The position numbers and the translations under genes are program-made. Of a stretch of 64,000 nucleotides of DNA, positions 1 through 64,000 are shown one piece after another. Every line of letters begins with the position of its first letter. Positions within the stretch are counted from its first letter, which is position 1. This DNA is from Pannonibacter phragmitetus DSM 14782 (GTDB lineage: Bacteria > Pseudomonadota > Alphaproteobacteria > Rhizobiales > Stappiaceae), in the NCBI RefSeq assembly GCF_000382365.1, contig NZ_KB908215.1:1-64000 (forward strand). The letters run 5' to 3'. The notes beneath the pieces are model-generated. The model was not told the DNA's origin and ran no database searches. It worked only from the letters and a program-made list of their open reading frames with translations.

Positions 1-848
<848 letters not shown>

Positions 849-1020
849 CGGCGTCGCTCTCTATCTGTTACGCAGTTAGTCGTCAGGTTCGAGGCGGGAC
901 GCTTTCCGGCGGCACCGGCAGCCATCTCAGGCGCCGCGGCCAATACGAATTGCTTCCCGTTCTTTCCAGGACCCTGAGCGAGCGAAGCCCGCACCGGTCA
1001 ATCTGATCGGCACCCAGTGA

Positions 1021-1094
1021 TGGAGCGGGTGAAGGGAATCGAACCCTCGTCATCAGCTTGGAAGGCTGCTGCTCTACCATTGAGCTACACCCGC
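1021..1094 (-). tRNA. tRNA-Gly (anticodon UCC)
   Basis: The minus strand folds into a full cloverleaf: acceptor GCGGGTG, anticodon loop CTTCCAA (anticodon TCC), T-loop TTCGATT and an encoded 3' CCA. It lies between tRNA-Tyr and tuf and is probably processed from the same transcript. Confidence 0.97.
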
Positions 1095-1116
1095 TGACCC
1101 GGACTTCGGGAGACGA

Positions 1117-1201
1117 TGGTGGAGGAGGTTGGATTCGAACCAACGTAGGCTTAGCCAACGGATTTACAGTCCGTCCCCTTTAGCCACTCGGGCACTCCTC
1201 C
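1117..1201 (-). tRNA. tRNA-Tyr (anticodon GUA)
   Basis: This is an 85-nt class II tRNA with a long variable arm. On the minus strand the acceptor is GGAGGAG, the anticodon loop contains GTA, the T-loop is TTCGAAT and the 3' end is encoded CCA. It is the first gene of the tRNA-Tyr, tRNA-Gly, tuf run. Confidence 0.97.
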
Positions 1202-1605
1202 ATTCCGTCGAGCCTCTGTCCGAAGCAGTCAGGATGGCTTCACAGACCGCCCCGTCCAACCGGCCGGGGTGTCCTGTGGCGCGTGTTATGCAGATAGGGT
1301 TCCCTGCTGTCAACGCCGATTTGGATTTCTTTCAAGAAAATTCGCCGTCAGCCGATTTTCCGCTTCGCCGGTTCTGCGGGGCAGCTCCCGCCGCACTAGG
1401 GTTTCCCTGCCCTTCCAGCGGTTTCATGAAGTTTTGCACAGGCTTGGCCGGATATGCGCCGTCTTTGCTGCATTGCGGCGCCTGTCTCCCGGCCGCCTGT
1501 GGATGAAGCCTTCAGCCTGTCACTGCCCGAGAATCTGCAAGCGCAATCGGCCGTGTCAGCCGCCTCCCTCTTCCCCCTCCTGCATATAGAGAGTAGGAGA
1601 GCGGC
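1202..1605. other. Intergenic region between tRNA-Tyr and rlmB
   Basis: About 400 bases lie between two divergent units. It should hold the promoter of the tRNA/tuf unit near its left end and that of rlmB near its right end. The short open frames across it have no family resemblance. I see no convincing RNA or repeat; a purine-rich stretch (GTAGGAGAG) just before 1606 is the rlmB ribosome-binding site. Confidence 0.6.
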
Positions 1606-2430
1606 ATGAGCGAACATTCTTCCGGCCCGCAGCGCGGGCGCCCCTTCACCAGCAAGGCCCGTCCCGGCAAGGGACAGGGCTTCATCAAGCCAGCCCCGCG
1701 CCGCCCCGGCCTGCCGCCGGAGGGTCCTGTGCTGCTTTACGGCCTGCACACCGTGGAAGCCGCCTTCCGCAACCGGGACCGCCGCCGCATCCGTCTCTAT
1801 GCAACGGAGAATGCGGTGAACCGGCTCGAGGAGCGCGGCGTCAAGATTGATGTGCCCGTTGATATCCAGATGCCCCGCGCGCTCGACCGCATGGTCACAC
1901 GCGATGCCGTGCATCAGGGCATGATTCTGGAAGCCGATCCCCTGCCCGCCTATGGGGTGAAGGAACTAAAGGGCGCAAGACTGGTGCTGGCGCTCGATCA
2001 GGTGACCGATCCGCATAATGTCGGCGCCATCCTGCGCTCTGCCGTGGCGCTTGCCGCCGATGCCGTTGTCACCACCGAGCGCCACGCGCCGGAGGAAGGT
2101 TCTGTGCTGGCCAAATCCGCGTCCGGCGCGCTGGACATGATCCGGCACGTGCGGGTGAAGAACCTCGCCAAATTTCTGGAAGAGATGGGTGAGCAGGGCT
2201 TCTTCCGCGTCGCCCTCGACAGCGACGGCCCGGCGACACTGGAAGAAACCACCTTCGGCAGCAAGACCGTGCTGGTGCTGGGCTCTGAGGGCAAGGGCGT
2301 GCGCCCCGGCGTGCGCGCCGCCTGCGACACCACGGCCCGTCTCGATATGCCGGGCGAAATCCGCTCGCTCAACGTGTCCAATGCCGCCGTTCTGTCACTC
2401 TATCTGGCCCGGAGCAAGATGGGGCTTTGA
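1606..2430 (+). CDS. rlmB: 23S rRNA (guanosine-2'-O-)-methyltransferase RlmB (SpoU family)
   Basis: This 274-residue SPOUT enzyme methylates the ribose of a guanosine in the peptidyl-transferase region of 23S rRNA (G2251 in E. coli), using S-adenosylmethionine. The first 40 residues are a basic, disordered extension common in alphaproteobacterial members. A substrate-binding domain follows (LYGLHTVEAAF). The C-terminal half carries the three SpoU motifs: HNVGAILRSA, LVLGSEGKGVR and SLNVSNAAVLSLY. The last two form the trefoil-knot cofactor site. The ATG follows a GGAGAG ribosome-binding site. Members of this family also modify tRNA (TrmH), but the length and N-terminal domain favour RlmB. Confidence 0.93.
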   Translation: MSEHSSGPQRGRPFTSKARPGKGQGFIKPAPRRPGLPPEGPVLLYGLHTVEAAFRNRDRRRIRLYATENAVNRLEERGVKIDVPVDIQMPRALDRMVTRDAVHQGMILEADPLPAYGVKELKGARLVLALDQVTDPHNVGAILRSAVALAADAVVTTERHAPEEGSVLAKSASGALDMIRHVRVKNLAKFLEEMGEQGFFRVALDSDGPATLEETTFGSKTVLVLGSEGKGVRPGVRAACDTTARLDMPGEIRSLNVSNAAVLSLYLARSKMGL

Positions 2431-2435
2431 TCGTC

Positions 2436-2460
2436 TTGCGCGGGAGGCTCTCCCGCGCAA
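2436..2460. terminator. Terminator-like hairpin between convergent genes
   Basis: A perfect 11-bp stem (TTGCGCGGGAG) with a GCT loop follows the rlmB stop codon and precedes the stop of the convergent hypothetical gene. There is no clear T-run, so termination on either strand is inferred from stem strength and position. Confidence 0.6.
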
Positions 2461-2477
2461 ACATTCTGTAGCTGATC

Positions 2478-2972
2478 TTATGCGGCCTGCTGATGGGCCG
2501 CGCTGCGCCTGTGCAGGAGGCCGGCCAGCCGGTCCGCCTCCAGCAGCACCCGGTTTGCCGGGCCGCCCTCGCACAGGATCATCGCATCGATCAGCGCCGG
2601 ATGCACCGGGTCGGCCAGCGCGGCACGGACCATGGCCAGCACCCTGCCCTCCTGATCCGACAGGCTTGTGCGGCAGCAGGGGCAGCCCGGATCCCGGAAG
2701 CGGAACGTGGTCTGGCGCACGGCGCGGATGGCCCGCATCAATCGCATCACCCCCACCGCAACTTCCCCGCCCAGACTTGCGCCAAACCCGGCCTGCGCCG
2801 TCAGCAGCGCCTGCTCCCAGGCCTGACTCTGCGGCCGGGCATAGGACAGGCAGATCAGCCGCAGCACCTGCACCACCGTCTGCTCGTCGGGCGAAAGCAC
2901 ACTGACCGCCCCGCCCGGACAGGAAGAGGCCTGCGGGTGCGCGTCTGCGGTCTTGCGGGGCTCGGTGCTCAT
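2478..2972 (-). CDS. Hypothetical protein with a CPCC motif
   Basis: This 164-residue soluble protein matches no family I recognise. The first 25 residues look disordered. The middle is mostly alanine- and leucine-rich helix. A Cys-Pro-Cys-Cys cluster in GCPCCRTSLSDQE at about residues 95-110 could bind metal or be redox-active; a further Cys lies at about residue 132. It stands alone, convergent with rlmB and about 70 bases upstream of the next minus-strand gene, the monooxygenase. Base composition matches its neighbours and codon use looks normal, so it is probably a real, taxonomically restricted gene. The ribosome-binding site (AGAAAG) is weak. Confidence 0.6.
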   Translation of the reverse strand: MSTEPRKTADAHPQASSCPGGAVSVLSPDEQTVVQVLRLICLSYARPQSQAWEQALLTAQAGFGASLGGEVAVGVMRLMRAIRAVRQTTFRFRDPGCPCCRTSLSDQEGRVLAMVRAALADPVHPALIDAMILCEGGPANRVLLEADRLAGLLHRRSAAHQQAA

Positions 2973-3043
2973 GGTGCTTTCTGCCTTGTCACGCGTCAGC
3001 CTTCACGGCACGCGGTGTTTGTTTCCGGTGAAATGACCCGGCC

Positions 3044-3358
3044 TCAGGCGCCGGTCACGGCCTCGAAGCCCTCGAAGCGCGGCGGACCGGCGTAGAGGTC
3101 CTTGTTGGAACCGGCATTGCGATGCGCCTCGCGGAACTGCTCGGACTTGGTCCAGGCCAGAAAATCCTCACGGCTTTCCCAGACCGTGTGGGACGCATAG
3201 AGCGTGATGCCCTCATCCTCATCAGCCGCCCCTTTGAGCAGATGAAAGGTCCTGAAGCCCTTCATCTCGTCGAGGCGCGAATCCCGGCCCTTCCACACGG
3301 CCTCGAAAGCCTCTTCCTGACCAGCCTTCACCTTGAAGCGGTTCATTGCCACAAACAT
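3044..3358 (-). CDS. Antibiotic-biosynthesis monooxygenase (ABM) family protein, haem-degrading type
   Basis: This is a single ABM ferredoxin-like domain of 104 residues. The family includes IsdG/HmuQ/HmuD-type enzymes that open the haem ring to release iron. MNRFKVKAGQEEAFEAVW is the first strand and helix; the core carries FRTFHLLKG and TLYASHTVWESREDFLAWT, where IsdG-like enzymes place the Asn/Trp/His haem-cleaving residues. The start at 3358 is preceded by AGGGAGAG; a longer in-frame opening to 3523 lacks support. A TGA-N9-TCA element upstream is the signature of iron regulation in rhizobia, which supports a haem-iron role. Other ABM proteins are quinol monooxygenases, so the substrate is inferred. 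Confidence 0.75.
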   Translation of the reverse strand: MFVAMNRFKVKAGQEEAFEAVWKGRDSRLDEMKGFRTFHLLKGAADEDEGITLYASHTVWESREDFLAWTKSEQFREAHRNAGSNKDLYAGPPRFEGFEAVTGA

Positions 3359-3413
3359 GCATCTCTCCCTGCGCAGCCGCCCGGACAGTCTTTTGCGGGC
3401 GGCACAAAATACC

Positions 3414-3428
3414 TGAGTAGATAATTCA
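3414..3428. promoter_or_regulatory. Candidate iron-responsive operator (RirA type, TGA-N9-TCA)
   Basis: The sequence reads TGAGTAGATAATTCA, an exact match to the palindromic TGA-N9-TCA iron-responsive operator described for RirA in Rhizobium. It lies 56 bp upstream of the monooxygenase start, in an AT-rich stretch where a promoter is expected. The motif is short and can occur by chance; position and target function are what give it weight. Confidence 0.6.
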
Positions 3429-3548
3429 TATTTACAGGCAGGCCGCAGGTCAAGCCCCGGTCCTGCGGCCCGCCGCCGCGCAAGACGGTTTCGCCGGTGG
3501 AGAACCTGCCAGCCTCTTGGCAAGGCGGGCCGGTCATGCTAGATCGCA

Positions 3549-3568
3549 TGTAATGTTATTACATTATA
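3549..3568. promoter_or_regulatory. Zur-type operator upstream of the COG0523 GTPase
   Basis: A perfect palindrome TAATGT-TATT-ACATTA spans 3551-3566, 35 bp before the ATG at 3601. It matches the alphaproteobacterial Zur box pattern (GTAATGTTAT-N-ACATTAC) closely. Because Zur represses zinc-scarcity genes, this predicts that the downstream GTPase is induced by zinc limitation. Confidence 0.75.
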
Positions 3569-3600
3569 AGAGCACCACTCCAGACCCACACGAGCGAACC

Positions 3601-4806
<1,206 letters not shown>

Positions 4807-4937
4807 CATCATCTCCGGCGGGGCCACATTCCACCCCGCCGGGTATTCCTCTTCTTTCCGGCCATTCCTCATCAGTGGAAAAATTGCATCAAGGCGGATG
4901 CACATCCGCCAAACCCATGCTAAAAGCCGCGAAAGAT

Positions 4938-5013
4938 GCCGGTATAGCTCAGCAGGTAGAGCACCTGATTTGTAATCAGGGGGTCACGGGTTCGAACCCT
5001 GTTGCCGGCACCA
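4938..5013 (+). tRNA. tRNA-Thr (anticodon UGU), integration target
   Basis: This is a 76-nt cloverleaf with acceptor GCCGGTA, anticodon loop TTTGTAA (anticodon TGT), T-loop TTCGAAC and encoded CCA. Its 3' half, from 4967 onward, is duplicated at 14905. It is therefore the attachment site of the following element, which regenerates an intact tRNA on integration. Confidence 0.97.
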
Positions 5014-5023
5014 TATTTTTCAA
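4967..5023. repeat. Left attachment-site direct repeat of the tRNA-Thr element
   Basis: These 57 bases run from inside the tRNA-Thr anticodon stem, through the CCA, to CATATTTTTCAA. They are identical to 14905-14961. After one mismatch, six more bases (CACTTA) also match. This is the classic signature of site-specific integration into a tRNA 3' end. Confidence 0.95.
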
Positions 5024-5144
5024 GCACTTAGCGCCATTCCAACTCATACCCCGACAGCCAATATAAGCAATATATAAACACTGCGCGGCCTTTCCCTCTC
5101 CCTTCACGCTGATTCTCTCTTTTCTCTATTTCAATAAAGAAAGG

Positions 5145-5234
5145 CCGTCATCGTCGTCATGGCCGTCATTTCCGTTTGATTTCAAACGCTTAGTAATTGA
5201 CAGGCGTTGTCATCGGTCGTCATTCGGTCGTCAT
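5145..5234. repeat. GTCAT repeat array, candidate integrase arm-type sites (left)
   Basis: GTCAT occurs at 5147, 5156, 5165, 5209, 5219 and 5230, the first three at exact 9-bp spacing in the context GGCCGTCAT. The same units appear in inverted orientation (ATGAC, again at 9-bp spacing) near the other end at 14603-14688. Mirror-image short repeats flanking an element are typical of arm-type binding sites. Confidence 0.6.
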
Positions 5235-5358
5235 CGCGCCGCGCACAAAACAGCCCAGCGCCTCGCTCATGAGTTGCAACTTTAGCGCCGATGACAGAAT
5301 AAGCCGTTGGTTTCTTTAGAAGTTTAGGCTTTGTGTTTAGTGTGAGGCTGGCGGCGGC

Positions 5359-5405
5359 TCGGGGTCTTTCCGCCCGTGGGAGCCTCAGGGCTTTGTACGG
5401 TCCCT
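5359..5405. repeat. Duplicated block, copy 1
   Basis: TCGGGGTCTTTCCGCCCGTG begins at 5359, and after a 16-base divergent spacer TACGGTCCCT begins at 5396. The same two blocks with the same spacing recur at 11496-11542. Both copies lie downstream of a leftward gene (resolvase; XRE regulator). Confidence 0.75.
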
Positions 5406-5567
5406 AAGACCGGGGGGCCTTACTAAAGCCTCCTCCCCCTGCCGGTCAGCTGCGGCAGCGTGCTGCAATGAGTGGAAGGGGGCGCGGGAGAAGGGATGGA
5501 CGCAGAAAAGAAAACCCGCCCCAGGCAGGGACGGGAACAACGGGAAGTCAGCGCAGTGGGGCGACGA

Positions 5568-6110
5568 CTAGACGCCCAGCGCCCGGTAGACGCTGGCCCG
5601 GCCAATGCCAAGACGGGCGGCAATCTCAGTAGCGCCCACTCCTTCAGCAGCCAGTGCTTTGACAGCTTGTGCATCTACGGACGGCTTGCGCCCCTTGTAG
5701 ACGCCTGCGGCCTTAGCCTTGGCAATGCCTTCCATCTGCCGTTCCCGGCGAAGGCTTGTCTCGAACTCAGCGAACACACCCAGCATGTCAAAGAAGGCCT
5801 TGCCTGCTGCGGTGCTGGTGTCGATGGGCTGTTCAGTTGCCTTCAGCGCAACACCACGGGCCTTCAGCTGCTTGGCAATGTCCTGCAGGTCTGCGATGGA
5901 CCGGGCCAAGCGGTCAACACGGGTGACCATGAGCGTGTCCCCCGGCCTCAGGAAGGCAAGCAACGTGTCCAGTTCCTGCCGCCCTTCGCGGGAAGTACCG
6001 GACGCCTTCTCTTCCCGCACAATCTCACAGCCTGCCGCCCTCAGGGCCTCAACCTGAATGGTCAAGTCCTGATCCTGTGTGCTCACACGGGCATATCCAT
6101 AAACGGCCAT
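5568..6110 (-). CDS. Serine recombinase, resolvase/invertase family (TnpR/ParA-type resolvase)
   Basis: This small serine resolvase has 180 residues from the ATG at 6110. The N-terminal catalytic domain opens YGYARVSTQDQ with nucleophile Ser10 and Arg8. The Arg pair in TRVDRLARS and the long E helix (DMLGVFAEFETSLRRERQ) follow. The C-terminal helix-turn-helix is ATEIAARLGIGRASVYRAL. An upstream GTG at 6119 is in frame, but AGAGG sits at good distance from the ATG at 6110. The DNA immediately upstream contains res-like inverted repeats, so the likely job is resolving multimers of the excised, replicating element rather than integrating it. Invertase function is possible but no invertible segment is seen. 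Confidence 0.9.
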   Translation of the reverse strand: MAVYGYARVSTQDQDLTIQVEALRAAGCEIVREEKASGTSREGRQELDTLLAFLRPGDTLMVTRVDRLARSIADLQDIAKQLKARGVALKATEQPIDTSTAAGKAFFDMLGVFAEFETSLRRERQMEGIAKAKAAGVYKGRKPSVDAQAVKALAAEGVGATEIAARLGIGRASVYRALGV

Positions 6111-6122
6111 CCTGATCACCTC

Positions 6123-6240
6123 TGTCTCAATAGGGTCTAGACCATGGATGGATACCGTCTCATAATTTCCAAGTCAACCCTATTGAGGCAGCCCTAACGT
6201 CTCACAGTTCTGCCTCTCAGGGGTATACCCAACTGAGACA
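6123..6240. promoter_or_regulatory. Candidate res site with three resolvase-binding subsites
   Basis: Half-sites of the form TGTCTCA...GGGT and ACCC..TGAGACA recur three times. One starts with TGTCTCAATAGGGT at 6123 (putative subsite III). A 34-bp unit at 6157-6190 ends ACCCTATTGAGGCA (putative II). A 30-bp imperfect palindrome at 6211-6240 is centred on GGGTATACCC (putative I, with a TA core). The order III-II-I away from the resolvase gene and the 34-bp middle unit match the Tn3/gamma-delta res plan. The resolvase promoter should overlap, giving autoregulation. Confidence 0.7.
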
Positions 6241-6246
6241 TAGGCG

Positions 6247-8496
6247 TTACAGCCATGATATGAGAATCGTTCGGCTTCCCGCCGCCCGTCGCTTCTCAAC
6301 CGCTATGCCCTTGGCCCGCAGAAGCGGGGCGGCACGAGCCACGGCATCGCCCAGCGTATTCGGCTTGAGCGGCAGGAACTTTCCTCCCGTGGCATCTTCC
6401 GCGCCCAGCCGCGTCAGGGCAGCAAGCAAAGCCGTTGCCGTCCCCTCCCAACGCCCGGTCGGGTGTTCCTCCCGCATCAGGCGCTCAATCGCCACGGCCA
6501 CAGGGTCACCTTCAAAAACGGCTTCGGCCGTTTCTCGCCTGTTCGCTTCGTACGCGGCCATAAACTCGCCAGCCATCCAGCCCAAGCCCGGTTCCGCAGC
6601 CGCCATCAGCCGGGCGAAGTCTGCCATGCGCGGCGCACGTTCCAGCTTGGTTGCATCGTACCGCCGGACAGCCGCCGCGACCGCATCGAGCAACGCCCCG
6701 ATAATGCCAGGGCGCACGGCCTCCCACGCCGCCCAGAAATCATCTTCAGACTGCCGGGCGGTTTCATCAATCCTCAGAAGGCGCACAGTTAGCGACCGGT
6801 CCGCCATATCGGCCCGCCCGGTAAGCGAGGGTATACCGTTGACGAGTACCGGCCGCGATCCGGCAAACCAGAACGGTTCAGCATCGGAGTGCAGCTTACG
6901 CGTCAGAAAGCCACTGCCAGTGGACAGACGGCAGACGGAATCCGAAAACCAGTTCTCGACCTTGGAGAGGTTGTCAAAGGACAAAACGTGCGACGATATC
7001 GCCATCGTGAAGAGATCGCGCTCGTCTTTCGGCTGTGCCAGCCCGGAGACTGCCGAAGGGTCTACTAAGCCCCGCAGCAGACGCGCCATTGTCGATTTGC
7101 CGGAACCCTGTTCACCACCCAGGGCAAGCACCGGAAACGCACTGCCGCGCCCCCAGAGGGCCGCGACGAGCCAGGCAACGATTAGCCTGAAGTCACCGTC
7201 ATCAGCGTTGATGAAAACACGCAGTTCCTCAATCAAATGCCCGGCTTCCGGCTCCGGAAGGGCATGCATCGTTTCGCCCCGTAAAAATTTCACAGCAGGA
7301 CGGGCGACGACTTCCCAGCCACCCGCCGTGATCCGAACCGCCCGCCAGGCGTCGTCGCATAGGTCCAACCAACAGGCTTGCCCGTCCCATGCCGTGCGCA
7401 AAAACGTCTTGTGACAGGGGCCGTCCTCGATGGCCCGAACCTGAAGCACTCGCAGCGCGTCGGCCAGCATCTGCCCCGCAGGCGCGTTGCCGGTCGCGCG
7501 GTAGAACTGACCAGCTGCCCAGCGCGCAAACGCGGCACTATCGAGCCGCCAATGCTCCAAATGCCCGTTCACTGGCACCGTCGCGAACCCGACCTTCTCC
7601 GGCGAATGCCACAGGTCCGCTGCGTCCAGTGACGCAAGGAAGGCATCCCGCTTCGGCGGGTTCTTGCGTTCCCGGCGCTTGCCGCGCCCCCCTTGCTTCG
7701 CAGTGTCGGCAAGGCTGTCCGGGGCTGTCTCGGGAGCCGTCTCCGGCGCTGGGCGCATGGCTGCATCAACTGGCGCAAAATCATTCCCCGATGGCGCGGG
7801 CGCTACTTCTTTAGCGGCCCGGATGAGATCGAGAACTTTAGCCGGGTTCAACCCTTCTTCTTTAGCGTCTGCTGCGTCCCACCCCTTCGTTACGCCCTGT
7901 GGCGGCACGATCACACGAACCGAGATAGCCCCCGCCGCCAGGGCGAGCCGTGCCACTTCGTCGGCGTAGGCTTGGCCCGGCGCGTCGGCGTCCGGCCAGA
8001 TGACCACCGCCCGCCCAGCCAAGGGCGACCAGTCAGACTTCGCTGCCGCCTTGCCGCCGCCGCTAGATGTGGTGGCTACATGGTCCGGCAACAACGCTGC
8101 TGCCGCGTCTGCTGCCTTCTCACCTTCCGTCACGATGACGAGCGAAGCAGGGCGCTGGGCGAGCCGGTCAAGGCCGTATAGCGGCCGGTTTTCGGGGATT
8201 GCCGCCCAACGCCAGCCCTCGCGCCCAGATGCATTCCGGCACCATGTCAGGGGGAGGACATCCTTTCCGCCGTCCGGCTTTTCGAACCGGGCCACGAGGG
8301 CGAGAACCGCGCCCGCTGAATCGCGGTACGTCCAAACGGCGGACGGCCTGCCTTTCGTGGGGTGCTCCTTTGGCGGATTCGGCGCGCTGGGCGGCACAGG
8401 CAGCACCGGAAGCCAGGCAGGAACCGACGCCGGAGCCACAGGAGCCGGGGCCGGGCTGGCGCCGCCGGAGATCGGGGCGAAGGGGTCAATCGTCAT
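6247..8496 (-). CDS. Toprim/P-loop helicase protein (mobile-element primase-helicase)
   Basis: This is the replication protein of the element, about 750 residues. A proline-rich N-terminus leads to a domain with WTYRDSAGAVLALVARFEKPDG. A Toprim fold follows (VIVTEGEKAADAA, then VIWPDADAPGQAY), the metal-binding core of primases. The second half carries an SF3/D5-like ATPase with Walker A GGEQGSGKST, Walker B HVLSFDNL and SLTGRADMADRSLTVRL. Two ATGs (8502, 8496) are in frame; both lie inside the 3' end of the preceding gene, so translation is coupled. The predicted role is priming and unwinding at the element's origin. The zinc-binding part of a normal primase is absent here and may be supplied by the upstream genes. 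Confidence 0.85.
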   Translation of the reverse strand: MTIDPFAPISGGASPAPAPVAPASVPAWLPVLPVPPSAPNPPKEHPTKGRPSAVWTYRDSAGAVLALVARFEKPDGGKDVLPLTWCRNASGREGWRWAAIPENRPLYGLDRLAQRPASLVIVTEGEKAADAAAALLPDHVATTSSGGGKAAAKSDWSPLAGRAVVIWPDADAPGQAYADEVARLALAAGAISVRVIVPPQGVTKGWDAADAKEEGLNPAKVLDLIRAAKEVAPAPSGNDFAPVDAAMRPAPETAPETAPDSLADTAKQGGRGKRRERKNPPKRDAFLASLDAADLWHSPEKVGFATVPVNGHLEHWRLDSAAFARWAAGQFYRATGNAPAGQMLADALRVLQVRAIEDGPCHKTFLRTAWDGQACWLDLCDDAWRAVRITAGGWEVVARPAVKFLRGETMHALPEPEAGHLIEELRVFINADDGDFRLIVAWLVAALWGRGSAFPVLALGGEQGSGKSTMARLLRGLVDPSAVSGLAQPKDERDLFTMAISSHVLSFDNLSKVENWFSDSVCRLSTGSGFLTRKLHSDAEPFWFAGSRPVLVNGIPSLTGRADMADRSLTVRLLRIDETARQSEDDFWAAWEAVRPGIIGALLDAVAAAVRRYDATKLERAPRMADFARLMAAAEPGLGWMAGEFMAAYEANRRETAEAVFEGDPVAVAIERLMREEHPTGRWEGTATALLAALTRLGAEDATGGKFLPLKPNTLGDAVARAAPLLRAKGIAVEKRRAAGSRTILISWL

Positions 8497-8797
8497 AGGC
8501 ATTCACCCCCAGCATACCAGCCACCTTTTCCGCCGCTTCCGGCTGTTTCAGGTCGAAGAGGAACGCCGCGAGGGCGACAAGATCGCGCCCGCCATCACCT
8601 GTCGCAAAGTCGGCCCACTTTCCTGTCGTGAGGTTCACTTTCAACGAGCCGTGCCGCTTGTCGCCCCGTTTTGGGTTCCGGGCCACCCACTCGACGCCCT
8701 CGCGCCGTCCGTCCGGGAGCCATCGGCTAACAATTCCCGGCGCGGCAGCCAGCGCCGCGCTCGCCACCCGTTCGAAGTTGATGCGGCGGCGCCTCAT
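8486..8797 (-). CDS. Small primase-associated protein of the replication module
   Basis: This 103-residue protein is encoded between the 356-residue zinc-motif protein and the Toprim-helicase. It overlaps the former by four bases (ATGA) and the latter's start by about 11-17 bases. The stretch SLKVNLTTGKWADFATGDGGRDLVALAAFLF resembles the segment that follows the zinc finger in phage and plasmid primases (WxDFATGDxGGDLVxL). This looks like part of a primase split onto its own gene. The N-terminus is basic (MRRRRINFERV). That it acts in a complex with its two neighbours is inferred from coupling and motif content. Confidence 0.75.
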   Translation of the reverse strand: MRRRRINFERVASAALAAAPGIVSRWLPDGRREGVEWVARNPKRGDKRHGSLKVNLTTGKWADFATGDGGRDLVALAAFLFDLKQPEAAEKVAGMLGVNAYDD

Positions 8798-9864
8798 GCT
8801 TCGTCGCCTTCTCTGGCGAAAAATGCAGGCGCAGTAACTTCAGTGAGCCCCTGCGCAAGTCGTCCTCTTTCCTCGCCCGGAAGATCGAGGCCCAGAGCTG
8901 TCGTGAGGATTCTTTCCGCCCACCAGCCCCCCTCCACGCCGGAGACAAGGCCCAGGAGCGACAACACATCGCGCCCATGGGCCCGCACCCTGGCTCCGCC
9001 GAGATCGAACCGGCCAACCCAACGCCCGCCCCGCAGAACTGAAAACCGTACCCCCGCACGGGCATTGTTGTAGAAGAATGACCCTTCCGAAGATTCCCCA
9101 CGCGGAAACAGCGCCTCAAGCAGTTCGCGCATCAAAGGGTGCAATGCCGCGCCGGGCGGCGACTTCGACAAAGCCCAGAGGGCCTCAGGGCGCAAACCGG
9201 CCACCACAGGCAGCAGAGTCCCTGTGTGCAGGTCGAAGAAATCCCGCAAAGCCGCACGGCTCAAGCCCGAGACGCGGAAGCCCGTAAAAGCCTCCAGCAG
9301 CTCCGCCGCATAGAGGCCGCCGGAGCTGCCAGCGAGCGAAGCGAGCAGCCCCAGCAGCCCGCCACTATGCTGGAGAGAACGCCCGCCCGCTTCCTCCGCT
9401 GGCATCCAAAACCAGCTGCCGGGTGCTGAAATCTCGACGCGCCCCAAACCATCGCAGTTAAACTCAATCAGCTGGACGCGCCAGGGCGAGCGGCTGCACT
9501 TCCGCACGTCCAGCGCAACAGCAATTAGCGACCTCATGAGAGGCGCAAAATGCCGTTCCGCCGGATGCAACCGGGCAAGAAGATTCACCACTGAGAGCGG
9601 CGCAAAACTGCGTTGAGCGGCCTTGACAGAGGAAAATTCCGCGCCTTCACGCGGCATCAGCCGGTACTGACCGGGCCGCATTTTGATCGCGTAGGCGCTG
9701 CTGCACCCCGCCACGCGCCAGCCCTCCCCGGCCCCGTGGCGATGGCTGCTGCCGCACCACGGGCAAGGCGCAGTCACCAGCCCCTTGCCAACTTTCACGG
9801 CCTCAAGCTCAACGCCGGAGAAGCCCAGGAACCGGGCAAAGTCTTCAAACTCGGCAGCACTCAT
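8794..9864 (-). CDS. Hypothetical protein with N-terminal zinc-ribbon-like motif, replication module
   Basis: The protein has 356 residues. Residues 25-55 contain APCPWCGSSHRHGAGEGW followed by a Cys in AGCSS, arranged like a CHC2-type primase zinc finger. The remainder is mixed alpha/beta with several Trp and Gly clusters and no motif I can assign. It overlaps the upstream helix-turn-helix gene and the downstream 103-residue gene by ATGA in both cases, so the four genes are translated as one coupled unit. It may supply the DNA- or origin-recognition finger missing from the Toprim-helicase. The function is inferred from position and the Cys/His pattern only. Confidence 0.65.
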   Translation of the reverse strand: MSAAEFEDFARFLGFSGVELEAVKVGKGLVTAPCPWCGSSHRHGAGEGWRVAGCSSAYAIKMRPGQYRLMPREGAEFSSVKAAQRSFAPLSVVNLLARLHPAERHFAPLMRSLIAVALDVRKCSRSPWRVQLIEFNCDGLGRVEISAPGSWFWMPAEEAGGRSLQHSGGLLGLLASLAGSSGGLYAAELLEAFTGFRVSGLSRAALRDFFDLHTGTLLPVVAGLRPEALWALSKSPPGAALHPLMRELLEALFPRGESSEGSFFYNNARAGVRFSVLRGGRWVGRFDLGGARVRAHGRDVLSLLGLVSGVEGGWWAERILTTALGLDLPGEERGRLAQGLTEVTAPAFFAREGDEA

Positions 9865-10100
9865 GGCCGAACCTCCGTGCGCTGGGCATCGGCGGCGGAC
9901 GTCGATCCAAAAGTCTGCGAGGCGCAGAAATCAAGCAAATCGGCCCGGCGGTATCGGACCAGCCGGCCAACTTTCACGAACGCGGGGCCAGCACCGCGCA
10001 CCCGCCATGCCTGCAACGCCCGATGGCTTATCTTGAGAAAGTCAGCCGCCCCGCGCTCCGTCAGAAGAGCTTCAGGGTCAAATCGTTGTTCATGTTCCAT
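9861..10100 (-). CDS. Helix-turn-helix (AlpA/excisionase-like) DNA-binding protein
   Basis: This 79-residue protein is dominated by an HTH_17-type domain: LLTERGAADFLKISHRALQAWR, then VKVGRLVRYRRADLLDFC. The layout is typical of excisionase and AlpA proteins, in which a MerR-like helix pair is followed by a wing that checks the binding site. It is the first gene of the coupled replication operon and overlaps the next gene by four bases. In mobile elements such proteins direct excision or activate the integrase or replication promoter. Which applies here cannot be told, but the integrase gene is far away at the right end and an action in trans is plausible. Confidence 0.82.
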   Translation of the reverse strand: MEHEQRFDPEALLTERGAADFLKISHRALQAWRVRGAGPAFVKVGRLVRYRRADLLDFCASQTFGSTSAADAQRTEVRP

Positions 10101-10184
10101 GGACCTTCATCCCGATCTAGGCCAACCGCACAATTGCGACGGCGCGCGATGAAGGTGCGGGCACGGCATTCATTCCGCACCCCT

Positions 10185-10232
10185 TTTAGTCCATGAAAGC
10201 CGCACACACTTTTAAAGGCGGGCCGGACTAAA
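10185..10232. promoter_or_regulatory. Inverted repeat TTTAGTCC/GGACTAAA between HTH gene and unknown gene
   Basis: Eight-base arms at 10185-10192 and 10225-10232 are separated by 32 bases; the right arm overlaps the stop codon of the 10228-11370 gene. It could be a terminator stem for that gene or an operator for the replication operon, whose promoter must lie just upstream of 10100. Confidence 0.4.
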
Positions 10233-11364
10233 GAACCGGAGCCAGCTGCTCTTTTAAAAGGTTGCGCATCCAATAAAATATGGGATCATCATAAGATAAT
10301 GAAGTATCACCGGGATTATTTTTCTCGCTCTCGCCCAATTCATAATTAAATCCATCAAAATGACCAGCAACCTCCCCTATCAAATGCTTAACGTCAGAAT
10401 GACCATTTGACGTTCCCGGTTTTTGTCTCTCTGGAAATTCAAGAGCGACATCCCAATCCCCCCAAAAAACCCGCTCCGCCGTAAGTAAAAAATCATGAAA
10501 TCCTCCATGGTATGTTTCGGTTGGCTTCTCACCTGTCAAAAAGTAATAAATACCGCCTGCAAAGCCAGCAAAAGCCCTGCGCCTGACGGCGGAAGGCCGT
10601 CCCTTCGCATTTATAAGCGATTTCCATTCGACAGAACTTCGCAAAAGAACGCCCGAAAAATCCTTTATTTTACTTATTTTATTAAGGTCAAAAGCGCCGT
10701 ATATTCCACCCTCAACAATTCCATGCATGTATCTATTTGAGCCCTCTGCGCCATATCTTCTCTGATCATCAGCCACCTCACTAATTCCACTACGCAAGAA
10801 CAAATTATGTAATATCTCAAAACTATCTGAAGCTTTTTCAGTTAAGTTGATAATTTCTTCAAGTACAGATGAAATTATCTTTGGGTCCATCCGCCTGCAA
10901 TCTCTGTAAATTTCATCAACAGAAGATCCACACGCAAATAACGCCCACCTACTCCACCAATATGGACAATCAACACCAAGGGAAAGCAGGCGCGACCGCA
11001 AGCCTTCTCCGCCTTTTGCCAGAAGTTGCTCTAACCAATCATCAAGACCAATTTCCGAAGCGGGGCCGCAAGGCTTTACATACGGCTTCCAAGCGTCAGG
11101 CATTGGAAAATAATAATATTGGTCCTCAGCGCTATATTCGGGACCATATCCATTGAATGGAATGGCATTCCCATATAGACGCTTCCATAGATGATAAGAC
11201 CTAAACTCTTCAGAGTACTGAACTTCAGGCGTTTTTCTAGTTTCTGGACAAAAAACATAGGCATCTTTTTTACCAGAGTTCCACGCATCCAACCTCCGCC
11301 TTACCGCTTCTTCACATGCATAACTGCTGAAATCGCGTTTAAGCCTTTCAAACAACTGAGCCAT
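10228..11364 (-). CDS. Protein of unknown function, AT-rich cargo-like gene
   Basis: The protein has about 378 residues (MAQLFERLKRDFSSYACEEAV start at 11364; an in-frame ATG two codons upstream is also possible). I recognise no domain. It is rich in aromatic residues, including PYWWSRWALFACGSS and YYYFPMPDAW. The C-terminal half has GFAGGIYYFLTGEKPTETYHGGFHDFLL and ends in an acidic-polar tail. There is no signal peptide or membrane segment. The gene is much richer in A and T than its neighbours and uses AT-ending codons that surrounding genes avoid, a sign of separate origin. It sits between the replication operon and the iterons, where satellites and islands often keep accessory cargo such as defence genes; a defence role is speculation. 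Confidence 0.75.
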   Translation of the reverse strand: MAQLFERLKRDFSSYACEEAVRRRLDAWNSGKKDAYVFCPETRKTPEVQYSEEFRSYHLWKRLYGNAIPFNGYGPEYSAEDQYYYFPMPDAWKPYVKPCGPASEIGLDDWLEQLLAKGGEGLRSRLLSLGVDCPYWWSRWALFACGSSVDEIYRDCRRMDPKIISSVLEEIINLTEKASDSFEILHNLFLRSGISEVADDQRRYGAEGSNRYMHGIVEGGIYGAFDLNKISKIKDFSGVLLRSSVEWKSLINAKGRPSAVRRRAFAGFAGGIYYFLTGEKPTETYHGGFHDFLLTAERVFWGDWDVALEFPERQKPGTSNGHSDVKHLIGEVAGHFDGFNYELGESEKNNPGDTSLSYDDPIFYWMRNLLKEQLAPVL

Positions 11365-11410
11365 AATCAAACCTTCTCACAAATCAGGAAGAACGGGCGC
11401 AGGGCACCAG

Positions 11411-11464
11411 GTCAACCCCGTCAACCGTCAACCGGTGGCGTCAACCCCGTCAACCGCGTCAACC
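11411..11464. repeat. Six GTCAACC iteron-like direct repeats, candidate origin
   Basis: GTCAACC starts at 11411, 11420, 11427, 11440, 11449 and 11458, giving spacings of 9, 7, 13, 9 and 9. All are in the same orientation within 54 bases. Short tandem spaced repeats beside replication genes and a repressor gene are typical of iteron origins, or of operator arrays bound by a replication or regulatory protein. Confidence 0.7.
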
Positions 11465-11495
11465 CAACATTTCAGGCGGGGTGTCTGGCCCTTTT

Positions 11496-11542
11496 TCGGG
11501 GTCTTTCCGCCCGTGGCGCGGCTTTGCGGTCATACGGTCCCT
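11496..11542. repeat. Duplicated block, copy 2
   Basis: This is the second copy of the block at 5359-5405: a 21-base identical part starting at 11496 and TACGGTCCCT starting at 11533, with the same 16-base divergent spacing. It lies between the iterons and the 3' end of the XRE gene. Confidence 0.75.
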
Positions 11543-11578
11543 GAAAGGGGTGGGGGCTGGCGTCGGCAGGGCAGACCA

Positions 11579-11827
11579 TCACCCCTCGACCGCATCCCGC
11601 CGCAGCCGCACCCCAACACCTCCGGCTGCATCGGCTGCTAGGAACTCGACCCCGGCGGCTTCAAGGGCGCGCCTCACGGCTTCGACATTGGCAGCCGTGC
11701 TCCGCCCCGGCCCAACATTCTCCATTCGCTTGATCGTCGGCAGAGACAGGGCCGTCAGCTCAGCGAGCCCGGCTTGGGACAGACCAAGCAAAGCCCGCGC
11801 TGCGCGCATCTGCGCTTCATTGAACAT
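11579..11827 (-). CDS. XRE-family transcriptional regulator
   Basis: This 82-residue protein is essentially one Cro/C1-type helix-turn-helix: MRAARALLGLSQAGLAELTALSLPTIKRMEN, followed by NVEAVRRALEAAGVEFL. This short XRE type with a GVEF ending is common in rhizobial prophages and islands. It is transcribed away from the small gene at 11921; the 93-bp gap between them contains a 10-bp palindrome and a promoter-like sequence. A repressor of the divergent gene set and of itself is the likely role, keeping the element quiet. Length and motif are complete. Confidence 0.9.
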   Translation of the reverse strand: MFNEAQMRAARALLGLSQAGLAELTALSLPTIKRMENVGPGRSTAANVEAVRRALEAAGVEFLAADAAGGVGVRLRRDAVEG

Positions 11828-11843
11828 TTTTAATCCCTTTTAT

Positions 11844-11892
11844 ATCATATGATCTTTTTAGATTGACGCAAAAAGCGCCAAATGATACTAAA
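11844..11892. promoter_or_regulatory. Divergent promoter/operator region of the XRE gene
   Basis: The perfect palindrome ATCATATGAT is at 11844-11853. A sigma70-like TTGACG at 11863 is spaced 17 bases from TACTAA at 11886 and would drive the rightward genes. The palindrome is a candidate XRE-binding site. The -10 match is poor. Confidence 0.45.
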
Positions 11893-11920
11893 TAGATAAC
11901 ACATTCAAGAGGCTTTCGCC

Positions 11921-12268
11921 ATGACTTTCAACCGCTCTGAACTCTTCCGCGCTGCATGGGCAGACGCCCGCGAAGTTCACGCAAATTTCAAGCGTAACGC
12001 CCGAGTCTTCGGCCCTGCGCCGTCCTTGCAGTCCTGCTTCAGCAAGGCTCTGCGGGAGGCATGGGCGACAGCCAAGGCCGCAGCCGCCAAGGCCAAGGCC
12101 AAGCAGGCAGCACGGGCAGCCGTTGCGGCCCTGCCAGCCGCAGAGCGGGCACGCCTTGCCGCCGCCGCACAGGACGCCTTGGCCCGGCTCGTTTTTTCAG
12201 ACGCGCCCATGGCAGCGATCGCCAGCCGCCGCGCTGCCCTCAACGCCCAGCTTGCTGCCTTCAACTGA
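11921..12268 (+). CDS. Small alanine/lysine-rich hypothetical protein
   Basis: The protein has 115 residues. The N-terminus (MTFNRSELFRAAWADAREVHANFKRN) resembles the start of many small rhizobial phage and island proteins that begin F-R-AW. The middle is a low-complexity helix of Ala, Lys and Arg (AAAKAKAKQAARAAVAAL), probably a basic coiled helix that could contact nucleic acid. It follows AAGAGG at a good distance and opens a rightward run of four small genes (11921-13223). Function unknown. Nothing suggests it is broken. Confidence 0.65.
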   Translation: MTFNRSELFRAAWADAREVHANFKRNARVFGPAPSLQSCFSKALREAWATAKAAAAKAKAKQAARAAVAALPAAERARLAAAAQDALARLVFSDAPMAAIASRRAALNAQLAAFN

Positions 12269-12283
12269 ACGGAGATCGACCCC

Positions 12284-12718
12284 ATGCAGATGCTAAACAC
12301 TTGCCCGGTGACGGCCCTTGGCCTTGAAGCAGCAAACCTGAGCGCCCTTTACGATAGACTTGATGAGGCCGGACAGCTCGCCCGGCCAGAGGCCCGCGAC
12401 GGGGCAGCCGGGCTACTCGACGCGATTACCGCAATCGAAAACCTTGCCTCTCACCGCATCCCGCAAAGCTTCGCGGGGGCCTATTTCAAGGTTCTGCTGA
12501 TCGTCGCGGACCTGAACGACCTGACCAACTGGCCGGACAGAACCGGCCCAGAGCGGGCGGAGCTTGACCGCCGCCTGAAGCGAAACATCCGCCACTTGCT
12601 CGACTTCCTCAGGCCCCATGCCGGGCCAGAAGTCGCCCTTTTCGACCGCGACGAAGAGCACATCCAGCGCCACTCACAGAACCCCGACGAGCTGCGGCAG
12701 CTTCTCGCTTCGCAATAA
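12284..12718 (+). CDS. Hypothetical protein of the element
   Basis: This 144-residue, mostly helical, acidic and soluble protein matches no family I recognise. It contains LYDRLDEAGQLARPEARDGAAGLLDAI and an IRHLLDFLRPHAG segment. It starts 16 bases after the preceding gene and ends 12 bases before the next, so the small genes form one transcription unit. The good codon use and tight packing support it as real. Confidence 0.65.
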   Translation: MQMLNTCPVTALGLEAANLSALYDRLDEAGQLARPEARDGAAGLLDAITAIENLASHRIPQSFAGAYFKVLLIVADLNDLTNWPDRTGPERAELDRRLKRNIRHLLDFLRPHAGPEVALFDRDEEHIQRHSQNPDELRQLLASQ

Positions 12719-12729
12719 AGGATCGCGCC

Positions 12730-12891
12730 ATGACACAGCATAAAGACCAGCTCTCAGAACTGATCGCCGTTTATCGTGCGGGGATCGAAGACACGATTGA
12801 AATTCTCATCACGCTGCTTGACCGGCTCGACGGTGACAGCGATTTTGAGGTTGAGCCGGAAGAGGACAGCGGCATCTTCTGCGACCTCTGA
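12730..12891 (+). CDS. Very small acidic hypothetical protein (53 residues)
   Basis: The frame reads from the ATG at 12730 (MTQHKDQLSELIAVYRAGIE) to TGA at 12889-12891. The first two-thirds is one amphipathic helix (IAVYRAGIEDTIEILITLLDRL) and the end is strongly acidic (FEVEPEEDSG). It sits 11 bases after the preceding stop with AAAGGATCG just upstream. Small acidic helices in mobile elements are often antitoxins or anti-repressors, but nothing specific supports either. Position and spacing make it likely to be translated. Confidence 0.55.
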   Translation: MTQHKDQLSELIAVYRAGIEDTIEILITLLDRLDGDSDFEVEPEEDSGIFCDL

Positions 12892-12941
12892 AACGTCGAA
12901 GCTGACGCCATGGGTAGTGCCAGGGCAAACGGGGAACTCAG

Positions 12942-13223
12942 ATGATACGTTACGTCGCCTTTTTACATCAGGACGAGGGCCCCGGCTACGGCATCTCATT
13001 CCCGGATTTTCCCGGCTGCATCAGCGCGGGCGATACGCTTGACGAGGCCATTCAAATGGGCACCGAAGCGCTGGGCTTCCATACCGAAGTCATGCGTGAA
13101 TACGGCGAAGTGATTCCGGCTCCCCGTGACCTTGACGCCATTCTGGCAGACGAGAGCCTTGCCGAATGGCGCGAAGGCGCGACCTTTACCCATGTGCCCC
13201 TCATCATGGACAAGGGCGCGTAA
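12942..13223 (+). CDS. HicB-family protein (orphan antitoxin-like)
   Basis: The protein has 93 residues with the HicB RNase-H-like fold signature: YVAFLHQDEGPGYGISFPDFPGCISAGDTLDEAIQMGTEAL, then IPAPRDLDAIL. In toxin-antitoxin pairs HicB neutralises the mRNA interferase HicA, whose gene (about 60-80 codons) normally lies directly next to it. Here the gap to the preceding gene is only 50 bases, and the 53-residue neighbour has none of the HicA GSH or double-stranded-RNA-binding features. HicB therefore appears alone and may act as a regulator or guard against other HicA toxins. There is no C-terminal DNA-binding domain. Confidence 0.85.
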   Translation: MIRYVAFLHQDEGPGYGISFPDFPGCISAGDTLDEAIQMGTEALGFHTEVMREYGEVIPAPRDLDAILADESLAEWREGATFTHVPLIMDKGA

Positions 13224-13261
13224 CGCGCCTAGCGCTCCCCCCCCCACCACCTGAAGGCCTG

Positions 13262-14578
13262 CTATCCCTGTTCCGGCTCCCGTCTTGGGCGCCGGTTCCT
13301 TTTTGCGGCAGCCAGTTCAATGACCTCAGCCGGCGCTTTTTCCCCCTTCAATCCGGCCTCGATCCGCGCCCCAACTGCATCCGAAAGAACCCGGATAGGG
13401 TCCGCATCGGGGCTTACGTATCTGTTGGTCATTGTCAGGTTGGAATGCCGCAGAAGGTGGGAGATCAGGAACGCATTGCTTCCCGCTTGTCCGGCGAAAG
13501 TTCCGACCGTATGCCGCAGGTCATGCAGGCGCACATCCTCAAGCCCGGCGTGAGCGCGGATGCGCTGCCACGCGTTTTCGACCACCTCTTTCGAAACATG
13601 GCGCTTAGGGTCGGCATCACGGGGCAGCACCCACTGCCCGCGCCGGGGCAGCCCGGCCAAGACAGCCAAGGCACCAGCGCCAACCGGATGCGCCCGCCGC
13701 CCGCCACCCTTGCGAGCTGGGAAAGCCACTGTCCCGGCTTCCGCGTCAACGTGGTTCCATTTCAGCTCAAGCACCTCTGACAACCTCGCGCCCGTCAGCA
13801 AGAGTAACCGGATAGCCGCGATGCCGGGAGCGCTCACGGCGGCACGCCGGGCGTCGGTGCCCTTGGCAAGATGCTTCAGCGCGGCGCCTTCGGCTTTGAC
13901 CTTCCAGGGCAAACCCTTGGCTTCCGCCTCATCCAGCGCCGCCCCCAGCCGCGCCAGCTCATTCATGTTCAGAAAACGCTCACGTTGGGTTTCAGCGTAG
14001 CGCTTGACCAGCCGTGTCGGGTTAGAGTTTTCGGGACGGATGCCCCAAGTTTCCGCCAAATTGAATGCCTTGGACAGGATCGCGAGGGCAAGGTTCGCCT
14101 GTCGCGGCGTGTCCGCCAAGGCCCGGTGCAGCTTGACCACATCCGCACGGCCAAAGCTTGTCAGTTTGATCTTGCCGACTCGGGGCTTCAGAACCTTCTC
14201 GACCACCCGCGTTGCGTGAACGAGCGTGGTAGCAGCGTTGTGCACCTCGACATGCTCGGCGAGGTACTTGTCCAGCAAGTCGGCAACGGTTTCCGCCGCC
14301 CGCAGTGCCTGCCGCTCTGCCGCCGGATCACGGCCCATCCGGACCTCACCCAGCTTTGCAGCCGCCAGCTTGCGCGCCTGATCGGGCGCAAGCTCACCGT
14401 GGCGGCCTATCACCATACGCCGCGTCCGTCCCGCCTCTGTCCGGTAGGCCAAAACATAGGATTTCACCCCCGCCGGGGTTATCTGCAAGCCAAAGCCTTT
14501 GAGGGCGTCATCCCACAGAAAGCTAAGCTTTTCCTGAGGCTTGGCGGCATCAACGACACGTTTCGTTAGGTTCGGCAT
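13262..14578 (-). CDS. int: Tyrosine recombinase/integrase of the tRNA-Thr element
   Basis: This 438-residue phage/island-type integrase has an N-terminal DUF4102-like arm-binding domain (LTKRVVDAAKP, then FGLQITPAGVKSYVLAYR), a SAM-like core-binding domain (about 95-205) and a catalytic domain. The catalytic set is R265 (TGARLSEVLELKW), a Lys near 290, H352 and R355 (HDLRHT), H378 (LLRHSN) and nucleophile Y387 (NRYVS), all present. It integrates and excises the element by recombining the tRNA-Thr 3' end. The gene reads inward from the right attachment site, 326 bp away, with the ATGAC arm-like repeats in the gap. An intact active site suggests a functional enzyme. Confidence 0.95.
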   Translation of the reverse strand: MPNLTKRVVDAAKPQEKLSFLWDDALKGFGLQITPAGVKSYVLAYRTEAGRTRRMVIGRHGELAPDQARKLAAAKLGEVRMGRDPAAERQALRAAETVADLLDKYLAEHVEVHNAATTLVHATRVVEKVLKPRVGKIKLTSFGRADVVKLHRALADTPRQANLALAILSKAFNLAETWGIRPENSNPTRLVKRYAETQRERFLNMNELARLGAALDEAEAKGLPWKVKAEGAALKHLAKGTDARRAAVSAPGIAAIRLLLLTGARLSEVLELKWNHVDAEAGTVAFPARKGGGRRAHPVGAGALAVLAGLPRRGQWVLPRDADPKRHVSKEVVENAWQRIRAHAGLEDVRLHDLRHTVGTFAGQAGSNAFLISHLLRHSNLTMTNRYVSPDADPIRVLSDAVGARIEAGLKGEKAPAEVIELAAAKRNRRPRREPEQG

Positions 14579-14602
14579 CTCAGTTCCCGGCCTTCCTGCC
14601 CC

Positions 14603-14690
14603 ATGACGGCCATGACAACCCCTGTAAAAACAGTGACGACCTTAAGCCATTGTAAAACAACAATAATGACGACCATGACGGCAATGACGA
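14603..14690. repeat. ATGAC repeat array, candidate integrase arm-type sites (right)
   Basis: ATGAC starts at 14603, 14612, 14666, 14675 and 14684, at 9-bp spacing within each cluster. These are inverted relative to the GTCAT array at the left end (5145-5234). They lie between the integrase start and attR and may also overlap the integrase promoter. Confidence 0.6.
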
Positions 14691-14904
14691 TCTTTCCCAT
14701 ATACTACACATGCTCTAAGTCGCACGTCGCGCTGAGCCATGCCGCCAGGCAGAACACCCCGCCCACTGCTTCCGCGCCATATAAGCACCATATAAGCAGA
14801 TGGTGTCAAATTGCATCGCACGGCATCGCAAGCCACTCATACTAACTATTTGATTTTTCGTAATTCGTCGCAGTTGAACGCATTAAGTGATACATAAGAA
14901 ATGA

Positions 14905-14961
14905 GATTTGTAATCAGGGGGTCACGGGTTCGAACCCTGTTGCCGGCACCATATTTTTCAA
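14905..14961. repeat. Right attachment-site direct repeat (tRNA-Thr 3' fragment)
   Basis: This is an exact copy of 4967-5023 that starts within the anticodon arm, so it is not a functional tRNA. It marks the right boundary of the integrated element. Confidence 0.95.
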
Positions 14962-15021
14962 TCACTTAAGCCAAAACAGACCAGAACACAGCGGGAACAT
15001 ATGCGACCTGTGCGACCAGAA

Positions 15022-15041
15022 AAAGTCGCACGTGCGACTTT
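15022..15041. repeat. 20-bp perfect palindrome outside attR
   Basis: AAAGTCGCACGTGCGACTTT is perfectly self-complementary and is preceded by two more TGCGAC units (15002, 15011). It lies 60 bp beyond the right attachment site and upstream of the small membrane-protein gene. It may be an operator, or a trace of an older recombination site. Confidence 0.55.
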
Positions 15042-15156
15042 ATGTTCCTGAGCCGTTCATGCAGAAGGCTTAGTGCGTCACTTCCAAAGCTGAGCGGTTG
15101 GCTCTGAACAACGCAGAATTGACAGTCTCCTGCATGAGTGCACACTGAGGCACCTC

Positions 15157-15516
15157 ATGCGGAAAGATGAAGCTATGGCCGATGATCAGGTTCCAGGGAA
15201 CGTCATTCATTACGCAAAGCAGCTTATGGAAATAAGGTCAAAACCAAGAAAGCAGTGGGAACAGCAAAAAACCTTCTGCATAATTGCTGCTGCTGCGTTT
15301 TTGCTCAGCCTATTCTTTCCAAACTACAAAGATCAAACGCATCCGGAATTCATCAAAGGCGCGGCATTGGCGGTGCTCATGATTACTGGGTATTTTTGGT
15401 ATGTATGGAAAGGAGAAGAAGACAGGAAGGCAGAAAAAATACTTAGTATCGAAGAAATAATCAAAGAAAAAGGCTACAAGGTTGACATGTTCACAGGCTA
15501 TATTTCAAAACTATGA
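15157..15516 (+). CDS. Small membrane protein, unknown function
   Basis: The protein has 119 residues (113 if the ATG at 15175 is used; both have usable ribosome-binding sites). A charged N-terminus is followed by two predicted membrane helices: FCIIAAAAFLLSLFF and FIKGAALAVLMITGYFWYVW. A lysine/glutamate-rich cytoplasmic tail contains a repeated-looking KILSIEEIIKEKGYKV. I recognise no family. The DNA is visibly AT-richer than the chromosome core and lies just outside the right attachment repeat, suggesting it came with an earlier insertion at the same tRNA. It is convergent with the next small gene. Confidence 0.6.
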   Translation: MRKDEAMADDQVPGNVIHYAKQLMEIRSKPRKQWEQQKTFCIIAAAAFLLSLFFPNYKDQTHPEFIKGAALAVLMITGYFWYVWKGEEDRKAEKILSIEEIIKEKGYKVDMFTGYISKL

Positions 15517-15520
15517 TCAG

Positions 15521-15808
15521 TCAACAGACAGGCTCAAGACGGTCAACTCGCCTGCCATCGAACTGATCGAAGATGTTAGGCGCCCTCTTTGATTTTAGAC
15601 TTTTATCTTGAAACTGATTTTCTGGCTCAATTTCCATGAGCGAACACACATCAACAAGGCAATGCATTGTTTTTCCTGTCCACCTGTCATGAACATATAA
15701 GCCCCAATTACCTGAGACTATATAATCATACCGGAAGAACTGAAATAACAGGGCTCCACTCAGCCATAGTGACACCAGAATGAGCGAAAGCAGAATCTTG
15801 GTCGCCAT
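15521..15808 (-). CDS. Small single-pass membrane or secreted hypothetical protein
   Basis: The protein has 95 residues. An N-terminal hydrophobic segment (ILLSLILVSLWLSGALLFQFF) would be a membrane anchor or uncleaved signal. The rest, about 70 residues, is hydrophilic and lies outside the membrane, with two Cys in MHCLVDVCSLMEIEP. It is convergent with the 15157 gene, with four bases between the stops. No family is recognised. The AT-rich base use matches its partner and differs from flanking chromosomal genes. Confidence 0.5.
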   Translation of the reverse strand: MATKILLSLILVSLWLSGALLFQFFRYDYIVSGNWGLYVHDRWTGKTMHCLVDVCSLMEIEPENQFQDKSLKSKRAPNIFDQFDGRRVDRLEPVC

Positions 15809-15886
15809 GCTACAGCCTTTTGCCTGAAATCAATGTCGCTGCACGGAGCAGGAAGAACGTCCCCAACTAGGTTCCCTCTTCTCTTT

Positions 15887-15963
15887 CGTCATGGTCGGGC
15901 TTGTCCCGACCATCTACAAACTATTGACTTTTATAGATCCTCGGCACAAGGCCGAGGATGACG
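15887..15963. repeat. RIME-like intergenic repeat with two hairpins
   Basis: The element is bounded by CGTCAT and ATGACG. It contains stem ATGGTCGGG/CCCGACCAT (15891-15913) and stem ATCCTCGGC/GCCGAGGAT (15937-15959). This double-hairpin form is a familiar kind of rhizobial intergenic mosaic repeat. A 61-codon open frame across it is an artefact of the repeat. Confidence 0.7.
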
Positions 15964-16060
15964 ACGGTGAGGCCGAAGGTTTGTCAGCAATCAGCAATAT
16001 GACGGCAGCTCCCGGGGAGTGGGAGCTGCCGCTTCGCACGCGGACTGGTCGATGGGGAAC

Positions 16061-17080
16061 TCAGCCGTTGCGGTAGGTGTAGCTGTAGCCGTTGATGGCC
16101 GGGGCGCCGCCAAGGTGGGCGTAGAGAACCTTGGAACCGGCGGGAATCTTGCCCTTGCGGATGAGGTCGATCATGCCCTGCATGGACTTGCCCTCATAGA
16201 CCGGGTCGGTGATCATCGCTTCCGTGCGGGCGGCCATACGGATGGCTTCGTTGGTCTCTGCGCTCGGCACGCCATAGGCCGGATAGGCGTAGTCCTCAAC
16301 GATGACGATTTCGTCCTCGCGCACCGGTCGGCCCAGTTCCACCAGATCAGCGGTACGGTCGACGATCTCGCGCACCTGGGAGCGGGTCTGCTCCGGCGTG
16401 CCGGAGGCATCGATGCCGATCACCCGGTCGGCGCGGCCATCGGCAGCGAAGCCGACGATCATGCCGGCCTGGGTGGAGCCGGTGACGACGCAGACGATGA
16501 TATAGTCGAAGCGGATGCCCATTTCGGCTTCCTGTGCCCGCACTTCCTCGGCAAAGCGCACATAACCAAGGCCGCCATAGGGGTGGACGGAGGCACCGGC
16601 CGGAATGCCGTAGGGCTTGCCGCCGGCGTCCTTGACGGACTGCAGCGCGTCTTCCCAGCTCTTGCGGATGCCGATGTCGAAGCCGTCATCGACGATGCGG
16701 CTGTCTGCGCCCATCAGGCGGGTGAGAAGAATGTTGCCGACGCGGTCATAGACGGCATCTTCATGCGGCACCCAGCTTTCCTGCACCACCACGCACTTGA
16801 GGCCGAGCTTGGCAGCGGTTGCCGCGACCATGCGGGTGTGATTCGACTGCACGCCGCCGATGGACACGAGCGTATCTGCCCCCGAGGCCAGAACGTCCGG
16901 CACGATATATTCCAGCTTGCGCAGCTTGTTGCCGCCGAAGGCAAGGCCGGAGTTGCAGTCGTCACGCTTGGCGTAGATCTCCACGGCACCGCCCAGCTCC
17001 GCCGACAGGCGGTCCAGCTTTTCGATCGGGGTCGGGCCGAAGGTCAGGGGGTAACGTTCGAATTTGTCCAGTTTCAGCAT
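16061..17080 (-). CDS. acdS: 1-aminocyclopropane-1-carboxylate (ACC) deaminase
   Basis: This 339-residue PLP enzyme of the tryptophan-synthase-beta fold converts ACC, the plant ethylene precursor, to 2-oxobutyrate and ammonia. The PLP lysine is K52 ([11 protein letters not shown]), followed by [13 protein letters not shown]. The residues that separate ACC deaminase from D-cysteine desulfhydrase are both of the deaminase type: E296 in DPVYEGKS and L323 in YAHLGGAPA (desulfhydrases have Thr at both). The ATG at 17080 matches the family start [22 protein letters not shown]. An Lrp-type regulator is divergent, the usual acdR-acdS layout. This suggests plant or algal association, or use of ACC as a nitrogen source. 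Confidence 0.95.
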
Positions 17081-17138
17081 TGCCTGCTCCACTCTTGAAA
17101 GGTGGCGGAACGCTAGCAGGAAGGATATGAAAGGTGCT

Positions 17139-17173
17139 TGCAATCTTTGGCCTTCAATGATCGCTTGATTGCA
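17139..17173. promoter_or_regulatory. Inverted repeat in the acdS-acdR intergenic region, candidate AcdR operator
   Basis: TGCAATC (17139-17145) and GATTGCA (17167-17173) form a 7-bp inverted repeat with a 21-bp spacer. It lies between the divergent starts at 17080 and 17220. Lrp-type regulators bind such spaced repeats. Direct regulation by the adjacent gene product is inferred. Confidence 0.55.
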
Positions 17174-17219
17174 GATATAGAGCTTTCAGATAACGATTAT
17201 TCCGGATTTTATCTCTTCA

Positions 17220-17699
17220 ATGAAAGAGTCTTTCACCCCTGAATCCCTCGACCGGATCGACCGCAAGATCCTGCATCTGCTGCAGCAGGACGGGCGCATG
17301 TCGAACGCGGATATTGCCGCAGCGGTCAATGTCAGTCCGGCCACCTGCCACCGGCGCATCCGGCGGCTGTTTGACGAGGGATATGTGCGGGACGTGCGGG
17401 CGGTGATCGATCCGCAGAAGGTCAGCCGGGGCGCGCTGGTCATGGTTGGGGTAGAGCTGGACCGCTCGACGCCGGAGAGTTTTGCCGCCTTCGAGGAGGC
17501 CATCCGCAAGCTGCCTGTCGTGCTCGACTGCCACCTGGTGGCGGGGGACTTCGATTTCTTCCTGAAGATCCGCGTCCGCGACATGGCCGATTTCAACCGC
17601 CTGCATGCGGAGCAGCTGATCGCCCTGCCCGGCGTGCGGCAGACCCGGACCTTCTTTGTCATCAAGGAAGTGGTCGACAATGCCCGGCTTGATTTTTGA
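17220..17699 (+). CDS. acdR: Lrp/AsnC-family regulator, probable activator of acdS
   Basis: This 159-residue protein has the standard two-domain Lrp layout. The N-terminal winged helix is LDRIDRKILHLLQQDGRMSNADIAAAVNVSPATCHRRIRRL; the C-terminal AsnC/RAM domain has LPVVLDCHLVAGDFDFFLKIRVRDM and LPGVRQTRTFFVIKEVV. It is divergently transcribed from acdS with 139 bp between starts, as described for acdR, where the protein senses ACC or leucine and activates acdS. The family and neighbour make the assignment likely; the effector is not visible in sequence. Confidence 0.9.
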   Translation: MKESFTPESLDRIDRKILHLLQQDGRMSNADIAAAVNVSPATCHRRIRRLFDEGYVRDVRAVIDPQKVSRGALVMVGVELDRSTPESFAAFEEAIRKLPVVLDCHLVAGDFDFFLKIRVRDMADFNRLHAEQLIALPGVRQTRTFFVIKEVVDNARLDF

Positions 17700-17825
17700 C
17701 CCCGCATCAACGCCTGGGGGACTTCCCCATTCCGGCAATCGCGCCTTGCAGCGGCGGGCAATCTGGCGGATGAATGGCGGGCGGCGCGGAGCCGCAGCAG
17801 ACGCAGCACCCGAGTTTCAGAGCCA

Positions 17826-18608
17826 ATGACCCAGAGAGAAATCCGCCCCGGCCGCATAGCGCTGGTTGCCAGCGACACGGAGGAAGCCCATCAGGCCCTC
17901 GTTTCGCTGACGGCGCTTTATGGCAATGCCACACCGGGCGAGGCGGATGTGATCGTCGCTCTCGGCGGCGATGGCCTGATGCTGCAGACGCTGCACCGCT
18001 TCATGAATTCCGGCATTCCGATCTATGGCATGAACCGGGGTTCCGTCGGCTTCCTGATGAACGAGTACAGGGAAGACGGCCTGCTGGAGCGGTTGTCGGC
18101 CGCGGATGTGACGACGATCCACCCGCTCTACATGCAGGCGATCGATCAGGCCGGCGTGCAGTACAGCGCCCGCGCCATCAACGAGGTCTCCCTGCTGCGC
18201 CAGACCTATCAGGCGGCCAAGCTGCGCATTTCCGTTGATGGGCGCGAAAGGCTGGAAGAACTGATCTGTGACGGCTGCCTGGTGGCAACCCCTGCGGGCA
18301 GCACCGCCTACAATCTGTCTGCCCATGGCCCCATCCTGCCGATCTCGGCCCCGCTGCTGGCGCTGACGCCGATCAGCGCCTTCCGCCCCCGCCGCTGGCG
18401 CGGCGCGCTGGTGCCCAATCACGCGGTGGTGGAAATCGAGGTGATGGAGAGCGCCAAGCGCCCGGTCAGCGCTGCAGCCGATCACACGGAAATCCGCAAT
18501 GTGGCGAAGGTGAGCGTGCGCGAGGACAAGAGCTCCGCCTGCCTGATCATGTCCGACGCAGGCCATGGCTGGGACGAGCGAATCTTAAGTGAAATGTTCC
18601 GCTATTGA
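17826..18608 (+). CDS. nadK: NAD kinase
   Basis: This 260-residue enzyme phosphorylates NAD at the 2' hydroxyl of its adenosine ribose to give NADP, the sole de novo route to NADP. Motifs present are the nucleotide loop [12 protein letters not shown] (GGDG), [12 protein letters not shown], the catalytic NE pair in AINEVSL and the glycine-rich [23 protein letters not shown]. The length is normal for proteobacterial ATP-dependent NAD kinases. It is followed by a small Hpt-domain gene in the same direction. Confidence 0.95.
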
Positions 18609-18666
18609 CGTTACGCGGGCATCAGCGGAATCTTCCGGTATTGGCGGCAGGGCAAGGACACCGATC

Positions 18667-19191
18667 ATGATCAGCGACGAGGATCTTCAGGGCAGCGGCG
18701 TGGAGTTCGTCAAGCCGCCAACGGACCTGCGCAAGAAGGTGCGGGTGATGAGCCAGCGTGAGGCGGCCAAGTTCGATCCTGTCAAGGCGGCGGAAGCGGC
18801 GCTGGAACGGCTATCCGTCCAGTTCGACGGCTGGATGCACCGGGAGACCGAGCAGCTGTTTGCCGACTGGAGCGCCATCGAGGCAGAGGGGCTGAACGGG
18901 ACGACCCTCGCGCAGCTTTACAACACCACCCACAATGTGAAGGGACAGGCGCAGACGCTGGGCTATCCACTGGCCGGAGCCGTCGCCGCCAGCCTCTGCC
19001 ATCTGATCGAGGCCGTGAACGGACCGGAGCACCTGCCGCTGACACTTCTGCGCCAGCATGTGGACGCGATCCGCGCCATCGTCGCCGAAGAAGCCCGCGA
19101 CGAGGCGAACCCGACCGGCGCAGCGCTTCTGCATAAACTGCAGGAAGTGACGCAGGACTATATCGAACGCACGGTGCCTGTCAGGGACTGA
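18667..19191 (+). CDS. Hpt-domain phosphotransfer protein
   Basis: The protein has 174 residues. After a charged N-terminus of about 45 residues, the rest is a four-helix HPt bundle with the phospho-acceptor motif TTHNVKGQAQTLGYP (HxxKG) near residue 95. Such proteins relay phosphate between a histidine kinase receiver and a response regulator. No kinase or regulator gene is adjacent, so it is an orphan relay protein whose partners lie elsewhere. The ATG at 18667 has AAGGA eight bases upstream. The adjacent DUF2336 gene is convergent and probably unrelated in regulation. Confidence 0.82.
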   Translation: MISDEDLQGSGVEFVKPPTDLRKKVRVMSQREAAKFDPVKAAEAALERLSVQFDGWMHRETEQLFADWSAIEAEGLNGTTLAQLYNTTHNVKGQAQTLGYPLAGAVAASLCHLIEAVNGPEHLPLTLLRQHVDAIRAIVAEEARDEANPTGAALLHKLQEVTQDYIERTVPVRD

Positions 19192-19213
19192 GCCTGCCCC
19201 ACAGGTTCTGCCC

Positions 19214-20365
19214 TCACGCGGCGGCCAGAAGTTCCGTGTTCACCAGCAGCCGCGCTTCCTCACGGGCCGCTTCCAGGACCAGCACCCGCATCAGGGCGAA
19301 GACATCTTCCACCCCGCCCCTGACAGCCATCCCCTCAAGCCCGGCGCTGACTTCTTCCATCACCGCGCGGGTCGTGGCCGGCGGCTGATCCTGCAGGAAG
19401 CTGCAGTCTGCCGCCCGGTAGGCCTCCACCATCAGCTGAAACACCGCGACCGTGCGCTGGGGCAGACCGGCGGCCATGAGCAGGGAACGCAGGGCTCCGG
19501 CCCGTCCGGTGGCCAGCAGATCCGCCACCCGTGCCTGCGGCTGGCCGCAGAGGGCGGAAAGGCAGGCGGACAGAACCCGCAGCCGGCCCATGCCGGCGGC
19601 CCGCAGCATCAGCCGTGCCGTCAGCTGACCGCGCGCGCGCAGATGCTCGACGAGACCACCCAGTTCCGCATCCGTGGCACCGGCTGCCAGCACGACGGTT
19701 GCGCGCTCGCGGGCCTCTTCAAGATAGGTCTCTGCGCTTTCGGGAAGCGCCTCGCCGGCAAGCACCAGCGCCTGCGCCTTGAGGCCATCGGTCAAGGCCG
19801 TCAGCAGGGTGTGGCGGATGGTCAGAGGCAGGCCCGGCCGGGCCAGCAGACGGCTGCGCACGGCAGCATCATCGGCAAAGCGTTCGGCAAGGCGGGAGAG
19901 GCTGAAGGAGACGATCACCGCATCGGGGTTGTCGAGCAACACGGCGCAGGCCTCCGGCCCTGCCACTTCTGCCAGCGCAGCTGCGACAGGAGCAGACAGG
20001 TTCTGGCGCCGGGCAATGGCGCATTGCACGGCGTCAGAGCCTTCGGCGGCCAGATCGATCAGATCACAATCGGGCACCAGCGGCGAAAATTCGAGGATCG
20101 GGGCGGCAACCAGCGCCGTGTCACGGGCCAGAGCCAGCACCACCGGGCGCGGCGCATCGTCCCGGCGGGCGAACACATCCGCAAGGGCAAAGCGGACTTC
20201 AGGTGCCGGATCATCCAGCAGATAGGTCAATGCAGCCTGACAATCGCCCCGCTCTGCCTCGCTCATCGGCGAATGCAGGAAGGCGCGTGCAAGCGCAGCG
20301 GTGGCCTCGGCACGCTCAGCAGGCGCCGCCGTACCGGCCCAAGACAGAAACTGACGAATGATCAT
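19214..20365 (-). CDS. DUF2336 domain-containing protein
   Basis: This 383-residue protein belongs to an alphaproteobacterial family of HEAT-like helical repeats. The repeats are visible as LLDDPAPEVRFALADVFARRDDAPRPVVLALARD, LIDLAAEGSDAVQCAIARRQNLSAPVAAALAE and LLDNPDAVIVSFSLSRLAERFADD. There is no signal peptide or membrane helix, so it is cytoplasmic. The ATG at 20365 (MIIRQFLSW) is chosen; the open frame extends upstream only with a TTG. Members are known around chemotaxis, motility and cell-cycle genes, but no biochemical role is established. Confidence 0.85.
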   Translation of the reverse strand: MIIRQFLSWAGTAAPAERAEATAALARAFLHSPMSEAERGDCQAALTYLLDDPAPEVRFALADVFARRDDAPRPVVLALARDTALVAAPILEFSPLVPDCDLIDLAAEGSDAVQCAIARRQNLSAPVAAALAEVAGPEACAVLLDNPDAVIVSFSLSRLAERFADDAAVRSRLLARPGLPLTIRHTLLTALTDGLKAQALVLAGEALPESAETYLEEARERATVVLAAGATDAELGGLVEHLRARGQLTARLMLRAAGMGRLRVLSACLSALCGQPQARVADLLATGRAGALRSLLMAAGLPQRTVAVFQLMVEAYRAADCSFLQDQPPATTRAVMEEVSAGLEGMAVRGGVEDVFALMRVLVLEAAREEARLLVNTELLAAA

Positions 20366-20492
20366 GACGCGTGACCCGAACACACAATGCACCTCAACAA
20401 GGTGCAAATCACAGTGCCACGCAAAGGCTTAACGTTCGGTTCACCATAAATGGGGCACGGACCCGGCCGCGCCTTGTGCCGCCTGCGCCTCG

Positions 20493-21509
20493 TCAGGCTG
20501 GCGGCAGCAGATCGCGCTTCACGCCAAGCGGCGCATAGTTGAGGAAGCCTGTGAGATCCAGAGGCCCTTCCTGCGTCTGCGCAATCGCCCCTTCCCCGCC
20601 CGCAAGCTGGGCAACCACACGGGTGCCACCAACGGCGCGCGAGAAGACGTGATCGTCCTTCACCCCGGCAAAGGCCGCCAGATAGCTGCCGGACATGGTG
20701 GCCGTGCGCGAGCCTGCATCATCGCGGAACAGGGCCTCGAAGGGCGCACTGGTTTCCGCAGCCCGGAAAGCGCTGTCCACCCGTGCTCCCACCGGATCTC
20801 CCGAGCCCGCCTCTTCGGCAAAGCCGGTGAGGATGCGGCTCTTCGGCAAGTCATCCGTCCCCTGCCCAGCGGCAGACGCCACCATCACGGCGGCGGACCC
20901 ATCGTGCTTGCTGACGAGCACGTCGTACACCTGCGCCAGTGTCCGGGGAGATCCGGCGCCATCATAGAAAATGGCCCGGTTTGCCTTGGCCTGCGCCGGG
21001 AACATCTGGGCGGCAGAACTCTCCGGGCTCACCTGCGCGGAATTGATCAGCCGCGAGGCCCCCTGCGCGCCAAGGAAATGGGCGATGTAAAGCTCACCCT
21101 GGTTCGGATCCCGGCCAAGGCGATTGGAGAGAAACTCCGCATTCTTGCGGGTGAATTCGCCTGCCATGCGGGAGGAAATTTCCGGATCCTTGCGCAGATC
21201 CAGAATCTCCTGGCGCATATCGGGATCGCTGACCCGGTACTTGCCGGTGGCCGTCTTTTCGATCTGGTCAGCGTAGGACTGCAGGCCGTGCCTGCCGCCG
21301 CTGTCCTTGACGGTTTCAAGCCAGGTCTGCTCGACAAACTGGAACAGACCGGTCGCGCTGGAGGTCTTCGACTGCGCTGCGGGCTGGAACGAGGATTCCC
21401 GCGCAGCCGTCTTCAGCAGGTAGTCGAAGGACGTTCCCGTCGTTGTGCTTGCGGTCTGAAAGGCTTGCTCGATCCGCGACGCGATCGAGGTGGAGTCTGC
21501 AACACGCAT
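20493..21509 (-). CDS. Lytic transglycosylase (SLT-domain) protein
   Basis: The protein has 338 residues. The SLT lysozyme-like domain is at the N-terminus: FDYLLKTAARESSFQPAAQS, with the catalytic Glu in ARESSF, then SSATGLFQFVEQTWLETVKD. ELYIAHFLGAQGASRLI follows near 150. There is no classical signal peptide, and the C-terminal 150 residues are unique, with low-complexity segments. Family members cleave peptidoglycan; versions without a signal peptide and with this N-terminal layout in Rhizobiales are thought to be exported by other routes. The role here is not shown by neighbours. Confidence 0.85.
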   Translation of the reverse strand: MRVADSTSIASRIEQAFQTASTTTGTSFDYLLKTAARESSFQPAAQSKTSSATGLFQFVEQTWLETVKDSGGRHGLQSYADQIEKTATGKYRVSDPDMRQEILDLRKDPEISSRMAGEFTRKNAEFLSNRLGRDPNQGELYIAHFLGAQGASRLINSAQVSPESSAAQMFPAQAKANRAIFYDGAGSPRTLAQVYDVLVSKHDGSAAVMVASAAGQGTDDLPKSRILTGFAEEAGSGDPVGARVDSAFRAAETSAPFEALFRDDAGSRTATMSGSYLAAFAGVKDDHVFSRAVGGTRVVAQLAGGEGAIAQTQEGPLDLTGFLNYAPLGVKRDLLPPA

Positions 21510-21713
21510 GAACCCGTCTCCCCGATGTAAAGATTACCACACGGTTAACATCCGGCCCAAATGGTTAACAAAAAGTTAACACACACCCAAAGCCGGTTAA
21601 CGAGAGCCATTTTCAACGGGAAAGCAGGCGAGAGCCCTGAGAAATATACCGATAAATCACCGGAAGAACCCGGATCGCAGAGCCTGAGGCTCCCGCGATC
21701 CGGCAAAAGCGAC

Positions 21714-22316
21714 TCACCCTTTGGGGCGGGTGAGCTCAAAAACGTCACGGGTAACGTCATAATCCTTGTAACCAAGGCGGGAAAGCAGCTCCAGCCGCAC
21801 GGGCACGACGCGGCCATTCTCAATGATGCTGTCATCGATATGAACGCCGACCACCTGCCCCAGAACCATGTAGTTCTGGACCGCATTGCCATCGAGGTCC
21901 TTCAGTTGCTGGATCTGCAGCATCCGGCACTCAAGCGCCGCCTTGGCCCGCTTCACGCGCGGCACCCTGACCAGATTGGAAGGCGCCATCTCGAGGCCCG
22001 CCAGCTCGAATTCGGACACATCGGGACCAACGGGTGCAGAAGACGCATTCATTTCATCGCGCAGATCATGGCTGACGATATTGCAGACGAATTCACCCGT
22101 CGCCTCGATGTTGCGCACGCTGTCCTTCCAGCCGGAGGAGGAGAACATGACGATCGGCGGTGTATCAGCCACCGCGTTGAAGAAGCTGTAGGGGGCAAGG
22201 TTCGCCGTGCCCTCTGCACTCAGCGACGAGATCCAGCCGATGGGCCGCGGCGCAACAAGGGCCTTGAAGGGGTTGAAGGCCAGCCCGTGGGCATTGGAAA
22301 CGGTGTCATAGAACAA
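21714..22316 (-). CDS. Flavin reductase-like protein (FMN-binding split barrel)
   Basis: The protein has 200 residues from a TTG start at 22316, which has GGAG seven bases upstream and gives the family start LFYDTVSNAHGLAFNPFKALVAPRPIGWISS. The FMN-binding split-barrel motifs are PRPIGWISSLSAEGTANLAPYSFFNAVADTPP and NIVSHDLRDEMNASSAP. It begins four bases after the nitroreductase stop, so the two flavoproteins are co-transcribed. Related proteins reduce FMN for partner oxygenases or act as flavoenzymes on unknown substrates. Use of TTG suggests modest translation coupled to the upstream gene. Confidence 0.87.
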   Translation of the reverse strand: MFYDTVSNAHGLAFNPFKALVAPRPIGWISSLSAEGTANLAPYSFFNAVADTPPIVMFSSSGWKDSVRNIEATGEFVCNIVSHDLRDEMNASSAPVGPDVSEFELAGLEMAPSNLVRVPRVKRAKAALECRMLQIQQLKDLDGNAVQNYMVLGQVVGVHIDDSIIENGRVVPVRLELLSRLGYKDYDVTRDVFELTRPKG

Positions 22317-22320
22317 CGGC

Positions 22321-22914
22321 TTACTCCCCGGCCCAGTGGCTGACGATGCTGGCAAGCTCCGGGCGCGGACGCTCGAACGGCGCCTGCGTGGGTGTGCCGA
22401 TGTGGATGAAGCCGGCAAACCGCTCGCCCTCGGCAGCACCCAGATAGCGCGCTGCCTCGTCATCGAAACTGTACCACTCGCTGATCCACTGCGCGCCGAA
22501 ACCGGCTGCCGTGGCTGCCGTCAGAATATTCATGCAGGCCGCACCGGCCGAGAGCTCCTGCTCCCACACCGGGATCTTCGGATGAACGGCAGCGCGGCTC
22601 AGCACGCCGATCACGACAGCCGAGCGGATGAAGCGGTTCAGCTCCTGCGTTTTCTGAGCTTCGGACAGCGGCCCGTTGCGGCTTTCGGCCAGCGCGGCCA
22701 GATGCGCGCCGATTCTGCTGCGTGCCTCCCCCGCGTAGATGATGAAACGCCATGGTGCGAGCTTGCCGTGGTCCGGCACCCGCGCACCAATGGTGAGGAT
22801 CTTTTCCAAGGTTTCCGCATCCGGGCCCGGCTCGGACAGGGTGATGGCCAGATGCGACCGGCGGGTCAGCAAAAAGTCGGTAACATGCGGATGCGGCTTG
22901 GCAAATTCGCTCAT
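22321..22914 (-). CDS. Nitroreductase family protein
   Basis: The protein has 197 residues. The family FMN contacts appear as LLTRRSHLA near the N-terminus, GARVPDHGKLAPWRFI, and GAACMNILTAATAAGFGAQWIS; the GE ending follows an FxxPRPE tail. This is the YdjA/RutE-like type that uses FMN and NAD(P)H to reduce nitro groups or enones. The ATG at 22914 has AGAGG upstream; a much longer open frame to 24468 runs antisense through a convincing gene and is ignored. It is co-transcribed with the flavin reductase-like gene. Confidence 0.9.
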   Translation of the reverse strand: MSEFAKPHPHVTDFLLTRRSHLAITLSEPGPDAETLEKILTIGARVPDHGKLAPWRFIIYAGEARSRIGAHLAALAESRNGPLSEAQKTQELNRFIRSAVVIGVLSRAAVHPKIPVWEQELSAGAACMNILTAATAAGFGAQWISEWYSFDDEAARYLGAAEGERFAGFIHIGTPTQAPFERPRPELASIVSHWAGE

Positions 22915-23142
22915 TGGAGCCTCTGAAGCGGTGGGGTAAAATCCTGGCGAAAGTGGTAAGCTTTTGGCCTCACTTGTCAACCAGGCTTGCATGCGACTTG
23001 AATTCGCCCGATTTTCCGGGCCATTAACACTATGGAAACGGATGTGGCGGCCCATGGCGGCGGAATCCGGTGAGCATTGAGTGGCCTTTGCCGGGTCTGA
23101 CAGCAGATCCGCGGCGAGTGGCAGAAGGCCGGCGCAGGAAAA

Positions 23143-24315
23143 ATGATGACGGGAAACAACCGCAGCGCAGGACTGACACGTGCTTTCAGACGCGCTCTGA
23201 CCGCAGCCCTTATGGCTCTTTTTGTCATGCAGACGGCGGCGGTTGCCCAGGAGGCAACGGCCGTTCCTGCGGACCAGCAGCCTCCCTCTCTGGATGCCGG
23301 CACGGCTTTCTCGGCTCCGCTCTCTCCGCCCACCCCTCTGGGCAAGCCGCACGCTCCGGGCGCCGCCGAGGGCAGCTCGCCGGACCCCTCCGAGGTTGAG
23401 GGCGCCACGGCAGCGGCGCCGCTTCTTTCGCCTGATGATCCCGCCAGCCGCTTCAACGACACGCTCGTGCCCTATGCCCCGTCGAATACGCTGACGGACG
23501 GCACCCAGTCCGGCCTCGAAAAAGGCGCGGTCTATCTGGTGGCACGGCTGACGGAAGGCGCAGCCCAGATTTCGGACGGACTGGTCTGGCGGGTCTATGG
23601 TGAAACCCCGAATGCCAGCGGCGAACTGGAACTGGTGGCAACGGCCATGGGCGGGGATGCGGAGTTCCGGCTCGATCCGGGCGCCTATCTCATCCACATC
23701 TCCTATGGATATGCAGGCTCCACAAACCGGCTTGTCGTCGGCCGTGGCGTCTATTCCAAGACGGTGGTGCTCAATGCGGGGGGCGTGAAGCTGAATGCAG
23801 CCCTTGGTCCGGATGATCCACTGCCGGCAGATGACCTGCGGTTCGACATTCTGGGCATGAATTTCAACGCCATCGGCGAGCGCGAAGTCATCGTGTCCGG
23901 CGTAAAGCCGGAGGCCATCGTGCGCCTCAATGCGGGCACTTACCATGTGGTCAGCCGCTATGGCGATGTGAACGCCATCGTGCGGGCGGATATCTCCGTG
24001 GAAGCGGGTAAGCTGACGTCGGCGACGCTCTTCCAGAATGCGGCCAGTGTTACGCTCAAGCTCGTCAACGATCCGGGCGGCGAGGCGATTGCCAACACGG
24101 CCTGGACCATTCTCACCCCCGGCGGTGACACGGTGGTGGAAGGCAACGGCGCCTTCCCCTCCTTCGTGCTCGCGGCAGGCGAGTATGAGGTGGTCGCCCG
24201 GAACAATGGCGTCAATTACAGCCGCAATTTCATGGTCGTCTCCGGTGAGAACGAGGAAGTCGAGGTGCTGGCCCGCACGGAAACCTCCAACGTCAGCCAG
24301 CTTCCGCAGAACTGA
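23143..24315 (+). CDS. Secreted hypothetical protein with repeated beta-sandwich modules
   Basis: The protein has 390 residues (389 from the second ATG). A signal peptide is visible (FRRALTAALMALFVMQTAAVAQEA, cleavage near VAQ). A proline-rich linker to about 105 precedes three or four related modules. Each has a hydrophobic strand pattern ending in an ...LxAGxYxVxxxYG.. turn, as in FRLDPGAYLIHISYGYAGS, VRLNAGTYHVVSRYGDVNA and FVLAAGEYEVVARNNGVN. They resemble carboxypeptidase-regulatory-like folds. It is probably periplasmic. Homologues appear to be common in Hyphomicrobiales without known function. A strong terminator follows. Confidence 0.78.
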   Translation: MMTGNNRSAGLTRAFRRALTAALMALFVMQTAAVAQEATAVPADQQPPSLDAGTAFSAPLSPPTPLGKPHAPGAAEGSSPDPSEVEGATAAAPLLSPDDPASRFNDTLVPYAPSNTLTDGTQSGLEKGAVYLVARLTEGAAQISDGLVWRVYGETPNASGELELVATAMGGDAEFRLDPGAYLIHISYGYAGSTNRLVVGRGVYSKTVVLNAGGVKLNAALGPDDPLPADDLRFDILGMNFNAIGEREVIVSGVKPEAIVRLNAGTYHVVSRYGDVNAIVRADISVEAGKLTSATLFQNAASVTLKLVNDPGGEAIANTAWTILTPGGDTVVEGNGAFPSFVLAAGEYEVVARNNGVNYSRNFMVVSGENEEVEVLARTETSNVSQLPQN

Positions 24316-24337
24316 CAGGCGCACTTCGACACATATG

Positions 24338-24375
24338 AAAAGACCGCCGCAGCTTGCGCCACGGCGGTCTTTTTT
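24338..24375. terminator. Bidirectional rho-independent terminator
   Basis: Stem AAAAGACCGCC/GGCGGTCTTTT with T-runs on both strands lies between the convergent secreted-protein gene and thrS. Confidence 0.92.
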
Positions 24376-24400
24376 CATGTCAGCCCGTACGCTGCAGCAT

Positions 24401-26383
24401 TCAGCCGCGGGTGCGTTTGAGGTCCGGCGCCACGGCTTCCTCGATGAAGGCGGCAATCGCCTCGTCAAGGCTCATCGGCGTCTGGTTCTGCGAGCCGAGG
24501 CGGCGGACGTTGACCGTGCGCTCTTCCGACTCGCGCTTGCCGCAGACGAGGATGACCGGAACCTTGGCCAGCGAGTGCTCGCGGACCTTGTAGTTGATCT
24601 TCTCATTACGCAGGTCGAGATCGGCCCGGATGCCTGCCTTGCCCAGCGCCGCATGCACCTCGCGGGCGTAGTCATCCGCTTCCGAGGTGATGGTGGCAAC
24701 CACGACCTGCTTGGGCGCAAGCCACAGCGGGAAGTGCCCGGCGAAGTTCTCGATGAGGATACCGAGGAAACGCTCCATCGAGCCGCAAATGGCGCGGTGG
24801 ATCATCACCGGCGTCTTCTTCTCGCCGTCCTTGTCCACGTAGAAGGCGCCGAAGCGTTCCGGCAGGTTGAAGTCCACCTGCGTGGTGCCGCACTGCCATT
24901 CACGGCCGATGGCATCCTTCAGCGTGTATTCGAACTTCGGACCGTAGAAAGCGCCCTCGCCCGGCAGGATGCCGGTCTTGATGCGCCCGCCGGACTGCTC
25001 CTCGATCTGCTTCAGAACGCGGGTCATCACCTCTTCGGCGTGATCCCACAGCTCGTCCGAACCGACGCGCTTTTCCGGGCGGGTGGAGAGCTTGACGACG
25101 ATCTCGTTGAAGCCGAAGTCCTCGTAGACCGACAGGATCAGATCGTTGATCTTGAGGCATTCGGCCGCCATCTGCTCTTCGGTGCAGAAGATGTGCGCAT
25201 CGTCCTGCGTGAAGCCGCGCACGCGCATCAGCCCGTGCATGGCGCCCGAAGGCTCATAGCGGTGCACCACGCCGAACTCCGCCATGCGCAGCGGCAGGTC
25301 GCGGTAGCTCTTCAGGCCATGCTTGAAGATCTGCACGTGGCCGGGACAGTTCATCGGCTTCAGCGCGAAAATGCGCTCATCCTCGGCTTCCGGATCGGCG
25401 CACTGCACGGAGAACATGTTCTCCTTGTACCAGCCCCAGTGACCGGAGGTTTCCCACAGCGAGGTGTCGAGCACCTGCGGCGCATTCACCTCATCGTAGT
25501 CGCCGGACAGGCGGCGGCGCATGTAGGAGACAAGGCTCTGGAACAGGCTCCAGCCCTTGGCATGCCAGAACACGACGCCCGGGCCTTCTTCCTGGAAGTG
25601 GAACAGGTCCATTTCGCGGCCGAGCTTGCGGTGGTCACGCTTCTCCGCCTCTTCCAGCATGTGCAGATAGGCCTTCAGATCAGCCTCGTTTGCCCATGCA
25701 GTGGCGTAGATGCGGGTCAGCATCTCGTTGTTGCTGTCACCGCGCCAGTAAGCACCGGCCACCTTCATCAGCTTGAAGGCATCGCCGATCTGGCGGGTGG
25801 AGGCCATGTGCGGGCCACGGCAGAGGTCCAGCCACTGGCCCTGCTTGTAGATCTTCAGATCCTGACCTTCAGGAATCGCGTCCACCAGCTCGACCTTGTA
25901 GGTCTCGCCCTTGGCGGCAAAATAGCGCTTGGCTTCCTCGCGGGACCAGATTTCCTTGGTGAAAGCCGCACCGCGCGCGATGATCTCGCGCATCTTCTTC
26001 TCGATGACCGGCAGATCTTCGGGCGTGAAGGGCCAGTCCTCGCGGGTGTCCGGATGGACGCGCTTGAAGTCGTAATAGAAGCCGTTCTCGATCACCGGGC
26101 CGATGGTGACCTGCGTCCCCGGCCAGATCTCCTGCACCGCCTCGGCCATCACATGGGCCGCATCGTGGCGGATCAGCTCCAGGGCGCGCGGGTCCTCGCG
26201 GGTCACGATCTCGATGTGTGCATCGGCGGTGATGGCATCGGAAAGATCGCGCAACTCGCCATCAAGGGTCATCGCCACGGCCTTTTTGGCCAGCGACTTG
26301 GAAATGCCCTCGGCAACGGCCGCACCGGTGGTGCCAGCCTCATAGGAGCGCACGGAATTGTCGGGGAAAGTCAGATTGATCAT
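24401..26383 (-). CDS. thrS: Threonine--tRNA ligase
   Basis: This 660-residue class II synthetase charges tRNA-Thr. It has an N-terminal TGS domain ([19 protein letters not shown]), an editing domain with the [11 protein letters not shown] metal/editing motif, and a catalytic core with motif 2 and zinc ligands in [30 protein letters not shown]. Motif 3 is around [16 protein letters not shown], and the anticodon-binding domain holds [16 protein letters not shown]. All regions are full length. It is transcribed alone, ending at the shared terminator. No T-box or leader is seen, as expected outside Gram-positives. Confidence 0.98.
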
Positions 26384-26519
26384 CAGTCATCTCCTGCTCA
26401 CTCCTGCAGACGAGGCAGGTAAGCTTTTGTGTTTTTCGACTGCGCCTGAATAAGGGATTTACGCTTGAGGGACAACCTCTGCAGTGCTGCCAACTGCCTG
26501 GGCTTCACGTCCAACACGG

Positions 26520-26556
26520 ACAAAAACGAACGGGCTGGACCTTGCGGTCCAGCCCG
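26520..26556 (-). terminator. Rho-independent terminator of the chemoreceptor gene
   Basis: The perfect stem CGGGCTGGACC/GGTCCAGCCCG has a 4-base loop. On the minus strand it is followed by TTCGTTTTTG. It lies just after the chemoreceptor stop codon. Confidence 0.85.
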
Positions 26557-26587
26557 TCGCAGCGGTTTCGTCCATTGGTGCAGCAGA

Positions 26588-28261
26588 TCAGGCTGCTCTG
26601 AGTGTCCGCAAGAATTGTGTCACTTCCTGCTCGAGCGTGCGGGACTGGCCAGACAGTGTGCTGGAAAGGCCCATCAGCTGAGTAGACGCAGCACCAGTCA
26701 TTTCAGCAGCAGTGCCAACACCCGAGATATTCTGTGTCACCTCATTGGCACCAGACGCTGCCCGGTTGATGTTCGTAGCAATTTCGACTGTTGCGGCTCC
26801 TTGCTGCTCGACAGCTGCCGAGATTGCCTGTGCCGCGTCTTGAATGGTGCTGATGGTGCTGACGATCTGAGAAATCGAGTCCACGGTCGTCCGGGTCGCA
26901 GCCTGAATTTCCGTGATCTTGCCTGAAATCTCTTCCGTTGCTTTGGCGGTCTGGCTTGCCAGTCCCTTGACCTCGGCGGCCACAACGGCGAAGCCCTTGC
27001 CTGCCTCACCGGCGCGCGCGGCCTCGATGGTCGCATTCAGCGCCAAGAGGTTGGTCTGCTCTGCGATCGTCGTGATCAGTTCGACCACCTCGCCAATCTT
27101 CTGCGCAGCATCGGAAAGAGAGTTCACGTGGCGGCTCGTCATCTCGGCCGTATTGGCTGCTTCCCTGGAGATCGCCGCCGACCTATCCACCTGAGAGGAG
27201 ATCTCGTTGATGGAGGCCGAAAGTTCCTCGGCACCGGCCGCAACAGTTTGAACATTGGTCGAAGCTTCTTCCGCCGCTCCAGAGACAGCCTGGGCCTGCC
27301 GGGACGTCTCCTCAGCATTAGCAGACAGTCCCTCAGCCGCACCGGCAACTTCACCTGAAGCACGGACAAGAGACTGAACCAATTGCCCCATTGTCGCCTC
27401 GAACTGATCAGCCATCGCGCGGCGCTCGTTGATGATGCGCTGAGCATTCTGAGCTTCAATCTCGACCTGCTCCGCACGAAGACGCTCGTTCTCCCTCAGG
27501 CTGTCGCGGAATTTCTCCAGCGTGCCGGCCATGTCGCCAAGCTCGTTCTTGCGGCCGGTGCAAGGGATTGCAGCAGCAAAGTCCCCGCCTGCGATCCGGC
27601 TCATGGCGCCAGATATCCCGACGATATTGCGGGTAACATTGGCAACAATGTAATAGATGTAGGACAGGCCAATGAGACCAGCGATGGAAGCGGTTACCGC
27701 AAAGACCCAGAAGGACTTGGCATAAGTTTCTTCACTCTGAGCAACAGAAGCAGCCGATCCACGCTGATTGATATCGATCAGCTTTATCAGATCACCAGAC
27801 AGCTTATCGAATGAGGCGCGCATCTCACCGCGAAGAACATTTGCTGCCTCTTCATTTTTATTTTGCCTGGACAGATTGATCACATCGTCACTGCGCTTCA
27901 GATAAGAAGCCCAATCAGTTTTGAACTCATCGTAAATCTTCTGCTCCTCGGGCGATGAGATCAACTTCTCATAGTCCCTGGAGCTATTTGCGATAGCGGT
28001 TCTGATGCCATCAAGAGATGTCTCGGCAGACCTCATCGAGGCCTCATCGAGAGAGGTGATGTGCTCGGCCTGATAAATCCGGAAATCTGACGTCGCAGTG
28101 TTGATGCTGTTGACCACAGCCACACTTGGAAGCCAGTTTCGGCCCAGGTCTTCGGTACTGTCGTTCAGCGTCGCCAGCCCGGACAAACCAGCCCAAACCA
28201 GAGCCGCCACGGCTGCGAGCAGTCCCGCCGTGAATGAGATCAAGAGCGTCTTCAAGCTCAT
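26588..28261 (-). CDS. Methyl-accepting chemotaxis protein
   Basis: This is a 557-residue inner-membrane chemoreceptor. TM1 is at residues 5-28 ([22 protein letters not shown]). A four-helix-bundle periplasmic sensor of about 160 residues follows ([22 protein letters not shown]; 4HB_MCP type), then TM2 near 190-210 ([21 protein letters not shown]). HAMP and the long cytoplasmic coiled coil come next. The conserved hairpin tip reads [39 protein letters not shown], where CheA/CheW dock. The ligand is unknown. It stands alone with a 250-bp AT-rich upstream region. Confidence 0.95.
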
Positions 28262-28510
28262 TTTTACACCCCAAGTAAAATAACCTAGAGTAAACTGTCG
28301 TCAAAACGTTAAAGACCACTGAATTTCATCGCATTTGAAATATTAACTATTCTTAACCGGCGATCTTATGGTTTATTTTCTTAAAAGTGCAACGCAGAAT
28401 ATACGCCGAAATAAAGTAAAATTAACGAAATCAACCACAGATTACTACTCACCAGCTTTGCGCATGTCATTTTTAACAATATTCTGAGGAATCTTCCCGC
28501 AAGCTAAGTG

Positions 28511-28897
28511 CTAGTACGTACTATTTTTTCCAGACCAGCGCCCGTAGCGCCAGGGCAGATACCAGCGGGCGGCAGGGTTCAGCGCTTCCGGTACAGGATC
28601 ATAGCCGGAGGCTCCCAGCGGATTGCAGCGCAGGATGCGGGAGAGGCCCAGCCAGCCGCCGCCCCAGAAGCCGAAACGGCGGATCGCTTCGCTCGTATAA
28701 TCGGAGCACGTCGGCGCATAACGGCAGCCACGCCCCATGAACATCGAAAGCGTATGCCGGTAGACCCAGATCAGGCCAAGAGCGGCGTGCGCTGCGGGAG
28801 ACAGGCGGCGGGGCGGTGCTGCGGCAGATGAAAGCCCGGTCCCCGTTCCTGTCTCATGACCCTTCTTTTGCGCCGCCTCGCTGCATTTACCGCACAT
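28511..28897 (-). CDS. yidD: Membrane protein insertion efficiency factor YidD
   Basis: This 128-residue protein is found at the inner membrane and assists YidC-dependent insertion. The family core is complete: [56 protein letters not shown] with the conserved Cys and the GxDPVP tail. The N-terminal 30 residues are an extra Cys- and Gly-rich extension (CGKC). The ATG at 28897 follows GGAG at seven bases; the GTG one codon earlier is possible. It lies 21 bases after the NifU-type gene and is likely co-transcribed with it. Confidence 0.93.
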
Positions 28898-28918
28898 CAC
28901 ATAACTCCGCCCCCCCGA

Positions 28919-29359
28919 TCAGGCAGCTGGGGTCTTTGCCTCGATCTGGTCGAGAGCATCCACAACGGCATCAAAAGTCAGCAGCGTGGACGCATGGCGC
29001 GCCTTGTAGTCGCGCACAGGCTCCAGAAAGCGGAACTCCTCGAACCTGCCTTCCGGCGGCAGGCCGTTTTCCTTCAGCATGGCTGTTACGGTCCGGCGCA
29101 GCTCCCGCAGCTCCTGCGGCGTGCAGCCGATGATGTGCCGGGCCATCAGCGAGGACGCGGCCTGCCCGAGGGCGCAGGCCTTCACGTCATGGGCAAACTC
29201 GCTCACCTTGCCATCGCGCACCACCAGATCGATGGTCACGGTCGAGCCGCAGAGCCGGGAATGTGCCTTGGCGCTGGCATCGGGTGCATCAAGCCGGCCA
29301 AGGTGCGGAATGTTCCCCGCCAGCTCAAGGATGCGCGTGTTATAGATGTCATCAAGCAT
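28919..29359 (-). CDS. NifU/IscU-type iron-sulfur cluster scaffold protein
   Basis: This is a 146-residue NifU N-terminal-like domain on which Fe-S clusters are built. Cluster-ligand cysteines are in AHSRLCGSTVTIDL, HDVKACALGQAASSLMA and HIIGCTPQEL, matching the three-Cys SufU/IscU layout. Two close starts exist (29359 and 29368); MLDDIYNTRIL is typical of the family. It stands apart from any isc or suf operon in this window and is paired with yidD, an association I recall from related genomes. It may serve general rather than nif-specific assembly. Confidence 0.85.
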   Translation of the reverse strand: MLDDIYNTRILELAGNIPHLGRLDAPDASAKAHSRLCGSTVTIDLVVRDGKVSEFAHDVKACALGQAASSLMARHIIGCTPQELRELRRTVTAMLKENGLPPEGRFEEFRFLEPVRDYKARHASTLLTFDAVVDALDQIEAKTPAA

Positions 29360-29630
29360 GGGTGCCATATCCTCATGACAGCAGTCCGGGTCTGGATGCA
29401 GGCATCTGGCGGCAGAAGCCGGGTGCCTGCAAAAGACGGAATCGGACCACTGGGCGCTTTGCGGCGCGGGTCTTCTTCCTATATAGAGCAAGACTTGCTT
29501 CTGTTCAGCCCCGGGCTGAAAGCGCAGAAGCGGGTGTGAAAGGTTTGCGGCAAGTTTCCCCTGCCGTGATCCGGAGCGGTCAAGGCAACGTAAGATCGAC
29601 TGTTCATCCACTGTCTCAAGGATCAAACCA

Positions 29631-30266
29631 ATGGACGCCATCTTGAAGCCTGCTGACGAAAAGGCCCCACGCCGCGCACCGCACGAGATTGCGCGTCCGA
29701 GCCGCGAGCAAGCCGAGGCCGCTGTCCGTACCCTCCTTGCCTATATCGGCGAAGATCCGGAGCGCGAGGGCCTGCTCGACACGCCCAAGCGCGTTGTAAA
29801 GTCCTTTGCCGAACTCTACAGCGGCTATGCCGAAGACCCGAAGGCGCATCTGGAGCGCACCTTTGAGGATGTGGGCGGCTACGAGGACATGATCATGGTC
29901 CGGGGCATCCCGTTCCATTCCCATTGCGAGCATCACATGCTGCCGTTCATCGGCAAGGCTTACATCGCCTATTACCCGTCCGGCGGTGTGGTTGGCCTGT
30001 CCAAGCTCGCCCGTGTCGTCGATATCTATGCCAACCGGCTTCAGACGCAGGAAAACTTGACCTCGCAGATCGTCTCCTCCATTGACGAGCATCTGGCGCC
30101 GCGCGGCATCGCGGTGATGCTCGAGGCCGAGCATCAGTGCATGACCATGCGCGGCGTGCAGAAGGCGGGCGTGACCACGATCACAACCCAGTTCACCGGT
30201 GTCTTCCAGGACGATCCGGCCGAACAGGCCCGCTTCATGACCTTCATTCGCGGCGGAGACCGTTAA
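29631..30266 (+). CDS. folE: GTP cyclohydrolase I
   Basis: This 211-residue enzyme opens GTP to 7,8-dihydroneopterin triphosphate, the first step to folate (and to queuosine-type deazapurines). Zinc and catalytic residues are visible in [25 protein letters not shown] and [15 protein letters not shown] (Cys and His ligands). [22 protein letters not shown] forms the substrate pocket. It is the type IA zinc enzyme. The ATG follows AAGGA. It is transcribed together with hisI, 28 bases downstream. Confidence 0.97.
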
Positions 30267-30294
30267 TCTCCGCCCACCCCGGCGGAGAGTAGAC

Positions 30295-30771
30295 GTGAGC
30301 AAGACCGGATTTGATCCGCGCGGATCAAAAAGCGACATCGAGAACGGTCTGTCGTTCCAGCCCAAATTTGACGAAAACGGCCTGATCGCCGCCGTGGTAA
30401 CCGATGCCACGCGCGGCGATCTGCTTATGGTCGGCTACATGAATGCCGAAAGCCTGCGCCGCACCATCGACACGGGCGAAGCCTGGTACTGGAGCCGCTC
30501 GCGGCAGGAGTACTGGAAGAAGGGCGGCACCTCGGGCCAGGTGCAGAAGGTGCGCGAGATCCGCACCGATTGCGATCAGGACGCCATCTGGCTGATCGTG
30601 GATGTGGAAGGCAACGGCGCCACTTGCCACACCGGCTACCGCTCCTGCTTCCACCGCGCCCTCACCCGCCACGGCGATGGCTCCGTCTCCCTGCGCCTGA
30701 TGGAAGACCACAAGGTCTATGATCCTGCAGATGTCTACGGCCACTCCGGCTGCGGGCATAATCACGGATAG
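30295..30771 (+). CDS. hisI: Phosphoribosyl-AMP cyclohydrolase
   Basis: This 158-residue enzyme catalyses the third step of histidine synthesis, opening the purine ring of phosphoribosyl-AMP. Signature segments are TRGDLLMVGYMNAESLRRTIDTGEAWYWSRSRQEYWKKGGTSG and the metal ligands DCDQDAIW plus CHTGYRSCFHR. There is no PRA-PH (HisE) domain, so it is the single-function form normal in alphaproteobacteria. The start is GTG at 30295, with GGAG seven bases upstream. Both this gene and folE encode cyclohydrolases that open purine rings. Confidence 0.95.
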   Translation: MSKTGFDPRGSKSDIENGLSFQPKFDENGLIAAVVTDATRGDLLMVGYMNAESLRRTIDTGEAWYWSRSRQEYWKKGGTSGQVQKVREIRTDCDQDAIWLIVDVEGNGATCHTGYRSCFHRALTRHGDGSVSLRLMEDHKVYDPADVYGHSGCGHNHG

Positions 30772-30839
30772 CTTGCGCAAAGCGCGCGCATGGAAGCTGA
30801 CGCAGGGGCTTTTCCGGTCCTTGCGCAAATCCTTTCTCC

Positions 30840-30907
30840 GGCATGTCCTGATGCCGCAAATCACGTCTTTGACCTTCTGCTCCGGCGCGGGCACACTGCG
30901 CGCCGGA
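30840..30907 (+). promoter_or_regulatory. Two hairpins in the metY leader
   Basis: GGCAT/ATGCC (30840-30855) is followed by a perfect 9-bp stem TCCGGCGCG/CGCGCCGGA at 30881-30907, about 50 bases before the metY ATG. They could form a terminator for hisI or a leader control element. No known riboswitch is matched. Confidence 0.4.
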
Positions 30908-30957
30908 TCGAGCCTTGCAAGAGGCAAACCGACTGAAAAAACTCCTGGGAGGATGGA

Positions 30958-32247
30958 ATGACTGCAGGTACACCCGGCTTCTCGACGCTGGCCATTCATG
31001 CGGGCGCACAGCCCGATCCGGCCACCGGCGCGCGCGTGACGCCGATCTATCAGACGGCCTCTTTCGTCTTCAACGACGTGGATCATGCCGCCTCGCTCTT
31101 CGGCCTTCAGGCCTTTGGCAACATCTACACCCGCATCACCAACCCGACGACCGCCGTTCTGGAAGAGCGCGTTGCAGCCCTTGAGGGGGGCACCGCAGCG
31201 CTGGCCGTGGCCTCCGGCCATGCGGCCCAGCTTCTCGCCTTCCACACGATCATGACGCCGGGCGACAGCATCGTAGCCTCCACCAAGCTCTATGGCGGCT
31301 CGATCAACCAGCTCAACCACTCCTTCAAGAGCTTCGGCTGGAACGTCATCTGGGCCGACCCGTCTGATCTGGCCGCCTTCGAAGCCGCCGTTGACGGCAC
31401 CACCAAGGCCATCTTCATCGAGAGCCTTGCCAACCCGGGCGGCATCGTCACCGACATTGCAGGCATCTCGGCCATTGCCAAGAAGAAAGGCGTGCCGCTC
31501 ATCGTCGACAACACGCTGGCAACTCCCTACCTCTGCCGTCCGATCGAGCATGGCGCGGATGTGGTGCTGCACTCGCTGACCAAGTTCATGGGCGGCCACG
31601 GCAATTCCATGGGCGGCGTCATCGTGGATGCGGGCACGTTCAACTGGTCGGCCAGCGGGCGCTATCCGCTGCTGTCCACACCGCGTCCGGAATATCAGGG
31701 CATGGTGCTGCACGAGACCTTTGGCAACTTCGCCTTCGCCATCGCCTGCCGCGTGCTTGGCCTGCGCGACCTTGGCCCCGCCATCTCGCCCTTCAATGCC
31801 TTCATGATCCTGACCGGCATCGAAACCCTGCCGCTGCGCATGCAGCGCCACTGCGACAATGCGCTGAAGGTGGCCGAATTCCTGTCGAACCATCCGAAGG
31901 TGGCCTGGGTGTCCTATGCTGCCCTGCCGGGCGATGCGGGCCATGCGCTGCAGCAGAAATACTGCCCGAAGGGCGCAGGCGCCGTCTTCACCTTCGGTGT
32001 CAAGGGCGGCTATGACGCGGGCGTTGCGCTGGTGTCCGGTGTGGAGCTGTTCTCGCACCTTGCCAACATCGGCGACACCCGCAGCCTGATCATCCACCCG
32101 GCCTCCACCACCCACCGCCAGCTTTCCGACGAGCAGAAGACCCGCGCCGGCGCCGGCCCGGATGTGGTGCGCCTGTCCATCGGCATCGAGGACGCAAGTG
32201 ACATCATCGCCGACCTCGAGCAAGCCCTCGCCAAGCTGCCGGGTTGA
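30958..32247 (+). CDS. metY: O-acetylhomoserine aminocarboxypropyltransferase/sulfhydrylase
   Basis: This 429-residue PLP enzyme of the Cys/Met-metabolism family makes homocysteine from O-acetylhomoserine and sulfide. The N-terminus [32 protein letters not shown] is typical. The PLP lysine is in [13 protein letters not shown], with the preceding [18 protein letters not shown]. The long form with [33 protein letters not shown] distinguishes it from MetB/MetZ. The ATG follows GGAGG. It is monocistronic with a strong terminator at 32269-32300. Confidence 0.95.
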
Positions 32248-32268
32248 GGCTGGTTAAGGCATGAATTT

Positions 32269-32300
32269 AAAACCCCGCCGGATCGCTCCGGCGGGGTTTT
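32269..32300 (+). terminator. Rho-independent terminator of metY
   Basis: Stem AAAACCCCGCCGGA/TCCGGCGGGGTTTT with a 4-base loop follows the metY stop codon by 21 bases. Confidence 0.93.
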
Positions 32301-32344
32301 CATGACCAAGCCACAGTTTTCGCCACGGACTTCTCCCCACCCTC

Positions 32345-32481
32345 CGTCATGCCATGACTTGATCATGGCATCCATGCCGCAGCTTAACGGCACAGGCGGC
32401 GGAGAGAGAATGGCCGGTATTCAAGGCCTGCAATGCATGCCCCCCACGGGGTGGATGCCATGATCAAGTCATGGCATGACG
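32345..32481. repeat. MITE-like inverted-repeat element, copy 1
   Basis: A 137-bp unit has perfect 29-bp terminal inverted repeats (32345-32373 and 32453-32481), each opening CGTCATG and containing CATGACTTGATCATG. The centre (GAGAGAATGGCC...GGGGTGGATG) is shared with copy 2 and differs from the copies at 44271 and 44526. Confidence 0.85.
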
Positions 32482-32605
32482 AAAACGGTTGTGTCGTTGC
32501 CCACTTTCCTCTTCGCAAAGGGAGGGAGATGCGAAAGAGCAGGCCCGTATTCCAAACCCAGCACAGCCGCAAGCCATCCATCCCCACAGACGTCTCCCCA
32601 CCCAC

Positions 32606-32743
32606 CGTCATGCCATGACTTGATCATGGCATCCATGCCGCAGCTTTCCGGCATGCGCAGCGGAGAGAGAATGGCCGGTATTCAAGGCCTGCAATGCATG
32701 ACCCCCCACGGGGTGGATGCCATGATCAAGTCATGGCATGATG
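32606..32743. repeat. MITE-like inverted-repeat element, copy 2
   Basis: This is a second copy, 261 bp from the first, with almost the same centre and one changed base in the right terminal repeat (CATGATG for CATGACG). The similarity to copy 1 extends about 35 bases past each end, so the pair is a tandem duplication of about 190 bp units. The 32248-32907 stretch has no gene besides this pair. Confidence 0.85.
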
Positions 32744-32907
32744 AAAACGGTTGTGTCGTTGCCCACTTTCCTCTTCGCGAAAGAGGAGGCCTGTCCACGC
32801 CCCGCCGGTTTGCTCCGGCGGGGATTTTGTTTTTGAAAAGAAACACTTGGGCGGAAAAGGTGCGGGGCTGATTCAGCTGCTTCGCACCTTGATTCAAACA
32901 AACTGAT

Positions 32908-33990
32908 TCAACTGCGGAACGGTGCCTCGCCCTTCAGGCGGACGAGATATTCCACCGAAAGGCCCAGCACGATCACCGCCATGGCCTGATGGGTCAGCGC
33001 CACATCCAGCTTCACATGCAGCAGCAGGGTGGCGATGCCGATGGCGGCCTGCAGCAGCACGGCAAGGCCGAGCAGGAGAGCGGTGCCGCGCAGGCCCTTG
33101 TGGGCATTGGTGCGCAGCGTCATCACCACAAGCGCCACCACGGCCAGCACCAGCACATAGGCGCCCAGACGGTGCTGGAACTGCACGGTCATGACGTTCT
33201 CGAAGACGTTCCGCCAGGCCGGGTCCATGGCAAGCAGCCCTGCCGGGATGATCTGCCCGTCCATCAACGGCCAGGTGTTGAAGGTGAGGCCCGCATTCAG
33301 TCCGGCAACGAGGCCGCCAAGGAAGATCTGCACAAGGACCAGACCAAGCACCACCCGCCCAAAGCGGGACAGCCTGCCGCCCTCCTGAGGCGTTGCTTCC
33401 GTGTGCGGCGCAAGCCTGCGCGCGAGCCAGAAGATATAGGCAAAGATGATGCAGGCGAGCGTGAGATGGACGGCAAGCCGGTACTGGCTGACATCCGTGC
33501 GCTCCACGAGGCCGGAGGCCACCATCCACCAGCCGACGGCGCCCTGCAGGCCGCCAAGCGCCAGCCCCAGCACCAGCCAGGGCTTCAGCCAGCCCTCGAT
33601 GCGGCCCGTGGCCCAGAAGAAGACCAGCGGCAGCGCAAAGGCCACGCCGATGAAGCGGCCCAGCTGCCGGTGTGCCCATTCCCACCAGAAGATGAACTGG
33701 AACTCTTCAAGGCTCATCCCCTTGTTGATGAGCTGATACTGGGGGATCTGCCGGTACTTGTCGAGTTCCTCCAGCCATTCCGCTTCGCTGAGCGGCGGGA
33801 TCATGCCATGAATGGGCTTCCATTCGGTGATCGACAGGCCCGACTCGGTCAGCCGCGTGGCGCCGCCGACAACGACCATGGCGAGGATCAGAAGGCAGAT
33901 GCCATAGAGCCAGAAGCGGATCTGGGTGCGGTGGCGCGCGGCCATCTGCGGGGTCTGGGCAAGGGTTGAAACCATCTGTGAGGTGGACAT
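32908..33990 (-). CDS. ctaA: Haem A synthase (CtaA/Cox15 family)
   Basis: This 360-residue inner-membrane enzyme oxidises haem O to haem A for cytochrome aa3 oxidase. About eight membrane helices are visible, the first at FWLYGICLLILAMVVVGGATRLTESGLSI. Conserved haem-ligand histidines are in FQFIFWWEWAHRQLGRFIGVAFALPL, RLAVHLTLA, QFQHRLGAYVL and ALTHQAMAVIVL. ATRLTESGLSITEWKPI is the Cox15 (type 2) signature found in alphaproteobacteria and mitochondria. The ATG at 33990 has GAAGG upstream; the longer open frame lacks support. It is transcribed alone. Confidence 0.95.
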   Translation of the reverse strand: MSTSQMVSTLAQTPQMAARHRTQIRFWLYGICLLILAMVVVGGATRLTESGLSITEWKPIHGMIPPLSEAEWLEELDKYRQIPQYQLINKGMSLEEFQFIFWWEWAHRQLGRFIGVAFALPLVFFWATGRIEGWLKPWLVLGLALGGLQGAVGWWMVASGLVERTDVSQYRLAVHLTLACIIFAYIFWLARRLAPHTEATPQEGGRLSRFGRVVLGLVLVQIFLGGLVAGLNAGLTFNTWPLMDGQIIPAGLLAMDPAWRNVFENVMTVQFQHRLGAYVLVLAVVALVVMTLRTNAHKGLRGTALLLGLAVLLQAAIGIATLLLHVKLDVALTHQAMAVIVLGLSVEYLVRLKGEAPFRS

Positions 33991-34146
33991 GTCGCCTTCC
34001 GGATTTGACCTTTGACCGCTTGGGATATAGGTCCGCCCTGAGGAGAGCAAGCTGCGGCGTGCGGGGTTTCCCTTATTGCGACATTGCGACGCTGCCCGCA
34101 ATCGCTGCAAGGATCACACAGGTGCAGGCCAAGGAGAGACCGGTTC

Positions 34147-34359
34147 ATGCCTTCATTGCGGAAATTCATCGGCATGGTGCTGCTGGTGATCTTTGTTGTC
34201 GTCTATGCGCTCACCGCCATGGTCATCGGCGACATGACGCTGCAGCAGTCGTCCAACACGGTGCGGATGATCTATTTTGTCATTGCCGGTCTGGTCTGGG
34301 TCATTCCGGCAGGCGCGATCATCTGGTGGATGGAGCGCGGCGGGAAAAAGCGCGGCTGA
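34147..34359 (+). CDS. DUF2842 small membrane protein
   Basis: This 70-residue protein has two membrane helices (FIGMVLLVIFVVVYALTAMVIG and IYFVIAGLVWVIPAGAIIWWM) and a basic tail. This is the whole of the alphaproteobacterial DUF2842 family. The function is unknown; it often lies near ctaA, as here, where the two are divergent with 157 bp between starts. Its 3' end overlaps the convergent polysaccharide deacetylase gene by 41 bases. Confidence 0.85.
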   Translation: MPSLRKFIGMVLLVIFVVVYALTAMVIGDMTLQQSSNTVRMIYFVIAGLVWVIPAGAIIWWMERGGKKRG

Positions 34360-35401
34360 CCTGCCGGAACGCCCGGTAGAGGGCAAAAGGCGCGCCGGTC
34401 AGATATTCGTCGATCACTTCCGGCCCCTGAAAATGCCCGTTGAGCGAGACGCGCGGCAGCAGCATGGGCTGACGCGCGTGAATGGACTTGAGCACGCCCG
34501 GAACAGTCGTCACCCCTGCCCTGAGGCCAGCCCCTGCGGCCAGTGCCGCCTCGCGCAGGCCTGCGGTCTCCGCTCCGCCATAGGGATAGGCCATGAAGGC
34601 GGGCCTGCGGCCCAGTTCATCCTCGATCCGCTTGATTCCCCGGCGGATATCGCTCTCGGCCTCCGCTTCCGGCAGGCGGGCCAATGCGTGGTGATCATGC
34701 GTATGGGCGCCGATGCTCACCAGAGGATCACGTGCCAGACTGCGCGCTTCGTTCCAGCTCAGCATCTCCTCATCGGCCAGTGCCCTGAGATCAAAGCCGT
34801 TCAGCGCACAAAGCTCGCGCACCATGGCCCGCTGGCCGGTTTCGTCCAGTTCTTCTGTCAGAAGCTGGACAATCGCTGCATAACAGGCCTGCTTCTCCTC
34901 CAGCGTGGCGCAGGGAATGAGCGAGGCCTCCCCTCTCGCGGCAAAATTCAGCACGTCCTGAGCGGCAATCATCCGCTCCAGCGCGATCCACCAGAGCTCC
35001 GAGGTCCGGTCAAGAAAGCCCGACGTCAGGAACAGGGTGAAGGGAACCCCCATCTGCCTGAGCAGCGGATAGGCGACCGTCAGATTGTCCCGGTAGCCGT
35101 CGTCAAAGCTCAGCACAGCGTAGCGCTCCTGCCCGAAGCAGAGCTTCAGCCGGTCGACGGCCTCTTCCATTGAAACGAACTTGTAGCCGCGAGAGCGGAC
35201 ACGCTCGATCACCTGAGCGAGAAATTCCGGCGTGATTTCAAGATGACGGTTCGGCTGGAACGGGTCCTGACTGGCCGGACGCACCCGGTGAAGGGTGAAG
35301 ATCAGGCCACAACCCTGAGTGAACGGGGCAAGCACATGGCCAAGCCTGCTGCGGCGAAGCAGCCAGAACCCTGTATCGAATAGCTGCCGCCGCTGGCTCA
35401 T
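34319..35401 (-). CDS. Polysaccharide deacetylase (NodB-like) family protein
   Basis: This is a 360-residue carbohydrate esterase 4 type protein. The catalytic Asp and metal site are in YAVLSFDDGYRDNLTVAYPLL (SFDDG), the histidines in SIGAHTHDHHALARL and a later substrate motif in AFMAYPYGGAETAG. The first 35 residues contain a weak hydrophobic stretch but no clear signal peptide. It opens the exopolysaccharide locus on the minus strand, divergent from the acetyltransferase gene at 35516, and probably removes acetyl groups from the polymer or an intermediate. Its 3' end overlaps DUF2842. Confidence 0.87.
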   Translation of the reverse strand: MSQRRQLFDTGFWLLRRSRLGHVLAPFTQGCGLIFTLHRVRPASQDPFQPNRHLEITPEFLAQVIERVRSRGYKFVSMEEAVDRLKLCFGQERYAVLSFDDGYRDNLTVAYPLLRQMGVPFTLFLTSGFLDRTSELWWIALERMIAAQDVLNFAARGEASLIPCATLEEKQACYAAIVQLLTEELDETGQRAMVRELCALNGFDLRALADEEMLSWNEARSLARDPLVSIGAHTHDHHALARLPEAEAESDIRRGIKRIEDELGRRPAFMAYPYGGAETAGLREAALAAGAGLRAGVTTVPGVLKSIHARQPMLLPRVSLNGHFQGPEVIDEYLTGAPFALYRAFRQVSRAFSRRAPSTR

Positions 35402-35515
35402 TCCCGTTGCCGTTCTCCCGGCCGCTTCGGCCTTCCGGCCCTTGGTACACTTTTTTCAGCCTTTGGTGCAATGCTACGGCTCAGGCAACATGACGCAGAC
35501 AGAAGGCCGATGGGC

Positions 35516-36748
35516 ATGCACCGGTCAGCCGGAACAGCAGCAAGATCCATTGACCGGACGGAGTTCCCCACCTCTCCGGCTGCACCATCGCTTGCGCCCG
35601 CAAGTTCTCCAGCCGTGACCCATCTTGAAAGCCTCGGAGAAGCCCGCAGCCGCTGGCTGCAGCTCCAGGCGGGAGGGATCTACAGCCACTATCAGCGTTT
35701 CGACTGGCTTGAGGCCTGGCATGTGCATGTGGGCAGCGCTCTGGGCGTCAGGCCCCTGATCATCATCAGCGAAGACGCCTCAGGGCCTGCGATGATCCTT
35801 CCACTGGCTCTCAACAGGCGCGGCGGAGCCACGGTGCTGGAATGGATGGGCTGGCAGCAGGGCAACCAGAATACAGGCCTGTGGCGGGCCGATGTCTATG
35901 CCGCCGCTGATCCGCTTGAGCTGTCCCGCTTGCTGCTGCAGGCGGCAAGGGAGGCCGGTGCCAGTCTGGTTGACCTGCGCAACATTCCCCTCACCTGGGA
36001 GGGCCGCCCGCACCCGCTCGCCCACCAGGGTACGCCTGCAAAGGATGCTGTCTTCCGTGGCGCGGTGGCAGAGCCTTTCGCAATGCTGCGGACGCGCCTG
36101 CAGTCCAAGGACAGCCGCAAGAAGGACGCGCGCAAGCAAAAGGCGCTGGAAGCCCTTCCCGGCTTTGCCGTCCGCACGCTGGAGACGGCCGCAGAGATCG
36201 AGGCAGGGCTCGACACCCTGATCAATCAGCGGCAGGAACGCGCCCGGCAGACCGGCATCCCGAGCGGCTTTTCCGCCCCCGGCCAGCGGGCCTTTCTGCG
36301 CAAACTGCTGCTGGAAGGGGCGAACAAACCCTTCCCGGCGCTGCAGATCAAGGTGCTGGAGGCAGAAGGCGAGGTTCTTGCGGCCTATCTTTCAGGCCTT
36401 TCCGGAAGCACATGCTACGCCTATGCCAACAGCATCGGCACCGGCAGCCATGCCCAGTTCAGTCCCGGCATCGTTCTTCTCTCAAGCCTCATTGCGGCGT
36501 GCTGCGAGGATCCGGGCATCCGGACACTCGACCTCGGGCTTGGAGACGAGCGCTACAAGCACCCCTGGACCCAGCCAGAACCGCTCAGCGATCTTGTTCT
36601 GGCGGCGGACATGCGCGGGCGCTTGATCAGGCAGGTTCTGGATATCCGGCGCACGGTGGTGAGACGGCTGCGTCAAACCCCTGCGCTTTGGGCCGGCGTC
36701 CGGGCTGTCCGGCGGTTTGCAGCTGCGCTCCGCCGCCTGAAGGGATGA
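35516..36748 (+). CDS. CelD/BcsL-type GNAT acetyltransferase of the polysaccharide locus
   Basis: The protein has about 410 residues. Two GNAT-like halves are separated by a helical linker. The second half (PFPALQIKVLEAEGEVLAAYLSGLSGSTCYAYANSIG, then GIVLLSSLIAACCEDPGIRTLDLGLGDERYKHPW) is the CelD/BcsL acyltransferase signature. Related proteins occur in cellulose and exopolysaccharide clusters and are thought to acylate the sugar chain or lipid. Several in-frame starts exist between 35471 and 35516; the last has GAAGG nine bases upstream. It is divergent from the deacetylase, so the two may set the acylation state together. Confidence 0.82.
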   Translation: MHRSAGTAARSIDRTEFPTSPAAPSLAPASSPAVTHLESLGEARSRWLQLQAGGIYSHYQRFDWLEAWHVHVGSALGVRPLIIISEDASGPAMILPLALNRRGGATVLEWMGWQQGNQNTGLWRADVYAAADPLELSRLLLQAAREAGASLVDLRNIPLTWEGRPHPLAHQGTPAKDAVFRGAVAEPFAMLRTRLQSKDSRKKDARKQKALEALPGFAVRTLETAAEIEAGLDTLINQRQERARQTGIPSGFSAPGQRAFLRKLLLEGANKPFPALQIKVLEAEGEVLAAYLSGLSGSTCYAYANSIGTGSHAQFSPGIVLLSSLIAACCEDPGIRTLDLGLGDERYKHPWTQPEPLSDLVLAADMRGRLIRQVLDIRRTVVRRLRQTPALWAGVRAVRRFAAALRRLKG

Positions 36749-36783
36749 AGGCCTACGGCCGCATTGCATCCCAGAGGGGCGTA

Positions 36784-39105
36784 TCAGGCAGCAGCTTCCC
36801 CGGTCCCCTTGCGCCGGCGGATACGCTTCACCCGCACGTCGGCATCCGTCTGCGAGGCGATCAGATCCAGCCGTTCAGCCAGAATGCGCGGCTGAATGTC
36901 CGCCGGGACCGTCACCACCACCTCCTCGGCAAAGCCAAGCATATGGGCAGCAGCCGCCGTTTCAGTGAATTTGCCGAGATCAACAACGATCCGGTCATAG
37001 GTGGCGTCGATGGCGTCCAGCACCAGCGGAAAACGCTCGTCGACAACATCATCGCTCAAGGCCGGACGGCCCGCCTCGATGATATGCGCCCGTGATCCGG
37101 CATCACGGTAAATCACGGACGAGAAAGACGCCTTGCCGAAGACCAGATCGGCAAAGCCGGGCGCTGCGCCGGGATCTTCGCTCTCGGGAAAAACCTCGAC
37201 CAGCAGCGCGCGCTCATCTTCATGGCCCGCCAGATCCCGGACCAGCCGGAAGGCAAAGTCATGAGACAGTTCCGCATCCGTCAGCGCAACAACGGCGACA
37301 CGGCGCGGCGCTGTTTCGCCGGCTTCATCCTCAGGGGCAGCGTCTGCCCCGCCCATCACGGGCGTTGCGGCAAGGGATGCTGCACTGGCGGCGGCACGCA
37401 GGCTGCCAGCAACCTCAGCCTGACGGGACACCTCGGCTTCAGCCGCTTCGGCCTCACCGTCCTGGCCTTCGTCATCCGGCAGAAAGCGCAACAGCCGCTC
37501 ATCTGAACCGGTTTCAGCAAAACGGTCTTCGTCCTGCTCTTCTGCGGTCATCCTCTCCTGAGCTTCTTCGGCAGGGTCCGTCTCCGGCTGCTTGCCCTGA
37601 CGCCGGTCTTCCACCCGAAGGTCTTCCGCCTGAAGGTCTTCCGGGTCCGCTTCAGGGCCACGCAGGATGACGGGCGCCGTGTAGGCTTCGGCCTCGTTGA
37701 CAGGCTTCAGCGCGTCACCGGAGAGAAACTCACGCAGGATGACAATCGCGCAGCCCAGCAGGAAGGTGGCGAGGGCCGAGATGAAGGTGAACAGCCCGAT
37801 CTTCGGCGAATAGGGCTCGATGGGCACCCCTGCCCGCGAAATCACGCGGGCGTCGGCCGGTAAGGTCTCTGCATTACGGCCCGTATCCGCGTTGCGATAG
37901 CTCGCCATGAGCGCGTCCAGCTGCACCGCACGCGCGTCAGCCTCGCGCTCCAGCTCGCGCAGGCGCACCTGATCTGCGCTTGAGCGCGCAGCTTCGGCCT
38001 TGAGCTCTTCGACCCGGCTCTTCAGGGCTGCGGCCTGCTGCTTTGCCACAGCCGCGTCATTTTCCAGTCCGGTCAGGATCTTGCGCGCCTCGGAACGGAT
38101 CTGCGCGTCATAGTCAGCGAGCTGCGACGTCAGGGCACGGATCTGCGGATGGCCGGGCAGAAGCGTCGTGGACAGTTCGGCAACCCGCGACTGGATTTCC
38201 ACCTGCCGTTCCCGCAAACGCTGGATCAGGCCTGAATTGAGCACCTCGCTCGCCCCTTCCAGCGAGCCGCCGGTTTCCAGCAGCCTGCGCAGCTGCGCGG
38301 CCTTGGCCGCCGCCTCGGCTTCAGCAGCCTGTGCGGAAGACTGCTGGGAGCTGATCTCGGACAGCTGAAGTTCGTTGAGCGTCCGGTCGCCGGCGCCGGT
38401 CAGGAGGTCCGCCTTTGCGCGGAAGTCTTCCACGGCCTTGCGTGCGGTCTGCACCTCTTGCGTCAGACGGCGGATCTGCGGCTCCAATGCGGAGGCTGCA
38501 GCGGCGCGGCTTTCCCGCTTGGCGGAGGACTGCATCTGCAGATACTCGTCCACCACGGCATTGGCAATTTCAGCTGCCAGAACCGCGCTCTTGGCGGAAT
38601 ACTCGACCGCGATCACCCGCGAGCCTTCCACACGGTAGACGTCAAGATTGCGGGCAAAATGGCGGAGCAGACGCTCTTCGGCCGAAATGCGCGACGGGCT
38701 GGGAGACAGGCCGATGCTGATCATCAGCTGCTGCAAGGTTCCGGCCTGCGTTTCGGCCTTGAACTCGGGCACGGCTGCCAGGTTCATCCGCTGCGAAACA
38801 CGGCGGGCAAGGTCGACGGAAGTCAGAAGCTGTACCTGACTGGCGACGCCCTGGCTGTCCAGCAGTGCGCGCTCGTCCTCCGCCCCGCGGGCAGCGCCGG
38901 GAAACAGGGCATCGGCCGTCTCGATCAGGACCCGCGCCTCGCCCTTGAACTTTTCGGGTACGAACTGCAAACCGGCAAAGACAAGCGCCGCCACAATCAG
39001 CGTCAGCGGCAACAGCCAGCGTAAGGACCGGGCAATAGCACGCAGCAGGCCGCCGAGATCCAGCGCCATATCCTGCGGCTGATAGATGTCCTTCGACCCG
39101 CCCAT
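36784..39105 (-). CDS. Wzz/GumC-type polysaccharide chain-length protein with degenerate tyrosine-kinase-like tail
   Basis: This 773-residue inner-membrane co-polymerase controls chain length and links synthesis to export. TM1 is at about 28-48 (WLLPLTLIVAALVFAGLQFV). The periplasmic Wzz domain has KGEARVLIETADALFP and GSRVIAVEYSAKSAVLAAEIANAV, then a long coiled coil. TM2 is IGLFTFISALATFLLGCAIVIL near 430. A repetitive acidic linker (about 470-590) leads to a C-terminal domain laid out like a BY-kinase (RVAVVALTDAEL, LLVEVFPES, DRIVVDLGKFTETAAAAH). No Walker A GxxGxGKS/T is present, so ATP use is unlikely. It is divergent from the Wza-like gene. Confidence 0.88.
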   Translation of the reverse strand: MGGSKDIYQPQDMALDLGGLLRAIARSLRWLLPLTLIVAALVFAGLQFVPEKFKGEARVLIETADALFPGAARGAEDERALLDSQGVASQVQLLTSVDLARRVSQRMNLAAVPEFKAETQAGTLQQLMISIGLSPSPSRISAEERLLRHFARNLDVYRVEGSRVIAVEYSAKSAVLAAEIANAVVDEYLQMQSSAKRESRAAAASALEPQIRRLTQEVQTARKAVEDFRAKADLLTGAGDRTLNELQLSEISSQQSSAQAAEAEAAAKAAQLRRLLETGGSLEGASEVLNSGLIQRLRERQVEIQSRVAELSTTLLPGHPQIRALTSQLADYDAQIRSEARKILTGLENDAAVAKQQAAALKSRVEELKAEAARSSADQVRLRELEREADARAVQLDALMASYRNADTGRNAETLPADARVISRAGVPIEPYSPKIGLFTFISALATFLLGCAIVILREFLSGDALKPVNEAEAYTAPVILRGPEADPEDLQAEDLRVEDRRQGKQPETDPAEEAQERMTAEEQDEDRFAETGSDERLLRFLPDDEGQDGEAEAAEAEVSRQAEVAGSLRAAASAASLAATPVMGGADAAPEDEAGETAPRRVAVVALTDAELSHDFAFRLVRDLAGHEDERALLVEVFPESEDPGAAPGFADLVFGKASFSSVIYRDAGSRAHIIEAGRPALSDDVVDERFPLVLDAIDATYDRIVVDLGKFTETAAAAHMLGFAEEVVVTVPADIQPRILAERLDLIASQTDADVRVKRIRRRKGTGEAAA

Positions 39106-39172
39106 GCACCTCACTCCACACTTGTTAGAGCGACAATGGCAAAACATGGTAAGTGAACCATTAAGCAATCCC

Positions 39173-39193
39173 ATTTCCAGTTTAAATGGAAAT
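39173..39193. promoter_or_regulatory. Inverted repeat in the wzz/wza divergent promoter region
   Basis: ATTTCCA (39173-39179) and TGGAAAT (39187-39193) flank a 7-bp AT spacer inside the 193-bp gap between divergent starts at 39105 and 39299. It is a candidate operator for a shared exopolysaccharide regulator. Confidence 0.45.
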
Positions 39194-39298
39194 TAACCTT
39201 TATAAATGAACGTTAAATACCACTCCGGGCCAGCTATACGTTCACGCGCCATTAACCACGTTTTGCGAATGTGCCTCTGTGTCAGCCTGGAGTAAGTC

Positions 39299-39856
39299 AT
39301 GTACGCGCGCCTGTTCGCAGCCTTTGCCATCGCCCTCACCCTTGCGGGGTGCAGCGGCTACAAGCGCCCGCCGTCTGCCTTTCACGAAATCCTGACCCAG
39401 CCCTACCGGCTCGACTCCAGCGACCGCCTGCGCATCATCGTCTTTGGCCAGAATGACCTGTCCAACACCTATGTGGTTGATCAGGCTGGTTATATTTCCA
39501 TGCCCCTGATCGGCTCCGTTCCTGCACGCGGCAAGACACAGCAGGAGCTTGCCAAGGCCATCGAAGCCTCGCTGCGCAAGGGCTTCCTGCGCGATCCGAA
39601 TGTGTCGGTTGAGGTTGACCAGTACCGCCCGATCTTCGTCATGGGCGAAGTGCAGGCTGCCGGCCAATACGCCTATGTTCCCGGAATGACCGTTCAGAAC
39701 GCCATAGCAACCGCCGGCGGCTTCTCCGCCCGCGCAGAACAGGCCAGCGCGGATCTGACGCGTCAGATCAATGGCGAAATCCTCAATGGCCGCGTTCCCA
39801 TTACCGATCCCGTACGTCCGGGCGACACAATCCATGTCCGCGAAAGATTGTTCTGA
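39299..39856 (+). CDS. Wza/ExoF-like polysaccharide export lipoprotein
   Basis: The protein has 185 residues. A lipoprotein signal ends in LTLAGCSG (lipidated Cys at about 17). A Poly_export domain follows (YRLDSSDRLRIIVFGQNDLSNTYVVDQAGYISMPLIGSVPARGKTQQELAKAIEASL), then one SLBB domain (FVMGEVQAAGQYAYVPGMTVQNAIATAGGFSARA). It is shorter than E. coli Wza: it lacks the second SLBB and the C-terminal helix that crosses the outer membrane. That is usual for rhizobial ExoF-like forms, so another protein may supply the pore. It is paired with the divergent wzz-like gene. Confidence 0.9.
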   Translation: MYARLFAAFAIALTLAGCSGYKRPPSAFHEILTQPYRLDSSDRLRIIVFGQNDLSNTYVVDQAGYISMPLIGSVPARGKTQQELAKAIEASLRKGFLRDPNVSVEVDQYRPIFVMGEVQAAGQYAYVPGMTVQNAIATAGGFSARAEQASADLTRQINGEILNGRVPITDPVRPGDTIHVRERLF

Positions 39857-39959
39857 GGCGGGTGCGGATTAACCTGGAAATCATCCCTTTGATCTAGTTT
39901 GCTTCCTGTCCACACGAGAGTTCCGTAAAGAGAGCCCGTGTGAGGTCAGGGAGTTTCAG

Positions 39960-41180
39960 ATGAATTCGCAGCCGCTGCGGATTGTGCATTGCCTCCGGTC
40001 TCCGATCGGGGGAACGATCCGGCATATTCACGATCTGGCCAAAGCCCAGGCCGCAGCAGGCCACGAAGTTGGGCTCGTTTGCGATTCCTCCACAGGCTCT
40101 GCCTTCGACCTTGCCATTCTCGACAAGCTTCGCCCGCATCTTGCGCTCGGTGTCACCCGTTTTGCCATGCGCCGGCACCTCACCATTCAGGACATCGCTG
40201 CTGCAGCCCGTCTCTATGGCAGCGTGCGCGCGCTTGCACCGGATGTGCTGCATGGGCATGGCGCAAAGGGCGGAGCCTATGTGCGCCTGATCGGCTCTCT
40301 GCTGCGCGGGCGCAAGCAGCGCCCCGTGCGGGTCTACTCGCCGCATGGCGGCAGCCTCCACTACGATCCGAACAGGTGCGAAGGGCGGATCTATCACGCC
40401 ATTGAGCGCCTGCAGAACCGCTTCACCGATGGGTTGCTGTTCGTCGCCGACTACGAAAAGGCCGCCTATGAAAGCAAGATCGGCGCCCTGCGTGTCCCCT
40501 CACGGGTTGTCTACAATGGCCTGCTCAGCGAAGACTTCGAGCCGGTCGCCCAGCAGGCCAATGCCGCGGACTTTGTCTATGTCGGCATGCTCCGCCAGCT
40601 CAAGGGCACGGACCTGTTCATAGATGCCATCTACGACCTGACACTGCAGACCGGACGCAAGATCAGCGCCGTCATCGCTGGGGAAGGCCCGCAACGAGCC
40701 GAATTTGAGGCAAGAGCCGCTCAACTGGGCCTGGCGGATTGCATCACCTTCACAGGCGCCCTGCCCGCGCGCCGCGCCTTTGCCATGGGCCGCTGCGTCG
40801 TTGTGCCCTCGCGCGCAGAGGCCATGCCCTATGTGGTTCTGGAGGCCATCGGCGCGGGCATGCCCATCGTCGCGACACGGGTCGGCGGCATTCCCGAGAT
40901 CTTTGGCGTTCATGCAGACCGCCTCGTCGATTCCGGCAGCAGCAGCCGCCTTGCCAGCGCCATGCGCGCGGTCATGGCCAGTCCGGAGCGGGCCCGCGCC
41001 CAGACCGCAGAAGTGCGGCAAAGCATTATGAGCACCTTCACCGCTGCGCGGATGGGGGAGCTTGTCATTTCTTTTTATCATCAATTACTTGGCATTCCTG
41101 CTGTGACAGGCACGGAAGCCACTTCCTCCCTCGCCCAAAGCGCTTCGCTTTTGGCGGGATCGAGCAAGCAGGGATCATAA
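39960..41180 (+). CDS. Glycosyltransferase family 4 protein
   Basis: This 406-residue GT-B enzyme adds a sugar to the lipid-linked repeat unit in the cytoplasm. The N-terminal acceptor domain starts LRIVHCLRSPIGGTIRHIHDLAKAQAAAGHEVGLV. The donor-binding half has FVYVGMLRQLKGTDLFIDAI, VIAGEGPQRAEFEARAAQLGL and the nucleotide-sugar motif SRAEAMPYVVLEAIGAGMPIVAT. The GGGAG ribosome-binding site is well placed. Its stop codon overlaps the start of the next gene by one base (TAATG), so the two are translated together. The sugar cannot be predicted. Confidence 0.92.
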   Translation: MNSQPLRIVHCLRSPIGGTIRHIHDLAKAQAAAGHEVGLVCDSSTGSAFDLAILDKLRPHLALGVTRFAMRRHLTIQDIAAAARLYGSVRALAPDVLHGHGAKGGAYVRLIGSLLRGRKQRPVRVYSPHGGSLHYDPNRCEGRIYHAIERLQNRFTDGLLFVADYEKAAYESKIGALRVPSRVVYNGLLSEDFEPVAQQANAADFVYVGMLRQLKGTDLFIDAIYDLTLQTGRKISAVIAGEGPQRAEFEARAAQLGLADCITFTGALPARRAFAMGRCVVVPSRAEAMPYVVLEAIGAGMPIVATRVGGIPEIFGVHADRLVDSGSSSRLASAMRAVMASPERARAQTAEVRQSIMSTFTAARMGELVISFYHQLLGIPAVTGTEATSSLAQSASLLAGSSKQGS

Positions 41181-42793
41181 TGACGACCGATTCCAAGACT
41201 CCCCCCATTTCCCAAGCCCTGACGGCTCCTTTGGAAGGGCCGGCAAAAGCCACAGACGACGCCGAGAGCCTGCGTAAGCGGCTTTCGGAAGAGCTACGCC
41301 GTTCAACTTCCACCGGAGACGGCAGCCGGTCCGGCGGCGGCCCGGGCACCGCGCTTTCGCCTGCGGCCGAAGAAATCGCCCGCGGCCTTCGCAGTGACGG
41401 CATCTCCCAGCCGGTGCTCGAAGGCTCGGTCCGGTTGCTCGATGTCATCATCGTCGCTGCAACGGGCTTTGCCAGCCTCAGTTTCTCCGGCACGCCCTTC
41501 ACCGCGCTGACGTTCGGCGCCGTCGCGGCCGCGCTCTTCTTCACCCTTGCCTTCTTTCAGGGCTTTGATGCCTATCAGGTCCGCGTCCTGCGCTCGGGCC
41601 TTGCCCAGACCGGACGTATTGCCGGTGGCTGGACGCTGGTCCTGGCGATGTTCGCCATCACCTTCGTAACGACCGACCTGCCGCGCCACATCGCGCCGCA
41701 GGCCGCCGGTCTCTGGTATGCTTCGGGCCTGTTTGGACTGGTTGTCAGCCGCCTTATCCTGTCGCGGCTGGTCAGCTCCTGGATCCGCTCAGGCCGGCTT
41801 GAACGGCGCGCGGTCATCGTCGGGGGCGGACAGGCCGCCGCTGATCTTATCCATGAGCTGGAAAGCCAGAGCGGCAATGACATCCGCATTTGCGGCATCT
41901 TTGACGACCGCGCCAATGACCGTTCGCCGGAAGTGGTGGCCGGGTATCCGAAACTGGGCAACATCGATGCACTGGTGGAATTTGGCCGCCGCGCCCGCAT
42001 CGACATGCTGATCGTCTGCATTCCGCTGCGCGCCGAAAAGCGCGTCCTTGAGCTTCTGCGCAAGCTCTGGGTGCTGCCCATCGACATCCGCCTTTCCGCT
42101 CATACGGACAAGATGCGCTTCCGCAACCGCGCCTCCTCCTTCATCGGGGCGGTGCCTTTCGTTGATGTGGTCGAAAAGCCCATCACAGACTGGGACATGG
42201 TGGCCAAGCGGGTCTTCGACGTGGTGGTGGCAAGCCTTGCCATCATTGCCCTGTCGCCGGTGATGCTGGCAACCGCCATCGCCATCAAGCTCGACAGCCG
42301 CGGCCCGGTGCTGTTCCGCCAGAAGCGCTACGGCTTCAACAACGAGATCATCGACGTGCTGAAATTCCGCTCGATGTTCCATGACATGGCCGACCCCGCC
42401 GCAAAGAAGGTGGTGACCAAGGGCGACCCGCGCGTCACCAAGGTGGGCCGCTTCATCCGCCGCTCGTCCATCGACGAGCTGCCGCAGCTCTTCAACGTGC
42501 TGGCAGGCACCCTCTCCCTCGTCGGCCCGCGTCCGCATGCGGTCAATGCCCACACCAATGACCAGACGTGGGATGAGGTGGTCTACGGCTACTTCGCCCG
42601 CCACAAGGTGAAGCCGGGCGTCACCGGCTGGGCCCAGATCAACGGCTGGCGCGGTGAGGTGGATACGCCGGAGAAGATCCAGAAGCGTGTCGAGTTCGAT
42701 CTTTATTACATCGAGAACTGGTCCATCTTCTTCGACATCAAGATTCTCGCGCTGACCCCTATCCGACTGCTGAACACGGAGAACGCCTATTGA
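41180..42793 (+). CDS. Undecaprenyl-phosphate sugar phosphotransferase (priming transferase, WcaJ/GumD type)
   Basis: This 537-residue inner-membrane enzyme starts the repeat unit by moving a sugar-1-phosphate (often glucose or galactose) onto undecaprenyl phosphate. A disordered N-terminus of about 80 residues is followed by four membrane helices. A CoA-binding-like Rossmann domain has RRAVIVGGGQAAADLIHELE, and the catalytic membrane-associated domain has KRVFDVVVASLAIIALSPVM. The catalytic segment reads GPVLFRQKRYGFNNEIIDVLKFRSM and IRRSSIDELPQLFNVLAGTLSLVGPRP, complete. The ATG overlaps the upstream stop. A flippase (Wzx) is not in the window. Confidence 0.95.
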   Translation: MTTDSKTPPISQALTAPLEGPAKATDDAESLRKRLSEELRRSTSTGDGSRSGGGPGTALSPAAEEIARGLRSDGISQPVLEGSVRLLDVIIVAATGFASLSFSGTPFTALTFGAVAAALFFTLAFFQGFDAYQVRVLRSGLAQTGRIAGGWTLVLAMFAITFVTTDLPRHIAPQAAGLWYASGLFGLVVSRLILSRLVSSWIRSGRLERRAVIVGGGQAAADLIHELESQSGNDIRICGIFDDRANDRSPEVVAGYPKLGNIDALVEFGRRARIDMLIVCIPLRAEKRVLELLRKLWVLPIDIRLSAHTDKMRFRNRASSFIGAVPFVDVVEKPITDWDMVAKRVFDVVVASLAIIALSPVMLATAIAIKLDSRGPVLFRQKRYGFNNEIIDVLKFRSMFHDMADPAAKKVVTKGDPRVTKVGRFIRRSSIDELPQLFNVLAGTLSLVGPRPHAVNAHTNDQTWDEVVYGYFARHKVKPGVTGWAQINGWRGEVDTPEKIQKRVEFDLYYIENWSIFFDIKILALTPIRLLNTENAY

Positions 42794-44087
42794 GCACCGG
42801 GGCCGCCATTGCGGGACAACAGGGCAGCGGCCGCAGGCTGCTGATCCCTGTGTCACGCATCAGCGCGGCGGCCCTGTGGGTGGCAGTGTTCCTCGGCGGC
42901 TTTGTGATCCAGGAACCCGCGCCTTACGAGCTGTTCATGGCCGGGCTTCTGGTGCTGTGGCTTCTGTTCGGGCTGCGCCTGCGGCCTGAGTTCGGCCCGC
43001 TGACGGTGCTTCTCATCCTCTTCATGGCCGGCGGCACCATGGCGGTGCCCTTTGCCCGCGATGTGCCCACCGCAGCCATGTACATGGCCGTCTCCGGCTT
43101 TCTGGCCGCAACGGCGATCTTCTATGCAGCCGTTGTCAGCGCCGACCCCGGCAGGCTGTTCCTCATCGAGCGGGCCTATGTTGCAAGCGCGCTGCTCTGC
43201 GCCTCCATAGGCATTGCCGCCTATTTCCGGCTGTTCCCCGGCAGCGAATTCTTCACGCTCTACGGCCGCGCCCGGGGTACCTTTGCCGACCCCAATGTCT
43301 TCGGCCCGTTCCTGGTGCTGCCCGCGGTGCTGCTGGTTCACCGGCTGCTGACGCGCGGCCTGTTCTCAAGCCCTGCCGCCTTGCTGATTCTGCCCGTGCT
43401 GGTGCTGGGCATCTTCCTCAGCTTCTCGCGCGGCGCCTGGGGCCTCCTGGCCCTGTCCGGCATCATCGTCTACCTGCTCAGTCTCATCCATGAGCGCCGC
43501 CCCCGGGAACGGCTGCGGCTGGTGCTGGTGGGCGCGGGCGGGCTTGCCGCCGTGCTGCTGCTTCTTGCTGCCGCCCTGTCCATAGACAGCGTCGCCGCCA
43601 TGTTCAGCGAGCGGGCAAGACTCGTGCAGGACTATGACGGCGCCCGTCTCGGCCGCTTTGCCCGCTATGGCATGGGCTTCGAGATGGTGATGGAACGCCC
43701 CTTTGGTCTCGGACCGCTGGAGTTCAACAAGTATTTTCCCGAGGACGAGCACAACGTCTATCTGAAGGCCTTCACCTCCTATGGCTGGCTCGGCGGCGTG
43801 GTCTATCCGCTGCTGGTGATCTGGACGGTTGCCGCTCTCGTGCCCCTGCTCTTCCAGCACAGGCACTGGACAGGCTTTGCCCACTGCGTCTTTGCGGTGC
43901 TCGTGGGCCATGCCTTGATGAGCGTGATCATCGATATCGACCACTGGCGCCACTATTTCCTGCTGCTCGGCCTCGCCTGGGGCCTCATCGCCATCCACAA
44001 GCTTGAGCAAAAACAGCGGACTGTGGATTTGAATGCAAGGCAAGTCTTGCGCCGGGCAAAGGAAGCGGATAGAGAGAGCCCTGTCGT

Positions 44088-44097
<10 letters not shown>
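42790..44097 (+). CDS. Wzy/O-antigen-ligase-type polysaccharide polymerase
   Basis: This 435-residue protein of about eleven membrane helices has the O-antigen ligase (Wzy_C) signature in a large periplasmic loop around residues 280-330: [51 protein letters not shown]. The GPLEF...HNVYL segment is the core motif. Because the gene sits in an exopolysaccharide cluster it is more likely the polymerase than a lipopolysaccharide ligase. The start is TTG at 42790, overlapping the upstream stop (TTGA). The last codons (GGG CAG TAG) lie inside the tRNA-Pro gene. Confidence 0.87.
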
Positions 44098-44164
<67 letters not shown>

Positions 44165-44270
44165 CTTAAAGCCGAAAGCTCCACGGAGCATGGCAAGTGG
44201 CACCGGCGACATTTTTCCTGACATTGTGAGATGACGGATGGGCTCTGCAACTCGCCAGGCGTCTCATTTT

Positions 44271-44410
44271 CGTCATGGCATGACTTGATCATGCCATCCA
44301 TGCCGTGACCTCTCATCCCGCTCCGGACAAGCGTTTCGCCGCCCTACTCGACGCGTAAGCCGTGCGGAGAGGCAAGGGAATGGATGCCATGATCAAGTCA
44401 TGGCAGGACG
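44271..44410. repeat. MITE-like inverted-repeat element, copy 3
   Basis: This is a 140-bp unit with the same ends as the 32345 element (CGTCATG...; CATGACTTGATCATG) but a different centre (CTCATCCCGCTCCGGACAAG...). Its right end is CAGGACG, one base off. It lies in the 44165-44727 stretch, which has no gene. Confidence 0.83.
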
Positions 44411-44525
44411 GAGTGTGGGGCGGATTTTGCGGCAAACTCGCTGGCACCCCGGTGGATGCAACATCAACGCCGTGCCCATCCCGCTCGTCTCAGCCCCTCT
44501 CCTGTCCCCTCAACCCATCCATTTT

Positions 44526-44665
44526 CGTCATGGCATGACTTGATCATGCCATCCATGCCGTGACCTCTCATCCCGATCCGGACAAGCGTTTCGCTGCCCT
44601 ACTCGATGTGAAAACCGTGCGGATAGGCAAGGGAATGGGTGCCATGATCACGTCATGGCATGACG
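44526..44665. repeat. MITE-like inverted-repeat element, copy 4
   Basis: This is a near copy of copy 3, 255 bp away. The match continues about 50 bases past the right end (GAGTGTGGGGCGGATTTTGC and on), ending within about 15 bases of the MerR-family stop codon. As at 32345/32606, the element occurs as a tandem pair. Confidence 0.83.
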
Positions 44666-44727
44666 GAGTGTGGGGCGGATTTTGCGGCAAACTCGCTGGC
44701 ACCCCGGTGGATGCAGAATCCGGCGCC

Positions 44728-45348
44728 CTACCGCGCCTGATCCAGCAGGCGCTTGCATTCCAGCAGTTCGAACAGGGTTGCCTGAAGCCGGCGCACGTCG
44801 TCCTTGGACAGGCCCGCCTCTTCATTGCGGTCGGAGAGGAAACGCTCCATGAAGCGAAAGCCTTTGCCCTGTGCGGCGTGGGCGCGCGGATCATTGTCCG
44901 CCAGAAGCCCGCGCGGCAGAACCTCGCTTGGCAGGCCGCCCGTATCACGCGGGGGCTCCGGCTCCTGCATCACCACCTGGGGCTTGCGCTGGGGCGGCGG
45001 AGGAACGGCTGCACCGTCCTCGTCGTCCATGTCATCCATGCGCGGAGCAGCCGCCAGCGGAATGGCGTCCTCGCGCCAGATCTGCATGACGAAACGGGGG
45101 CCCTGCTCCTTCAGGATGCGCTGGACGCCCTTGATCGTGTAGCCTTCACCGTAAAGAAGATGGCGGATGCCGCGCAGCAGCTCCACGTCATCCGGTCGGT
45201 AGTAGCGCCGTCCGCCGCCGCGCTTCAGCGGCTTGATCTGGGTGAAGCGGGTTTCCCAGAAGCGCAGCACATGCTGGGGAAGATCGAGATCTTCCGCCAC
45301 TTCGCTGATGGTCCGGAAAGCGTCCGGGCTTTTTTCAGACATGCTCAT
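44728..45348 (-). CDS. MerR-family transcriptional regulator
   Basis: The protein has 206 residues. The N-terminal MerR helix-turn-helix and wing are clear: [69 protein letters not shown]. The rest is a long disordered, proline- and acid-rich linker and a C-terminal helix ([41 protein letters not shown]) typical of the version that follows ihfA in Rhizobiales. There are no metal-binding Cys. The start 22 bases after ihfA implies co-transcription. The target is unknown. Confidence 0.9.
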
Positions 45349-45370
45349 GCTGCGTCACCGGTTCGGAAGC

Positions 45371-45685
45371 TCAGTCGCTGCCGTTGCCTGCCAGCGACTC
45401 GTTGATCTTCTGCTTGAGAATGTTGCTGGGCTTGAAAACCATCACCCGGCGCGGCGAGATCGGCACTTCCTCGCCGGTTTTCGGATTGCGCCCGATGCGC
45501 TCGCCCTTGGAGCGCACAAGGAATGACCCGAAGGAGGAGAGCTTGACGGATTCGCCCGTCACCAGGCAATCCGAAATCTCTGAAAGCACCCGCTCCACCA
45601 ATTCGGAGGATTCCGTGCGGGACAGACCTACCTTCTGGTAGACGGCCTCACAAAGGTCAGCGCGCGTGATGGTCCTGTTACCCAT
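45371..45685 (-). CDS. ihfA: Integration host factor subunit alpha
   Basis: This 104-residue nucleoid protein bends DNA as a dimer with Ihf[33 protein letters not shown] is the dimer helix region. [49 protein letters not shown] holds the DNA-clasping arm with the RNPKTG/IP motif. Alpha rather than HU or beta is indicated by the length and the [11 protein letters not shown] core. It is needed for many site-specific recombinations and so could serve the tRNA-Thr element's integrase. It precedes the MerR gene. Confidence 0.96.
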
Positions 45686-45836
45686 GCCTCCTCCTCGCCC
45701 GGAGCGTGATCCGGCTGATTTTGCAGTGGAACTTCTTTTCCGGACGTACGGTATTGCGTCCGCAAACGAGGGTCAACCGCAGATATGAACGCTGTCAGCT
45801 TCACGCAAGGTGATGACACAGTCCCGTCAAAACTGC

Positions 45837-46814
45837 TTACCAGCGCAACAGGACCGATCCCCAGGTGAAGCCGCCGCCCATGGCTTCGAGCATGATCAGG
45901 TCACCGGACTTCACGCGGCCATCCTTGACGGCAGCATCAAGTGCCAGGGGAATAGACGCCGCAGATGTATTGCCGTGAATATCGACAGTGACGACGACCT
46001 TTTCCGCTGCAATATCAAGCTTCTTTGCACTGGCGTCGATGATCCGCCGGTTGGCCTGATGCGGGATGAACCAGGTGAGATCTTCACCGGTCAGGCCCGT
46101 GGCCTTGAAGGCATCCTCGATCACGTCCGTGATCATGCCCACCGCGTGCTTGAAGACTTCCTTGCCTTCCATGCGCAGGTGGCCGACCGTCTGGGTCGTG
46201 GAGGGGCCGCCATCCACATAGAGCTTGGACTTGTGCTGGCCGTCCGAGCGCAGATGCGAGGTCAAGATCCCGTGATCGGCCACGGTGCCGGAGGCTTCCC
46301 GCCCTTCCAGAACCACCGCACCGGCGCCATCGCCAAAGAGCACGCATGTGGTGCGGTCGTTCCAGTCCAGAATCCGGGAGAAGGTCTCGGCACCGATCAC
46401 CAGCACGCGCTTTGCCTGGCCGCAGCGGATGAACGTATCTGCCGTCGTCAGGGCAAAGACGAAGCCCGAGCACACCGCATGCACATCGAAGGCCACGCCG
46501 TGGCGCATGCCGAGGGCTGCCTGCACCTGCACCGCCGTGGACGGGAAGGTGTTGTCCGGCGTTGCGGTTGCCAGAATGATGGTGTCGATATCCTGCGCCG
46601 TGAGGCCTGCATGGGCGAGAGCCCGCTCGGCAGCCTTGATCGCCAGATGGGACGTGAACTCGCCCTCGGCGGCGATGTGGCGCTGGCGGATGCCGGTGCG
46701 CTGCACGATCCACTCGTCGGTGGTGTCCACCATGCGGGCGAGGTCTTCATTGGTGAGGATTTTCTCGGGCAGATAGCTGCCGCAGCCGAGAACGGTCGAA
46801 CGGATGGTGGTCAC
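45837..46814 (-). CDS. fabH: Beta-ketoacyl-ACP synthase III
   Basis: This 325-residue condensing enzyme starts fatty-acid synthesis by joining acetyl-CoA to malonyl-ACP. The thiolase-fold triad is Cys in [14 protein letters not shown], His in [13 protein letters not shown] and Asn in [16 protein letters not shown]. The N-terminus [41 protein letters not shown] is standard. The start is GTG overlapping the plsX stop (GTGA), so the two lipid genes are translationally coupled. Confidence 0.97.
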
Positions 46815-47875
46815 TCGTCACCTTCGGGAGTTTCAGCGGACACGGAAAAACGGCCACGGTGATAGTGGACGAGGTCCTGGGAGATCTTTTGCAGAAGTTC
46901 GTTGCGTACCATGTCATGGGCAAGCGCGATGGCGCTGGCGAAGCCCTCCGCATCGGTGCCGCCATGGCTCTTGATCACGACGCCGTTGAGGCCGAGGAAC
47001 ACGCCGCCATTCACCTTGCGCGGGTCAAGCTTCTCGCGCAGCTGGTTGAAGGCGCCGCGGGCCAGCAGATAACCGAGCTTGGAGAACAGCGACCGGTTCA
47101 TGGCAGCGCGCAGATAGCCCGCGATCTGCTTGGCGGTGCCTTCTGCGGTCTTCAGGGCAATGTTGCCGGCGAAACCTTCGGTCACCACCACATCGACGGT
47201 GCCCTTGCCCAGATCATCGCCTTCGACGAAACCGGCATAGGAGAAGGAGCGGAACGGCGCTTCACGCATGATGCGGCCGGCGGTGCGGACCTCTTCCAGG
47301 CCCTTCACCTCTTCCACGCCGATGTTGAGCAGACCGACGGTCGGCTTTTCAACACCGAAGAGGGCGCGGGCCATTGCCCCGCCCAGAATGGCGAAATCGA
47401 TCAGCTGCTGCGCATCGGCGCCGATGGTGGCGCCCACATCCAGAACCACGCTTTCCCCACGCGCCGTCGGCCAGATGGCGGCGATGGCGGGGCGGTCGAT
47501 ATTGGCCATGGTGCGCAGGCAGAAGGTGGACATGGCCATCAGCGCGCCGGTGTTGCCCGCCGACACGGCCACGTCAGCCTCACCGTTCTTCACCGCCTCG
47601 ATGGCGCGCCACATGCTGGAGCGCCAGCGCCCCTGGCGCAGCGCCTGGCTGGGCTTGGCGTCCATGGACACCGCCACTTCGCAGTGGAAGAAGGTGGAGG
47701 CATCGCGCAGACGCGGATATTTTTCCAGCAGCGGCAGGACGATCTTTTCCTGCCCGAAAATCAGAAACCGGATGCCGGGGTGGCGCAGCAGCGCAAGCTC
47801 TGCCCCCGGCAGCACCATTTCGGCACCGGCGTCGCCGCCCATGGCATCAAGGGCAATATGAATGGGTTTTGCCAT
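46811..47875 (-). CDS. plsX: Phosphate acyltransferase PlsX
   Basis: This 354-residue peripheral membrane enzyme makes acyl-phosphate from acyl-ACP for PlsY, the first step of glycerophospholipid synthesis in most bacteria. The N-terminus [21 protein letters not shown] and the segments [29 protein letters not shown] and [11 protein letters not shown] are signatures. [15 protein letters not shown] from 47875 fits the family best; upstream in-frame starts exist without better ribosome-binding sites. The order plsX-fabH with DUF177 upstream is widespread. Confidence 0.95.
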
Positions 47876-48085
47876 CTGAAGGTTCTTGTCGTCCATTCGC
47901 TTGGGAGCGCTCATCAGGGCCGGAGGCCGCGAAAGCATCTCGAGACTGCCACTCTGATGCTGGCAGATCCGCCACAGCATGCCGGGGTGGCTAAAGGGTC
48001 AGTCCGCCATCTTGCAGGTACAGCGCGGCGAACATAACGGTTTTGGGGCGGGAAACAACCGTTTTTGCCCCTCGCCCGCTCCCCC

Positions 48086-48649
48086 TTATGGCTTGTCCTT
48101 GTTCTTGAGCTGCTCCAGCACCTTGAAGGGGGAAGGCTTTTCTTCTTCCTCCTCGATGTCTGCGGGCGCCTCAAACTCCAGTTCCGCATCAGCGGCGCGC
48201 GGGAACGGGTCCAGCGCCAGGACGAACTGCTCGCAGACGAGCGCGCCCAGGTCGATCATTCCGTCCTCGATCGCATCGGGCGGCTCCGGGGCTTCCAGAT
48301 CGATTTCGATCTCGCCATCCTCGCCAAGGTCCGGATTGCGGCGGCGCGGGTCGAGTTCCGGCTCATAGGCACGCTCAAAATGGTCCTTCACGCTCATCGG
48401 CAGCGGCACCAGCGTGACGACGCAGCGCTGCGCCCCTTCGGCCTCCAGATCGCCCGTCACAAAGACACCGGCCTTCTTCCACGGCCGCACTTCCAGCGTG
48501 GCGGTGAAACGGGTCAGGCTGTCGAGGCCATAGGCTTCCGCAATGCGGGCGAGCGCCTCCGCATCAGCCGTCAGTTCCACGATCTTTGGCGTGTTGCCCA
48601 GACGCGACACCTGAAAGCGGTGCGAAAAGGGTGTCGGCACATCAGTCAT
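48086..48649 (-). CDS. DUF177 (YceD-like) protein
   Basis: This 187-residue cytoplasmic protein has the YceD/DUF177 core (TFSHRFQVSRLG, DSLTRFTATLEVRPWKKAGVFVTGDLEAEGAQRCVVTLVPLPMSVKDHFERAY, then DGMIDLGALVCEQFVLALDPFPRA). The family is linked to 23S rRNA maturation and usually sits before rpmF-plsX; rpmF is absent here. An acidic linker (IEEEEEKPSPF) ends the chain. The ATG at 48649 overlaps the stop of the upstream gene by eight bases, so translation is coupled. Confidence 0.9.
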   Translation of the reverse strand: MTDVPTPFSHRFQVSRLGNTPKIVELTADAEALARIAEAYGLDSLTRFTATLEVRPWKKAGVFVTGDLEAEGAQRCVVTLVPLPMSVKDHFERAYEPELDPRRRNPDLGEDGEIEIDLEAPEPPDAIEDGMIDLGALVCEQFVLALDPFPRAADAELEFEAPADIEEEEEKPSPFKVLEQLKNKDKP

Positions 48650-49196
48650 GATTCGGGGTTCCCTCAAGCGCCGGCACGTCGGGCCAGGCGAGTTTGGCGG
48701 TCATGATGTCATCCAGCGGCAGGTCCGCCAGTGTCTTGACCGCATCCATCATGTAAAGCGCCAGCTTGTCGCAAGCCGGCGGATTGGCGGCTTCGGTGAA
48801 GATGTTGCGGCCGATGGCTGCCGCCAGATCCTGCGCATTGCCGCTGTCCAGCGCCTCGCCATAGGCAGCGGCACGGCCGTAGAAGGCCTCTGCCATCTTG
48901 CGCACCTTTTTCGGCACGCGGTTGTCGCTGATGCCCATTTCGCGCAAGGAAGCGTCCATATCGCGGAAAAACAGGTCGAAAACCGCCTGCGACGTGGCAG
49001 CGGCCTCCTTGCCTTCCCCCTGCAGACGGCGGAAAAGCAGAACAGCGTGCAGGATCATCATGTCGAACCGGCCATCCACGGTATCAGGCACAGAAAGTGC
49101 TGCGTAGAAGGCAGGCTGACGCGCCTGAGCCACGATAGCGCCATAAAGAGCGTATTCGGATGGCCGGGTACGGCGGCGGAAAAGGCCAAATACCAT
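48642..49196 (-). CDS. Ubiquinol-cytochrome c chaperone family protein (CBP3-like)
   Basis: This 184-residue protein is related to mitochondrial CBP3/UQCC1, which assists assembly of cytochrome b in complex III. The family core runs ALYGAIVAQARQPAFYAALSVPDTVDGRFDMMILHAVLLFRRLQGEGKEAA through FDLFFRDMDASLREMGISDNRVPKKVRKMAEAFYGRAAAYGEAL. There is no signal peptide. It is transcribed first, then DUF177, on the minus strand, divergent from the BamE-like gene with 130 bp between starts, the normal order in Hyphomicrobiales. The function is inferred from the eukaryotic relative. Confidence 0.9.
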   Translation of the reverse strand: MVFGLFRRRTRPSEYALYGAIVAQARQPAFYAALSVPDTVDGRFDMMILHAVLLFRRLQGEGKEAAATSQAVFDLFFRDMDASLREMGISDNRVPKKVRKMAEAFYGRAAAYGEALDSGNAQDLAAAIGRNIFTEAANPPACDKLALYMMDAVKTLADLPLDDIMTAKLAWPDVPALEGTPNHD

Positions 49197-49326
49197 GGAA
49201 TGCCTCGACTGATCCCGAGCGGACGGTGTTGCCTTGTGCCCTAACGCAGGTTACTTGCTTTGCCAAGGAACGAATTCAAATACGCACCGGACTGCAAGGC
49301 CGGTTCATACGGGACAGGAACGACGA

Positions 49327-49764
49327 ATGAAGACCAAGGCGCATGTGCTGATGCTTCCCATTCTCCTCGGGCTGACCGTGGGCGGATGTTTCACCCAGAC
49401 CTACAATCACGGCCATTCCATCTCCCCCGACATGCTTCAGCAGGTACAGGTGGGGTCGAGCAAGGAGAATGTCGAGCTGGTCCTCGGGTCACCGTCCACC
49501 ACATCCGAGATTGAAGGTCTCGCCTATTACTACATCTCCCAGACCGCCGAGACGACCGCCTTCATGAAACCGAAGATCGTCGAGCAGCGGGTGGTCGCCA
49601 TCTATTTCGATCAGGATGGCTTTGTGAAGGACATCGCCAACTACGGCATGCAGGATGGCAAGGTCTTCGACTTCATCGGCCGCAAGACCCGTACCGGCGG
49701 CTCCGACTACGGCTTCCTGACGCAGATCCTGCGCGGCGCGGCCAACCCGTCGCTGGGCCTCTGA
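49327..49764 (+). CDS. bamE: BamE-like outer membrane assembly lipoprotein (SmpA/OmlA family)
   Basis: The protein has 145 residues. The lipoprotein signal peptide ends LTVGGCF (lipidated Cys at about 20). The SmpA/OmlA domain follows: LQQVQVGSSKENVELVLGSPSTTSEIEGLAYYYISQ and VVAIYFDQDGFVKDIANYGMQDG. In E. coli BamE stabilises the BamA/BamD complex that folds outer-membrane proteins. The ATG at 49327 has AGGA eight bases upstream. It is monocistronic with a strong terminator. Confidence 0.93.
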   Translation: MKTKAHVLMLPILLGLTVGGCFTQTYNHGHSISPDMLQQVQVGSSKENVELVLGSPSTTSEIEGLAYYYISQTAETTAFMKPKIVEQRVVAIYFDQDGFVKDIANYGMQDGKVFDFIGRKTRTGGSDYGFLTQILRGAANPSLGL

Positions 49765-49789
49765 GCCGATCGGAAAGCTGCAAGAATGC

Positions 49790-49822
49790 AAATCCCCCGG
49801 AAGAGCATTCCGGGGGATTTTT
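49790..49822. terminator. Rho-independent terminator after bamE
   Basis: Stem AAATCCCCCGGAA/TTCCGGGGGATTTTT lies between convergent bamE and hppA. T-rich on the plus strand and A-rich before the stem, it may serve both genes. Confidence 0.9.
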
Positions 49823-49846
49823 GTTTGGGTGGCAGAAGCCCTGATC

Positions 49847-51976
49847 CTAGTGCGCCAGCACCGCCAGCAGCAGCAGGGCGACGATGTTGGCGATCTTGAT
49901 CATCGGGTTGATTGCCGGACCAGCTGTGTCCTTGTAGGGGTCACCCACTGTGTCACCGGTCACTGCGGCCTTGTGGGCATCGGAGCCCTTGCCGCCGTGG
50001 TGGCCGTCTTCGATGTATTTCTTCGCATTGTCCCAGGCCCCGCCGCCGGAGGTCATCGACAGGGCGACGAAAAGCCCGGTGATGATGATGCCGAGCAGCA
50101 TCGCTCCGACAGCCGCAAAGGCATTGGCCTTGCCTGCAATGGCGTTGATCGCAAAAAAGCAGACAATAGGCGAGAGCACCGGCAGCAGCGAGGGGATGAC
50201 CATCTCGCGGATGGCAGCGCGGGTGAGCATGTCCACCGCCCGGCCATAGTCGGGCCGCTCGGTGCCGGCCATGATGCCCGGCTTTTCGCGGAACTGGCGG
50301 CGCACCTCCTCCACCACGGCAGAGGCGGCCCGGCCCACGGCGGTCATGGCAATGCCGCCGAAAAGATAAGGCAGCATCCCGCCGAAGAAGAGGCCGACGA
50401 CCACGTAAGGGTTGGAGAGAGAGAAATCGAGCGTATCCACCGTCAGCCCGGCAAAATAGGGGTACTGATCAGAGTTGGAGATGAAGTAGCGCAGGTCCTC
50501 CGTATAGGCGGCAAAGAGCACCAGCGCGCCGAGCCCGGCCGAACCAATGGCATAGCCCTTGGTCACGGCCTTGGTGGTGTTGCCCACCGCATCCAGCGCA
50601 TCCGTCGTCACGCGCACTTCTGCCGGAAGATCGGCCATTTCGGCGATGCCGCCGGCATTGTCCGTCACCGGGCCGAAGGCATCCAGCGCCACGACCATGC
50701 CGGCCAGCGCCAGCATCGTGGTCACCGCAATGGCGATGCCGAAGAGGCCTGCCAGTGAATGAGTGACGATGATGCCTGCGATGATGATCAGCGCGGGAAC
50801 GGCCGTCGCCTCCATCGAAATGGCAAGGCCCTGGATGACGTTGGTGCCATGGCCCGTGACGGATGCCTGAGCGATGGAGCGGACCGGGCGGTAGCCGGTG
50901 CCTGTGTAATATTCCGTCACCCAGATGATCAGCCCGGTGACGGCCAGACCGGCGGCACCGCACAGATAGAGCGACATGGGCGTGAAGGAGAGCCCCCCAC
51001 TGGTGGTCAGCACCACGCCCATACCGCCGAAGACAAGGTACGTGACCGGAAACAGGATGATGAGCGAGAGCACGGATGTGGCGATGAAGCCCTTGTAGAG
51101 CGCCCCCATGATCGAGTTGTTGGCTCCAAGCTTGACGAAGAAGGTGCCCGCAATCGAGGTGAGGATGCAGGCCCCGCCAATCGTCATCGGATAGAGCATG
51201 GCCGGAGCCGTCGCCGCCGTTCCGGCAAAGAGGATCGCCGCCAGAACCATGGTGGCGACCAGCGTCACCGCATAGGTCTCGAACAGGTCCGCCGCCATGC
51301 CGGCGCAGTCGCCGACATTGTCACCGACGTTATCGGCGATGGTTGCCGGGTTGCGGGGATCATCTTCCGGGATGCCTGCCTCCACCTTGCCGACAAGATC
51401 GCCGCCCACATCCGCACCCTTGGTGAAGATGCCGCCGCCCAGACGGGCGAAGATGGAGATAAGCGAGGCGCCAAAGCCGAGCGCCACCAGCGCGTCGATG
51501 ACGCTGCGGCTCGTCGGGTCATAGCCGAGAACGCGGGTGAGGATGACGAAATAGACCGTGACGCCCAGCAGCGCGAGGCCTGCCACCAGCATCCCGGTCA
51601 CTGCACCGGACTTGAAGGCAATCTCCAGCCCGGCTGCAAGGCTCTGACTGGAGGCCTGCGCCGTGCGCACATTGGCGCGGACCGACACCATCATGCCGAT
51701 GAAACCGGCAAGGCCGGAGAGAATGGCGCCAGCCGCAAAGCCGATGGCGACGGCAAGGCCCAGCAGCCAGGCGCCAAGGACGAAGATGACCGCGCCGGCG
51801 ATGGCGATGGTTGTGTACTGGCGCGTCAGATAGGCCTGCGCACCTTCCTGGATCGCCCCCGCGATCTCCTGCATCCGGGCGTTGCCCGCATCGGATGCCA
51901 TCACAGACTGGATCGCCCAGCCCCCGTAAGCCAGACCCAGAAGGCCGCAGGCAATGACGACGACAAGCTCGGTCAT
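49847..51976 (-). CDS. hppA: Membrane-bound proton-pumping pyrophosphatase, K+-independent type
   Basis: This 709-residue membrane enzyme with about 16 helices hydrolyses pyrophosphate and pumps protons. The substrate site is complete: [52 protein letters not shown], and near the C-terminus [10 protein letters not shown] plus [22 protein letters not shown]. The segment [18 protein letters not shown] has Lys where K+-dependent pumps have Ala, marking the K+-independent class. The ATG at 51976 follows GGAGG. It recovers energy from PPi and acidifies vacuole-like compartments (acidocalcisomes) in some alphaproteobacteria. Confidence 0.96.
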
Positions 51977-52268
51977 GAGTCCTCCCAATGAATGGGCAGC
52001 CCGGCAATCCGATCGTTCTATGACAGCATTTTATCTTGACTTCCAACGGGCTGCGACGCGCGCCAGGGCTCCGGCAAGTCCACTCTCATTCCGCAGCAAG
52101 GCGCAACAGCGTTACGTTAGCAGAGTGAACATGGGGCCGGTCAAGTCCTTGGCCTCGTTTATTTTCGCAAGAGACACGAAAACATGCACTGCAACGCAGC
52201 AGGTACTTATCCAGCAAATGCCGCGATGCAAAAAAGGTTGCGAAAGGGTTGTTTTTACTTGGAACAAA
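51977..52268. other. Upstream region of hppA, no gene seen
   Basis: About 290 bases lie between the hppA start and the MFS stop. The part near hppA is T-rich and likely contains its promoter. I see no RNA, repeat or open frame worth calling. Confidence 0.6.
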
Positions 52269-53507
52269 TCAAGACAACGCCGGTTCACGTGTGCCTCTTG
52301 CCAGCACGAACATGAGGATCACGCAGACGAGGACAAGCGGGAAGACCAGCAGATTGACGGTCGCCCAGCCGAAGCTGTGCAGCAGCGCGCCGGAAGAGAA
52401 GGATGCCAGCGCCACGAAGCCGAAGACGAGGAAATCGTTGAAGGACTGCACCGTCGCCCGCTCGGCGGGGCGGTAGCAGCGCGTCAGCATGCTGGTGGCG
52501 CCGACAAAGCCGAAGTTCCAGCCGACGCCCAAGAGGATCAGCGCACTCCAGAAATGCGCCACTTCAAGCCCCATGAGCGCAATCACGGAACAGCCGCACA
52601 GCAGCGCAAGGCCGGTGAGAACGATGGTCCGCTCGCCGAAACGGGCGATCAGCGTGCCGGTGAAGAAGCTGGGGCCGAACATGGCCAGCACATGCCACTG
52701 GATCGCCAGCGCAGCATCGGTTTCGCTGAGGCCGCAGCCGATCATGGCCAGCGGCGTTGCCGTCATCACAAGGCTCATCAGCGCATAGGAGCAGATGCCG
52801 CAGACGGCGGCGACAACGAAGGACGGCTGACGCAGGATGACGCCCAGCGGCCGGGCCTGCGCATCCGCCACAGTCTTCTCCCTGACGGGCGGGACCTTGA
52901 GGAAGGTGAGGATGACGCCCATCAGCAGGAACAGGCCGCCAAGGGCGGCATAGGTTCCGGCAAAGAGCACCGGCGCGAAGAGGTCCTTGGTGAAGATCAC
53001 CGTCTGAGGCCCGATGATTCCGGAGAAGACGCCGCCCGCCATCACCCAGGAGATCGCCTTGGGGCGGAAGGCATCGCTCGCCGTATCGGCGGCCGCAAAG
53101 CGGAACTGCTGGACGAAGGCCGTCACCGTGCCCGCCAGCGCGCAGGCCAGTGTGAACAGCCAGAAGCTGCCGATGAGGATGGCCCAGGCCGCCAGCAGCG
53201 AGGCGAGAAAGCCCAGCACCGAACCGCCGAGAAAACCAGTCCGCCGCCCCACCCGCTTCATCACCGCTCCGGCCGGCAGGGTGCCGATGGCCGTTCCAAG
53301 GATCATGCAGGAGATGGGCAGCGTCGCAAGGCCTGGGGCTTCCGGCAGAAGCGAGGCCGCTGTCAGTGAGCCGGTGGCGATGACGATGGAGGCCGTCGCC
53401 CCGCCGAGAGCCTGTGCTGCGGCAAGAATCGCTGCATTGCGCCGGGCAATGCGGTCACCATCCGCAGCGGCGTCCTGTGCAGGCGAAAGGGAAGGCTGAG
53501 AGGACAT
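52269..53507 (-). CDS. Major facilitator superfamily transporter
   Basis: This is a 412-residue, 12-helix carrier. The MFS loop 2-3 motif is present as GAVMKRVGRRTGFLGGSVLGFLASLLAAW, and a matching one in the second half as GTLIARFGERTIVLTGLALLCG. FSGIIGPQTVIFTKDLF is in the fifth helix region. The subgroup resembles uncharacterised proteins often placed beside thiL in Rhizobiales; the substrate is unknown. The ATG at 53507 has GGAG seven bases upstream. It follows thiL by 117 bases and may share its transcript. Confidence 0.88.
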   Translation of the reverse strand: MSSQPSLSPAQDAAADGDRIARRNAAILAAAQALGGATASIVIATGSLTAASLLPEAPGLATLPISCMILGTAIGTLPAGAVMKRVGRRTGFLGGSVLGFLASLLAAWAILIGSFWLFTLACALAGTVTAFVQQFRFAAADTASDAFRPKAISWVMAGGVFSGIIGPQTVIFTKDLFAPVLFAGTYAALGGLFLLMGVILTFLKVPPVREKTVADAQARPLGVILRQPSFVVAAVCGICSYALMSLVMTATPLAMIGCGLSETDAALAIQWHVLAMFGPSFFTGTLIARFGERTIVLTGLALLCGCSVIALMGLEVAHFWSALILLGVGWNFGFVGATSMLTRCYRPAERATVQSFNDFLVFGFVALASFSSGALLHSFGWATVNLLVFPLVLVCVILMFVLARGTREPALS

Positions 53508-53624
53508 GGACAGGCTCCAGACTGGCTCTTGGGCAGGCTTTGGGGCTGGGTCCGGGCAGAACAGGCTGGCGCGGCAATCTGCGGGGATCAGGTATGGCTT
53601 CCCGGCAGGAAGCCGGGACAAGCT

Positions 53625-54656
53625 TCAAAAATGACGGAAGCCGCCCTGCCCTGCAAGCGTGAAAGGAAGACCGCTGCGCGTCAGACGGACAGCTGGCTTG
53701 TCAGCGGCAGGCGCTTCCACCCGGCCGATTCGCGCCACCGGTACACCGGCAGCTGCCGCATCAGCCTCAAAGGTCTGGCCTTGCGCCTGCGGCACGCAGA
53801 CAAACAGCTCATAGTCATCTCCGCCGGTCAGCACGCGGGCGAGAAGCTCCGGATCGGTGGCCAGAGCGGCACGGGCCGCACCCGACAGCGGCACGCTGTC
53901 CACATCGAGGACCAGATCCACATCCGAATGACGCGCCACATGGCCCGCATCGGCGCAGAGCCCGTCAGAGATATCGAGGCTGGCGGAAGCATGGGACAGC
54001 ACGGCAGAGGCCAGCGCCACGCGCGGCTGCGGCAGCAGATAGCGGTTCAGCAGAAACTCTGCATGAGGTTCAGACAGCCCGAGCTTGCGTGCCCGCTCCG
54101 GGTCAAGCCGCAGGGCAAGGCCAAGGGCGGAATCGCCAATGGTGCCGGAGACATAGACGAGATCGCCCGCCTTCGCGCCATTACGGCGCACGGCGCGGCC
54201 TTCCGGCACTTCGCCAAGCGCTGTGATGGACAGGACCATGCGCTCGCCGCTGCGGATCGTATCGCCGCCCAGCAGCGGGAATGCAAATTCCGCCTGATCG
54301 ACGGCCAGACCGGCAGCAAAGCCGGTGAGCCATTGCGCGGCCCCGCCATCGGCCATCTCCCCGCCAAGGCCAAGCCCCAGCAGATAGCCGAGAGGCCTTG
54401 CGCCCTTGGCGGCAAGGTCGGAGAGGTTGACGCGCAAGGCCTTGCGCGCCACCAGATCAGCCGGATCATTGGCAAAGAAATGGACATCCGCCGCCAGCAT
54501 GTCCTTGGTCAGGACCAGCTCATGCCCGGTGGAGGGCTTCAGCACGGCGGCGTCGTCGGTCAGCGCAAGACTGCCGGGGGTGGTTGCGAGCGGGGCAAAG
54601 AAGCGCTCGATCAGATCGAACTCGCCCAGCCCCGCCTGTGCCCCCTCATCAGCCAT
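53625..54656 (-). CDS. thiL: Thiamine-monophosphate kinase
   Basis: This 343-residue enzyme makes the active cofactor thiamine diphosphate from TMP and ATP. AIR-synthase-fold motifs are GEFDLIERFFAPLATTPGSLALTDDAAVL (N-terminal Asp metal site), RVNLSDLAAKGARPLGYLLGLGL, LLGGDTIRSGERMVLSITALG and ASLDISDGLCADAGHVARHS. LTGGDDYELFVCVP is near the end. All are intact. Its ATG almost touches the nusB stop (one base between), so the genes are coupled, as is common in proteobacteria. Confidence 0.96.
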   Translation of the reverse strand: MADEGAQAGLGEFDLIERFFAPLATTPGSLALTDDAAVLKPSTGHELVLTKDMLAADVHFFANDPADLVARKALRVNLSDLAAKGARPLGYLLGLGLGGEMADGGAAQWLTGFAAGLAVDQAEFAFPLLGGDTIRSGERMVLSITALGEVPEGRAVRRNGAKAGDLVYVSGTIGDSALGLALRLDPERARKLGLSEPHAEFLLNRYLLPQPRVALASAVLSHASASLDISDGLCADAGHVARHSDVDLVLDVDSVPLSGAARAALATDPELLARVLTGGDDYELFVCVPQAQGQTFEADAAAAGVPVARIGRVEAPAADKPAVRLTRSGLPFTLAGQGGFRHF

Positions 54657-54657
54657 G

Positions 54658-55194
54658 TTACTGGCCGTCCTGCGCGTCCTGACCTTCGTCGGCCTCAGCC
54701 ACAGGCTCCAGCTCGGCGCTGCGCAGCTGGTGGGCCAGACGGTCCAGCACGCCGTTGACGAGACGCGGCTCATCCTCGGCGTAGAAGGCCTTCGCCACGT
54801 CGATATATTCGGAAATGATCACCTTCGGCGGCACATCGCGGCGGCGCAGCAGCTCATAGCTGCCAGCACGCAGGATGGCACGCAGCAGGCTGTCGATGCG
54901 CTTCAGCGGCCAGTCTTCCACCAGCGCGGTGTGGATGAACGGGTCAAGGCGCAGCTGCTCGGCCACAACGCCGCGCACAATGTCCTTGAACCACTGCTCG
55001 TCCGCATCGCGGTACTGGTAGCCGTCGACTTCCTTGCCAAGGCGGAAGGCGGTGAACTCGTTGACCACATCGGTCACCGAGGAGCCGCCCACATCCATCT
55101 GGTAAAGCGCCTGCACCGCCCCGAGACGGGCGGCACCACGCTTGTTGGCCGGACGGATTTCCGGCCCCTTGTTCTGATCGGCTTCGCCGGTCAT
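54658..55194 (-). CDS. nusB: Transcription antitermination factor NusB
   Basis: This 178-residue protein acts with S10 (NusE) in rRNA antitermination. Core helices: [114 protein letters not shown]. The acidic tail of about 20 residues is common in this order. It follows ribH by six bases, keeping the classic ribH-nusB-thiL order. Confidence 0.97.
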
Positions 55195-55200
55195 GTCAGA

Positions 55201-55650
55201 TCAAACCCCAAGCCGTTCCCGAAGACGGATCATGTCCAGCGCTGCGCGCGAGGCAGCACCGCCCTTGTCCTTGTCGGTCACCCGGGCGCGGGCCCAGGCC
55301 TGTTCATCATTTTCCACCGTCAGGATGCCGTTGCCGAGGGCAAGGTCGGCATCGACGATGAGATCCATCAGCACCCGGGCCGATTCATTGGCGACGATGT
55401 CGTAATGGGTCGTCTCACCGCGAATGACGCAGCCCAGAACGACAAAGCCGTCATAGAACGTGCCGTCGTTTTCCATGGAGGTCAGCACCATGGACAGGGC
55501 CGCCGGGATTTCCAGCACGCCCGGAACAGCGATCCGGTCATGGGTCGCGCCCACCTCGTCCAGCGCCTTTGCAGCCCCTTCGTAGAGCGCATCAGCGATG
55601 TCTTCGTAGAATCGGGCTTCAATGATCAGGAGGTGAGGCGCGGAGCTCAT
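55201..55650 (-). CDS. ribH: 6,7-dimethyl-8-ribityllumazine synthase
   Basis: This 149-residue enzyme of riboflavin synthesis condenses the ribitylamino-pyrimidine with dihydroxybutanone phosphate. Motifs: HLLIIEARFYEDIADALYEGA, VPGVLEIPAALSMVL, DGFVVLGCVIRGETTHYDIVANESARVLMDL (with the catalytic His) and LALGNGILTVENDEQAW. It is icosahedral in many species, but the oligomer is not predictable here. It lies between ribE and nusB. Confidence 0.97.
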   Translation of the reverse strand: MSSAPHLLIIEARFYEDIADALYEGAAKALDEVGATHDRIAVPGVLEIPAALSMVLTSMENDGTFYDGFVVLGCVIRGETTHYDIVANESARVLMDLIVDADLALGNGILTVENDEQAWARARVTDKDKGGAASRAALDMIRLRERLGV

Positions 55651-55734
55651 CGGTCGTGTCGCTTTCTGTCTGAGAGATGCGGTCAGGAACCATGCCTGCC
55701 CGATTTTGTCCAGCCTTTTGCGGGGGCGAGCCCC

Positions 55735-56346
55735 TCAGGCCTGCTCGCGGAATTCGGCAAGGCGCGCGGCATAGCGCGCCATCATGTCGACTTCAAGGTT
55801 TACGTTGTCCCCCACCTGCCTTTCGGCCCAGGTGGTTACCGCCAGCGTGTGCGGAATGAGGAAGACGGAAAACTCCGTTCCCTCCACCTCGTTCACCGTC
55901 AGCGACGTGCCATCCAGCGCCACCGATCCCTTGCGGGCGATAAAGGGCGCAAAGGCGCGCGGAGCGTCAAAGCGGAAATAGACCGTGTCCGGATGGTCGC
56001 GCCGCTCGACGATGCGGGCAAGCCCGTCCACATGGCCGAGCACCAGATGGCCGCCCAGCTCCGTGCCAAGGCTGAGGGAGCGCTCCAGATTGAGCTTTTG
56101 CCCTGCCGTCCAGTCCGCCGCCGTGGTCAGGCGCAGGGTCTCCGCGCCGCTTTCCACCTCGAACCAGTTGCCGGTCTCATCGCGCCCCTTGGCCGTCACC
56201 GTGTGGCACGGGCCGCCGCAGGCAATCGAAGCGCCGATATCGATCGTGTCCACGTCATAGGACGTGGCAATGCGGGTGCGCTTGCCGGCGGGAATATCCG
56301 TGACGGAGACAATGGTGCCAAGATCGGTGACAATTCCGGTGAACAT
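55735..56346 (-). CDS. ribE: Riboflavin synthase, alpha chain
   Basis: This 203-residue enzyme joins two lumazine molecules to form riboflavin. Two lumazine-binding barrels are visible, each with its own motif: MFTGIVTDLGTIVSV... SIACGGPCHTVTAKG and GGHLVLGHVDGLARIVE... SVALDGTSLTVNEV. The start MFTGIV is the family start; the larger open frame is not used. It lies directly after ribD with one base between them. Confidence 0.96.
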   Translation of the reverse strand: MFTGIVTDLGTIVSVTDIPAGKRTRIATSYDVDTIDIGASIACGGPCHTVTAKGRDETGNWFEVESGAETLRLTTAADWTAGQKLNLERSLSLGTELGGHLVLGHVDGLARIVERRDHPDTVYFRFDAPRAFAPFIARKGSVALDGTSLTVNEVEGTEFSVFLIPHTLAVTTWAERQVGDNVNLEVDMMARYAARLAEFREQA

Positions 56347-56347
56347 C

Positions 56348-57517
56348 TCAACTCTCCTTGCGGCGGAACCGCAGCAGCCTGTCCGGCCCGTAGACGGCCG
56401 TATCAACCAGACGGAAATCCGGGTACTCGGCGGTAAAGCCGCCTGCCCCGCCGTCGAACGGCAGGATGCGCCCTGCGCCGAGTTCGGCCACGCCGTGGAA
56501 GATCCACGTCTCGTCCACCACACCGGCCTGCAGGAAGGACCGGGCAACGCGCGCGCCGCCTTCCACCATCAGCCGCGTCACGCCCCGGTTGGCCAGCGCC
56601 GTCAGCGCGATCTTCGGCTCAATGCCCTCTTCATTGGCGGGCACGCGGATCACCAGCACGCCCGCATCGGCCAGCGCCTGCACCCGTTCGGGGTCGGCCT
56701 GATTGCCCGTCACCAGCCACACCGGCACATCGGCGGCAGACTGAACGAGACGGCTCTTCAGCGGCAGCCTTGCATCCTTGTCCAGCACCACGCGCACGGG
56801 CGAGCGGTCCTTCATGCCGGGCATGCGGCAGGTCAGTTCCGGATCATCGGCTAATGCCGTGCCTATGCCGACAAGAATCGCGTCACAGCTGCCACGCAAA
56901 CCGTGCACCACATTGCGCGACAGAGGACCCGTGATCGCCAACTGCCCCTCTCCAACGCGGCCAATGCCGCCATCAGCCGAGAGCGCCAGCTTCAGCACCA
57001 CATTCGGGCGCTGGTCGGTGACGCGCAGCCGGTGGCCGGCATGGAGCAGGCGGCAAAGGTCTTCCTCAACGCCGGTGGAGACGGAAATGCCCGCTTCCTC
57101 AAGCATGGCAACACCGCGCCCGGCGACACGCGGGCTGGGGTCGAGACAGCCGATCAGCACGCGGGCAACACCTGCCTCGCGCAGCGCAAGGGCACAAGGC
57201 GGCGTGCGGCCGTAATGGGAACAAGGCTCCAGCGTGACGTAGCAGGTGGCGCCGCGGGCCAGATCCCCCGCCTGCCGCAGCGCGCTCACTTCTGCGTGAG
57301 GGCCGCCGGGGCGGGAGGTGACACCGCGGCCAACGATGACCGGTCCGCCGTCCTCGAACTGAACGATGAGCGCGCCCACCGAAGGATTGGGCCAGACCTG
57401 CCCCTGCCCCCGCGCTGCAAGGGCAGCAGCGGCGCGCATCAGGCGGCGGTCAATCCCGCTCACCGCAGCCTTGCTGGCGGCGGCGGGCGTCACAGCTACA
57501 GCCTCAGCTTCGCTCAC
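56348..57517 (-). CDS. ribD: Bifunctional riboflavin deaminase/reductase RibD
   Basis: The protein has 389 residues with two fused domains. The N-terminal deaminase has zinc ligands [12 protein letters not shown] and [20 protein letters not shown]. The C-terminal reductase starts near 165 ([23 protein letters not shown]) and carries [27 protein letters not shown] and [17 protein letters not shown]. It converts the GTP-derived pyrimidine in two steps. Its start overlaps the nrdR stop by four bases, so it is translationally coupled. Confidence 0.96.
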
Positions 57518-57996
57518 GCATCCTCCTGGGGTTCGTCATTGCCGGGCAAGCCGCCCAGTTCACCGAGAAGCTCGCGGAAGTCGCGCGCCTCGCGGAAGTT
57601 CCGGTATACGGATGCAAAGCGCACATAGGCCACATCATCGATGGTCTTCAGGCCTTCCATCACATGGGTGCCGATCATCTCGCTGGTGATCTCGCCTTCG
57701 CTGGTGCTCTCCAGCTGGCGCACGATACCGCTGACCATACGCTCGATGCGCTCCGGGTCAACCGGGCGCTTGCGCACGGCGATTTCGACGGAACGCATCA
57801 GCTTTTCGCGGTCAAACGGCACGCGGCGGCCGGAGCGCTTGACCACCATCAGTTCACGCAGCTGCACCCGCTCGAACGTCGTGAACCGCCCCCCGCAGGT
57901 GGAGCAGACACGGCGGCGGCGGATGGCCGTGTTGTCTTCGGTCGGGCGCGAATCCTTAACCTGGGTCTCTTCACCGCCGCAAAAGGGGCACCGCAT
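57514..57996 (-). CDS. nrdR: Transcriptional repressor NrdR
   Basis: This 160-residue protein represses ribonucleotide reductase genes when nucleotide levels are high. The zinc ribbon [45 protein letters not shown] and the ATP-cone domain ([30 protein letters not shown]) are complete. It sits between glyA and ribD, and a hairpin at 58117-58136 separates it from glyA. Co-transcription with the rib genes is likely. Confidence 0.97.
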
Positions 57997-58116
57997 GTCA
58001 TCCGTTCCTTATACCAAGGCCCTGAGATACAGGGCCCTGCCAAGCCACAAGCACCGCTTGGGCGCGAAGAATCTGGTGGCCGTAAGCTCTTCGAATTCCG
58101 CTCAAAATGCAAACGA

Positions 58117-58136
58117 TCCGCGCCGGAGGGCGCGGA
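58117..58136. terminator. Hairpin between glyA and nrdR
   Basis: A perfect 8-bp stem TCCGCGCC/GGCGCGGA with loop GGAG lies downstream of glyA. On the minus strand it is followed by a moderately T-rich TCGTTTGCATTTTG. A partial terminator or processing site is likely. Confidence 0.5.
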
Positions 58137-58164
58137 CCGGTTCTTGTACTCGTCAGTCAGGCAA

Positions 58165-59478
58165 TCAGGCCGGATAGATCGGGAAGCGGCTGGTGAGTTC
58201 GATCACCTTGGCCTTCACCGCAGCTTCCACAGCCGCGTTGCCTTCCTCACTGTTTGCCGCCTTCAATCCGTCGAGAACCTCGGTGATCAGCATGCCGATC
58301 TCACGGAACTCGGCAAGCCCAAAACCGCGCGTCGTGCCGGCCGGAGTGCCGAGACGCACGCCGGAGGTGACGAAGGGCTTTTCCGGGTCAAACGGAATGC
58401 CGTTCTTGTTGCAGGTGATGTTGGCGCGGCCAAGGGCGGCCTCCGCCTTCTTGCCGGTGGCGTTCTTCGGGCGCAGATCCACAAGCATCAGGTGGTTGTC
58501 GGTGCCGCCGGAGACGATGTTCAGCCCCTGCTCCTGCAGGGTCTGGGCCAGCATCTTGGCATTGGCTGCAACGGCTGCAGCGTAGGACTTGAACTCCGGA
58601 CGCAGCGCTTCACCGAAGGCAACAGCCTTGGCGGCAATCACATGCATCAGCGGGCCGCCCTGAAGACCGGGGAACACGGCGGAATTGATCTTCTTGGCGA
58701 TGTCTTCATCGTTGGTGAGGATCAGGCCGCCGCGCGGGCCGCGCAGGGACTTGTGCGTGGTCGAGGTGCAGACATGGGCATGGGGCACCGGCGAGGGATG
58801 CGCGCCGCCAGCCACAAGACCGGCGATATGAGCCATGTCGACCATCAGATAGGCGCCGACTGCATCAGCGATCTCGCGGAACTTCTTCCAGTCCCAGACG
58901 CGCGAATAGGCCGTGCCGCCGGCAACGATCAGTTTCGGCTTGTGCTCATGCGCCAGACGCTCGATCTCTTCCATATCGAGCAGATGATCGTCCTTGCGCA
59001 CGCCGTAGGACACGACATTGAACCACTTGCCGGACATGTTGACCGGGGAGCCGTGGGTCAGGTGGCCGCCGGAGTTGAGGTCAAGGCCCATGAAGGTGTC
59101 GCCCGGCTGCAGCAGCGCCAGGAAGACGGCCTGGTTCATCTGGCTGCCCGAGTTCGGCTGCACGTTGGCGAACTTTGCGCCGAACAGCTCCTTGGCCCGC
59201 TCGATTGCCAGCGTCTCGACGATATCCACATACTGGCAACCGCCGTAATAGCGCTTGCCCGGATAACCTTCGGCATATTTGTTGGTCAGGACCGAGCCCT
59301 GAGCCTCGAGAACGGCCTTGGAGACAATGTTTTCGGAGGCGATCAGCTCGATCTCGTGCTGCTGACGGCCGGCTTCCTTCTGGATGGCGCCGAAGATATC
59401 CGGATCGGCATCAGCCAGAGATTGAGTGAAGAAACCGGTGTAGATCGGCTCGCCGGCCAAGGTATCCGACATCGACAT
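58165..59478 (-). CDS. glyA: Serine hydroxymethyltransferase
   Basis: This 437-residue PLP enzyme interconverts serine and glycine and feeds one-carbon units to folate. The PLP lysine is in [19 protein letters not shown]; the N-terminal [40 protein letters not shown] and [23 protein letters not shown] are signatures. The length is normal. It is preceded by about 200 non-coding bases with a small GC hairpin and followed by a terminator-like stem before nrdR. Confidence 0.98.
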
Positions 59479-59681
59479 GGCTAGGTCCTTTTCAGCGATT
59501 CACAAAGGGCCCCTTCGCCCTTTTTATCCGCCCAAGCGCGGGCAAATGACATTGCTCCGGCATTGGCCCCTTCGGGAGCCCTGCACTTAGCATAGGCATT
59601 CCGGTGAACCAAGTGGCAGACCGTCACAGTGATCCGCAAATCCGGCGTTGATCTGATCCATATCGGAAATGGCGCAGGAAT

Positions 59682-59906
59682 TTACGCCGTCCAGCCCCCG
59701 CGAGGAACCTCCGGCGTGCCGTTCTCCTCCGACAGACGCTTTGCCAGCTTGCGAAGAGCCAGCGCCTGCAGGTCCGACTGCGCCGCATTGACCGGGCCGA
59801 TCACCGACACTTCAACGCCGGTCGCAGCATCAATTGCCACCACCTTGACCTGACGGCCGATGGGCACGAATTCCAGATAGACTTCACCCTTGGCATGGCC
59901 GGACAT
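59682..59906 (-). CDS. Small conserved alphaproteobacterial protein (DUF6898-like)
   Basis: The protein has 74 residues: MSGHAKGEVYLEFVPIGRQV, then KVVAIDAATGVEVSVIGPVNAAQSDLQALALRKLAKRL. A compact alpha/beta protein without signal or membrane segment, of a kind common next to glyA in Hyphomicrobiales. The EVYLEFxPIGxxVKVxAID...GxEVxxxGP core is well formed, so it is a real gene, but no function is known. It is transcribed in the same direction as glyA with about 200 bases between. Confidence 0.75.
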   Translation of the reverse strand: MSGHAKGEVYLEFVPIGRQVKVVAIDAATGVEVSVIGPVNAAQSDLQALALRKLAKRLSEENGTPEVPRGGWTA

Positions 59907-59994
59907 GCTGGCATCTCCAGAGACAGAAGAACGGGCGGCACATGAAACACACGCCCCATGAAGGATCAGATGGGCATCATTGCCTGAGGCGCAA

Positions 59995-60021
59995 CAAAAA
60001 AGGGAGCCAGAGCCCCCTTTT
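59995..60021 (-). terminator. Rho-independent terminator of the L,D-transpeptidase gene
   Basis: Stem AAAAGGG/CCCTTTT (with further inner pairing) is followed on the minus strand by a T-run, just after the transpeptidase stop at 60045. Confidence 0.82.
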
Positions 60022-60044
60022 CCAGTCTCATCTGATGATGCGGC

Positions 60045-61343
60045 TCACTGGCCGGGCAGCTGCAGCTCTGCCACGTCGCCATAAAGGCCATCACGGTTGT
60101 AGATGTCCTCGCGGAAATGCACCGTGCCGTCTTCATTGGCCCAGGCCGTGACGTAGGTCAGGTACAGCGGCACCTGAGTCTTCAGCTTCACGTCTTCCCG
60201 CAGGCCGTCGCGGATGGTCTGGTCAACGCGGGCGCGGTTCCAGTCCGGCGTGGTCGATTCCAGCATCCAGGACACGAGGTCACGAACGTTCTGCACGCGC
60301 ACGCAACCAGACGAATGGAAACGGTTGTCGGTGCCGAACAGCGTCTTCGACGGGGTGTCGTGCAGATACACCTGATGGGTGTTGTGGAAGTTGATGCGGA
60401 TGGCACCCAGCGAGTTGATCTCGCCCGGATCCTGCCGGAACTGGTACTTCGTGGCCTCGTCCGAGTTCCAGTCGATCTGCTGCCAAGCCAGTTCGTTGTT
60501 CTTCCAGTCGAAGATACGGATCTTGTTCTTGGCCAGATACTCCGGATCCTGCTTCATTTTCGGGATCAGGTCCTTGCGGATGATCGAAACCGGCACGGTC
60601 CAGTAGGGGTTGAAGTTGACCTCATAGACCTTGGAATTCAGGATCGGGGTCTGACGGTCGATCTTGCCGACGACAGCGGTGTGGCGCGAGCGGACGCGGC
60701 CATTCTGAACGGCCTCGATCTCAGCTGCAGGAATGTTCACCATCACATAACGCGCACCCAGATCACCCGACAGGGACCGCAGGCGCACCAGATTGGTTTC
60801 CAGCTGGCGCAGGCGCACATCGGCCGGGATGTTCAGCGCCGTCAGCGTGGTCTGCCCCAGCGTGCCGTCGGGAATGAGGCCGTGACGCACCTGGAACCGG
60901 CGCAGAGCGGAATCAACATAGGAATCGAATGTGGTCGAGACACCGGCCTGCTGCTCCAGATCACCCGATGCGATCAGGCGGCGGCGGAGGGAAGCGACGA
61001 TGTTGTCCTCTGCACCGATGCGCAGCGTCTTGCCGGGCGTCGGCACGGTTTCCCAGCCGCCGCGCTGCACGATCATGGCGTACTGATTGATGGCCGAAGC
61101 CACATATTCGGCCGTCTGGGGCGCGAGGGTCGGCGTCGCGGTCTTGATCGACTGCAGGTCCTGCAGCGTTGCGTCAAAGCGGTCTTCCCATTCGGCGCGC
61201 TGATTGTACTGCTGCAAAGCTTCCAGCGGCGACTGGGCGTTTGCCACGCCCGCACAGATGCCGGTCAGCGCCCCTGCCAGAGCAGCCGCACGGGCCAGAG
61301 TGGCGGAAACTTTCGTGATCTGATTCCCGTTGCGCAACAACAC
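60045..61343 (-). CDS. L,D-transpeptidase (YcbB/LdtD-like), probable target of LdtR
   Basis: This 432-residue periplasmic enzyme makes 3-3 peptidoglycan cross-links or ties proteins to the wall. A signal peptide ends VANAQ at about 36. A peptidoglycan-binding domain follows (DSALRRFQVRHGLIPDGTLGQTTLTALNI) near 145-180. The YkuD domain has NFNPYWTVPVSIIRKDLIPKM and the catalytic FHSSGCVRVQNVRDLVSWM (Cys nucleophile). A C-terminal tail follows. The LdtR-like regulator at 63663 lies upstream in the same direction; the ampR/bla pair lies between. Beta-lactams other than carbapenems act poorly on this family. Confidence 0.92.
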   Translation of the reverse strand: MLLRNGNQITKVSATLARAAALAGALTGICAGVANAQSPLEALQQYNQRAEWEDRFDATLQDLQSIKTATPTLAPQTAEYVASAINQYAMIVQRGGWETVPTPGKTLRIGAEDNIVASLRRRLIASGDLEQQAGVSTTFDSYVDSALRRFQVRHGLIPDGTLGQTTLTALNIPADVRLRQLETNLVRLRSLSGDLGARYVMVNIPAAEIEAVQNGRVRSRHTAVVGKIDRQTPILNSKVYEVNFNPYWTVPVSIIRKDLIPKMKQDPEYLAKNKIRIFDWKNNELAWQQIDWNSDEATKYQFRQDPGEINSLGAIRINFHNTHQVYLHDTPSKTLFGTDNRFHSSGCVRVQNVRDLVSWMLESTTPDWNRARVDQTIRDGLREDVKLKTQVPLYLTYVTAWANEDGTVHFREDIYNRDGLYGDVAELQLPGQ

Positions 61344-61632
61344 CCGTCGCTCCCTTTCGCATCGCGTGGAGGTTCACCTGGCCGGCCCTGATCTGCAGTC
61401 ACTGCGCCGCAGCCAGCCGGTGAATTCCAGTTAACCACACGGCGGCTTAACAAATTGCAGCCTAGTACGGTCGGCCGCCGCATGCCCAAACGGGGAAAGC
61501 CCCTGCGCAATCGTCAGCCCCTGCCTGCGCTCATGGCACAGCAGTCATGAGTTTCATTAGTCAGGGGTTTATGGCCGAAACATGTCCAGTAAACACATCT
61601 TTGCCAGAAACGCGAACACTGGTGCTGCAAAG

Positions 61633-62544
61633 CTACACTGCGTTTTTTGCATGGGCTGCCGGGGCAGTTTGCTCAGGCAGACCGCAGGCTTCTGCAATCC
61701 ACTGCGCGAAGGCCGCCATTGCCCGTGTCTGCGGACGGTCCGAGGGCCAAACCAGAAGATACCGCCCGGCAGAAACCGAGACCGGAAACGGCTGAATGAG
61801 CCGTCCCTGCCAAATCTGGCGCTGGAACATCGCAACAGGCAGCAGCGCAGCTCCCACACCTTCGGCGGCCAGTTCCGCCAATGCGACCGAGCTGTCAAAG
61901 ACCGGCCCCTTCAGCGGTGGAGACGGCGTCCGGGCCGCATCAAACCATTGCGGCCACTCGGCACTGCGGTAGCTGCGCAAAAGAAGCATATTCGCAAGGT
62001 CAGCCGGCTCATGGAGCTGGTTTGCCAAGTGAGGCGCGCAGAGCGGCGACAGCGGTGCCTCCATCAACGGAAGCGCATCATGCCCGCTCCAGCCGCTGGC
62101 ACCAAAACGGATGGCCATGTCCAGGCCTTCACGCAGGATCTCGACCCTGTTGTTGTTCGTCGAAATCCGCAGGTCGATCTCGGGATGGGCGCGGTGAAAA
62201 GCCTCAAGTCTCGGCATCAGCCAGCCAAGGGCAAAGGTTGTGTTGACGCCGATGCTGAGCACTTCAACGTGCCGCTTGCCGTGAAACCTGTCGAGCGTCC
62301 GGCCAATCACATCGAAACTGTGTTCCAGAACCGGCGCAAGCAGCCTCGCCTCGTCCGTCGGCACGAGGCCTTGAGAGGTGCGCTGGAACAGGATCACGCC
62401 GAGTTGATCCTCCAGCCGCGCGATCTGGTGGCTGACAGCCGCCTGCGTCACGCGCAGTTCGACCGCCGCCTTCGTGAAGCTGCCCTGCCGCATGGCAACT
62501 TCAAAGACACGCAGCGCATTGAGGGGAATATCGGGCCGGTCCAT
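61633..62544 (-). CDS. LysR-family regulator (AmpR-like), divergent from beta-lactamase
   Basis: The protein has 303 residues. The N-terminal winged helix reads LNALRVFEVAMRQGSFTKAAVELRVTQAAVSHQIARLEDQLGVILFQRT, almost the AmpR consensus. The effector domain has SIGVNTTFALGWLMPRLEAF and the C-terminal half SVALAELAAEGVGAALLPVAMFQ. The ATG at 62544 is divergent from bla with 144 bases between, the standard ampR-bla layout. AmpR senses cell-wall muropeptides and induces the beta-lactamase, so induction by beta-lactams is expected here too. A palindrome at 62622 may be its site. Confidence 0.9.
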   Translation of the reverse strand: MDRPDIPLNALRVFEVAMRQGSFTKAAVELRVTQAAVSHQIARLEDQLGVILFQRTSQGLVPTDEARLLAPVLEHSFDVIGRTLDRFHGKRHVEVLSIGVNTTFALGWLMPRLEAFHRAHPEIDLRISTNNNRVEILREGLDMAIRFGASGWSGHDALPLMEAPLSPLCAPHLANQLHEPADLANMLLLRSYRSAEWPQWFDAARTPSPPLKGPVFDSSVALAELAAEGVGAALLPVAMFQRQIWQGRLIQPFPVSVSAGRYLLVWPSDRPQTRAMAAFAQWIAEACGLPEQTAPAAHAKNAV

Positions 62545-62621
62545 AGCATTACTTTTCCTAATACCGCGCCTGAGGATTTGTCGTTTGAGCCCGGAATGCA
62601 AGCCGAAATAGAAGGAACGCA

Positions 62622-62639
62622 TGACATCATTTGATGTCA
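62622..62639. promoter_or_regulatory. Palindrome TGACATCA-TT-TGATGTCA, candidate AmpR-type operator
   Basis: This is a perfect 8-bp inverted repeat with a 2-bp spacer, in the divergent region between the LysR gene (start 62544) and bla (start 62689). LysR proteins bind interrupted palindromes of this size and position (T-N11-A type). Confidence 0.65.
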
Positions 62640-62688
62640 GAGAGCCGCAAGTGCGTTTTCTGACGCCCGGCATTTCCAAGGATTGATC

Positions 62689-63573
62689 ATGCAAAAAACA
62701 CTTTCCCGTCTCCGCCGTTCCGCTCAGGTTTTTGCCTTCTCCCTGCTGCTGGCAGCCCCGGCGGCAGCAGGCCCGTCGGACGCTCAGCTCGCTGAAACTG
62801 TTGCCAAAATCGAATCCCGGCTGAATGCCCGCGTGGGCGTGGTTCTGCATGATAGCGGTAGCGGCTGGTCATGGACAAATCGTGCCGATGAGCGGTTCCT
62901 GATGAACAGCACCTTCAAGGCCCCGCTCTGTGGTGCCATTCTGGCAGCAGCAGATGCGGGCACACTGAGCCTTGACGAGGAACTTCCCATTCTGCGCGCC
63001 GATATCCTGTCCTATGCACCTGTGACGGAGAAAAAAGTGGGGCAGTCCATGTCCCTGAGCGAACTGTGTCTGGCCACCATCGACATGAGCGACAACACAG
63101 CCGCAAATCTTCTGATCAACCGCCTGGGCGGCACGGAAGCAGTGACAGAGTTCTTCCGCCAGAACGGCGACACCGTCAGCCGGCTGGACAGGCTGGAACC
63201 AGACATGAACACGTTCAAGGCCGGCGATCCGCGCGACACAACCTCCCCCGCGGCCATGTCGGCGGCATTGGAAAAGCTGCTTCTGGGCGATGTCCTCAGC
63301 CCTCAATCCCGCAATCAGCTGATCGAGTGGATGAGCCACGGCGGCGTGACTGGCGCACTCCTGCGCAAAACCGCGCCTGAAGGCTGGCACATTGCGGACA
63401 AGTCCGGCAGCGGCGACCGGACCCGCAACATCATCGCCATGATCACGCCGCCCGACCGGGCACCGTGGATCGCCGTGATTTTCGTATCCGATGTCAAAGC
63501 GGACTTCGCCACCCGGAACGCGGCATTGCAGGAGATCAGCGCTGCCGTGATCGGCGTCATCAAGGCGGATTGA
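62689..63573 (+). CDS. bla: Class A beta-lactamase
   Basis: This 294-residue secreted serine hydrolase opens beta-lactam rings in the periplasm. The signal peptide covers residues 1-27 (LLLAAPAAAG). Active-site elements are complete: S74-T-F-K77, S134-D-N136, E170 in RLEPDMN and K238-S-G240. KSG replaces the usual KTG, a variant seen in some class A enzymes. The start at 62689 follows AAGGA; a TTG two codons earlier is possible. Divergent from an AmpR-like gene, so it is probably inducible. The spectrum cannot be read from sequence. A bidirectional terminator follows. Confidence 0.95.
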   Translation: MQKTLSRLRRSAQVFAFSLLLAAPAAAGPSDAQLAETVAKIESRLNARVGVVLHDSGSGWSWTNRADERFLMNSTFKAPLCGAILAAADAGTLSLDEELPILRADILSYAPVTEKKVGQSMSLSELCLATIDMSDNTAANLLINRLGGTEAVTEFFRQNGDTVSRLDRLEPDMNTFKAGDPRDTTSPAAMSAALEKLLLGDVLSPQSRNQLIEWMSHGGVTGALLRKTAPEGWHIADKSGSGDRTRNIIAMITPPDRAPWIAVIFVSDVKADFATRNAALQEISAAVIGVIKAD

Positions 63574-63597
63574 TCGCTTCTGGCTCCTGCATAACAG

Positions 63598-63633
63598 AAA
63601 AGGCCCGTGCCGGGTGTCCGGTACGGGCCTTTT
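63598..63633. terminator. Bidirectional terminator between bla and the MarR gene
   Basis: Stem AAAAGGCCCGTGCCGG/CCGGTACGGGCCTTTT has a 4-base loop and A- and T-runs at both ends, between convergent genes. Confidence 0.92.
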
Positions 63634-63662
63634 CATTTCGTGCTGCCTGCAGTCCCTGCGGG

Positions 63663-64000
63663 TCAGAGACGGTAGAGGATCTGGTCGGTCCAGAAACGCT
63701 CCAGGCGGCGCAGCGACTTGTTGAGCATGGCGAAGTCACCGGCATGGATCTCGCCCACCTGCTCGACCGAGAGAATGTGGCGCTCATAGAGGTCATTCAC
63801 GATCTTGGCGACTTCCTGGCCCTTCGGCGTCAGGCTGACACGGACCGAACGGCGGTCCATGCGCGAACGCTGATGATGAATGTAACCGGTCTCCACCAGC
63901 TTCTTGAGGTTATAGGAGACGTTGGACCCGAGGTAATAACCGCGGGTGCGCAGCTCGCCGGCCGTCAGCTCGCTGTCGCCGATGTTGAACAGCAGCAGGG
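63663..64000 (-). CDS. LdtR-like MarR-family regulator, C-terminal part (cut by window edge)
   Basis: About 112 residues are visible on the minus strand, open to the right edge. The winged helix reads LLFNIGDSELTAGELRTRGYYLGSNVSYNLKKLVETGYIHHQRSRMDRRSVRVSLTPKG, with the HHQRSxMDRRS wing. The C-terminal helices IVNDLYERHILSVEQVGEIHAGDFAMLNKSLRRLERFWTDQILYRL follow. This is the pattern of LdtR, a MarR-type regulator of L,D-transpeptidase genes described in Liberibacter and rhizobia. The transpeptidase gene at 60045 lies in the same direction. The N-terminus is beyond the window. Confidence 0.85.
   Translation of the reverse strand, partial: LLLFNIGDSELTAGELRTRGYYLGSNVSYNLKKLVETGYIHHQRSRMDRRSVRVSLTPKGQEVAKIVNDLYERHILSVEQVGEIHAGDFAMLNKSLRRLERFWTDQILYRL

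Follow-up and report, generated by a model that had tools for sequence, protein, structure and literature searches.

P4-like satellites and classical PICIs carry an integrase, an AlpA-type regulator and a primase/helicase. According to the available sections of a review, the mobility of many genomic islands has been unknown for decades (PMC11389934). The phage-inducible chromosomal minimalist islands (PICMI) of Vibrionaceae are defined by co-located int, alpA and prim, with integration next to fis as a hallmark; as far as the available text of their description goes, they average 6.7 kb, contain no capsid or packaging gene, are induced by a helper phage and are packaged as a concatemer (PMC10803314).

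The window analysed here, a stretch of 64,000 nucleotides from Pannonibacter phragmitetus DSM 14782, contains a 9.9-kb element bounded by attL and attR, which occupies about 10 kb of the Pannonibacter chromosome (Table 1). It resembles what we take to be the typical P4-like satellite or classical PICI in its integrase, AlpA-type regulator and primase/helicase, and differs in that none of sid, psu, delta, terS, ppi or a capsid gene was recognised. Set against the available text on PICMI (PMC10803314), the element likewise has co-located int, alpA and a primase core, variable genes separating int from alpA, optional ones in the interval from alpA to the primase, no recognised capsid or packaging genes, and relatives with defence genes. 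Unlike PICMI, it lies in tRNA-Thr(UGU) rather than next to fis, exceeds their average size, has a TOPRIM domain fused to a helicase-like part plus a separate P0003, and includes a resolvase with a res-like site, iterons and an XRE regulator; any helper phage would be hypothetical here. Islands, two prophages and a plasmid have been listed for P. phragmitetus 31801 (PMC5727363), and no element of this kind is described in the available parts of that source or of PMC11389934, PMC10872708 and PMC3281065 (Polymorphum gilvum). In the accessible literature, supplementary island tables aside, no account of such an element from Stappiaceae was found.

Table 1. Features of the element and its target site (window coordinates)
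Feature	Position	Strand	Details
tRNA-Thr(UGU), target gene	4938..5013	+	ARAGORN (anticodon TGT); Rfam RF00005, 71 bits
attL, 57-bp core repeat	4967..5023	+	
Arm-type repeat cluster, left end interior	5146..5234	+	GTCGTCAT at 5153, 5216, 5227
Serine resolvase, 183 aa, GTG start	5568..6119	-	PF00239 1.6e-41; HTH_7
res-like site, upstream of resolvase	6120..6246	-	palindrome GGGTATACCC at 6221-6230; four TGAGAC/GTCTCA words
P0002, TOPRIM primase + helicase-like protein, 751 aa	6247..8502	-	PHROG primase matches
P0003, separate N-terminal primase part, 103 aa	8486..8797	-	weak PRK07078 match, positions 18-113, 5.6e-6
P0004, CxxC-HxH-C protein, 356 aa	8794..9864	-	C34 C37 H41 H43 C54 invariant in four sequences
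P0005, AlpA/excisionase-like HTH, 79 aa	9861..10100	-	HTH_17 1.8e-8; phrog_66 (excisionase and regulator) 2.2e-5
P0006, fast-diverging protein of slot before alpA	10228..11370	-	no family (Pfam, PHROGs, NCBIfam, PADLOC)
Iteron block, six GTCAACC, spacings 9,7,13,9,9	11404..11472	+	candidate origin or control region
P0007, XRE-type regulator	11579..11827	-	HTH_31 + HTH_3, both under gathering score
P0008, small protein	11921..12268	+	81-82% among three Pannonibacter elements
P0009, small protein	12284..12718	+	82.5-84.6% among three Pannonibacter elements
P0010, HicB-like antitoxin	12942..13223	+	PF15919 4.1e-19
P0011, tyrosine integrase, 438 aa	13262..14578	-	PF00589 (Phage_integrase) 1.3e-22; PF13356 (Arm-DNA-bind_3) 6e-16
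Arm-type repeats, right end, inverted vs left	14603..14690	-	one exact GTCGTCAT on - strand at 14666
attR, displaced tRNA 3' end	14905..14961	+	

Attachment site and ends of the element

The attL and attR repeats are direct, perfect over 57 bp (98% identical over 64 bp) and spaced by 9,938 bp. The left end of the element restores the tRNA-Thr(UGU) gene, and together with the displaced fragment that marks the far end and an internal tyrosine integrase this gives the set of features by which tRNA-targeting islands are recognised. In G008, the nearest genome compared, a congener with flanks 95–96% identical to the window, the site is clean and empty, an intact tRNA and 92 bp being followed by the right flank from window position 16002. 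The window holds an extra 1.04 kb to the right of attR (14962–16001), which is missing at the G008 site. The first bases of this segment resemble the left inner end of the element, as might be expected if it were left over from a previous insertion. Neither its first 915 bases nor its 119-aa ORF had a match in other genomes among the 87 Stappiaceae. The genome itself contained no further copy of the element, and no Rfam RNA other than tRNA reached the gathering score in 4500–16500.

Both ends contain arm-type repeats with the word GTCGTCAT, to which the integrase presumably binds. This word occurs seven times in the window, as compared with a mean of 1.7 in shuffles, none of which (0/100) reached seven, and the related elements of G009 and G010 each have five exact copies at the left end and two at the right. 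A 17-bp inverted match (5153–5169/14603–14619) joins the two ends. The integrase itself contains R-K-HxxR-H-Y, which we take to be the full catalytic motif set.

All 11 proteins of the element were scanned with Pfam, and ten each with PHROGs (without P0010), NCBIfam (without P0001) and PADLOC (without P0011). No relaxase, T4SS component or coupling protein was matched among them (Pfam, PHROGs, NCBIfam), nor, a weak AlpA match aside, any capsid, terminase or capsid-redirection family (Pfam, PHROGs for 10/11, NCBIfam). That match, of P0005 to a terminase small-subunit profile (PHROGs, E 0.046), is the sole packaging hint. An assignment of P0008 as AcrIIA3 was rejected, the match being weak (20.5 bits against a cut-off of 70), and no HicA partner was recognised beside P0010.

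Replication genes and their control

The genes for AlpA, P0004, P0003 and the primase/helicase form an operon coupled by stop/start overlaps at all three junctions (9861/9864, 8794/8797 and 8486/8502). P0002, with invariant residues E126, D171, D173 and P-loop K469, matches PRK07078 far under the cut-off (118.6 of 1014 bits). Its predicted structure is good for the TOPRIM part (residues ~30–235), with a predicted fold like those of T7 gp4 and DnaG, fair for the last 90 residues and poor for the helicase part; the helicase part has weak D5-like matches (E 0.02 at best), and its name therefore depends on the P-loop together with hints from protein families. P0004 had no family match (Pfam, PHROGs, NCBIfam, PADLOC) and was not found in most relatives, and P0006, whose relatives are 55% (G009), 26% (G010) and 22% (G064) identical, gave a poor structure prediction (mean pLDDT 51). 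With dN/dS values of 0.05–0.08 (own script), the integrase, P0003 and helicase are, judged by these ratios, under strong purifying selection.

GTCAACC occurs six times in 11411–11464 and 14 times in the whole window, a count reached by 1/100 shuffles (mean 6.3). The 69-bp run 11404–11472 is identical in the elements of the window's own genome (G000), G009 and G010 although P0006 and P0004 diverge, the P0006 genes of G009 and G010 giving no DNA match. Outside these three Pannonibacter elements the GTCAACC cluster was found in none of the fetched loci. In 4/18 loci scanned (L065, L021, L022, L067), different 7-mers recur four or five times within 90 bp. As regards the features of iteron or integrative plasmids, the element has six conserved iterons, and no Rep-initiator family was recognised among its proteins (Pfam, PHROGs, NCBIfam).

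The palindrome GGGTATACCC ahead of the resolvase gene is present once in 64 kb and in 0/100 shuffles, and four of the window's 18 TGAGAC/GTCTCA words fall in 6120–6260. Resolvase and res-like site may constitute a multimer resolution system. The resolvase was found in only four (G000, G009, G010, G059) of the ten Stappiaceae loci that hold the helicase and a P0011-like integrase. The first-pass annotation had described perfect repeats of the tRNA 3' end, a tyrosine integrase with a full catalytic set, a serine resolvase with its own res-like region, a coupled replication operon and iteron-like repeats, with no visible transfer or capsid genes, and the scans and comparisons agree with it on each of these points.

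Relatives in genomes, plasmids and viral sequences

The same tRNA-Thr holds related elements in five genomes: G000, two congeners more distant than G008 (G009 and G010) and two members of another genus (G013 and G014). Between G000 and G010, integrase and helicase are 88.7% and 86.6% identical, versus 77.3% and 82.6% for two flanking chromosomal stretches. Helicase matches were obtained in 16 of the 87 Stappiaceae genomes at E ≤ 1e-150, the window's own included, and, across the order, in 24/397 genomes at E ≤ 1e-60; a peptide-pattern scan of genome contigs with P0002 returned only Pannonibacter sp. SL95. In G023a and G012 the core adjoins tRNA-Thr and neither an integrase nor a repeat was found, most other relatives have no matching repeat within the stretch fetched, and the helicase of G016 contains stops. 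A 10.35-kb contig of G355 carries the helicase half and a 26-bp terminal overlap. The empty tRNA site and the same gene set at other tRNA-Thr loci, both proposed as checks in the first-pass annotation, exist in G008 and, for the core, in four further genomes. It suggested a type not commonly described in alphaproteobacteria; by these helicase matches such elements are not rare in Stappiaceae. It had also named related genomes with the same genes but no attachment repeats as evidence against its reading, and this is partly the case, for G023a and G012 and, within the stretch fetched, for most other relatives.

Parts of the module are also found on plasmids. The circular Methylobacterium plasmid pM44602 (20.0 kb) carries XRE, alpA, P0003 (70% identical), helicase and a resolvase (71% identical, with the GGGTATACCC palindrome also ahead of it), and pMNOD05 (Methylobacterium, circular, 20.3 kb) carries XRE, HTH, P0003 and a recombinase. 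Both share with the element the order XRE, ORF, HTH/alpA, P0003, TOPRIM protein; unlike it, they are free circles with no integrase match and no GTCAACC cluster, pM44602 encoding an AAA ATPase with a KGGSGKST motif that looks ParA-like, and the helicase half being replaced in pMNOD05 by a DUF927 protein. A weak P0004 relative lies between alpA and P0003 of pM44602 (28%, 1.8e-8, solely in a one-record comparison), and the P0006 counterpart there is assigned by position only; a search of 72,556 plasmids at E 0.01 returned neither protein. PLSDB types pM44602, pMbul3 and pMNOD05 as non-mobilizable.

A DNA comparison with 50,697 phages gave no match to positions 5024–13000, and scanning IMG/VR for peptide patterns of P0002 also returned nothing. 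An alignment query of IMG/VR returned at least 543 loci, 80 of which were kept; nearly all of these share only the N-terminal part, and two reach the helicase part, one being probably the chromosomal G016 locus. IMG/VR locus L083 resembles the element in its integrase, P0003 (60%) and full-length P0002 relative (40%), and differs in that portal, protease/capsid, TerS and TerL genes follow; the stretch stops at TerL, and tail genes may lie beyond. Its layout is like what we take to be that of cfPICI. The places of L083 and pMNOD05 in the helicase tree are unsure because of long branches (L083 with G343) and because pMNOD05 fills 32% of the columns.

Persistence and spread of the element

We consider it somewhat better than an even chance that the element is integrative and replication-competent, not self-transmissible, and moved in trans. 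Its excision, circular replication and origin, the parts played by AlpA, XRE and resolvase, the helper and the mode of transfer we infer as follows. The integrase would join the att site of the circle to the tRNA-Thr 3' end, the element's copy restoring the tRNA, and XRE would hold the element silent. Once XRE is relieved, AlpA would turn Int toward excision and drive the coupled operon. A split DnaG-type primase would be made up of P0003 and the N-terminus of P0002, P0002 would unwind DNA, and the iteron block would be the origin or its control site. The resolvase, acting at res, would turn multimers back into monomers, and the circle would reintegrate. Cell-to-cell spread would rely on an agent supplied in trans, for which phage particles, the vehicle of PICMI, are the likeliest candidate. 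The integrative, plasmid-like character proposed at the outset is strengthened by the G008 empty site, the use of the same tRNA-Thr in four further genomes and the presence of part of the module on circular plasmids; the accompanying suggestion of a satellite is plausible, in that PICMI have the same core set and portal, capsid and terminase genes adjoin one full-length helicase relative.

There is a smaller, still appreciable chance that the element is a dedicated phage satellite whose induction depends on a helper and which is replicated and packaged in helper particles, its resolvase processing concatemers or protecting the free circle. The int, alpA and primase core is that of PICMI, which in the available text also lack a capsid or packaging gene (PMC10803314), and the gene order of L083 points the same way, as do a tRNA-Met element in G278, with a helicase-half relative, P0003 and, as the only tail gene in 10 scanned ORFs, one for a tape-measure protein, and the anti-phage defence genes inside or beside several relatives. 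However, family scans of the element found no terminase or capsid-remodelling genes, the helicase part was reached in so few of the kept viral loci, no phage record matched the DNA of 5024–13000, and the plasmid relatives show that the module can exist apart from phage structural genes. Mobilisation as a non-autonomous IME, by a conjugative plasmid through an oriT of its own and a foreign relaxase, is quite unlikely: the element is integrative, no conjugation genes were recognised in it and oriT-only IMEs are described (PMC11389934, available sections), but relaxase families gave no hits (Pfam, PHROGs, NCBIfam) and the plasmid relatives are typed as non-mobilizable. We think it very unlikely that the island is decayed or domesticated and no longer mobile. 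Decay does occur among relatives, given the cores of G023a and G012 without an integrase and the G016 helicase stops, and the window has its extra segment beside attR; against this stand the intact core frames, low dN/dS, perfect repeats, the empty site in the nearest congener, and sharp differences in the regulatory segment between elements whose ends are alike.

Returning to an element moved in trans, related replication genes on free plasmids and beside virus-coat genes mean that it may link plasmids with phage satellites. Tentatively, one replication module (P0003, TOPRIM/helicase and AlpA, often with XRE and resolvase) might be common to three alphaproteobacterial lifestyles, namely plasmids that exist as free circles, integrated elements without capsid genes, and elements adjoining capsid/terminase genes. 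The Pannonibacter element could then truly be a hybrid: between helper infections the satellite would also persist as a resolved, iteron-controlled plasmid, and the swappable XRE-P0006-AlpA-P0004 segment would define its immunity or incompatibility type.

Small tRNA islands that lack transfer genes have long posed the question of how they move (PMC11389934, available sections). Here, one replication lineage is represented by several elements in the same tRNA, a near relative has the site empty and plasmids carry relatives, so that excision, circular replication and helper dependence are directly testable. A single helicase lineage occurs on plasmids, in capsid-free islands and next to capsid genes, and for this reason the element bears on the origins of phage satellites, and also on the spread of anti-phage defence genes in alphaproteobacteria.

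Anatomy of the tRNA-Thr element

The 3' end of tRNA-Thr(TGT) is duplicated as a perfect 57-bp repeat (64 bp at 98%), with a spacing of 9,938 bp, confirming that the tRNA-bounded element proposed in the first-pass annotation is real. We assigned 11 genes to it: those for the resolvase, P0002, P0003, P0004, P0005 (AlpA-like HTH), P0006, P0007 (XRE) and the integrase on the minus strand, and those for P0008, P0009 and the HicB-like protein on the plus strand. Three stop/start overlaps, one per junction, join P0005 through P0002, as expected for the coupled replication operon claimed before, and the integrase contains the motifs R-K-HxxR-H-Y, in keeping with the full catalytic set likewise ascribed to it. 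The resolvase contains the ARVST motif.

Family scans with Pfam (11/11 proteins), PHROGs, NCBIfam and PADLOC (10/11 each) found no capsid or relaxase family, in agreement with the reported absence of visible transfer and capsid genes; the sole packaging hint was that AlpA weakly matched a profile for small terminase subunits (E 0.046). PADLOC (10/11 proteins) recognised no defence genes, only weak regulator and TOPRIM-type matches. A 53-codon frame, read from the sequence, precedes the HicB-like gene, and HicA was not recognised there. In the predicted structure, the P0002 N-terminus has a fold resembling those of the T7 gp4 and DnaG primases (E 3.8e-6 at best), which, together with P0003, supports a split primase; family hints suggest that the C-terminal P-loop part is a putative helicase.

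Coordinates of features in the window and in related loci
Feature	Position	Strand	Remark
tRNA-Thr(TGT)	4938-5013		ARAGORN
GGGGTCTTTCCGCCCGTGG then CGGTCCCT	5359-5407		beyond resolvase
Iteron block	11404-11472		69 bp
GGGGTCTTTCCGCCCGTGG then CGGTCCCT	11496-11540		beside iterons
Frame ahead of HicB-like gene	12730-12891	+
Second copy of 57-bp repeat	14905-14961
Low-GC DNA right of attR	14962-16001		1.04 kb
Dispersed repeat	15877-15992		~115 bp
Resolvase, G009 element	L025:4770-5411
BRO-N protein, G009 element	L025:6568-7371		weak BstA match
Resolvase, G010 element	L026:12640-13269
G278 element	L066:280-19121		18.8 kb
Tape-measure protein, G278 element	L066:15692-17410		phrog_34270, 1.6e-41

Site occupancy and spread

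All five available genomes of Pannonibacter, the window's genus within Stappiaceae, were searched. G008, the closest congener in the flanks (95.0-96.2%), has a clean empty site, in which the tRNA is followed by 92 bp and then by flank resuming at window position 16002. G007 carries the tRNA without the element, but was not counted as a clean empty site because its flanks are rearranged. The same tRNA is occupied in G009 (element of ~12.8 kb, exact repeat of 36 bp) and G010 (~11.1 kb, 47 bp). Between the window's genome (G000) and G010, element genes are more alike (int 88.7%, hel 86.6%) than two flanking chromosomal stretches (77.3% and 82.6%), except for a short stretch at the adjacent tRNA-Gly/Tyr genes (95%).

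The low-GC DNA right of attR is missing from the G008 empty site; its start resembles the left inner end of the element, and its first 915 bp had no match in other genomes of the family (87 searched). The dispersed repeat has many copies in the window's genome and occurs in 4/4 congeners.

The search for the gene set at other tRNA-Thr loci, suggested by the first-pass annotation, was positive for G009, G010, G013 and G014. In the last two, from another Stappiaceae genus, tRNA-Thr(TGT) is occupied by elements measuring 16.2 and 17.5 kb; the order tRNA, helicase, P0003, alpA is kept, and the integrase is 58% identical. Counter-examples are G023a and G012, where helicase, P0003 and alpA adjoin tRNA-Thr, but integrase and repeat were not found. 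The remaining Stappiaceae loci fetched showed no tRNA and no matching repeat, apart from tRNA-Arg near G033 and tRNA-Lys near G023b.

Counting the window's own genome, the helicase has matches in 26/87 Stappiaceae genomes at E <= 0.001, in 16/87 at E <= 1e-150 (some matches split in two pieces) and in 24/397 genomes of the order at E <= 1e-60, and P0003 in 17/385 of the class at E <= 1e-15. Among 72,556 plasmid records, 48 match P0002 (one with coverage of at least 80%) and nine match P0003 (four with 80%); among 50,697 phage records, the figures are 25 (none with 80%) and 18 (two). A peptide-pattern scan gave a single outside helicase relative, Pannonibacter sp. SL95 (94%).

Module divergence and cis sites

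With a custom Nei-Gojobori script, int, hel and P0003 compared with G009 and G010 had dN/dS values within 0.05-0.08 (dS 0.44-0.83), whereas dS was higher or saturated for AlpA (0.95 against G009), P0004 and P0006 (others 1.4-2.5, P0006 saturated). At the DNA level, int and hel share 94.3% and 90.9% identity between G009 and G010, but P0004 and P0006 have no match. These patterns indicate that the regulatory middle is swapped or fast-evolving, both ends being common to the elements. In the corresponding place of the G009 and G010 elements lies another resolvase, with 38% identity to that of the window, so this gene was probably exchanged. The G009 element also encodes a BRO-N protein.

The res-like region attributed to the resolvase held up: the palindrome GGGTATACCC lies upstream of the gene, occurs once in 64 kb and in 0/100 shuffles, and has near it four TGAGAC/GTCTCA words out of the 18 in the window. 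It is also present, once, in plasmid pM44602, ahead of a resolvase 71% identical. Tn3-type resolvases act at three-part res sites, which this arrangement resembles. The iteron-like repeats were likewise recovered, as six GTCAACC copies between XRE and P0006; their block is identical in G009 and G010, though P0006 there is only 55% and 26% identical, and such a cluster is absent from every other fetched locus outside these three genomes. GTCGTCAT words are grouped inside the left end (three exact copies in G000, five each in G009 and G010) and reappear inverted inside the right end (one, two and two), arranged as arm-type integrase sites are, and may bind the integrase. The two GGGGTCTTTCCGCCCGTGG/CGGTCCCT copies are partly retained in G009 and G010.

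Plasmid and satellite relatives

The circular Methylobacterium plasmid pM44602 (20,019 bp) carries, in order, XRE (48%), an ORF, alpA (46%), a P0004 relative (28%), P0003 (70%), helicase (44%) and resolvase, with no integrase match. The ORF corresponds to P0006 in position only, without sequence support, and the P0004 relative is weak, the whole plasmid collection giving no P0004 match. Circular pMNOD05 contains XRE, HTH, P0003, a TOPRIM stretch within a DUF927 protein and a recombinase; pMbul3 (record marked linear) contains the helicase half, XRE and a resolvase (68%), and a 10,353-bp G355 contig with a 26-bp terminal overlap contains the helicase half. In the helicase tree, pM44602, pMNOD05 and G413 (18,490-bp contig, terminal overlap not found) form one group (100/98) and pMbul3 pairs with the G355 contig (98/96), both separate from a 16-row Stappiaceae clade (100/100); G064, the 17th Stappiaceae row, lies outside that clade on a long branch.

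PICMI, phage satellites of Vibrionaceae, require int, alpA and prim as core; most have a variable gene next to int, and frequently a further gene separates alpA from prim. They have no capsid-remodelling genes and none identifiable for packaging, and their DNA is packaged in concatemeric form (PMC10803314). Int, alpA, P0003 and helicase follow one another on one strand in G060, G053, G047, G059 and G064, whereas the window's element has additional genes between int and alpA. In the IMG/VR locus L083, int, a 60% relative of P0003 and a full-length 40% relative of the helicase are followed by portal, protease/capsid, TerS and TerL. The G278 element, in tRNA-Met and bounded by 51-bp repeats, has relatives of the helicase half and P0003 and a lone tail tape-measure protein, the other 9/10 scanned ORFs having no structural family at E 0.001. 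The record of Pseudomonas phage vB_Pae_U10 (L162, PP003922.1, 10,183 bp) looks like a satellite, with int, a pair each of excisionase-type regulators and primase genes, and a single capsid gene.

Defence genes were recognised in several relatives: type I RM in G013, MkoA and MkoB in G014, type I methylase and specificity genes adjoining the core in G047, a type IV/DUF262-like gene in G012, type IIG and PtuA in pM44602, and a HEC-06 match in pMNOD05.

The window's element falls outside PICMI because of its integration site, tRNA-Thr, and, by gene content, outside P4, PICI and cfPICI satellites and IME, no such genes being recognised in it. By analogy, it would work most like a PICMI to which a kit for plasmid maintenance has been added. 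The strongest steps of this mechanism are tRNA-Thr integration and the replication and resolution sites, which are present and conserved.
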